IMG/VR virus record: IMGVR_UViG_3300010371_000097
Span: 1 to 27,639 of that record
Origin: a virus
Direction: 5' to 3' (one strand)
Length of the DNA: 27,639 nucleotides
The notes below the pieces were generated by a model. That model searched no databases. It was not told where the DNA came from and was given only the letters and a program-made list of their open reading frames with translations. A program made the translations under genes and the position numbers. Of the stretch, positions 1-27,639 are shown in pieces. The first letter of the stretch is position 1, and each line of letters opens with the position of its first letter.

Positions 1-111
1 GACTGTGATTCCGCCTTTAACAGCTCTCACAGACTCGGCTCGATACGCAAGCTCTTCGATGAGTCCATGCCAAGCCGTTAGAATATCTGGAAAGCGCCGT
101 TGAATTAGCAT
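1..111 (-). CDS. Partial hypothetical protein (3' end outside window)
   Basis: An open frame reads leftward from an ATG at 111-109 and leaves the window after 37 codons, beginning MLIQRRFPDILTAWHG. The ATG overlaps the end of the preceding gene (105-281), the tight junction seen throughout this operon, which is the main reason to call it real. The visible part looks helical and has no motif I recognise. Function unknown; the missing C-terminus prevents any family call. Confidence 0.5.
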   Translation of the reverse strand, partial: MLIQRRFPDILTAWHGLIEELAYRAESVRAVKGGITV

Positions 112-281
112 TGCTCTCTCCTGCGATCTTCGCACCACTGCCGAAGAGCCTCACTTGTAATCGGACCATGTACGCTATTGGCAAGAGCTATGACATTGAT
201 CAATGCTTCCTTGCCGTTTGAAGCGCAAAAGCGAAGCCATACGCTCTCTTTATCAACCACCACCGATAGATTTTCTCTCAT
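105..281 (-). CDS. Small hypothetical protein, 58 aa
   Basis: This 58-residue frame begins MRENLSVVVDKESVWLRF and ends at TAA (107-105). Its ATG shares one base with the TGA of the upstream dUTPase-like gene (TGATG junction), indicating translational coupling, and its own 3' end overlaps the next ATG at 111. The protein is mixed in charge with three cysteines in no metal-binding spacing. No family is recognised. Support is the coupled gene order rather than any domain. Confidence 0.6.
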   Translation of the reverse strand: MRENLSVVVDKESVWLRFCASNGKEALINVIALANSVHGPITSEALRQWCEDRRREQC

Positions 282-976
282 CAGTAGTTAGTCCTTATCC
301 TGAACTGGTTGACAGCATTTTTGTTGAGATACATCGCTGTCGCTGATTCGGCAGTAAAGCCAGAAGCCTTGCACACATCGACGAACGTCTGAAAATACTC
401 TCGGACGTTCTCCTGATATGCCGCTACGTCCGTCATGATTGCAGTACTCTTCCACGGCTTCAACTTCAAGCGATTGCAGGCTTCGCCAAGTTTTTCAACT
501 GAGCGATAGACAATCGACCGCATCAGCTCTTGTGATTCGACATCGTAGAGATTGAGCGGATTGTTGTCTGAGACCGTGAAGTGATGTTCCAAAGTGACAG
601 GTTCATCAGTTCCAACACTCTCATGGACTCCACTCATAATGCAAAATTCCACAGAGAAGTGGAGGGCATCGATGATTTCCTCCAGAAAGTGAGTCTCATC
701 ATTCTCCGTCATATTCCGCATCAAGCAGACCGTGGCTTCTGTCAGCTCTTCTGTGATGCGCCAAGCGAAACTCTTAAGCTGTAACTGACAGGAGCGGTCG
801 TTGATATCGAGGGCGCCATCGTGATCGCCGAGTTTGCCAGGACGACTGGGAACGAGATAGCCCACATTCTTGGTTTCAATGCTGTGGTACTTATTCATGA
901 GCGAGCGCTGATGATCAAAGATGATCGTGAGCTTATCGCCCTCTGGGATTTCGATGTTGAAGTCGTTCACGTTCAT
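281..976 (-). CDS. Dimeric all-alpha dUTPase-like NTP pyrophosphohydrolase
   Basis: The 231-residue protein resembles the dimeric dUTPase/dCTPase family (dUTPase_2, all-alpha NTP-PPase superfamily), which hydrolyses dUTP to dUMP and pyrophosphate with Mg2+. Visible signatures are an EELTE helix at residues 76-80, EEIIDALHF at 99-107 (the acidic metal-binding helix typical of MazG/dUTPase folds) and YLNKNAVNQFR at 216-226, like the KN..N..R motif near the C-terminus of this family. It lies in a nucleotide-pool cluster with DUF1599-like and MazG-like genes. A GGAG lies about 10 nt upstream of the ATG. Substrate (dUTP, dCTP or a modified nucleotide) cannot be fixed from sequence. Confidence 0.75.
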   Translation of the reverse strand: MNVNDFNIEIPEGDKLTIIFDHQRSLMNKYHSIETKNVGYLVPSRPGKLGDHDGALDINDRSCQLQLKSFAWRITEELTEATVCLMRNMTENDETHFLEEIIDALHFSVEFCIMSGVHESVGTDEPVTLEHHFTVSDNNPLNLYDVESQELMRSIVYRSVEKLGEACNRLKLKPWKSTAIMTDVAAYQENVREYFQTFVDVCKASGFTAESATAMYLNKNAVNQFRIRTNY

Positions 977-1100
977 CGTTCATCTTCTCCTCTATGGCTG
1001 TGATGATTAGTGGTTTAGCGGCTTCGATGATCTCTACGAGATTTTCCCAGAACCGCATACGGTAATGAATTTCTTTATCACGGTCACTGCTTACGCTCAT
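933..1100 (-). CDS. Small hypothetical helical protein, 55 aa
   Basis: The frame starts at the ATG 1100-1098, in an ATGA overlap with the stop of the zinc-ribbon gene to its right. It reads MSVSSDRDKEIHYRMRFWEN at its start and ends within the first 44 bases of the dUTPase-like gene, in another frame. Charged and helical, no cysteines, no recognised domain. The coupled start supports it; the deep 3' overlap with the next gene is the reason for moderate confidence. Its frame carries the GAGGAG that serves as ribosome site for the dUTPase-like gene. Confidence 0.5.
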   Translation of the reverse strand: MSVSSDRDKEIHYRMRFWENLVEIIEAAKPLIITAIEEKMNDERERLQHRNPRGR

Positions 1101-1246
1101 AGCTTTCCTTCCAATTCACGAAGATGCCACTCACAAGTACAATGGATATTGAAACATACCCGATGCCGCTTAGACTTCTTTGCTGTAGTGCAATTCTTAC
1201 AATTACCGCTTTTCTTGAACGGCGTGCGAAACTTCAGACGAGGCAT
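1097..1246 (-). CDS. Small zinc-ribbon-like protein, 49 aa
   Basis: Starting at the ATG 1246-1244 (GAAGGG about 7 nt upstream), this frame encodes a basic protein with NCKNC near residue 20 and an HCTC cluster near residue 35. This C-x2-C ... C-x4-H-C-x-C pattern suggests one zinc-binding knuckle. It overlaps the last 44 bases of the DUF1599-like gene and is coupled through ATGA to the next one. An in-frame upstream ATG would extend it by 13 residues, but the chosen start has the better ribosome site. A nucleic-acid-binding role is only an inference. Confidence 0.5.
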   Translation of the reverse strand: MPRLKFRTPFKKSGNCKNCTTAKKSKRHRVCFNIHCTCEWHLRELEGKL

Positions 1247-1739
1247 TGCTATGCCCTTCATACATCCCTTTCCCATCTTCCACAAGAATGATCAGCAGAA
1301 GACAATAGTTAGCGAAGTCGAGAGCCGTATCTTCCACTGATTCGTCTTGTACTTTTGCTTCGCGTCCCGGCTGAGTGAGAGTCTCCATACGAGTGAGCTT
1401 GTCGCCCATACGTGCGATGACTCCATAAACTCCGCGACGACGAAGATTTTTGAGGCCGTCTGTCTCTTCGCCGTAGTCTCGACCTTTCTTATCCTGTATG
1501 TCGAACATCTGATTCAAACAGGCTTCGTAGGCAACTCCCTTACGTGACGAGACAATGAGTACACAACAATGGGCGATGTCTAAAACCACACTGTTAAAAA
1601 GGTGATGGGTCTGATCACTCTGAGCTTCAAGAATAGACAGCTTTCGAGCCGCTCTTTGCAGAGGTGTTTCGTTGGATAGTTTAAGCAGTTCGCCTAGTAA
1701 CTGCCGAAAGCGAACCGCCCGCTGAGTGAGTGTAATCAT
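1203..1739 (-). CDS. DUF1599-like nucleotide-modification-associated protein
   Basis: This 178-residue protein matches the pattern of the DUF1599 / nucleotide modification associated domain 1 family: KGRDYG at residues 85-90, GVIARMGDKLTR at 106-117 and the acidic DESVEDTALDFANY at 132-145. The spacing of the acidic helices is MazG-like, so a nucleotide pyrophosphohydrolase or nucleotide-sensing role is likely, but no substrate is known to me. Its start (1739) abuts the stop of the MazG-like gene, and the next gene overlaps its 3' end. It sits among three all-alpha NTP-PPase-like genes. Confidence 0.7.
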   Translation of the reverse strand: MITLTQRAVRFRQLLGELLKLSNETPLQRAARKLSILEAQSDQTHHLFNSVVLDIAHCCVLIVSSRKGVAYEACLNQMFDIQDKKGRDYGEETDGLKNLRRRGVYGVIARMGDKLTRMETLTQPGREAKVQDESVEDTALDFANYCLLLIILVEDGKGMYEGHSNASSEVSHAVQEKR

Positions 1740-2036
1740 TTAGTTCTCCTTATTCCATTTGATGAAGCGTTTCAGTTTCCGTTTACGGCGGGATTGTATT
1801 TGAACATCATAGGCAAGACCGTTTGTGACCATGAAGAAATCGATAGCAGCAAGTAAGTCTGCTAACTCTTGCCTCATCCGCCTTCTTAAGTTGCTCCCGT
1901 CCCAGTGTTGAAGAGCGCCATCATTGCCAATGATCTTCCCAGCAACTTGAGAGACTTCACCGCACTCTTCGATGAGCTTTGACAGCCCATTCCACTTGGA
2001 AGAGCCTATTGAGTACTGTCCAGGTAAGTGACTCAT
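1740..2036 (-). CDS. MazG-like nucleotide pyrophosphohydrolase
   Basis: From the ATG at 2036-2034 (ATGA overlap with the stop of the upstream gene) the protein is 98 residues. It contains GLSKLIEECGEVSQVAGK followed by RQELADLLAAIDFF; the EExxE ... ExxD acidic arrangement is the MazG metal-binding signature. MazG-type enzymes hydrolyse NTPs or dNTPs to monophosphates. The C-terminus is strongly basic (SRRKRKLKRF). A longer frame reaching 2084 exists, but the coupled start is preferred. Substrate unknown; possibly cleaning the nucleotide pool or lowering host alarmone. Confidence 0.75.
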   Translation of the reverse strand: MSHLPGQYSIGSSKWNGLSKLIEECGEVSQVAGKIIGNDGALQHWDGSNLRRRMRQELADLLAAIDFFMVTNGLAYDVQIQSRRKRKLKRFIKWNKEN

Positions 2037-2494
2037 GAGACGACCGTGCCTTGAGCAATGCGATCTTCTGTGAGTCGCCTCCATTGCTGTTCGTTGGTTT
2101 CAATGTTGAGATGCATTGACCAAACCATCTCGGCGTAGAGACGTTGAGCCGTCAAGCTAACTTCTTCACTGGGATGATAGTAGCCGATGATCTCAAGGGC
2201 ATGCATTACATGAGAGTACCAGTGCTGCGGGAGATGCCCGAAGTTAGACGGTTTGAAAGGCTGTGGAGGAGTGCTCATGAAGAATGCACCTTCTTCTGCA
2301 TCTACCTCTCTCGGGTCAGCCGGGTTCATAAAACACCAGCGAATGTAAGCGGTAATGCGACGTCCTGGTGAGTAAGCTACTCCCATCTTCGTCCAAGATT
2401 TCGGCTCTTCATCGCAGCCTCTCACAGCTGTTAACAACGTTCCCTGAAATCGGAGTGGAAGCTTTTCCACCCATGGCTGAAGTACGCTAGGCAC
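2033..2494 (-). CDS. Conserved phage protein of unknown function
   Basis: The 153-residue protein has features I associate with a widespread uncharacterised phage family: LPLRFQGTLLTAVRGCD near the N-terminus, FGHLPQHWYSHVMHALEIIG in the middle, then MHLNIET and WRRLTEDR near the end. The conserved His, Trp and Asp residues suggest an enzyme or metal-binding helical fold, but no activity is known to me. It overlaps the gene to the right by 8 bases and the MazG-like gene by ATGA, so it belongs to the same transcription unit. Confidence 0.75.
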   Translation of the reverse strand: MPSVLQPWVEKLPLRFQGTLLTAVRGCDEEPKSWTKMGVAYSPGRRITAYIRWCFMNPADPREVDAEEGAFFMSTPPQPFKPSNFGHLPQHWYSHVMHALEIIGYYHPSEEVSLTAQRLYAEMVWSMHLNIETNEQQWRRLTEDRIAQGTVVS

Positions 2495-2867
2495 TGATCG
2501 CCTCCTTTGCTATCTGCTCTTTATGCTCACAAGCAATGTGTCCGCAGATGGGACAGACAGTGATGCTCTCGATATTGTGGAAATCGACAGTTACTAGTCG
2601 TCTTCCCGTTTTCTCTGCCGCTCTGATTTCTAGTCCCATAAGAGACATGCGCAGAAAATCCAGGGTCCGCTGATAAACTTCATCAGCCTGTTTGTCGTTT
2701 TTGTGTTTGATGTGATCGATTAGAACCCGAATCATCTCCTCTGGGATAGTAGCAGGGTGAACTACTCTGCCACCTTTTCCCCAACGAGTAAAAACTACGT
2801 CTTGATCAGGGCCGGCATCGTAGCTCTGAAGCACATACCGGCTATGCTCATCATCAAGTACCTTCAT
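2487..2867 (-). CDS. Hypothetical protein with C-terminal zinc knuckle
   Basis: The 126-residue protein begins MKVLDDEHSRYVLQSYDAGP and ends with CPICGHIACEHKEQ, a C-x2-C ... C-x-H cluster that could hold one zinc ion. The centre (residues 40-100) is a charged helical region. Its ATG overlaps the SNF2 helicase stop (ATGA), with GGAG just upstream, so the two are co-translated. It may assist the helicase; this is inference from position only. Confidence 0.65.
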   Translation of the reverse strand: MKVLDDEHSRYVLQSYDAGPDQDVVFTRWGKGGRVVHPATIPEEMIRVLIDHIKHKNDKQADEVYQRTLDFLRMSLMGLEIRAAEKTGRRLVTVDFHNIESITVCPICGHIACEHKEQIAKEAISA

Positions 2868-4261
2868 CCCTTCATCTCCTTAACCATGTTCATAACTTCA
2901 TCTGCGATACTGCGCTTCCCTTTAAGGATGCTGTAAATACGTCTATCCAGCGTAGCTTTGCACAGCAACAGATAAAAAAAGCAAGGTAGAGTCTGTCCTG
3001 GACGATGGATACGCTTAATCGCCTGAGCGAAGTTAATAAAGGAGTAGTCTAGGCTATAGAAGATGCAGTAATTAGCAGCCTGCAAATTCAATCCGACTGA
3101 GCCTGTGGCGATCTGGCATATCATTGCTCCGCCATCCTGAGTGAACATTGACTGGGCCAGTTTACGTTCTCCCTCAGTTTTAATTCTGCCGCTGACTTCG
3201 TAGATTGTCCAATCCGGGGCGCACTCTGTCAGTGTCTTTCGAATCTGTTCAATTTCCCACAGAAATCGAGCGAAGATTACAACTCGCTTTGTCCCCTGAT
3301 CCACCAAGTCTTCGCAGATGCCTTTCAATACTTCAAGCTTTGCGCGATGCACTGGGTGATCAATCTCTGTTTCTGTGTCTCGAATAAAGCCGCCAGAAAT
3401 CTGAGAGAGCTTCGTCAGTTTCGCTAGAACAATGGGAGCAGAGATCGTAGTCATTTCATTGACCTCAGCCACAAACTCTTTTTCCATCTGGGCATAGAGT
3501 TTGCGAGCCTTCTCTCCCATCTCTACAGGAACCTCAATGAAATTAGTTTTCGGAAGTGTCAAATAGTCCCCGCTCTTTGCGCTCTTGACATAGGGCTTAA
3601 TAAGTCGAGCGACTTTAGGCAGATCACGAAACTTCTTAAACTCGAATCCGCCGAATCCTTTGGCACACCCGTAACGATTCTTGAAGTCCGTAAAGTTCTG
3701 TTCCAGCTTATTCTCTACACATAGGTCGGGAACAAGAAATTTGAATTGACTCCAGAGATCAAACGGGCGATTTCCTATGGGAGTTCCGCTGAGACAGATA
3801 GCATATCGACAGATAGCTCCAAGTCGATGAGCGATCTTCGATTGTCGAGCATGTGGGTTTTTAATTTTGTGGGACTCATCGAGTATGACTACATCAGGCG
3901 CCCATTCCATCAACTCTTGAATCACTCTTTTAGCATAGTCATAGTTCGTGATGACTACGGAAGAGCGTTTCCATCTATCTTTGTGAGAGCCAGGGCGGAG
4001 AACTGTATAACCCATGTCGATGAGTTTATCCGGCCAGTTTTTTTCAATCTCATCTTCCCAAACGGGAATAACATTGAGAGGGCAGAGAATCAGCGAGCGA
4101 GCCACTTTGTGAAAGTAATGCAAGACGCCTACAAAGTCCAATGCGATCTTCGTCTTACCCAGACCCATGTCCAGTGCGAAGTAATAACGCTTACGTTTGT
4201 AGGCGTCTATGCAGCCCCTTCGCTGATAAGGTCGAGGAGTTATCTTGTATGGATATGACAA
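2864..4261 (-). CDS. SNF2-family DEAD/DEAH-box helicase
   Basis: A 465-residue superfamily 2 helicase. Visible motifs in order: Q-like PRPYQRRG near residue 10, Walker A GLGKT at 33-37, Walker B DESH at 128-131, motif III SGTP at 158-161, and near the C-terminus GSVGLNLQAAN and RIHRPGQ (motifs V and VI of the Swi2/Snf2 type). Such proteins use ATP to translocate on duplex DNA; phage versions are thought to act in replication or recombination. The start is TTG at 4261-4259 with GAGGGG six bases upstream. Length is that of a minimal helicase core without accessory domains. Confidence 0.92.
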   Translation of the reverse strand: MSYPYKITPRPYQRRGCIDAYKRKRYYFALDMGLGKTKIALDFVGVLHYFHKVARSLILCPLNVIPVWEDEIEKNWPDKLIDMGYTVLRPGSHKDRWKRSSVVITNYDYAKRVIQELMEWAPDVVILDESHKIKNPHARQSKIAHRLGAICRYAICLSGTPIGNRPFDLWSQFKFLVPDLCVENKLEQNFTDFKNRYGCAKGFGGFEFKKFRDLPKVARLIKPYVKSAKSGDYLTLPKTNFIEVPVEMGEKARKLYAQMEKEFVAEVNEMTTISAPIVLAKLTKLSQISGGFIRDTETEIDHPVHRAKLEVLKGICEDLVDQGTKRVVIFARFLWEIEQIRKTLTECAPDWTIYEVSGRIKTEGERKLAQSMFTQDGGAMICQIATGSVGLNLQAANYCIFYSLDYSFINFAQAIKRIHRPGQTLPCFFYLLLCKATLDRRIYSILKGKRSIADEVMNMVKEMKG

Positions 4262-4270
4262 GAGTCCCCT

Positions 4271-4447
4271 CTAGTAAAAATCGAATTCTCTTTTGTTGCC
4301 CCTAACATACGGCCCTTTTATGCGAATGATTTCTTCTACGTCCTCAAGTTCTTCCTCCTTGAGGCGAAGCTGCTCTTGCAGCTCTTTAATTTCTCGCTGG
4401 ATTTTTTGTCGCCGCAGCGTCAACCGAGTTCTCAGTGAGCGCGGCAC
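4271..4447 (-). CDS. Small coiled-coil protein, 58 aa
   Basis: A frame ending at TAG (4273-4271), directly before the helicase ribosome site, can start at GTG 4447 or an internal TTG. Its centre is heptad-rich and charged (QREIKELQEQLRLKEEELED), a strong two-stranded coiled-coil signature, followed by a basic and aromatic tail. It overlaps the 3' end of the gene to its right. Neither start has a strong ribosome site, so the N-terminus is uncertain. It could be a subunit or spacer for the helicase; unproven. Confidence 0.5.
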   Translation of the reverse strand: MPRSLRTRLTLRRQKIQREIKELQEQLRLKEEELEDVEEIIRIKGPYVRGNKREFDFY

Positions 4448-4661
4448 GTGAGTTCCAGTATTCCCATGTAAAGATTAAGCATGAGTCCCCAACTAGCTTA
4501 GCGTGCTTGAGGCACATACGATCAACTGTCATCACTCTGGTCTTTCGGTTGATCAGTACAAATAATCTTCCGGTTCGATTACACGTGATGAGTCTTTCGT
4601 ATGTGCCCCGCTCACGGGTTACGAGGCGCGTATTCGTAACCACTGTGCAATTGCTTTTCAT
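4386..4661 (-). CDS. Hypothetical protein, first gene of leftward operon
   Basis: The 91-residue protein starts at ATG 4661, only about 10 bases from the transcription start predicted from the promoter at 4678-4706. No Shine-Dalgarno is visible, so it would be translated from a leaderless or nearly leaderless message. It is rich in Thr and Arg (LVTRERGTYERL, LINRKTRVMTVDRM) and has cysteines at positions 5, 27, 49 and 60 without classic pairing. The short-leader position suggests a regulator of its own operon, but no helix-turn-helix is visible. Confidence 0.55.
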   Translation of the reverse strand: MKSNCTVVTNTRLVTRERGTYERLITCNRTGRLFVLINRKTRVMTVDRMCLKHAKLVGDSCLIFTWEYWNSRAALTENSVDAAATKNPARN

Positions 4662-4676
4662 CGCTTTGCGTCACTG

Positions 4677-4689
4677 CACAATAATTGTG
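4677..4689. promoter_or_regulatory. Palindromic operator candidate
   Basis: CACAAT-A-ATTGTG is a perfect 6-bp-arm palindrome with a one-base centre. It covers the -10 box of the leftward promoter (4678-4683), the classic place for a repressor dimer to block initiation. The flank resembles part of lacO, which I treat as coincidence. Confidence 0.45.
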
Positions 4690-4706
4690 AGCACAGCAGG
4701 TGTCAA
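4678..4706 (-). promoter_or_regulatory. Sigma-70-type promoter for leftward operon
   Basis: On the minus strand, TTGACA (4706-4701) is followed by a 17-bp spacer and TATTGT (4683-4678). The -35 is consensus and the -10 matches at four of six positions. Initiation is expected near 4671, about ten bases before the ATG at 4661. It would drive the helicase and nucleotide-metabolism operon. Confidence 0.6.
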
Positions 4707-4766
4707 GGTCAGCCTGATAATTTGTTCCAACGGCTTGTGAGTAGCAGTCCTCTGGATCATTAAGTC

Positions 4767-4795
4767 TTGACATGAAGACGCTAAATAACTAATGT
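4767..4795 (+). promoter_or_regulatory. Sigma-70-type promoter for primase-helicase operon
   Basis: TTGACA at 4767-4772, a 17-bp spacer and TAATGT at 4790-4795 lie 45 bases before the primase ATG. The -35 is consensus, the -10 weaker. A short inverted repeat (GTCTT ... AAGAC, 4764-4779) spans the -35 and may be an operator. It faces away from the leftward promoter about 60 bp to its left, giving a compact divergent control region. Confidence 0.5.
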
Positions 4796-4839
4796 GAGTC
4801 TCTCGCGTTTTCACTCTTTCAATCTCGCAAGGGGCATAA

Positions 4840-5376
4840 ATGACACCACTTACACCCTCGAAATTCTTGGAATCTATTTGGCCGCAAAAGCTATTATCAA
4901 ATGAGACCCTTGAGCTGAGACTCATCAATCGATCAGAAAATACCATCCACAGAGAATTCTTCACTTCTGCCAAATCCCTACTAGAAAGAGCTTCAAAAGC
5001 CGAAGGCTGCGACGTGTATTTTGGCGTAGCTACTCGCTTCGGTCGAAGCGGTAAGAAAAGAGACTGCTACCGCGTGCGAACCCTATGGGCCGACATCGAC
5101 GACTGTAGAGTAGAGGATTGCGACTTCGGTGATCTTCTACCAGACTTTATTGTTAACTCAGGTAATGGAGTTCACGCCTACTGGGTGCTAAAAACTCCCT
5201 ACTTAGTACGCGGGAATGATGACAATCAGATTAAGATCGAAGGATCAAATCGCTGGCTTGCTCATCAGTTCAATGGGGATGATAACTGCTGTGATGTTAG
5301 CAGGATTTTGCGTGTCCCAGGTTTCCTCAACATGAAACATGAGAAGCTTAAGCTAGTGAGAGCATTTGCCATCTGA
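4840..5376 (+). CDS. AEP/RepB-type DNA primase domain protein
   Basis: The 178-residue protein carries the archaeo-eukaryotic primase (RepB/PrimPol-like) motif set: WADID at residues 83-87 (catalytic Asp-x-Asp), SGNGVHAYW at 107-115 (active-site His) and SRILRVPGFLN at 154-164. These enzymes make primers, and some extend DNA. It starts at ATG 4840 with AAGGGG six bases upstream. Relatives I recall continue after the last motif into a helicase; here the frame stops at TGA (5374-5376) and a helicase follows in the +1 frame, so the primase and helicase halves are separate but coupled. Confidence 0.85.
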   Translation: MTPLTPSKFLESIWPQKLLSNETLELRLINRSENTIHREFFTSAKSLLERASKAEGCDVYFGVATRFGRSGKKRDCYRVRTLWADIDDCRVEDCDFGDLLPDFIVNSGNGVHAYWVLKTPYLVRGNDDNQIKIEGSNRWLAHQFNGDDNCCDVSRILRVPGFLNMKHEKLKLVRAFAI

Positions 5377-5377
5377 A

Positions 5378-6829
5378 ATGTATACGCTTGATTACTTCAT
5401 TGATAACGGTTATTTTGAACCGAAGCCTGCCGAAGAAGTAGAATTCGAAATGCAAGGCGGGCACAACATTGCTGAGCTTCTTTCTCCGAAGCTGCGCAAA
5501 CGTCTCTCTACGGTAGGCGGCTCTGATTATAACGGAGACTTCTCCAGACAAGACTCCGCAATTATTACTGCTATACTAGCTGCCGGCTATACTCCTGCGG
5601 ATGCCTATATGACGTTCATGGCTTCATTGCGGGGGAAAGACTGCATCGAACGCAAAGCTGGACACGTAGAAGACTACGTAGAACGCACCATTCGAAAAGC
5701 CATTTCTTTCCTCAAGACAGAAGACAAGTCCACTGCTCCTGATCGAGTAAAGATAGATTTCAGCGGAGGGGAGACCACAGAGAGCGCTGAGGGGAAAGAA
5801 GATGGCATTGTCTCTGTTAAAGCGAGTGATGTAGTTGTCGAGAAGACTCATTGGCTTTGGAAGCCCTATATACCACAAGGGAAGATTACTGTACTTGCTG
5901 GTGATCCCGGAATGGGTAAGTCAACGATTGTGAATGATCTTATCTCTCGGATTACTCGCGGGACTTACATGCCGTTTGGCTTACGCACTGTATCGGGTGT
6001 TTGTGCGATTGCTTCAGCTGAGGATGCTGCGAATGATACCATCACTCCGCGTCTTATAGCGGCTGAAGCGAAGCTTGAGAAAGTCCATATCATTCGCAAA
6101 GTCATCATTGCCGAGGAAGAACATTTCCTGACTCTACCCCGAGATGTCAATCGGCTACAGGATTTTGTAACTCACTATGGAGCGCGTCTGCTGATCATTG
6201 ACCCGTTGAGCGCATTCTTAGAACGTGGCACAGACAGTCACAAGGACCAAGACATTCGCTCAGTACTTGCTCCTCTCGAAGCAATGGCTGAGAAGACAAA
6301 GGTAGCTGTGCTGATTGTTGCTCACTTCAATAAGAGGGAAGATGCTTCAATGCTATATCGAGTTGGGGCGTCTATCGGGCTTGTAGGGGCTGCTCGCTCG
6401 GTCCTGGGCGTCGCCAAGACACCGAAAGACGGTACAAGTGTGCTCTTTCATGCAAAATCAAATCTGGACCGAATGGGCAAAGCGATCTCATACGAGACTC
6501 GCAGCAAGAGAGTCACAAAACAAGAGACAAAGCGGGAGTGGAAAGGTGAGGACGTAGTTGAAAGCAGTACGATTCGATGGAGAGCTGAGGTAGACTTCGA
6601 TCCTAACCAACAAACTTTCATGACCGAGAGTCAGGCAGAAAATGAAGCCGAAGGATTCTTACGACAACTTCTGGTTGATGGAGAACTTCCCGCCGATGAG
6701 ATATTCGCTGAAGCCAGAAAAGCGGGAATCCCGAAGGGACAGCTTACGCGGGTGAAGAGTGAGATTGGAGTGGTGCTGAGAAGAAAAGGGCAGAAGTGGT
6801 TTTGGAAGTTACCTTCTGCATCCGACTAG
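5378..6829 (+). CDS. RecA-fold replicative helicase (RepA/AAA_25-like)
   Basis: Counted from a possible TTG start at 5366 the protein has 487 residues; from ATG 5378 it has 483. Regions in order: a short segment continuing the primase fold (YTLDYFIDNGYF), a PriCT-like helical region (60-115), Walker A GDPGMGKST at 179-187, Walker B LLIIDP at 275-280, a conserved His near 320, and a C-terminal winged helix (about 432-484). This fits hexameric RepA-type helicases that unwind DNA at the fork. ATG 5378 lies one base after the primase stop, so reinitiation is likely. The 3' end overlaps a convergent gene. Confidence 0.88.
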   Translation: MYTLDYFIDNGYFEPKPAEEVEFEMQGGHNIAELLSPKLRKRLSTVGGSDYNGDFSRQDSAIITAILAAGYTPADAYMTFMASLRGKDCIERKAGHVEDYVERTIRKAISFLKTEDKSTAPDRVKIDFSGGETTESAEGKEDGIVSVKASDVVVEKTHWLWKPYIPQGKITVLAGDPGMGKSTIVNDLISRITRGTYMPFGLRTVSGVCAIASAEDAANDTITPRLIAAEAKLEKVHIIRKVIIAEEEHFLTLPRDVNRLQDFVTHYGARLLIIDPLSAFLERGTDSHKDQDIRSVLAPLEAMAEKTKVAVLIVAHFNKREDASMLYRVGASIGLVGAARSVLGVAKTPKDGTSVLFHAKSNLDRMGKAISYETRSKRVTKQETKREWKGEDVVESSTIRWRAEVDFDPNQQTFMTESQAENEAEGFLRQLLVDGELPADEIFAEARKAGIPKGQLTRVKSEIGVVLRRKGQKWFWKLPSASD

Positions 6830-6947
6830 CTGCCCTCTCATACATCTGAAAAGCCCTCTGCCGACTGACGCCCAGAGCTTGACCGATCTCTTCGAACGTC
6901 TTTCCTTGCTTGCGCATTTCCAGAATCTTTCTATAGCGTCTGCTCAT
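6744..6947 (-). CDS. Small helix-turn-helix protein (sigma-70 region 4-like)
   Basis: From the ATG at 6947-6945 the 67-residue protein begins MSRRYRKILEMRKQGKTF, followed by EEIGQALGVSRQRAFQMYER, a clear helix-turn-helix of the sigma-70 region 4 type. It probably binds DNA. The last 86 bases overlap the 3' end of the helicase gene on the other strand, so the Ser/Thr-rich tail is constrained by that overlap. No clear ribosome site is visible; upstream in-frame codons would extend the protein but look non-coding. Confidence 0.6.
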   Translation of the reverse strand: MSRRYRKILEMRKQGKTFEEIGQALGVSRQRAFQMYERAASRMQKVTSKTTSALFFSAPLQSHSSPA

Positions 6948-6979
6948 AGTGCAAACGATAGAGTCTGAGCGCTTTTGAG

Positions 6980-7186
6980 TCAAGGCAGAGAAGGGGGAGT
7001 AAGTTCCTTTGAGACATCGCCAATGATAATAAAAGACGTAAGTACACTGCTGAGGCAAAAAGAACATGTGTGATTTGTGAATATTCCTATGCCTTCGCAG
7101 TTAACGCACTGTCGCACTCGGTGACAACTCGAATCGAAGCTCTCCACAGAATACCTGAACTTTCCATCCTTACATTGAACGGCCAT
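6980..7186 (-). CDS. Small zinc-ribbon-like protein
   Basis: The frame contains CVNCEGIGIF followed eight residues later by CSFC, a two-knuckle ribbon resembling the CxxCxGxG repeats of DnaJ. The start is uncertain: ATG 7186 makes it overlap the neighbouring gene by about 100 bases, while GTG 7147 (AGG about six bases upstream) gives a shorter protein starting just before the cysteines. The C-terminus is hydrophobic (SSVLTSFIIIG). The paired CxxC motifs are the main evidence that it is real. Confidence 0.45.
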   Translation of the reverse strand: MAVQCKDGKFRYSVESFDSSCHRVRQCVNCEGIGIFTNHTCSFCLSSVLTSFIIIGDVSKELTPPSLP

Positions 7187-7275
7187 GTTTTCTTGTCCTC
7201 CCAGATTCTGTCATGTGCTCGAAGCAGAAACAGGAAAGCATCATACTTTGTTTCCGGCATTGGTTTTTCGATCAT
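7087..7275 (-). CDS. Small hypothetical protein under a possible RNA switch
   Basis: This 62-residue protein starts MIEKPMPETKYDAFLFLLRA at ATG 7275, seven bases after a strong GGGAGGG ribosome site. The Shine-Dalgarno sequence forms the 3' strand of a long hairpin (see 7283-7340), so translation is probably controlled by folding. It is mixed helix and strand with two cysteines near the C-terminus region and no recognised domain. Confidence 0.6.
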   Translation of the reverse strand: MIEKPMPETKYDAFLFLLRAHDRIWEDKKTWPFNVRMESSGILWRASIRVVTECDSALTAKA

Positions 7276-7282
7276 TAAGTAA

Positions 7283-7340
7283 CCCTCCCGTGAGCATCTG
7301 ACAGCTATTGCCAAATGCTCACGCGGGAGTCACGCCCGCG
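7283..7340 (-). promoter_or_regulatory. Shine-Dalgarno-sequestering hairpin with alternative fold
   Basis: On the minus strand an 11-bp stem (one G-U pair; arms 7312-7322 and 7290-7300) with an 11-nt loop extends, past a two-base bulge, through CUCCC (7329-7325) pairing with GGGAG (7289-7285). That 3' strand is the ribosome site of the gene at 7087-7275. A competing 6-bp hairpin CGCGGG/CCCGCG (7340-7335 with 7327-7322, 7-nt loop) uses part of the anti-SD strand. The two folds exclude each other, the layout of a riboswitch, thermometer or protein-controlled leader. Confidence 0.5.
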
Positions 7341-7347
7341 CTACCGA

Positions 7348-7737
7348 TTATGCCGCTACTTTGTGTAGCTCGATCTTCCGTTGCTCATGAAAGCGTTTCC
7401 ATCTCGCTCTCTGAGCTTTCTGCATAGCTCTTCGACCAGCTGCGCTAATGACTCGCTTTACTGGACGTTGAGCACTCTTCCCCGGTGACTGGCGATGTGA
7501 GCTGCTAGCCAGCGCCACTTTGCCCACTCCTTTATATGGCGTGGAACGGGCGTTTCGCAGTGCGGGCAAATTCGACTTAAACCCCTCCCCCGCACTGAGA
7601 AGTAATGCAGAAACCCGCTCGGTAAGTTCATGCGAAGCGAGCGCATGACTTTCGGCGAAATCTGCGAGCCACTGTTGGGTACGTGCGAAGGCATAGATAA
7701 CAATTTCGGTCGGAATAGTGCTCTTTCTGGCATTCAT
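7348..7737 (-). CDS. Basic hypothetical protein, 129 aa
   Basis: The ATG at 7737 is preceded by AAGGAG at good spacing. The N-terminal half is helical (FARTQQWLADFAESHALA). The C-terminal half is very basic and ends AAGRRAMQKAQRARWKRFHE, a motif I have seen in nucleic-acid-associated bacterial proteins of the form GR..I..AQ+.RW. It probably binds DNA or RNA; no catalytic residues are visible. It lies downstream of the operon terminator at 7766-7808, so it needs read-through or its own promoter, which I could not see. Confidence 0.65.
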   Translation of the reverse strand: MNARKSTIPTEIVIYAFARTQQWLADFAESHALASHELTERVSALLLSAGEGFKSNLPALRNARSTPYKGVGKVALASSSHRQSPGKSAQRPVKRVISAAGRRAMQKAQRARWKRFHEQRKIELHKVAA

Positions 7738-7765
7738 CAACTCTCCTTTGGTTTTATTTTTTGGT

Positions 7766-7808
7766 AAAAAAATTCGGGATAGAGTTATTCCCCCAGCTCT
7801 CTATCCCG
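7766..7808 (-). terminator. Intrinsic terminator after the DUF932 gene
   Basis: A perfect 10-bp stem CGGGATAGAG/CTCTATCCCG (arms 7775-7784 and 7799-7808, 14-nt loop) is followed on the minus strand by AATTTTTTTA (7774-7765). This is a textbook Rho-independent terminator for leftward transcription and lies 30 bases after the DUF932 stop. It marks the likely end of the long operon that starts near 15.8 kb. Confidence 0.85.
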
Positions 7809-7838
7809 TTTGCGCTTGAACTGCGAAGCGCGAAATTT

Positions 7839-8948
7839 CTAAGCGGCAATCTGCTGCCACTGTGAGCTATCAAGCAGCATCAGCGTTCCGCCGATCTTCT
7901 CTAGCTCCGTGGCTTCTTCGTAGCTGTCAGCGCGATTAGCAATTGCCGTGATAGCATTTGCAAATCCCCACTGAGTTGTATCGTGACCTTCAATCAAATT
8001 CTGCATGAAACTGTTCCGATGCTTTTCGCTCAGGGACCAGCGATCAGCAATCTCTTCCACAACATCTTGGATTGGAGCACTGATCTTTCGAGTGGTGGCA
8101 TCGATGGTCATTCCCTTGAGTCGAGCAAAGTTCTCTTCAGCAAAGGCAGCTCGCACTACATCCTGAAGCTTCATGATGAATGTTTTGTCATCCTGTGCTC
8201 GGGTCTCATCTCGAAAGACTTCCTCAGCGGCTTCGAGTTCGGCACTGACTCGACCGATGTGAAACTTTCTCACAGCTGAGTCTTCGATCACCGCGCCATT
8301 TTCACAGATCAGACGAAGAAGGAAAGGCTCAACTCGCACTGAACCAAGACCGACCTCGCTGTTTGAGATTGCAATACCAGCTTGGACGATATCTCCCTTC
8401 TTAACTTCGTACTGCAACCGCTTAGAAACGACTTTGATGTACAGCTTTTTCTCCGTAACATCGGAACTGACCACTTCAATATTGCCGAGTTTCTTGGACT
8501 CATTCAAGAGCACTGGAAGAGCGGCTTCCATAACATCATAGTTGTCGATTGAACGGTAGCGATTGCTCAGCAGAGCACGCGCTTTGCCGTCAATCGTTCT
8601 CACCAGTACCGTCTTTTTTGTGTGACGCAACCAGTGATTGACATTGGCGGCAGCGAGAGCTGGAGCGCTTTCTCGCATTCGATCATAGTACTTCGAGGGA
8701 ATTCCAACCTCTTGAGAAAGTTGATCGTGCATAAGTTCGGTCAATGAGCCTTCGAATTTATCGCCGACTCGAAACCGTAGATCAGGTACAAGTAGAGGTG
8801 ATCCCTTTAGAGAGCTGGGATCATCTTTGGTTGATAGTTGACGAACTGACATCTCCAGAAGTGTCGTGGGAGCTTTGAAGTCCTTTTTCGACTTTGCCTG
8901 CCGCGTCACTTCTGCTGCGAGATCAGTCAGAGAGCGTCCTTTGTACAT
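7839..8948 (-). CDS. DUF932 phage/plasmid-like protein
   Basis: From ATG 8948 (GAAAGGA about ten bases upstream) the protein has 369 residues. Its pattern matches the DUF932 / TIGR03299 family of phage and plasmid proteins: an early PSKYYDRMRE segment, VRTIDGKARALLSNRYRSIDN, a central GIAISNSEVGLGSVRVEPFL and LICENGAV, then a helical C-terminus. The biochemical role of the family is not established. An in-frame extension to 8987 would run through a hairpin and is less likely. The gene ends 30 bases before a strong terminator and has a long structured leader. Confidence 0.85.
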   Translation of the reverse strand: MYKGRSLTDLAAEVTRQAKSKKDFKAPTTLLEMSVRQLSTKDDPSSLKGSPLLVPDLRFRVGDKFEGSLTELMHDQLSQEVGIPSKYYDRMRESAPALAAANVNHWLRHTKKTVLVRTIDGKARALLSNRYRSIDNYDVMEAALPVLLNESKKLGNIEVVSSDVTEKKLYIKVVSKRLQYEVKKGDIVQAGIAISNSEVGLGSVRVEPFLLRLICENGAVIEDSAVRKFHIGRVSAELEAAEEVFRDETRAQDDKTFIMKLQDVVRAAFAEENFARLKGMTIDATTRKISAPIQDVVEEIADRWSLSEKHRNSFMQNLIEGHDTTQWGFANAITAIANRADSYEEATELEKIGGTLMLLDSSQWQQIAA

Positions 8949-9142
8949 GGTAATTTTCCTTTCAAAGAGTGACAGTTGAGCTGTCACAGCGAGAGACTGA
9001 AGCTCCCAAATGAGACCCAGACGGCGAGTGAAGTGATGTCATCACTTACACTCAAGGAGAGCGCGAAAGAAGGCGCTGCTTAGCCAATTCTGAATCCATT
9101 AACTCCAGTCCCTCGCTCTGACAGCCCCGATCAGAGCCGGTG
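8949..9142 (-). promoter_or_regulatory. Highly structured 5' leader of the DUF932 gene
   Basis: This non-coding stretch contains at least four good inverted repeats on the minus strand: GCTCTGA/TCAGAGC (9115-9137), AGCGC/GCGCT (9060-9077), a 13-bp stem with one bulge centred on AAGTGATGACATCACTT (9026-9053), and GTGACAG/CTGTCAC (8969-8987), ending just before the ribosome site. They may be RNA hairpins setting translation or stability; the two near-perfect ones could also be protein operators. Confidence 0.5.
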
Positions 9143-9232
9143 CTATCGTACTCGAATAACAATCCAGATAGCACTCAGTAGAATCGCGGTGAAGCTTACG
9201 ATGTTAATGCCGATGCGTATTCTGGTTATCAT
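9143..9232 (-). CDS. 29-residue single-pass membrane micropeptide
   Basis: A short frame starts at ATG 9232, preceded by AAAGGAG at ideal spacing, and ends at TAG (9145-9143). It encodes basic residues followed by a continuous hydrophobic stretch (IGINIVSFTAILLSAIWIVI) and a short basic tail, a clear transmembrane helix. It lies directly after a twister-like element (9248-9309), as the other genes with that leader do. Function unknown; small phage membrane peptides include lysis, superinfection and membrane-targeting factors. Confidence 0.6.
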   Translation of the reverse strand: MITRIRIGINIVSFTAILLSAIWIVIRVR

Positions 9233-9247
9233 GTATTCTCCTTTCTT

Positions 9248-9309
9248 GCACGGGTTGGGACGTGTCTTACCCGCATTAGCGGCGCATCAAACTAGCGCCG
9301 CCCCTCTGC
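9248..9309 (-). ncRNA. Twister-like element E (candidate ribozyme)
   Basis: Read on the minus strand: GCAGAGGG (9309-9302), stem P1 GCGGCGC/GCGCCGC with a 9-nt loop (9301-9279), UAAUGC (9278-9273), a linker, and stem P4 CACG/CGUG around loop UCCCAACC (9264-9249). The AAAGGAG of the 29-residue gene follows. GGG of the first block can pair with CCC in the loop. If it is a twister, cleavage would fall between 9278 (U) and 9277 (A). The upstream gene's stop lies just before it. Confidence 0.65.
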
Positions 9310-9310
9310 G

Positions 9311-9718
9311 TTAAATTACAGGGATTTCCTCAACCGCGTCTGGCACATCTGGCGCAGTAGTGTCAGGTTGGGGCTTGGGAGTCTTCTTCGCTTTCGCTTT
9401 CTTTTCCTTTGCCGGTTTTGGATTTTCTGTTGACGGTGGGGCGCCTTTGGCTTTCTTCGCTTTCTTCGGCGGAAGCTTTGCTTTCTCGCGTCCGCGTTCG
9501 TGTTCATCTTTGTATTTTGCAATGATTTCGGGCAAAGTCTTTTTTAGGAATGGGTCATCTTTCTCCCACTCATAACGAGTGTGCTTGTCATGCCCGAGTC
9601 TCCCCGAGCCCCTGAGAATCTGACGAAGATACTTAGGATCGAGATTGAACATCGCGGCGACCTCTTTGCTTCCAAGAGTCGCTGGCTTCTTTACTTCATC
9701 AGCTTTCTTTGTTGGCAT
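9311..9718 (-). CDS. DNA-binding-like protein with basic Lys/Ala/Pro tail
   Basis: The 135-residue protein has two parts. Residues about 14-60 (LGSKEVAAMFNLDPKYLRQI ... YEWEKDDPFLKK) look like a MerR/excisionase-type helix-turn-helix with a following strand. Residues about 75-125 are a low-complexity Lys/Ala/Pro tail resembling histone H1-like or nucleoid-protein tails. Start ATG 9718 has AAGGGAG upstream. It probably binds DNA through both parts. A structured RNA (9744-9982) lies directly upstream and a twister-like element directly downstream. Confidence 0.7.
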   Translation of the reverse strand: MPTKKADEVKKPATLGSKEVAAMFNLDPKYLRQILRGSGRLGHDKHTRYEWEKDDPFLKKTLPEIIAKYKDEHERGREKAKLPPKKAKKAKGAPPSTENPKPAKEKKAKAKKTPKPQPDTTAPDVPDAVEEIPVI

Positions 9719-9743
9719 TCTACGGCTCTCCCTTGTGAAGTGG

Positions 9744-9982
9744 TTGTACTTCCGTGTCCGTTATCCGTTGACCATGTCTCACTGCCCGATTCGCCACATG
9801 CCTGTGACGCCCCTAGTTGCGTTGAACATCGTTCATGACCGATGCAACGTTCCCTATACGTCAAGATGTCTTCAACTCCGAGAAGTTAAAGATCAGAGCC
9901 GACATTCGGTATTCAGGTACTGTTTTCGTGTCATATCAGCCTCGGGCCTAGCGGGCTTTGAATAACGGACGCGGAAGCACAA
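9744..9982 (-). ncRNA. Candidate large structured RNA, about 240 nt
   Basis: A 23-nt stem joins 9960-9982 with 9744-9766 (21 Watson-Crick or G-U pairs with one internal C-A mismatch, plus the terminal pair). Between these arms lie a 9-bp hairpin UCUUUAACU/AGUUGAAGA (9892-9869), a CAUCG/CGAUG hairpin extended by GUUG/CAAC (9848-9821), GUCACA/UGUGGC with a GGCA tetraloop (9808-9793) and short CCGA/UCGG and GCC/GGC hairpins. Several wobble pairs work only on the minus strand, which fixes the orientation. No open frame is convincing here. I do not recognise the class. Confidence 0.5.
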
Positions 9983-9995
9983 GGCTACCGGAGAC

Positions 9996-10226
9996 TCACA
10001 TGGGCTGGCAATCTACTTCTACCAGCGCTGAGTCATCGTGAAAGTCTGCGATCTCATGGGCTTCTTCCGCTGAGATCGCTCTACGAGTAGGATTCACACT
10101 GCCATAAGTGACATACAGCTGATGACAGTATGAGCATTGTTCAATGGGATTTCCCATAATACTCCAGGCAATCACATTGAGGTGAGGGCCACAGCCGAAT
10201 ACAGCATGAAGAATCTTTGTGATCAT
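9996..10226 (-). CDS. Small hypothetical protein with CxxC
   Basis: The ATG at 10226 follows GGAG at a spacing of five, so it is preferred over GTG 10232, which overlaps the upstream stop. The 76-residue protein has a hydrophobic N-terminal part and CSYCHQLY, a single CxxC that could be half of a zinc site. The C-terminus is acidic. Located between the 357-residue conserved protein and the structured RNA. No family recognised. Confidence 0.55.
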   Translation of the reverse strand: MITKILHAVFGCGPHLNVIAWSIMGNPIEQCSYCHQLYVTYGSVNPTRRAISAEEAHEIADFHDDSALVEVDCQPM

Positions 10227-10228
10227 GT

Positions 10229-11302
10229 TCACTCCAGAATGTAATCAGCATCGAGCGTGATTTCCTCATTGCCATTTGAAAGACTCAAACGGCCTTGATG
10301 ATAATCCAGCTCTTCCCATCTCCCGAAACAGATTCGGCTATGGTTATTATTGTCGATTTTCAGATAGCCTTTAGCATACCAGTACGGTCGATTATTACTC
10401 GACTGGTTTGCTGGCACTGAACGATAGAAGACTCTCGTACTAATTGCCGGAGCGTTTGGAGGCGGCTCATTGAAGCCAATCTCAAGACGTCCTTGAAAGC
10501 TCTTGTCATTCCCAATCACTCCGAGCTTATGACGAGCGAGAATCGTTCCGAAATAATCAGCCATCATTCTCAAGTGGTCACTGTGATCTCGGTCGGGATA
10601 TAGGGCTGAGTAACGACTACAGTAGTACTCCCGAACATGCTTGGGAATTCCCCCTTCCCAACCGATATTCAAAGCGACATTTTTCCCGTCATCGTTTACG
10701 GCATCGGCAATCACCAGATCATTGAAGAATTGCCGGGCGTAAACTCTTGCTACATCGAGAAGTTGAGCTTCTTCGACCATCGAAGACTCAGGTACAGGAA
10801 CAATAAAATCGTACCCCAGTACTCGAATAAGTCTCATGAAGTTTTCCCGATAGGAGGAGATCGATTGCCTGACATCATCTGCTGTACCGCTCAGCATCAG
10901 CTCCGTCAAATCTTCAATACGAAGACGAAACTGAAATCCAGGCGAATAGTACTGCTGAGCGCAAAACTGTAAGCGACTGAGTACTCTCATTGCCGACAGT
11001 TCTGCGAGATCGATGCCATGACCGAATGGGACTTTCACTGAAGCTACTGCAATAAGCACTGGGATAGGTCGTTGTTCATGCACAGCACGCCGTACGACAT
11101 CGCGCATCTTCACAACAGACTCAGGGTTGGGTTTAGGGCCGATTCGCGTCTGCTTCGTACCCAAGAAGAGTTCAACGAGAGCTTCCATTACGGTCTCGCA
11201 ATTTCCTGTTCTCAGTCCCGGAAACTCTCGACCAATGAAAGACTCTATCAAGCTGGCATACGGGTCGTTAGACTCGCCAGTCCATCGAACTACTGTATTC
11301 AT
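10229..11302 (-). CDS. Conserved phage protein, possibly PvcA/Dit1-like
   Basis: The 357-residue protein contains a segment (about 78-180) with the order VLIAVASVKVPFGHGIDLAE, then LSAMRVLSRLQ, then YYSPGFQFRLRIEDLTE. This resembles the arrangement in the DIT1/PvcA isocyanide-synthase fold (a Lys, then D-x-x-E, then YxPG and an acidic strand). The match is from memory and weak, so function is unknown. The C-terminal third is strand-rich with Trp and Tyr. It starts at ATG 11302 in an ATGA overlap and is coupled on both sides, so gene reality is firm. Confidence 0.75.
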   Translation of the reverse strand: MNTVVRWTGESNDPYASLIESFIGREFPGLRTGNCETVMEALVELFLGTKQTRIGPKPNPESVVKMRDVVRRAVHEQRPIPVLIAVASVKVPFGHGIDLAELSAMRVLSRLQFCAQQYYSPGFQFRLRIEDLTELMLSGTADDVRQSISSYRENFMRLIRVLGYDFIVPVPESSMVEEAQLLDVARVYARQFFNDLVIADAVNDDGKNVALNIGWEGGIPKHVREYYCSRYSALYPDRDHSDHLRMMADYFGTILARHKLGVIGNDKSFQGRLEIGFNEPPPNAPAISTRVFYRSVPANQSSNNRPYWYAKGYLKIDNNNHSRICFGRWEELDYHQGRLSLSNGNEEITLDADYILE

Positions 11303-12087
11303 ACTTCCTCCACCGCACCGTGTGCGATCAGTTCTTTCAGAAATCGAGCAATGATCGTCTCGAAGTCCTGTTTCGTTTGTACTTTGCCCTGAGCAGCCTC
11401 CACAATCTGACTGAAGCTCGCAGTCTTCAGAGTCTTGAGGACGCCCAGAAGCGCTTCCTCGCGTCCGCTTGCTACGCTATCATGCTTGCCCGGCTTGACT
11501 CTATAGCTCTTATTGAGCATTGAAGTCTTGCCGGCTGTAGAGCGTACATGATTACGTCCTTTAGGCGGGAAAGTAGCAGCAAGCTCTTTACCGCTCATGG
11601 GTCGGGTTCGTTCTGGGGGATTCTCGTAGTCTCTAAGTTTCTGGTGATAGAGCACCACTCTGCGGGATTGATTGGTGCGCAGATGATCACTGTCATGATT
11701 CTGCAAGTCACGATACCAAACCATCTGTACAAGACCCGTAAGTACGGGACGTAAAAGCTCGCGCACATACGGATCATGCGGTAGGGCGTTCGCACCTGCC
11801 AGAGCAACAATCTGCGAATCCATAAGCTTGTCAATCACGTTATCGCCGCCGTTAGCGCCGACTACATTGTTCAAGTCTTTTGCATCCACAGAGAATCTGA
11901 GATCACCCTGACGAAAGAATGCTCCTGTGCGGGTACGAATGATGTGAGCATCTTCAGCTGACTTATTTGCCATCTGTGCTTGCTCAAAACAGTCATCCGA
12001 GCAGAAACCTGTTCCGAGCAATGAAGACAGAAATTTCACGGGCTTACCGCACCCGCAGGTAGGTGCTTTCGCAGTTGTTGGAGTCAT
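11299..12087 (-). CDS. Zinc-ribbon protein with winged-helix-like C-terminus
   Basis: From the coupled ATG 12087 (ATGA overlap) the protein has 262 residues. The N-terminus has CGCGKPV and GTGFCSDDC, a four-cysteine zinc ribbon. The centre is helical (RELLRPVLTGLVQMVWYRDL). The C-terminus (about 205-262: LLGVLKTLKTASFSQIVEAA ... HGAVEEV) looks like a winged helix. It is probably nucleic-acid binding; role unknown. A longer start at 12156 exists but would overlap the upstream gene heavily. Confidence 0.7.
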   Translation of the reverse strand: MTPTTAKAPTCGCGKPVKFLSSLLGTGFCSDDCFEQAQMANKSAEDAHIIRTRTGAFFRQGDLRFSVDAKDLNNVVGANGGDNVIDKLMDSQIVALAGANALPHDPYVRELLRPVLTGLVQMVWYRDLQNHDSDHLRTNQSRRVVLYHQKLRDYENPPERTRPMSGKELAATFPPKGRNHVRSTAGKTSMLNKSYRVKPGKHDSVASGREEALLGVLKTLKTASFSQIVEAAQGKVQTKQDFETIIARFLKELIAHGAVEEV

Positions 12088-12308
12088 GAGCGTACCCATC
12101 CCTTCACTCTTGACCAGACTCGACTTGGGCGAAACATCCCAGTCGTAAATTTGCAATCTGCCCAGATTACTTGACGACTGCGCCGATTCTTGCGGTATTC
12201 AGCATAGATCATCACGAGAGGAAGCTGATCACCCTTGAATCCCAGCATCAGGCGTTCCCATTCGCCGTTCGGTAGCTGTCGTTCTTGCAGTTCAATATCG
12301 TGTGCCAT
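12084..12308 (-). CDS. Small hypothetical protein, 74 aa
   Basis: The protein starts MAHDIELQERQLPNGEWERL at ATG 12308 after AGAAGGG, immediately downstream of twister-like element C. It looks like a small beta-rich domain (VMIYAEYRKNRRSRQVIWAD) with a basic C-terminus. No family recognised. Its stop overlaps the next ATG, so it is coupled to the zinc-ribbon gene. Confidence 0.6.
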   Translation of the reverse strand: MAHDIELQERQLPNGEWERLMLGFKGDQLPLVMIYAEYRKNRRSRQVIWADCKFTTGMFRPSRVWSRVKGWVRS

Positions 12309-12321
12309 TTTTTTCCCTTCT

Positions 12322-12379
12322 GCTCAGACTTGGGACTGAGCGTGTGCATTACACGGCGATGCTCTGCCGTGCCCTCTGC
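12322..12379 (-). ncRNA. Twister-like element C (candidate ribozyme)
   Basis: Minus strand order: GCAGAGGG (12379-12372), P1 CACGGC/GCCGUG with an 8-nt loop (12371-12352), UAAUGC (12351-12346), linker, P4 GCUCA/UGAGC closing loop GUCCCAAGUC (12341-12322). The ribosome site of the next gene follows within a few bases. Predicted twister cleavage is between 12351 and 12350. The first base touches the TAG of the upstream DUF6011-like gene. Confidence 0.7.
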
Positions 12380-12900
12380 TACGCTGCTTTCTCCATTCTC
12401 CCGGCACACTCAGGACCGATACCGCGCTCAACTGATGACGGTACTGTGAGCTTACGCCCGCAGCGCCCGCATCTGCCCTCATGCCAAATTTCAAGTGTAG
12501 TTGGTAGATGTTTACGCCCGAGCGCCATCATCGTAAACTCGAATGCTTTGTAGCTCGGAGCATCTACTGTGATGAGTGACTTTTTGGCTAATGAGAATCG
12601 ACCATCTCGAATCAATCCCATATAGCTGTAATTATGTTCATTGTCTGGGCCGCTGAGAAGACTGACGTAGAATACATCCTTATCTTCTTTTCGGGCCCAC
12701 TTGGGAATTGCCACCCGAAACGTGAAACGAGTCCCCGTCTTCTTCGATCTCACAGTGAAATAAGCATTGCCTGCAAGAATGTAAGCGAGAGCCGCTTCTG
12801 CCGTTGTAAGCTGCCCGCGCATCATCTCTTCTGCATACTCAGGACGATGCTGGTCAAGTTCTTTCGCATCTAGCTCTTTTGCCATATCGAAGAGTGTCAT
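12379..12900 (-). CDS. DUF6011-like zinc-knuckle phage protein
   Basis: The 173-residue protein ends with CGRCGRKLTVPSSVERGIGP followed by EC, the signature of DUF6011-type zinc knuckles (CxxCxrxL ... GiGPxC), common in phages and actinobacterial proteins. The preceding region (about 50-125) is strand-rich with FTFRVAIPKWARK and YSYMGLI. It probably binds nucleic acid; activity unknown. ATGA overlap with the gene to the right; its TAG abuts element C. Confidence 0.75.
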   Translation of the reverse strand: MTLFDMAKELDAKELDQHRPEYAEEMMRGQLTTAEAALAYILAGNAYFTVRSKKTGTRFTFRVAIPKWARKEDKDVFYVSLLSGPDNEHNYSYMGLIRDGRFSLAKKSLITVDAPSYKAFEFTMMALGRKHLPTTLEIWHEGRCGRCGRKLTVPSSVERGIGPECAGRMEKAA

Positions 12901-13232
12901 GATTTTTTGTTCTCCTGTTTGTAGTACTCATCCAGAGTTCGTGCAGCATCTTCCCAATAAGTACCACGAGCCTGAGCTTTGTTTACAATGAAATCCACTG
13001 TGGATGTGCCAAACTCGGCATTGAGAATAATGCGAAGACACTCAGCCAGCAGAGGCTCGAAATTGGTTCTGTCACGATTGATACGGCTAAACCAGTTTTG
13101 CCATTCAGGCGTAAGTTGTGATCCGCATGGTTTAATGTTGGGGTCGCCCTTGAACTGCTGGCATTCTGTGCAGCGCTTAATCTCATGTCCAGTAGCTTTG
13201 TTGTAATGGATGGTCACGAACTTGTGTTCCAT
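12897..13232 (-). CDS. Hypothetical protein with CxxC, 111 aa
   Basis: It starts at ATG 13232 after GGAGGAG and begins MEHKFVTIHYNKATGHEIKR, followed by CTECQQFKGD, one CxxC, and another Cys nine residues on. The remainder is helical (ECLRIILNAEFGTSTVDFI). No domain recognised. Its 260-odd-base upstream region contains the variant element F with a terminator-like hairpin, so expression may be attenuated. It is coupled by ATGA to the DUF6011-like gene. Confidence 0.6.
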   Translation of the reverse strand: MEHKFVTIHYNKATGHEIKRCTECQQFKGDPNIKPCGSQLTPEWQNWFSRINRDRTNFEPLLAECLRIILNAEFGTSTVDFIVNKAQARGTYWEDAARTLDEYYKQENKKS

Positions 13233-13248
13233 AATCTCCTCCAGTGAA

Positions 13249-13357
13249 CCGCTCAGAAATGCGCCCAGCTAGTAGGCGCATGACTCAGGGGTTACATCAA
13301 GCCTGTCTCTTGTGCATTAAAAAAGCCGCCCATTTCTGAGCGGCTGATTCCCTCTGC
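13249..13357 (-). promoter_or_regulatory. Variant element F: twister-like half plus terminator/antiterminator
   Basis: Minus strand: GCAGAGGG (13357-13350), hairpin AGCCGC/GCGGCU (13345-13324) followed by a run of U (13324-13319) and AAUGCACAAG, copying the first half of the other elements while looking like an intrinsic terminator. A 13-bp perfect repeat (13331-13343 with 13249-13261) pairs the hairpin's 5' strand and loop with a segment just before the ribosome site, so it competes with the terminator. A third hairpin AUGCGCC/GGCGCAU lies between. No UCCCAA loop is present. Confidence 0.55.
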
Positions 13358-13368
13358 AAACTGACTGC

Positions 13369-13605
13369 TTAAGCAGCTTTTTCGGTTGCGACTTTCTTCA
13401 CCGTGAGAACCTTGTCTTCCTTCAGGTCACGGATGTGCTGGCGAAGCACTTTCGCATCGAGGCTCTTGCAAGCCTTCTTAACATCGCCCAGCTCGACTTC
13501 TTTCTTGTTCGCTCCGAGCTTCGTGAGAGCGGTGACAATCTTCGACTTCGTTCCACCCAGCTCTTCCACGTTCACTTTGCCATTCAGCTTGATCATTTGC
13601 GTCAT
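13369..13605 (-). CDS. Small winged-helix-like protein, 78 aa
   Basis: The ATG at 13605 has GAGGAG at a spacing of seven; an ATG two codons upstream is too close to it. The protein starts MTQMIKLNGKVNVEELGGTK and has KIVTALTKLGANKKEVELGD, then LRQHIRDLKEDKVLTVKK, which reads as helix-helix-wing of a small winged helix. Basic overall, with an alanine-rich end. It probably binds nucleic acid. Its leader (13606-13799) holds an inverted repeat. Confidence 0.65.
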   Translation of the reverse strand: MTQMIKLNGKVNVEELGGTKSKIVTALTKLGANKKEVELGDVKKACKSLDAKVLRQHIRDLKEDKVLTVKKVATEKAA

Positions 13606-13680
13606 TTTCATTCTCCTCAAATTTTTTAGTTTGGCGGACATTGAAACTGTACTACGAACCTCTTCGAACAGGCAAGGGCT

Positions 13681-13716
13681 ACAGTGTTCTATTTTCCAGC
13701 TTACAAGAAACACTGT
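13681..13716. repeat. Inverted repeat in leader of 13369-13605 gene
   Basis: ACAGTGTT (13681-13688) and AACACTGT (13709-13716) form perfect 8-bp arms separated by 20 bases. It lies about 75 bases upstream of the start codon in the 194-base gap. It could be an operator or an RNA hairpin; no confident promoter was found beside it. Confidence 0.35.
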
Positions 13717-13799
13717 ATTCTCAAGCGCTAAGCGTGCCGCTTGCTGTTAACAGGGCTGGTAAACTCCCGAATGCGGTCTTGGAAGGGGCGGCGCGGGGC

Positions 13800-14009
13800 T
13801 TATGGCTGCCCCTCGCCCGCCGCCCGCATCTTGGAATCTAGTTCAGCGGGGTCTGCCTGAACGCGGGCCAGCATTTCATTGATGGCCTTGGTGCTGGCCT
13901 CTTTCGAGTCATAGCCCCAGCCCACATGCGTCCAGCCATCATTGCACTTTATCGTGCATTCTTTCCCTATGCCCTTGGTGCTCCATTCGATGCTGGTAAT
14001 TCTCGTCAC
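13800..14009 (-). CDS. Small hypothetical protein, 69 aa
   Basis: GTG start at 14009 with AAGGGGG about seven bases upstream. The protein (MTRITSIEWSTKGIGKECTI ...) looks like a small strand-strand-helix domain: two short strands, GWTHVGWGYDSKEAST and an amphipathic helix INEMLARVQ. The gene is visibly more GC-rich than its neighbours, suggesting separate acquisition. No family recognised. Confidence 0.55.
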   Translation of the reverse strand: MTRITSIEWSTKGIGKECTIKCNDGWTHVGWGYDSKEASTKAINEMLARVQADPAELDSKMRAAGEGQP

Positions 14010-14024
14010 TGATTGCCCCCTTTT

Positions 14025-14288
14025 CTATGTCCCGAAACTAACGTTTGCTGGTGCAGTGGGTGTAGTGCGGGCAACTCTGCCTTGTGCGCCGACACTGCAA
14101 ACGGAAATCAGCTGGGGCTGAGTGAAAAGCCCAGTCGGCTTGGTCATGAAGTACAAAGAGCCACAGTCAGGACACTGAACGAGTAGTTTGTGATTGACGG
14201 GGACTCCCACTTCACCGATGTAGTGACAGTGGCAGTCGAGCTTAAACAGATGATGCTTGGCTGTCGAGCGAATGAATTCGGTTGACAT
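14025..14288 (-). CDS. Zinc-ribbon-like protein, 87 aa
   Basis: From ATG 14288 (AAAGGAG upstream, directly after twister-like element B) the protein has LDCHCHYIGEVGVPVNHKLL followed by QCPDCG, giving a C-x-C ... C-x2-C arrangement typical of a zinc ribbon. The C-terminal half is Pro/Thr/Ala-rich and probably disordered. A longer in-frame extension runs through the element and is unlikely to be translated. Function unknown. Confidence 0.6.
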   Translation of the reverse strand: MSTEFIRSTAKHHLFKLDCHCHYIGEVGVPVNHKLLVQCPDCGSLYFMTKPTGLFTQPQLISVCSVGAQGRVARTTPTAPANVSFGT

Positions 14289-14304
14289 CACTTTTCTCCT
14301 TTGT

Positions 14305-14358
14305 GCGAAGACTTGGGACTTCGCTTGTGCATTACGGCTCTTACGAGCCGCCCTCTGC
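14305..14358 (-). ncRNA. Twister-like element B (candidate ribozyme)
   Basis: Minus strand order: GCAGAGGG (14358-14351), P1 CGGCUC/GAGCCG with loop GUAA (14350-14335), UAAUGC (14334-14329), ACAA, P4 GCGAA/UUCGC around loop GUCCCAAGUC (14324-14305), then AAAGGAG of the next gene. This is the most compact copy. The stop codon of the upstream gene is the UAA in the P1 loop, so coding and structure overlap. Predicted cleavage lies between 14334 and 14333. Confidence 0.7.
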
Positions 14359-14583
14359 TTTGTTTCGTTCTTTGACAACTTCTCGAAAATTCAAAACCCG
14401 TAAAGACTCATCCAGCATTTCAATGCTATAGTTCCTGTCCCCAGAAAGCTCCCAAGCATCATCCCAAACTTGCTCGGTTTCATCCGGAGTAGCATTCACG
14501 AGTGTCGTTAGCTCTGTAACGGCACTTTCAATTTCCCGTTTCAATTGCTCGATTCGATTGGCTTTTTCTTGCTCGGTTAGCAT
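14341..14583 (-). CDS. Small coiled-coil protein, 80 aa
   Basis: ATG 14583 has GAGGTGAG upstream and overlaps the previous gene's end. The first half (EQEKANRIEQLKREIESAV) is a heptad-like coiled coil; the second is acidic with a short helical end. The last codons, A-E-G-G-S-stop, coincide with the GCAGAGGG block and P1 of element B. No family recognised. Confidence 0.6.
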   Translation of the reverse strand: MLTEQEKANRIEQLKREIESAVTELTTLVNATPDETEQVWDDAWELSGDRNYSIEMLDESLRVLNFREVVKERNKAEGGS

Positions 14584-14744
14584 GATCTCACCTCCATTGC
14601 CTTGCGCATCGCCGATTGCCAGTAGATGTCCCGCTCTTGCTGAGTCATCTCTTGATGCTTGCGCAGTTTCGTTTCGACTTTATCGCCGATCATTTGAAAA
14701 GCCTGACGCTCGATACGAGTTACACGATGTGGATTGTATTGCAT
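14577..14744 (-). CDS. Small hypothetical protein, 55 aa
   Basis: Directly downstream of twister-like element A, ATG 14744 follows TGAGGAG at good spacing. The protein begins MQYNPHRVTRIERQAFQMIG and is basic and helical, with QEMTQQERDIYWQSAMRKAM near the end. It overlaps the start of the next gene by seven bases. No domain recognised. Confidence 0.6.
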   Translation of the reverse strand: MQYNPHRVTRIERQAFQMIGDKVETKLRKHQEMTQQERDIYWQSAMRKAMEVRSC

Positions 14745-14762
14745 GACGTTCTCCTCAATGCT

Positions 14763-14828
14763 GTCCGATTTGGGACGGACTCACGCGATGCGTGAACGCA
14801 TTACGCGGCTTATCGCCGCGCCCTCTGC
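14763..14828 (-). ncRNA. Twister-like element A with an extra hairpin
   Basis: Minus strand order: GCAGAGGG (14828-14821), P1 CGCGGC/GCCGCG with loop GAUAA (14820-14804), UAAUGC (14803-14798), an additional 6-bp hairpin UCACGC/GCGUGA (14795-14781), then P4 GUCC/GGAC closing a loop with UCCCAAAUC (14780-14763). The extra hairpin occupies the place of the optional P3/P5 stems of twisters. Predicted cleavage lies between 14803 and 14802. The 5' half has been tandemly duplicated (14844-14877). Confidence 0.68.
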
Positions 14829-14877
14829 TTGAATACTTTGAACTTATCGCCGCGCCCTCTGCTTGAATACTTTGAAC
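14810..14877. repeat. Perfect 34-bp tandem duplication
   Basis: Bases 14810-14843 and 14844-14877 are identical. On the minus strand each unit holds the last codons of the zinc-ribbon gene (V-F-K-Q-R-A-R-R-stop region) plus the GCAGAGGG block and half of P1 of element A. The second copy of the 5' block lacks a partner P1 strand of its own, so two copies compete for one 3' half. Confidence 0.9.
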
Positions 14878-15041
14878 TTCTCTCCGCCGCAGATGCATTG
14901 TGTTGGGTAATCGTCTTTTGCATGAACTACGCCACACGCTATGCACTGAATCATCTCTCTCACTTGATACCAGCCGTAAAGTTTACGGGGCACAAGCGGC
15001 TTCGGAATGAACTTCTGTTGAATGCTTTCGAGTTGGGTCAT
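14844..15041 (-). CDS. Zinc-ribbon protein, 65 aa
   Basis: ATG 15041 overlaps the stop of the upstream gene. The protein carries CIACGVVHAKDDYPTQCICG, a complete C-x2-C ... C-x2-C zinc ribbon in the middle, followed by a basic tail encoded by the duplicated segment. Its TAA is the last codon in the duplicated unit. It is probably nucleic-acid binding; specific role unknown. Confidence 0.65.
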   Translation of the reverse strand: MTQLESIQQKFIPKPLVPRKLYGWYQVREMIQCIACGVVHAKDDYPTQCICGGEKFKVFKQRARR

Positions 15042-15268
15042 TTTCTCACCTGTAAGATTGAAAGATTCTTCAGCTCTATAGAAGTAACTTCGCCAGCAAA
15101 GTCTTCCTGACTATAAAGAATATTTTCTCGCATTGTGCTGGTATCGAAAAGATCGATGAACGTATCGATCAAATCATCCTGATTGAGCACAGCACCCGGC
15201 TCATGCTCGACCATCACCTCGAAAGTAACTCTGATTTTCTTCTGAATCACTTGCTCTTTTTTTGCCAT
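15038..15268 (-). CDS. Small hypothetical protein, 76 aa
   Basis: ATG 15268 is preceded by AAGGAG and twister-like element D. The protein begins MAKKEQVIQKKIRVTFEVMV, then has an acidic helical segment and ends with a strand (GEVTSIELKNLSILQVRK). It looks like a small alpha/beta domain. It is the first gene after the promoter at 15838-15865, following an unusually long leader. No family recognised. Confidence 0.65.
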   Translation of the reverse strand: MAKKEQVIQKKIRVTFEVMVEHEPGAVLNQDDLIDTFIDLFDTSTMRENILYSQEDFAGEVTSIELKNLSILQVRK

Positions 15269-15284
15269 TGTGTTCTCCTTGTGC

Positions 15285-15344
15285 GCTCAATTTGGGATGA
15301 GCCGCCGATTGATTAGAGAGCGATATTCTGCTCTCCCCTCTCAT
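15285..15344 (-). ncRNA. Twister-like element D with covarying P2
   Basis: Minus strand order: UGAGAGGG (15343-15336), P1 GAGAGC/GCUCUC with an 8-nt loop (15335-15316), UAAUCA (15315-15310), linker, P4 GCUCA/UGAGC around a loop with AUCCCAAAU (15302-15285). In the other copies the short P2 is GCA with UGC; here it is UGA with UCA, a compensatory change that keeps pairing. Predicted cleavage lies between 15315 and 15314. AAGGAG of the next gene follows. Confidence 0.65.
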
Positions 15345-15345
15345 A

Positions 15346-15837
15346 GGTTTATTGTCTCGGTTGTAGCTCTCGTATTGCGCTGGCTTTGCGTATCACGCTG
15401 TCTCTCGTGAATTCGTGCTGCGAAGCGCTTTATCAAGTCACCAAGTTTCGAGATCACCTGTTGATCTCACTCGCTCTGTCTGTTTCTCGCGCTGGAGTTT
15501 CTGTTGAGAGAGAATTCATATTCTTGCGGGCATCGTGTCTGAGATCGTGCGATATCAGCTCAGAGCGGCTGTACAAGCAGGCTCGGTAGGGATCAGTTCA
15601 CACTCAAACTCACTAGCTCGCGGGCGCTTCAGGAGAGTCTCACGTCTCGACTCACAGCGTAGAATCTCTTTCGCTTTGATCTGTCAGCCTCGCTGGGAGT
15701 CTCAAGTGATTGAAGTCTTGCTTTGAAATATTGAGCAACGGGATTCGAGATCGCGGCGGCAGAGAAGCTCTGCTTTTTGCGTCTGAAGCTTAGAAGTGAA
15801 AGAGCTGACTTGCTTGCTCCCGTCTGGAAGCATGTCC
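15346..15837 (-). other. Long leader without a convincing gene
   Basis: Nearly 500 bases lie between the promoter at 15838-15865 and element D. On the minus strand it is purine-rich with many GAGA-like runs. Possible frames (such as one ending at 15629, or a 43-codon frame from ATG 15834) lack ribosome sites and recognisable motifs. It may be a regulatory leader, a small RNA or decayed coding sequence; I see nothing more specific. Confidence 0.4.
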
Positions 15838-15865
15838 AGAATAGCACATTTGAGAGGCTTGTCAA
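15838..15865 (-). promoter_or_regulatory. Sigma-70-type promoter for the element-bearing operon
   Basis: Minus strand TTGACA (15865-15860), 16-bp spacer, TATTCT (15843-15838). The -35 is consensus and the -10 matches at four of six positions. It is the best promoter in this region and is placed to transcribe leftward through element D and all following small genes to the terminator at 7766-7808. Confidence 0.6.
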
Positions 15866-15920
15866 GGGCTAAGTCCAAATAAAATCAACAGCTTGAATAC
15901 TGCGTTTTTAAGCGCTTCAA

Positions 15921-15964
15921 GCGCATCGCCGGTGCAGAACAGCACGAGGCGGGCAGCGATGCGC
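15921..15964. repeat. Nested inverted repeat between operons
   Basis: GCGCATCGC (15921-15929) and GCGATGCGC (15956-15964) form a perfect 9-bp stem, with GTGC/GCAC (932-935 with 942-945 of the 15-kb block) nested inside. It lies just after the stop of the 15985-16776 gene, where a terminator is expected, but no U-run follows on the minus strand. It may terminate weakly or protect the 3' end. Confidence 0.4.
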
Positions 15965-15984
15965 TATAAGCGATTCTGACGCGA

Positions 15985-16776
15985 TCAGAACACATTCTGT
16001 ATCGGCATCAGACCCGGTGGCAGACTCTTAATGATCGTCTGCTGACTTTGTGAACTGGGAGAGCTAGCATAGCCTCCCTTCCCGTCCCCAGCATACGCCT
16101 GCCACATGTATCGACCATAGCCGCGACGATGCCATACGACCTCTTTGGTCAAGAATGTAAAGCCACTCGCAATGATAGAGCCTCCCCATTCGTAGTCTTC
16201 TCTCCAATCCTCACCCGCTGGGAGATCGTCGATAGCAGCTCCCGAGTATGGGCCGCTGAAAGTGCAGCGCACAATCGAATCAGTATTTTTTGTGATAGTC
16301 GGAAATGTCGAGATTGTCGGATTAGTAGGAGGATCGAAAATGAGGTAGTCAGTCTCAGGTCGAGTCATCACCCAAGAGAAGCTAAAGAATGAGGATGAAC
16401 CTGCTGAATAAGAGGCACGTCTCGGGAGTCGTCGAATTCCCAGACCCGAAACGCACTCCAGCTTACCCGTAGCAAGATTCGTCCAGATACGCTCAGTCAT
16501 ACGCTGTCTGATCCACTCTTGAGTGACTGTCATCCAGTCCCAAGGACCAAGACCTATCACAGGATCAGAGCTGGTCGTTTGTGTAGGGTCGCCTAGAATC
16601 TTCCCGCTTTTAGTGACAAACCCCTTACAGTAAACCAGTTGAAGATTCCCGTCATCATCATACGGGCTTACATATGTGATGTTGGGATTAGTTGCGCCCG
16701 GGACTTTCGGGGCAAGATAAGAGGTACTACGGAAACTGGGAGATGGGGCAACGAGATCGAGGACGTCGGTATACAT
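15985..16776 (-). CDS. Hypothetical protein, 263 aa, beta-rich
   Basis: ATG 16776 follows AAGGAG at good spacing. The protein starts MYTDVLDLVAPSPSFRSTSY and is rich in Gly, Ser, Thr, Pro and aromatic residues (WDWMTVTQEW, SSFFSFSWVM, YGRYMWQAYAGDGKGGYASS). This looks like a secreted or virion-surface beta protein rather than an enzyme. No signal peptide or family is recognised. Such composition in a leftward, otherwise early-looking block is unexpected; a moron-like gene is possible. Confidence 0.65.
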   Translation of the reverse strand: MYTDVLDLVAPSPSFRSTSYLAPKVPGATNPNITYVSPYDDDGNLQLVYCKGFVTKSGKILGDPTQTTSSDPVIGLGPWDWMTVTQEWIRQRMTERIWTNLATGKLECVSGLGIRRLPRRASYSAGSSSFFSFSWVMTRPETDYLIFDPPTNPTISTFPTITKNTDSIVRCTFSGPYSGAAIDDLPAGEDWREDYEWGGSIIASGFTFLTKEVVWHRRGYGRYMWQAYAGDGKGGYASSPSSQSQQTIIKSLPPGLMPIQNVF

Positions 16777-16949
16777 TAAGACTCCTTCCAGCTTTGTCGA
16801 ATTTCGTTCTCATACTGTTCTACATTCTGCTCCGTGATTTGATACATATGCAGGATGTCCTTTCGATGCTCTTCTCCCTCTAGGAAGATAGAGCGCATAT
16901 CCCATTCGCGTAGGAAACACTCCACTCGAAATTTCAAATCAAATGCCAT
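16776..16949 (-). CDS. Small acidic hypothetical protein, 57 aa
   Basis: ATG 16949 has a purine-rich AGGGGGACGAAGAG upstream. The protein begins MAFDLKFRVECFLREWDMRS and is acidic and helical. It overlaps the end of the upstream gene by 11 bases, and its TAA overlaps the next ATG. No domain recognised. Confidence 0.55.
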   Translation of the reverse strand: MAFDLKFRVECFLREWDMRSIFLEGEEHRKDILHMYQITEQNVEQYENEIRQSWKES

Positions 16950-17124
16950 CTCTTCGTCCCCCTGCAATTAAACCGAAAGTCGTTTTATACATTGGGTCCG
17001 AAAGTTCTAGCTCTCGCTTCATAGTATCTTCGATGATCATTTGAAGCTCACTCTGAGAGACGCCGTGAAGAGTTACCCAGAATGATTTCTTTAGACTCTG
17101 GGCAATTGCTTCCGCCAAATTCAT
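16939..17124 (-). CDS. Small hypothetical protein, 61 aa
   Basis: ATG 17124 follows AAGGGAG. The protein begins MNLAEAIAQSLKKSFWVTLH, helical throughout, with IIEDTMKRELELSD in the middle and a Gly/Arg-rich end. It overlaps the 3' part of the upstream gene by 77 bases in another frame, deep but with a good ribosome site. No family recognised. Confidence 0.5.
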   Translation of the reverse strand: MNLAEAIAQSLKKSFWVTLHGVSQSELQMIIEDTMKRELELSDPMYKTTFGLIAGGRRDGI

Positions 17125-17284
17125 ATTTTTCTCCCTTCAAAATCTCATCAAATTCCCGCTGTAACCACATACAAAATTCAAGCGTTATACGCGACTTAGG
17201 TACGGGCGGAGGCTCGAAAACTTTGGCAGGAATCTCGATGCTCGCTTTGAGTCCTTTGCCATCACTTAGTTCCATCGTCACCAC
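17048..17284 (-). CDS. Small hypothetical protein, about 78 aa
   Basis: The start at GTG 17284 has AAGGAG seven bases upstream; ATG 17275 is an alternative without a ribosome site. The protein has strands around residues 10-30 (GLKASIEIPAKVFEPPPVP), then LEFCMWLQREFDEILKGE. It overlaps the 3' end of the upstream 288-residue gene. No family recognised. Confidence 0.5.
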   Translation of the reverse strand: MVTMELSDGKGLKASIEIPAKVFEPPPVPKSRITLEFCMWLQREFDEILKGEKYEFGGSNCPESKEIILGNSSRRLSE

Positions 17285-18128
17285 TGGACTTCTCCTTGCG
17301 GGAGAGCAGCGTCTCCATGTCCTCGATCCACGCTGGTATTTCTTGAAGCGAAACCTCATGGGATAATTCAGAGCCTTCAAGATTGCAAGCTCTCATTCTA
17401 CCGAGGCATATTTCTAAACGCGTCTTTGCCAGCCTCAGCGCCTTACACATCTCGCCGAGGGAACGCTTGAGGGCAACAATGCCGGGCAAAATCTTGTCGT
17501 GAATTGAATCTCCAAGTCCAACGTTTAACTCGCGGCCTATTTCCTGCAAAGGCGGGCATACGGCGATCATTCTCTCCTTCCACGCACGAGCTTCCGCCAG
17601 TTCCTTGCGAAGGGACTCGACCTCGGCCTCTGCTCTCGACAAGTGCGCTGAAACGGAGCGGAAGCTGTGAGTGGAAGCGGAATAGCAATGGGCAATGGCA
17701 CGCGCTTCGGCGTCAATCTCTCGCGCTCCCGTCGGTGTGGTTCGGCAAGCATGGTTGGTATGTTCGTCGCCAGTTTTATTCTCCAATTCACATGCTTCGC
17801 ACGGTGCAGGTGCGGGAGATGCTTGTCCATTAGCGCCAGTTTCCCCCCCACACGATAAGCACCTGAATTTGCTCGGGACCATGATCGCTCCGCATACGTG
17901 ACAGCTTGGGTCATCTGGCCGCGGTCTAATCTCACTCAAGACATAGTGAACAATGCTTGAGGCTAGTTTGCTAATGTCAGGAGCTTCGGCAGCGCGGGCG
18001 GCTCGCCACGTTACCCATCGCGCTTTCGTGCCTTTGTCGAAGTAGGTGTCACCGTCCCTGCGTGTGTGTAGGTGACACGATTCGGCCCACTTCTCGAACG
18101 CTTCCCGTTCCCCTGCTTGACCGCTCAT
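17262..18128 (-). CDS. Phage protein with zinc ribbon and coiled coil, GC-rich
   Basis: The 288-residue protein opens with EREAFEKWAES and WVTWRAARA, a pattern I associate with small phage proteins of proteobacterial phages. It continues with a zinc ribbon (SCHVCG ... CLSCGG), CEACELENKTGDEHTNHAC, then a coiled coil (SRAEAEVESLRKELAEARA). Its codon choice is clearly more GC-rich than the flanks, suggesting recent acquisition. It starts in an ATGA overlap with the Phd-like frame. Function unknown. Confidence 0.65.
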   Translation of the reverse strand: MSGQAGEREAFEKWAESCHLHTRRDGDTYFDKGTKARWVTWRAARAAEAPDISKLASSIVHYVLSEIRPRPDDPSCHVCGAIMVPSKFRCLSCGGETGANGQASPAPAPCEACELENKTGDEHTNHACRTTPTGAREIDAEARAIAHCYSASTHSFRSVSAHLSRAEAEVESLRKELAEARAWKERMIAVCPPLQEIGRELNVGLGDSIHDKILPGIVALKRSLGEMCKALRLAKTRLEICLGRMRACNLEGSELSHEVSLQEIPAWIEDMETLLSRKEKSSGDDGTK

Positions 18129-18295
18129 CGTCCGCCTCCAGTCAGTTTAAGTCTGCGAATTTCTGCTCCGAGTTCAAGGGCGTCGGCTTCAATGGGAGAA
18201 AGCTGTGCAATAGCAACGCCATTCTTTGTGATCGTAAACGTCTTGCCCATCTGCGCCTGTAACAGCACGTCCCCCGGAGCCTTACGGAAGTCCAT
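18125..18295 (-). CDS. Phd/YefM antitoxin-like small protein, possibly frameshifted
   Basis: The 56-residue frame reads MDFRKAPGDVLLQAQMGKTF, then TITKNGVAIAQLSP, closely matching the Phd/YefM N-terminal fold, which binds DNA and neutralises a toxin. No ribosome site precedes ATG 18295. Codons just upstream in the same frame (KETITA) look coding but stop at TAG, whereas a GTG-started frame from 18366 (VSDEPTHFGKFSGF) flows into the region in another frame. A one-base shift near 18320 would join them. No toxin gene is recognised beside it. Confidence 0.45.
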   Translation of the reverse strand: MDFRKAPGDVLLQAQMGKTFTITKNGVAIAQLSPIEADALELGAEIRRLKLTGGGR

Positions 18296-18362
18296 CGCCG
18301 TGATGGTTTCTTTCTGGGCCTGCTAAAACCAGAGAATTTGCCAAAGTGCGTCGGCTCATCGC

Positions 18363-18767
18363 TCACTCCCTTTCCGTTCTCTCTCTGATGCGCAGTAGCC
18401 GGTCGATCTCAGCTGCGATCAGTGCCCCGGCTTTAGTCAGTAAGTCAATACGCTCATCCAGTGAGCAACTGCACGGGTGAGTAGGTCGAAAACTGCGCTT
18501 AACTCTGTTCTCTCCGTACTGCATTCTCTTGTCCCAGCGTGATGACCACGGCCATGGGTCTGAGAACTGAAAACCTTTTGTAAGCTCACTGGCAACGTAG
18601 ATAGGGAGAGGGGAAGCGTAGCATACTGCGGCTTTCGCCAGTTCTCCGTGATCGTGCTCGTCATCGTGCTGAGCCGTGAATTTCTCTTCAAGCACCTGAC
18701 GCATCCGCTCTTTGACAATACGCATGATACCCTGATTAGTCTGCGGAGACAGGACGATCTTATTCAT
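18363..18767 (-). CDS. Conserved phage protein, 134 aa
   Basis: The protein resembles a family common in phage genomes: IVKERMRQVLEEKFTAQHDD near the N-terminus, ELAKAAVCYASP, DPWPWSSRWDKRM, and a C-terminal LLTKAGALIAAEIDRLLR. The conserved E-R-x-R-Q, HDD and DPWPW features are what I recognise; the function is not known to me. ATG 18767 overlaps the upstream stop. Confidence 0.75.
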   Translation of the reverse strand: MNKIVLSPQTNQGIMRIVKERMRQVLEEKFTAQHDDEHDHGELAKAAVCYASPLPIYVASELTKGFQFSDPWPWSSRWDKRMQYGENRVKRSFRPTHPCSCSLDERIDLLTKAGALIAAEIDRLLRIRERTERE

Positions 18768-19003
18768 TTGGACTTTTTCTCCATTTCCCGCTTGGCAATC
18801 ATATAGCCCAGATTCATAGCTGTCCCGAGATCGAGAGCGAGCATCTGAAGAGGCTGTGGGGAACTTGCCATCTCAATAAGAGCAATTCTGGCTCTCCCCA
18901 AAAAGAAGTCTGACTTACAAAGCTCGGCAAGCCACACCATGTCAGAGGACTGCATCGTATGATGAGCAGCTGCCACCTCAAGAATTTGTTCCTTAGTAAA
19001 CAT
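18764..19003 (-). CDS. Small hypothetical protein, 79 aa
   Basis: ATG 19003 has GGGGGTGG upstream and starts MFTKEQILEVAAAHHTMQSS. The protein is helical and ends LGTAMNLGYMIAKREMEKKS. Its length, the LC near the middle and the GY-x-I-x-K ending resemble the protein at 19234-19533, so the two may be distant paralogues. It overlaps the membrane peptide gene at 18993-19151. No domain recognised. Confidence 0.6.
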   Translation of the reverse strand: MFTKEQILEVAAAHHTMQSSDMVWLAELCKSDFFLGRARIALIEMASSPQPLQMLALDLGTAMNLGYMIAKREMEKKSK

Positions 19004-19151
19004 TAACCACCCCCGAGGGATGCTTGGATTCAAGAGCACTGACACGAGTGTCCAGCTCTTTGATGTGCTCATTCATGATGTGTATTGAGAGAGACAGACA
19101 AAGCAAGCTTATGGCTAAGCCGACGAGAGATGCAAAAGTCGCTCGATTCAT
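18993..19151 (-). CDS. Small membrane protein with coiled-coil tail, 52 aa
   Basis: ATG 19151 follows CGGAG at a spacing of six. The protein starts MNRATFASLVGLAISLLCLS, a clear N-terminal transmembrane helix (about residues 6-24), followed by a charged helical stretch (MNEHIKELDTRVSALESK). This topology recalls small phage inner-membrane proteins, including some lysis accessories, but there is no other evidence. Its end overlaps the next start by 11 bases. Confidence 0.6.
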   Translation of the reverse strand: MNRATFASLVGLAISLLCLSLSIHIMNEHIKELDTRVSALESKHPSGVVNVY

Positions 19152-19233
19152 TTCATTCTCCGTTTGGATATCGGCTGTCGCCGAATTGTTATAGCTTGTG
19201 CTCTTAAAAGAGAGGAGTCAAGCAGATAATTCC

Positions 19234-19533
19234 TTATTCCCCTATCAGACGTGCAGCAATAGCTTCCTCGAAGCCATGCTTCTTTCCGATCTTGTAACCC
19301 ATAAGCAGTAATGCGCCAATCCCATGTGCAGGACTGACGAACATAGTAGCCAGCACGCGGTCAGTATAATGCTCCAGTGTAAGCCGAAGCTCGTCATCGG
19401 CTTGCAGCGTAAGAATGAATGAGCACAGCTCGCAGATACGAATGTGATCTTCTCCGCTTACTCCCGAATTCTGCCGATGAACGGCGTCCATCTCACTGAC
19501 TACCGAATCCCATTCAGCTTGGGTGAATTTCAT
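19234..19533 (-). CDS. Hypothetical protein, 99 aa
   Basis: Translation most likely begins at ATG 19533 (MKFTQAEWDSVVSEMDAVHR), nine bases after GGAG; ATG 19542 is too close to it. The protein is helical, with ICELCSFILTL and a C-terminal IGALLLMGYKIGKKHGFEEA. It follows the ribbon-helix-helix-like gene without a gap. Possible paralogue of 18764-19003. Function unknown. Confidence 0.6.
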   Translation of the reverse strand: MKFTQAEWDSVVSEMDAVHRQNSGVSGEDHIRICELCSFILTLQADDELRLTLEHYTDRVLATMFVSPAHGIGALLLMGYKIGKKHGFEEAIAARLIGE

Positions 19534-19534
19534 T

Positions 19535-19741
19535 TCAAACATCTCCAATCTTTGAATCAACGTTTTTTCTTTTGATTCTCGGCTTTCCCAGCTTTCCCTG
19601 TAATCCGAGTTCGAGTGCCTCCGCGACGAAGCGCCGGATGTAAATGCCATTGTCATTGCAATACTTCCGCACACGAGGCATCAAGCCTTCAGGAAGAAGC
19701 TGAACTACTAGTTGAGTATTATTCTCGGCTTTCTTCGGCAT
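19535..19741 (-). CDS. Ribbon-helix-helix-like regulator, 68 aa
   Basis: The protein has TQLVVQLLPEGLMPRVRKYC, a strand followed by helix, then NGIYIRRFVAEALELGLQG, a second helix, and a basic tail. This order and length fit Arc/MetJ-type ribbon-helix-helix DNA-binding proteins. It starts at ATG 19741, overlapping the end of the triple winged-helix gene, so the two candidate regulators are co-expressed. Target unknown. Confidence 0.6.
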   Translation of the reverse strand: MPKKAENNTQLVVQLLPEGLMPRVRKYCNDNGIYIRRFVAEALELGLQGKLGKPRIKRKNVDSKIGDV

Positions 19742-20582
19742 TGTCCTCTCCTTCTCCTATCGTTGCTACCAAGTCAGGATTCACGGACGCATCAAACCAC
19801 AGACGCACACGCTCATCGCCTTGCTGGACGAATAGATCACGCATACCAGTCTTGATCTTTGCTTGATGCAGTACGTCATAGACCCAGCCGGCGTCCTCAG
19901 CTTCAGCTGTCAATACGTCTACAGGTACAGGACCACGCTCTAAGCGCTTGATCAGCCAATCGCACACTACCGGCGCGGGATACACCCAATACCAGATGTC
20001 TTCTTTCTTGATGCTGATTACTCCGAGTACTTTCTTCGCATGATTCAGTGTGCCTTTTCCTTTTCCGTGGGCTTGTCTCCAATACTCCCAGACTTCCGGT
20101 GCCCGACACATGAATGAGGATGCAATCATAAAGTCGCGTAACTCGACACAGGACCAGTGATTCTCGGGCTTACGAGATTCGAGGTGAGCAAGTTGCTCTT
20201 CCTCTTTGCGTTTATCGATTGCCCGCTCTTTATTAGCTCGAATGATGTTGATGATCTGATCGGGAGTCTTTGTCGGAAGCATCCAGATATAAGTCCAGCT
20301 CTGTCCTTTCTTACGAGGAGGAGCGCCGATTCGCTTGCTTTTAATCCCGAGCGCTTTCTTTGCCCGACGAAATGTGCCATAGGCAATGTCGATCTGTTGC
20401 TCTTCACAGAGCTTCCAGAACTTCTCAAACGTTTCTTTTGCCGGCATGTACATCTGATGTCGAGCACGATTCTGATATGGAATCTTGCTGTAAGGCTCGA
20501 AGATCGAGTACAGAATTCGCATGGCTTGTTCTAGGCGTTTAGCGATGCGGTTTGGCTGAATGCGCTTTTTTGTGTCGGTCAT
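19719..20582 (-). CDS. Protein with three winged-helix repeats
   Basis: The 287-residue protein contains three copies of one domain. Each has a helical opening, a helix ending in a (R)AKK(A/V)LG-like turn and a closing aromatic wing: FRRAKKALGIKSKR ... WTYIWMLP (about 50-102), LNHAKKVLGVISIKKEDIWY (about 145-203) and LHQAKIKTGMRDLF ... VRLWF (about 205-265). The same domain ends the helicase at 5378-6829. It begins the leftward operon opposite the late genes, so a regulator or origin-binding role is plausible. No strong ribosome site is visible. Confidence 0.7.
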   Translation of the reverse strand: MTDTKKRIQPNRIAKRLEQAMRILYSIFEPYSKIPYQNRARHQMYMPAKETFEKFWKLCEEQQIDIAYGTFRRAKKALGIKSKRIGAPPRKKGQSWTYIWMLPTKTPDQIINIIRANKERAIDKRKEEEQLAHLESRKPENHWSCVELRDFMIASSFMCRAPEVWEYWRQAHGKGKGTLNHAKKVLGVISIKKEDIWYWVYPAPVVCDWLIKRLERGPVPVDVLTAEAEDAGWVYDVLHQAKIKTGMRDLFVQQGDERVRLWFDASVNPDLVATIGEGEDNAEESRE

Positions 20583-20636
20583 TTTTTCGTGTTTATTCCG
20601 TTTGAGATCGAGTGATTTTTTTGTTGTGTGAGTAGC

Positions 20637-20664
20637 AGCATACGCTCTTTGTGTGTTGGATCAA
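20637..20664 (-). promoter_or_regulatory. Weak promoter candidate for leftward block
   Basis: Minus strand TTGATC (20664-20659), 16-bp spacer, TATGCT (20642-20637); each box matches the consensus at four of six positions. It lies about 55 bases before the start of the triple winged-helix gene. Confidence 0.35.
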
Positions 20665-20794
20665 GAGGCATCTTCCAGTCATTCTTACGTGCATCAGAAA
20701 TACATGAAACTAGGTAGAAACCCTAGAAAATGCAAGAGACCCCAGTACCTCATGTTCCGTCTCTCGAAAAGTAGTATGAGTCCAAGTTCCAGTA

Positions 20795-20828
20795 AATATA
20801 TAGAATATATAGATAATTACTATATATT
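20795..20828. repeat. AT-rich direct and inverted 9-mer cluster
   Basis: AATATATAG occurs twice head to tail (20795-20803, 20804-20812) and once inverted as CTATATATT (20820-20828), with a 7-base spacer. This is the most AT-rich spot of the window and lies in the divergent gap. It could be a regulator's binding site, a promoter element or a DNA-unwinding site. Confidence 0.6.
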
Positions 20829-20868
20829 ATTAGTAGTGGTGTATCTACTCAGTGAGGGGATATTTCTG

Positions 20869-21000
20869 ATGCATCTTAAACTCGAAAGGATGCTGACTCT
20901 TGCGGAAGAGTCTGGGAGTTTGGCACTTCTACTCCTCAGACCTATGGAAAGTAGGTCAACAGTACTCTTGATTCCAGCGGACTTCGTCATCCAGCCCTGA
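20869..21000 (+). CDS. Possible 43-residue peptide
   Basis: ATG 20869 follows GAGGGG at a spacing of about nine and reads MHLKLERMLTLAEESGSLAL, then a hydrophobic stretch, to TGA at 21000. The same bases form two perfect hairpins (GACTCTT/AAGAGTC at 20895-20912 and GACCTA/TAGGTC at 20939-20957), which argues for structured non-coding DNA or RNA instead. I list it because of its ribosome site only. Confidence 0.25.
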   Translation: MHLKLERMLTLAEESGSLALLLLRPMESRSTVLLIPADFVIQP

Positions 21001-21171
21001 AACCAGCACCTGCATTTGTCTCTACTGGCGAAAAGTTGAGCCAAAAGTCCAGTGGATGCGCTTTGTTCCCATAGCCCCTTGTGAGTACGTTGGTGGTGCA
21101 CTTCAAAATTCCAATCCTCGAATGAGCCTCTTCAGTGCGTTGGGGTTCTATCGGGTGGATGCGCTGAGCGG

Positions 21172-21208
21172 GGGCCCTTGTTAGTTTCGGGGGAGACAAC
21201 GAGGGCCC
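21172..21208. repeat. GC-rich inverted repeat before late operon
   Basis: GGGCCCTTGTT (21172-21182) and AACGAGGGCCC (21198-21208) pair over 11 bases with one G-U, leaving a 15-base loop. It ends about 20 bases before the GTG of the first late gene. An 11-base direct repeat GTGGATGCGCT (21052-21062, 21155-21165) precedes it. It may be a leader hairpin, an operator or part of a packaging site. Confidence 0.5.
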
Positions 21209-21229
21209 GGCTCTGACTCAAGGATCATT

Positions 21230-21685
21230 GTGGCTAGGATTGGCGTTCTACTTTCCGTTGAGAATCAACAGCCCGGCGATGCGCCGCGTCATTATGTGTC
21301 GAAGACGCTGCGCACACTCGCTCTGCGAGATCGCATGAACGGGCGACCAGTCGCTCAAACTGTGAGTGATTGCATCATTCTCATTGTGGCGCACCTCACG
21401 ATAAAGGAACTGAAAGAGCGCTATCGCTCTACATCGATTGAACGCTCTCGTCCTATTGTGATCCCGAAGCTACGTCCTCCGCATAAGATCGAGCCGAATC
21501 TGAACCTCTCTTATCCGGTGCGTTGGATGGAGTCGAACGGCGATCTCTTACAGAAAGAAGTATGGATGAGAAATCAGTCGTGTCCTGCTGACTGCTCGCA
21601 GTGCAAGCAAGAGCGAGTTGCGAATGCGAATTGGCATCACTTTCCCGATGATGAGCCGATCTTCTGGCTCTTTCGCAATGCCTAA
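21230..21685 (+). CDS. Hypothetical protein with Cys cluster, first late gene
   Basis: GTG 21230 is preceded by AAGGAT at a suitable spacing. The 151-residue protein has a basic N-terminal half (YVSKTLRTLALRDRMNGRPV) and, near the end, CPADCSQCKQE, a C-x3-C-x2-C cluster that could bind metal, followed by an HH pair. No family recognised. It overlaps the next gene by eight bases and probably belongs to the packaging transcription unit. Confidence 0.6.
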   Translation: MARIGVLLSVENQQPGDAPRHYVSKTLRTLALRDRMNGRPVAQTVSDCIILIVAHLTIKELKERYRSTSIERSRPIVIPKLRPPHKIEPNLNLSYPVRWMESNGDLLQKEVWMRNQSCPADCSQCKQERVANANWHHFPDDEPIFWLFRNA

Positions 21686-21890
21686 ACACTGTAAGGGTGA
21701 CCGGGCGTGCTCATTTCCTATTGTGAGTGCCGGATTATGCGCGAATCACTTGCGGGACCAACAGGCTCAGCAATCACTCACCGGCAGCTCATTGCTTATG
21801 CTCGATAGCATGGAGACATATGGCTCTGTGAGATCGCATTACGGCGTTACTCAGCCGAAGAAGGTCCAACATGGCAACACCGATCATTGA
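21678..21890 (+). CDS. Small zinc-finger protein, 70 aa
   Basis: Starting at ATG 21678 the protein reads MPKHCKGDRACSFPIVSAGL followed by CANH. The C-x4-C ... GLC-x2-H arrangement is the small zinc finger often seen at the start of phage HNH-type or DNA-binding proteins. The rest is Ser/Gln-rich. It overlaps its neighbours on both sides, supporting a coupled gene. Function beyond metal and DNA binding cannot be inferred. Confidence 0.55.
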   Translation: MPKHCKGDRACSFPIVSAGLCANHLRDQQAQQSLTGSSLLMLDSMETYGSVRSHYGVTQPKKVQHGNTDH

Positions 21891-22566
21891 TCATCGCTTT
21901 CATCAGTCTACGCTGGATGTTAAGACAGCTCCCCGCGTTACACTGAAATATTGTGAGTGGTGCCGAATTCAATTCGTCTGCGATAAAGACGAAGCGAGGT
22001 TTCCCGGCGACTACATCAACTTGCAGCGTGGGGCTGGGAAGCGTGCTCCTATTGTGTGTTCACGATGCGAGCATGATCCGAAGCGTTTGAACTTCATGAG
22101 AGAAGAAGCCGCTGAGATGGAATTGATTGCTCGCTCTCTCCGAGAGGAACGCGATAGATTCCAATCTTCCTCGCCTCTCCGAGTTGGAGGCACGAGGGAA
22201 TTTGCCAAGAGTCGAGAACAGAGCCGGAAGTACGCTCGTTCCTCATACTGGACTCGTAAGACTTGGCTTGAATCGCTTTTGAAGCTGTTTCAGGAGAAGC
22301 CCGACGGCGCTACCGCTTATGAGATCGCGTGCATTATGCATCCGGGTCAAGTTCCCAGTGCCATTCAGAGTTACAATGCTCCCATTCGACTGCGCACCAT
22401 GGGAATTGCTGTAGCGGTGTGCGGTAATCAGGAATTTCGTGATAGCCGCGGGAGACTGCGCACACGCCGGCTCTATACGCTCAGCTCGCAAGACATTACA
22501 GAGCTGACTCCTCTTGCTGGCGTACAAGACAGTGAGACCAAACAATTCATGAGGGCCATTAACTAA
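21871..22566 (+). CDS. Zinc-ribbon plus winged-helix protein, 231 aa
   Basis: The N-terminal part has YCEWCRIQFVC and later VCSRCEHDP, a zinc ribbon at about residues 27-67. A charged helical linker follows, then a winged-helix-like domain (about 125-205: WLESLLKLFQEKPDGATAYE ... RRLYTLS). ATG 21871 follows AAGG at good spacing. Its place directly before the small terminase suggests a late regulator or packaging accessory, but no family is recognised. Confidence 0.65.
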   Translation: MATPIIDHRFHQSTLDVKTAPRVTLKYCEWCRIQFVCDKDEARFPGDYINLQRGAGKRAPIVCSRCEHDPKRLNFMREEAAEMELIARSLREERDRFQSSSPLRVGGTREFAKSREQSRKYARSSYWTRKTWLESLLKLFQEKPDGATAYEIACIMHPGQVPSAIQSYNAPIRLRTMGIAVAVCGNQEFRDSRGRLRTRRLYTLSSQDITELTPLAGVQDSETKQFMRAIN

Positions 22567-22569
22567 GTT

Positions 22570-23421
22570 GTGGATGGGAAGCTCGATATCGGGGATGAGA
22601 AGCCAAAGAAGAAGCGTAAGCCCGGTCCGGGACGTCCTCGCTTGTGGCCCGAGGGTGTTGACTCTCGAAGCAATGAAGCAAAGCTGGCGCGTAAACGGGA
22701 GCGAGAGAAGCGGTCGCGTGTTGAGAAAGCTCGAAGAAAGCTCAGTAAGGGACAGGGCCCTGGCGACAAAGAAGGAACGGAGAAGTTACAAGATTCGGTG
22801 TTCCTCGATGAAGACGGGCTTACCACTCAAGAGCGTATTGCCGTTGAGAACTATCTTGCATATCACAGCAAGCGCAAAGCTCTTCTGGCAGCAGGCGAAA
22901 GACCTGGAAGCAAAATCCTTGAGAATGAAACGGTGCAGAAAGTTATTGCCCGTGAGCTTGCAGAGCGCAGCCAGAAGTTTCGACTCGACAGCGAGAGCGT
23001 ACTCCGCAACCTTGCATACTTGGAACACTTCGATCCAGCTTTGCTGTTTGGGCCAGATGGTAGTCCCGTCCCAGTTAATCAGCTCCCTATCCATGTTCGC
23101 TACTGCATCGAGTCGATTCAAGTTGAGGATATGTATGAGGGACGAGGCGAAGACCGACGCTATATAGGGCAGCTCATCAGTTACAAGTTCCCAGCGAAAG
23201 CGCAGATTAAAGCGCTGAGCATGAAGCACCTGAAGTTACTCGATGGCTCGGGAGCACAGAATCGAGATCGGCTGGATGAGCTTATCAAAGCATTTCATGC
23301 CGGGCCGGTGAAGCCGAATCCCACTGTGATTGAAGGACAAGAGGTAAAACATGAGAACCCCACTGAGCCGAACAGTACTGATGATCATAGCGTGGGTGGC
23401 GATGGTACCGATAACCAGTGA
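22570..23421 (+). CDS. terS: Terminase small subunit
   Basis: The 283-residue protein starts at GTG 22570 with a very basic N-terminus (about 1-60), then LTTQERIAVENYLAYHSKRK, ALLAAGERPGSKILENETVQ and a helical VIARELAERS, the helix-turn-helix pattern of the Terminase_2 small-subunit family. A C-terminal region (about 145-225: DPALLFGPDGSPVPVNQLP) extends it. Small terminases recognise packaging sites and regulate the large subunit. The acidic low-complexity tail overlaps a hidden membrane-protein frame at 23351. Confidence 0.85.
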   Translation: MDGKLDIGDEKPKKKRKPGPGRPRLWPEGVDSRSNEAKLARKREREKRSRVEKARRKLSKGQGPGDKEGTEKLQDSVFLDEDGLTTQERIAVENYLAYHSKRKALLAAGERPGSKILENETVQKVIARELAERSQKFRLDSESVLRNLAYLEHFDPALLFGPDGSPVPVNQLPIHVRYCIESIQVEDMYEGRGEDRRYIGQLISYKFPAKAQIKALSMKHLKLLDGSGAQNRDRLDELIKAFHAGPVKPNPTVIEGQEVKHENPTEPNSTDDHSVGGDGTDNQ

Positions 23422-23503
23422 CTTCGTGGACACAGGTCATTGGCTCATGGCAGCTTTGCTTATCGCATTCTGGATTGTCGTAACGTTTCTGGTTATCGAT
23501 TGA
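23351..23503 (+). CDS. Overlapping two-transmembrane protein, 50 aa
   Basis: ATG 23351 follows AGAGGT at a spacing of about five. The frame encodes a short basic start, a hydrophobic segment TVLMIIAWVAMVPI, a polar turn (TSDFVDTGH) and a second segment WLMAALLIAFWIVVTFLVI, a clear two-helix membrane hairpin. It spans the terS tail and terL start in a third frame; its TGA overlaps a TTG that could start terL. The terS tail here is low-complexity, as expected if this frame carries the constraint. Holin-like topology, but function unknown. Confidence 0.6.
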   Translation: MRTPLSRTVLMIIAWVAMVPITSDFVDTGHWLMAALLIAFWIVVTFLVID

Positions 23504-24855
23504 CTGACCCATCCAATGATGAATTCCTCAAGCCGTTCGGCGAGAAAGCTTATAACTTCGCTTTTCGTGATCCTCGCCTTGATCGCCGTATTACTCTGCT
23601 TGAGGGTGCCGTTCGCAGCGCTAAGACTTGGAGCTTTCATCCCAAGGTACTCATCTGGCTCAATCGCTATCCGGTCAAAGGACTCCGTGTCTTGGGTGGC
23701 GTTACTAAGTCGACCATCAAGAACAATGTCCTCAATGATCTCTTCGAACTGTGCGGCAAAGGCAACTACTCGTACAATGCGCAGTCCGGAGAAGTCGATC
23801 TCTTTGGTGTGCCTTGGCTGGTCGTTGGCGCTAAAGATGAAGGCTCAGAAAAGATCATTCGCGGTAGTACGATTGGCATCTTCATCGGAGATGAGCTGAC
23901 GCAACAAGCACCCAGCTTTGTGAAAATGGTTCTTAATCGCATGTCCGTTGAAGGCGCTCGCTTCTATGCGACGACCAATCCTGACACTCCATTTCATTAC
24001 GTGTATACCGACCTGATGAATAACGAAGCGCTGAAGCGAAAGGGTGACATTGAGGTCATCCATTTCGATCTCAGCGACAATCCCAATCTACCTGCTGACT
24101 ATCCCGCCTATCTCAATACGATCTATCCTGTTGGCTCTCTCTATCATCAGCGCTTCGTTAAAGGTCTGTGGGTCACCGGTGAAGGTGCGATTCTTAAGGA
24201 CTGTCTCGATGAGCGCAACTTCTATCGGGATGAGCCTTGGCTTATGAGCGATGGGCGACCTGGCATGGTTACTCCCGTGCATTTGAAAGACAGGAGTATG
24301 ATTGCTGAGCGCACCATCACAGTTGTCTGTGGGGGGAATCACGTTCAGGTCTATACAGACTGTCTCGATGACGGGCGTACTCTTTGGTTTCATCGTGAGT
24401 ACTGGTGGGATTCTAATATCACCCAGCGTCAGAAGACGGAAGCTCAGTACATCGAGGACATGAAAGAGTTCATGAAGCGGGGAAAATGTGAGGGAGTGAA
24501 GATCATCATTCCTCCTGAAGTAGCCAGCTTTGATGAGGCTCTTACTCAAGCCGGTCTCTGGCACATTGATGCTGATAATGAAGTTGATAATGGCATCAAA
24601 GCAATGACCACCATGATGGCGACAAAGCGCTGCATGTTTCGTCTTGCGCCCAAGGGTACTTACTCATATGACGGCGGTAATCCGTATCATGAGCATTGCG
24701 AAGAGACCGTGAAGCAGTGTCAGACCTACATCTGGGACCCCAAGGCAAAAGAGCGAGGACTCGAAGAGCCTTTGAAACAGAAAGACGACGGCCCAGATAA
24801 CGTGCGTTACAAGATTAAGACTGATATCCCAGCTTGGAGGTTAGCGCTGGTATGA
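23440..24855 (+). CDS. terL: Terminase large subunit (packaging ATPase)
   Basis: From TTG 23440 the protein has 471 residues; TTG 23500, overlapping the previous TGA, would give 451. Motifs: Walker A-like EGAVRSAKT at 55-63, Walker B GIFIGDE at 146-152, coupling motif ATTNPD near 178-182. The C-terminal RNase H-like domain is recognisable by order (FHREYWWD, then QRQKTEAQYIEDM, then IIIPPEVASF, then KDDGPDNVRYK). This is the XtmB/Terminase_3-like ATPase-nuclease that pumps DNA into the capsid. Two usual nuclease aspartates are not seen (see findings). Confidence 0.92.
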   Translation: MAHGSFAYRILDCRNVSGYRLTDPSNDEFLKPFGEKAYNFAFRDPRLDRRITLLEGAVRSAKTWSFHPKVLIWLNRYPVKGLRVLGGVTKSTIKNNVLNDLFELCGKGNYSYNAQSGEVDLFGVPWLVVGAKDEGSEKIIRGSTIGIFIGDELTQQAPSFVKMVLNRMSVEGARFYATTNPDTPFHYVYTDLMNNEALKRKGDIEVIHFDLSDNPNLPADYPAYLNTIYPVGSLYHQRFVKGLWVTGEGAILKDCLDERNFYRDEPWLMSDGRPGMVTPVHLKDRSMIAERTITVVCGGNHVQVYTDCLDDGRTLWFHREYWWDSNITQRQKTEAQYIEDMKEFMKRGKCEGVKIIIPPEVASFDEALTQAGLWHIDADNEVDNGIKAMTTMMATKRCMFRLAPKGTYSYDGGNPYHEHCEETVKQCQTYIWDPKAKERGLEEPLKQKDDGPDNVRYKIKTDIPAWRLALV

Positions 24856-24956
24856 CCGAGTTTCTGAGAGACCTCTTTCGAATGTTCTGGCTATTGTTTG
24901 TGCCCGAGCCAGTTCAAGAGTCCCGACATAAGCGCTATGCCGGGTGGTTTGAATGA
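24852..24956 (+). CDS. 34-residue coupled peptide
   Basis: A short frame linked by ATGA overlaps to terL on the left and to the next gene on the right. It reads MTEFLRDLFRMFWLLFVPEP, a hydrophobic amphipathic N-terminal helix, then a polar end. The double coupling is unlikely by chance, so I call it a gene or a coupling peptide. No family recognised. Confidence 0.5.
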   Translation: MTEFLRDLFRMFWLLFVPEPVQESRHKRYAGWFE

Positions 24957-25210
24957 ACGCCCGTGAGTTGTCAGAGCGCATGAGTGTGTCTGAGTTCCTG
25001 GACTTCTGCTCGTGGCTCGATATCGAGTATGGCAAGCGAGCGAAGCGCTTTGAAGTGCTTGATATCAAGCGTCAGTCTAGGGGAGGCGGTATTGCCTCAG
25101 TTCGGGTCACGCTGATTGACGGCTCAATTATCACTGTTACTCCAGACAGTGTTCGACGTGCCGCTGAGCGTTTGAAGCGAGAAAGGTCCAAAGATGCAGA
25201 CTGCGCCTAG
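24953..25210 (+). CDS. Small hypothetical protein, 85 aa
   Basis: ATG 24953 overlaps the previous stop. The protein begins MNARELSERMSVSEFLDFCS and has a strand-rich middle (GIASVRVTLIDGSIITVTP) and a basic helical end. It lies between the terminase and portal genes, where small head-assembly accessories often lie. No family recognised. Confidence 0.6.
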   Translation: MNARELSERMSVSEFLDFCSWLDIEYGKRAKRFEVLDIKRQSRGGGIASVRVTLIDGSIITVTPDSVRRAAERLKRERSKDADCA

Positions 25211-25445
25211 AGAGATCGATGACTTTGGCGAAATGCCGACTGAGTACGAGATCGCTGTAGCTCAGTTGCGTCATGCTCTAACCACAATGCCACCTGACTC
25301 TATTACTGTGGCTGGTCAGGGAGTAATTACGGGAGATCGATATCTCGCTACGGGACAGGCTGGTATCTGGCTGAGCAATCAGTGGGGTCAGTTGTTAGGC
25401 AGCACGAATCTGGCAACATTGATGAAGACTGGAGCGGAAGCGTAA
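25194..25445 (+). CDS. Small hypothetical protein, 83 aa
   Basis: ATG 25194 has AAAGG seven bases upstream and overlaps the previous gene by 17 bases. The protein has an acidic N-terminus (EIDDFGEMPTEYEIAVAQLR) and a Gly-rich strand segment (TVAGQGVITGDRYLATGQAG). It precedes the portal gene by 23 bases. Function unknown. Confidence 0.6.
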   Translation: MQTAPREIDDFGEMPTEYEIAVAQLRHALTTMPPDSITVAGQGVITGDRYLATGQAGIWLSNQWGQLLGSTNLATLMKTGAEA

Positions 25446-25468
25446 CTTGAGAAAGGGATTGGTTACTA

Positions 25469-27639
25469 ATGGCGGCATCTAAGCTCCTCATGAAACCTAA
25501 AGTCCCGCTTGCAGCATTCCGCAAGATGCAGGATGAAGTGGCGGCTGAGCAAAGAGATGTGCTCTCCGCTTTGAAGAATGTTGCAGTAGACTCTTTCTCT
25601 AACCCAGCTGCACGTCTTGGCTTCGGCACCAGTAACATGCTGGAAGCTACACAATATCCTCTTACTCGTCTTACCCGCAATTACATCTTGATGGTGTCTC
25701 TCTACCGGTCCAACTGGATCGTGCGTAAAGTGGTTGATGCAAAAGCTGAGGACATGGTCAAGAACGGCTGGTCATTTGATACTGAAACTACTCCATCGAT
25801 GCTGAGTGATCTGGAGAAAGCTTGCGACGATACGCAACTCCCAGCAAAGCTCACAGAGGCATTGAAGTGGGCCCGCTTGTATGGCGGTTCAGCGGCATTG
25901 ATGGTGCTGAAGGGACAACGTAATCTCGAAGCTCCTCTTGATATCGAGGACGTTGATCTCGAAAGCTTCAAAGGCTTGCTGGTATTTGATCGATGGAGCG
26001 GCATTACACCGGGTGCTACTCTCGTAACCGACATTGAGGACACAGTCAACTTCGGTGAACCTGAGTTCTATGAGATTACAACCGCAACCGCTAAGCGCAT
26101 ACGTGTCCACTGCTCGCGTATCCTCAAGTTTACGGGACGCACACTCCCCCTGTGGGAACGGCAAGCCGAGATGTATTGGGGACTCAGCGAAGTAGAATTG
26201 ATGTATGACGAACTGCGCAAGCGGGACAACACCAGCTGGAACATCGCTTCGCTCATCTTCCGCGCCAACATCTTCGGGCTGAGACAGAAAGAGCTGGCGC
26301 AGATGCTCAGTGGCATCACCGTGAATGCCGATGTCGCTCAGCGATTCTGGAATACCATTCAAGCTCAGTCTTCATTGATGAGTAATCAAGGTATGTTTGT
26401 ACTCCCTGAAGAGGGAGGTATTGAAACACATCAGTACGGATTCAGCGGCATCTCTGACGTTTATCAACAGTTTATGCTCGACATCTGTGGAGCCACTGAA
26501 TACACGATGTCTCGGCTCTTCGGTCGAACTGTCTCGGGACTCGGACAGCAGAATGAAGGAGATGAGCACTCCTATTACGATCACATCTCACAGCTCCAGA
26601 AGCAGCAACTCGACCCTCAGATGAAGAAGCTTTTGCCTGTTGTGGCAATGAGCGTATGGGGCGAAGTTCCCGATGACTTCAGTTGGCATTACAATCCAGT
26701 ACGTGCTCTCACCGATGAAGAGCGATCCAACTTGGCGAAGGCTTACAACGATTCTGTGAATGCAACATTTCAGAGTGGCATTGTTGGTCGCAAGACCGCA
26801 CTCAAGGAATTGAAGCAACAGTCCGATGTTACGGGACTCTGGTCTAACATCACTGATCAGCAGATTGAAGAAGCTGACGATGAGCCAGTGAGCATGGGTG
26901 AGATGGGAGCGGAAGACCCCCAGTCAGCTACCGAGATGCTGATGGGGCCAGAAGAGGAAGAAGGCTCTGAGCCTGAATCTGAAGAAAGCGAAGGTGCGAC
27001 AAATGACGCCCTCCCTTTCTCCTTCGCGCAAGACGCGGGACGATTTGAAGAGACTAAGCACTCACGCGCTGGTAAAGGTGCATCGGGGAAGTACAAGGGA
27101 GGGCAGTTCACTCCCAAAGGGCAAGGCGGTGGCGGCAATGCGAGCGGAGGCGGAGCGAAAGCTGAGGCACAGAAGCGCATTGAGAGCGCAGCCGCTCGCT
27201 TCCGAGGTGAGAACAAAAAGCCGAACACGCTCCGACAGCGCCTGATGAAGATGGAAGCTCAGCTTCGACAAGAGCATCCCGATTGGACAATCAATCGCTT
27301 GGCTGCTGGGCTGAAGCCACACGTCGAGAAAGAGCTGAAGGAGCACTTCGAGAAAAAGAACAAGCCAGAGGGAGAGAAAGAAAAGAAGCCTGCTGGTGAG
27401 ATGCCACTTGCGAAGATCAACTCCATTCTCAAGAAGCCTGAGAATCGAGACAAAGCGGTAATGGCGTATCAGCAAGACCGCAAGATGGGATCAATCGCTT
27501 CCACACTCGGACTGCCTCGCGATAAGAATGCCCGTGGCGCTCTGCGTAAGTTGCTTCGCAAAGCCGGTATCTACAAAGAAGACGGAGGCTGGAAGAAAAG
27601 TGGCAAAGACATCGCCGGCTTCGCTGGCAAACTGCTCGA
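25469..27639 (+). CDS. DUF1073/HI1409-type portal protein (3' end outside window)
   Basis: An open frame from ATG 25469 continues for 723 codons without a stop to the window end. The first part (about 60-455) matches DUF1073-type portals: SLYRSNWIVRKVVDAKAEDM, WARLYGGSAALMVL, TGRTLPLWERQAEMYWGLSE, GATEYTMSRLFGRTVSGLG and a LTDEERSNLAKAYNDSV helix. Portals form the dodecameric gate for DNA. After an acidic linker it has SRAGKGASGKYKGGQFTP, a linker motif of phage fusion proteins, then a basic C-terminal region with a helix-turn-helix-like SIASTLGLPRDKNARGALRK. This is longer than a simple portal, so a fused domain is likely. Confidence 0.88.
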   Translation, partial: MAASKLLMKPKVPLAAFRKMQDEVAAEQRDVLSALKNVAVDSFSNPAARLGFGTSNMLEATQYPLTRLTRNYILMVSLYRSNWIVRKVVDAKAEDMVKNGWSFDTETTPSMLSDLEKACDDTQLPAKLTEALKWARLYGGSAALMVLKGQRNLEAPLDIEDVDLESFKGLLVFDRWSGITPGATLVTDIEDTVNFGEPEFYEITTATAKRIRVHCSRILKFTGRTLPLWERQAEMYWGLSEVELMYDELRKRDNTSWNIASLIFRANIFGLRQKELAQMLSGITVNADVAQRFWNTIQAQSSLMSNQGMFVLPEEGGIETHQYGFSGISDVYQQFMLDICGATEYTMSRLFGRTVSGLGQQNEGDEHSYYDHISQLQKQQLDPQMKKLLPVVAMSVWGEVPDDFSWHYNPVRALTDEERSNLAKAYNDSVNATFQSGIVGRKTALKELKQQSDVTGLWSNITDQQIEEADDEPVSMGEMGAEDPQSATEMLMGPEEEEGSEPESEESEGATNDALPFSFAQDAGRFEETKHSRAGKGASGKYKGGQFTPKGQGGGGNASGGGAKAEAQKRIESAAARFRGENKKPNTLRQRLMKMEAQLRQEHPDWTINRLAAGLKPHVEKELKEHFEKKNKPEGEKEKKPAGEMPLAKINSILKKPENRDKAVMAYQQDRKMGSIASTLGLPRDKNARGALRKLLRKAGIYKEDGGWKKSGKDIAGFAGKLL

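Follow-up and report, generated by a model that had tools for sequence, protein, structure and literature searches.

For the twister ribozyme, two pseudoknots and a cleavage site between U and A have been described (PMC6154101), and its circularly permuted form, type P5, is credited to Roth et al. 2014 in the relevant passages of PMC10085705. The same passages note a concentration of bacterial twisters and hammerheads around Mu-like phage genes and close to other ribozymes, for a reason given there as not known. Clustered hammerheads flanking prophage genes were reported by Perreault et al. 2011 (PMC3088659), in the relevant passages of which such clusters are proposed to segment polycistronic phage mRNA, with cleavage shown both in vitro and in E. 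coli.

The stretch of DNA analysed here (hereafter, the window) comprises 27,639 nt of the IMG/VR virus record IMGVR_UViG_3300010371_000097, which belongs to a bacterial virus sampled from the environment. A structural descriptor (a 3-bp P2, a GAGG core, a P1 no shorter than 4 bp, UAA, UCCCAA and a P4 no shorter than 3 bp) identifies exactly five elements over the window, all of them on the minus strand and at gene junctions; the rest of the window yields no match, and neither does a Markov resample of loci L001-L123. These are the five minus-strand copies of a common layout in intercistronic gaps that a preliminary description of the sequence had proposed, in the same positions, and the Shine-Dalgarno (SD) sequence of the next gene, which it had placed after each copy, is indeed present downstream of all five, followed by a start codon. 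Its list was nevertheless incomplete, as a decayed sixth copy (F) had been missed. The copies are given below with their neighbouring genes and with their scores under two models, namely the Rfam type-P5 twister model RF02684 (gathering threshold 37.6 bits) and R1, a covariance model made from 73 viral copies with the window sequences left out.

9249-9309, minus strand: twister-P5 copy A; RF02684 52.6 bits, R1 44.2 bits; T2 GG/CC; P2 begins 1 nt past the upstream stop UAA; predicted cleavage between U9278 and A9277, giving a 45-nt 5' leader before the start codon (ATG at 9232) of an ORF for a 29-aa membrane-type peptide.
12084-12308, minus strand: gene downstream of copy B, 74 aa.
12322-12379, minus strand: twister-P5 copy B; RF02684 48.0 bits, R1 67.3 bits; the G of the upstream stop TAG is the G of P2 GCA; predicted cleavage 12351/12350, ATG at 12308 after 42 nt.
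12379-12900, minus strand: gene upstream of copy B, DUF6011, PHROG 20259.
13299-13357, minus strand: decayed copy F; R1 16.2 bits, E 0.005; exact pattern (shuffle expectation 0) and terminator scan.
14025-14288, minus strand: gene downstream of copy C, 87 aa.
14305-14358, minus strand: twister-P5 copy C; RF02684 48.4 bits, R1 60.4 bits; the upstream ORF's stop UAA lies within the P1 loop (stop at +18); predicted cleavage 14334/14333, ATG at 14288 after 45 nt.
14763-14828, minus strand: probable twister-P5 copy E; RF02684 32.9 bits, E 0.002 (below cut-off), R1 32.5 bits, E 2e-7; additional hairpin-capable, P3-like insert between P2 and P4; predicted cleavage 14803/14802, ATG at 14744 after 58 nt.
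14809-14842 and 14843-14876, minus strand: exact tandem duplication of 34 nt from a repeat search, holding GCAGAGGGCGCGGCGATAAG plus upstream sequence.
15038-15268, minus strand: gene downstream of copy D, 76 aa.
15284-15343, minus strand: probable twister-P5 copy D; no RF02684 match, R1 31.6 bits, E 4e-7; compensated P2 (UGA/UCA) and T2 (AU/AU); P2 strand UGA is the in-frame stop of a 38-codon GTG ORF at 15341-15457; predicted cleavage 15315/15314, ATG at 15268 after 46 nt.

Copies A, C and B exceed the RF02684 threshold and E and D miss it, while R1 recovers all five (31.6-67.3 bits, E 1e-16 to 4e-7) as well as the decayed copy F; since this independent model finds both D and E, we file these two as probable members of type P5. 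All five copies possess the P1, P2 and P4 stems, the internal-loop letters GAGGG and UAA, and an L4 loop UCCCAA with the T1 pairing GGG:CCC, which is invariant in the window. Their parts follow one order, GCA-GAGGG-P1 hairpin-UAA-UGC-P4 hairpin (with UGA/UCA as P2 in copy D), in which P1 is closed by a loop and the molecule is open between P4 and P2. The preliminary description had suggested a twister in permuted form with P1 closed, an assignment borne out by both models and equivalent to the type-P5 permutation published according to the passages concerned of PMC10085705. It had further described P1, P4 and P2 as varying in sequence yet staying paired, as they do (P2 varying only in copy D), and a GGG-CCC pairing that proves to be pseudoknot T1, with compensated swaps in other phages. 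Its account of the fold did not extend to T2, a pairing that every one of the five copies can form and that takes four different sequences among them (AU/AU, GU/AU, AC/GU, AC/GU, GG/CC). The identification of the window elements as type-P5 twister ribozymes is supported by these features, and self-cleavage is predicted for them. Apart from the twister, neither the window nor 111 kb of array loci contains any Rfam family at the gathering threshold. A further R1 match at 18186-18254(-), of 10.8 bits, was rejected as chance; it falls inside a small antitoxin-like ORF of 74 aa (window 18142-18366, minus strand), which resembles Phd/YefM-type antitoxins by eye (ITKNGVAIAQLSPIEAD) and has no Pfam match.

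Copies B and C are 81% identical across 47 nt of the 3' half and are probably paralogues. In copy E, the 34-nt duplication has doubled the 5' half together with the upstream stop region, such that two alternative 5' halves precede a single 3' half and the upstream gene ends in the first of these; before the duplication, the stop of copy E probably lay in the P1 loop. The switch of P2 to UGA/UCA in copy D may have arisen because UGA serves as a stop, as judged from the 38-codon ORF. Both of these lower-scoring copies, D and E, may be slow at cleavage. The pattern GCAGAGGG..TAATGC occurs five times in the window (copies A, B, C and E and the decayed copy F) and not once in 100 dinucleotide shuffles. 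Copy F retains GCAGAGGG .. TAATGCACAAG, the UCCCAA loop is absent, and a terminator-like hairpin followed by a T-run (13324-13345) stands in place of its P1; possibly a former cut site is now a transcription stop. Akin to copy F are half-ribozymes in three other loci (L045:2953, L065:1018, L075:2186), in which GCAGAGGG-P1-TAATGC is directly followed by AAGGAGG, without P4/L4.

Covariation across viral copies points to selection on the entire fold. In the 73-copy viral alignment, 98.4% of cells are paired and cells with a double change number 342, versus 92 in shuffles. Preselection partly affected P1, P2 and P4 in this alignment, but not T2, which is 95% paired. Furthermore, a scan of the viral contigs that required P1, P2, P4 and T2 and left T1 free yielded 124 distinct elements, and none on resampled DNA. 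Three Watson-Crick T1 pairs are present in 124/124 of these elements, including all 18 with a non-standard T1, which are compensated throughout and display eight alternative sequences (e.g. GAGAG/UCUCAA and GAAGG/UCCUAA; T1 pairs GAG/CUC, AGG/CCU and GCA/UGC). Such complete compensation rules out chance repeats and argues for selection on the full twister fold. Several swapped-T1 twisters lie beside standard copies within one phage; the loci with swapped T1 are L052, L059, L079, L091, L109, L121, L035, L042, L048, L049, L055, L064, L068 and L012.

Arrays of these elements recur among uncultured viruses. Of 101 IMG/VR contigs, picked by a strict pattern and then searched, 88 have at least one match with E no higher than 0.001, and 42 contain two or more (summed by hand), the largest arrays comprising 20 (G113), 15 (G081) and 14 copies (G097). 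In no locus do copies occur on both strands. When genes were called without reference to ribozymes, ten array regions and the window together had 78 junctions whose gap measured 55-130 nt, and 68 of these contained a twister; in G113, 20 of the 22 junctions did. Given that the array contigs were selected by pattern, with a few near-duplicates among them, these figures describe array phages rather than phages at large. That gaps no longer than 40 nt contain no ribozyme is trivial, as none would fit. In the G113 concatenation (L106+L091+L052), the sole twister-sized gap without a twister lies at 6094-6188 and apparently holds two other hairpins.

We found no cultured array phage, queries from array phages returned no near relative among annotated phages, and the window has no DNA match to annotated phages. 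Scanning GTDB genomes with the same pattern gave mostly chance matches, and so revealed no host; among 80 rescored loci, only L280 and L316 exceeded 50 bits, and these are pieces of one contig. At the protein level, the gene upstream of copy B shares 50% identity over 134 aa with a gene situated downstream of a twister in the 15-copy contig G081, and its product has relatives in phages of Caulobacter, Brevundimonas and Rhizobium; twisters are absent from six checked phage records that carry such relatives.

The elements are closely fitted between stop codon and SD. In most of 141 distinct viral copies the upstream stop abuts or overlaps P2 and the SD comes after P4; 122 of the 141 have, just past P4, an SD no shorter than 4 nt together with an ORF, compared with 26-32% of random sites on the same strand and 18% for the antisense strand. 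For 84 of 134 viral copies the upstream stop falls between -7 and +1 relative to the P2 strand; in 31 of these it is a TAG that shares its G with the first ribozyme base (GCA). Internal upstream stops number 10 among the viral copies. In six loci (L008, L027, L041, L072, L109 and L115), upstream ORFs cross P1 and stop at the catalytic UAA, the cleavage site thereby being the stop codon. Promoter-like sites do not exceed their frequency in shuffled sequence.

Given their sequence and position, we think it rather probable that P5 twisters act as cut marks between genes on polycistronic phage mRNA. Once the ribosome leaves the upstream gene, the RNA would fold and cut itself between the U and A of UAA, so that the upstream message would end in an intact P1 hairpin and a U with a 2',3'-cyclic phosphate, and the downstream message would start with a 5'-OH and AAUGC, then the P4 hairpin and the ribosome-binding site. 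The predicted downstream leaders would be uniform, at 42-46 nt (58 nt in copy E). A long transcript would thus become a set of shorter mRNAs with a hairpin on each new end, and these hairpins would probably serve to tune how stable each gene's message is and how well it is translated; what the phage gains from this is the least certain step. On our own reading of the permutations, type P5 would leave one hairpin on each product, and in type P3 the upstream product would carry both. The window copies lie in gene orientation, as in the multi-ribozyme processing of phage mRNA proposed for hammerheads, and in every locus the array lies on one strand only. Cleavage of the window copies, its timing after translation and a gain for the phage are what we infer from these observations.

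Several observations count against segmentation. Twisters occupy only 5 of about 15 junctions in the window, and at several of the others start and stop overlap; most homologues of the gene upstream of copy B lie on twister-free contigs, so the elements are not bound to a particular gene; and in folded predicted 3' products SD accessibility was only marginally above that in shuffled-leader controls, a difference on which we base no claim. A broader claim is that, in a group of uncultured tailed phages, P5 twisters are general separators, fitted from stop to SD at nearly every non-coupled junction of long operons and yielding single-gene mRNAs, such that RNA self-cutting replaces separate promoters, terminators and host RNases. 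We see this claim as evenly poised between being right and being wrong.

A potential alternative is that the twisters are active yet mainly regulatory, with translation of the upstream gene covering the 5' half and cleavage reporting on that translation so as to tune the downstream message. A terminating ribosome covers about 12-15 nt past the stop, and stops that overlap P2 or lie in the P1 loop (in copies B, C and probably D, and in the viral set as 31 TAG overlaps and 10 internal stops) would suit such a role. However, stops just before P2 are about equally common, and genome compactness alone can account for the fit to the stop, for which reasons we consider this explanation unlikely. The elements might also be selfish or hitchhiking, spreading within and between phages, tolerated only in gaps and cleaving incidentally. 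Copies within one locus are more alike than copies elsewhere (6-mer Jaccard 0.086 vs 0.023), B and C are apparent paralogues, copy F has decayed, and we found no orthologous junction pairs shared between array contigs, all of which could reflect such spread. Yet strict gene orientation and exact placement from stop to SD are difficult to reconcile with mere tolerance, compensatory change in P1, P4, T1 and T2 shows that the fold is selected at each place, and no associated mobility gene or flanking repeat is present; a selfish origin of the pattern accordingly appears quite unlikely to us.

The elements might instead be non-catalytic structured leaders, i.e. mRNA-stabilising hairpins or transcription attenuators that have lost cleavage, as the terminator-like hairpin now in place of P1 in copy F and the deviation of D and E from the Rfam consensus may suggest. 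Nonetheless, the active-site letters UAA, GAGGG and UCCCAA and both pseudoknots are retained in all five copies, and T1, which is needed for the active fold and would be superfluous in a plain hairpin, is compensated across phages, making this explanation very improbable.

The ribozyme class is already known, as is the idea of genes flanked by multiple ribozymes, proposed in 2011 for phage hammerheads. With RF02684 the window elements share sequence blocks, stems, both pseudoknots and the open end between P4 and P2, and three copies pass its cut-off; they differ in the P2 of copy D (UGA/UCA, no match), in the insert of copy E and, in other phages, in swaps of T1 with full compensation. Natural twisters with swapped P2, T1 and T2 are material for structure work, and the arrays offer a compact natural design for gene separators. 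For the scale of the arrays and the exact fit from stop to SD we found no description in the open literature, outside which the primary twister papers lie. Phages with 5-20 twisters at consecutive junctions, each fitted to the nucleotide between stop and ribosome-binding site, make the clustering of ribozymes near phage genes accessible to straightforward measurement of mRNA ends and protein levels. Phage association and clustering are shared with the ribozymes of PMC10085705, in the relevant passages of which gap-by-gap arrays are not described. The theta ribozymes of gut phages (PMC10879173) are likewise self-cleaving and have been proposed to process phage transcripts, but have an HDV-like fold and are tied to tRNA genes rather than to gaps in mRNA. 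Closer are the hammerheads of PMC3088659, where, in the passages concerned, several self-cleaving ribozymes likewise lie between phage genes and are proposed to cut the transcript into operon- or gene-length mRNAs; these belong to an unrelated class, form a triple arrangement and flank genes or short blocks rather than filling nearly every gap, and a fit from stop to SD is not described in those passages. The P5 arrays fit the segmentation idea put forward for hammerheads, with another ribozyme and on a larger scale.
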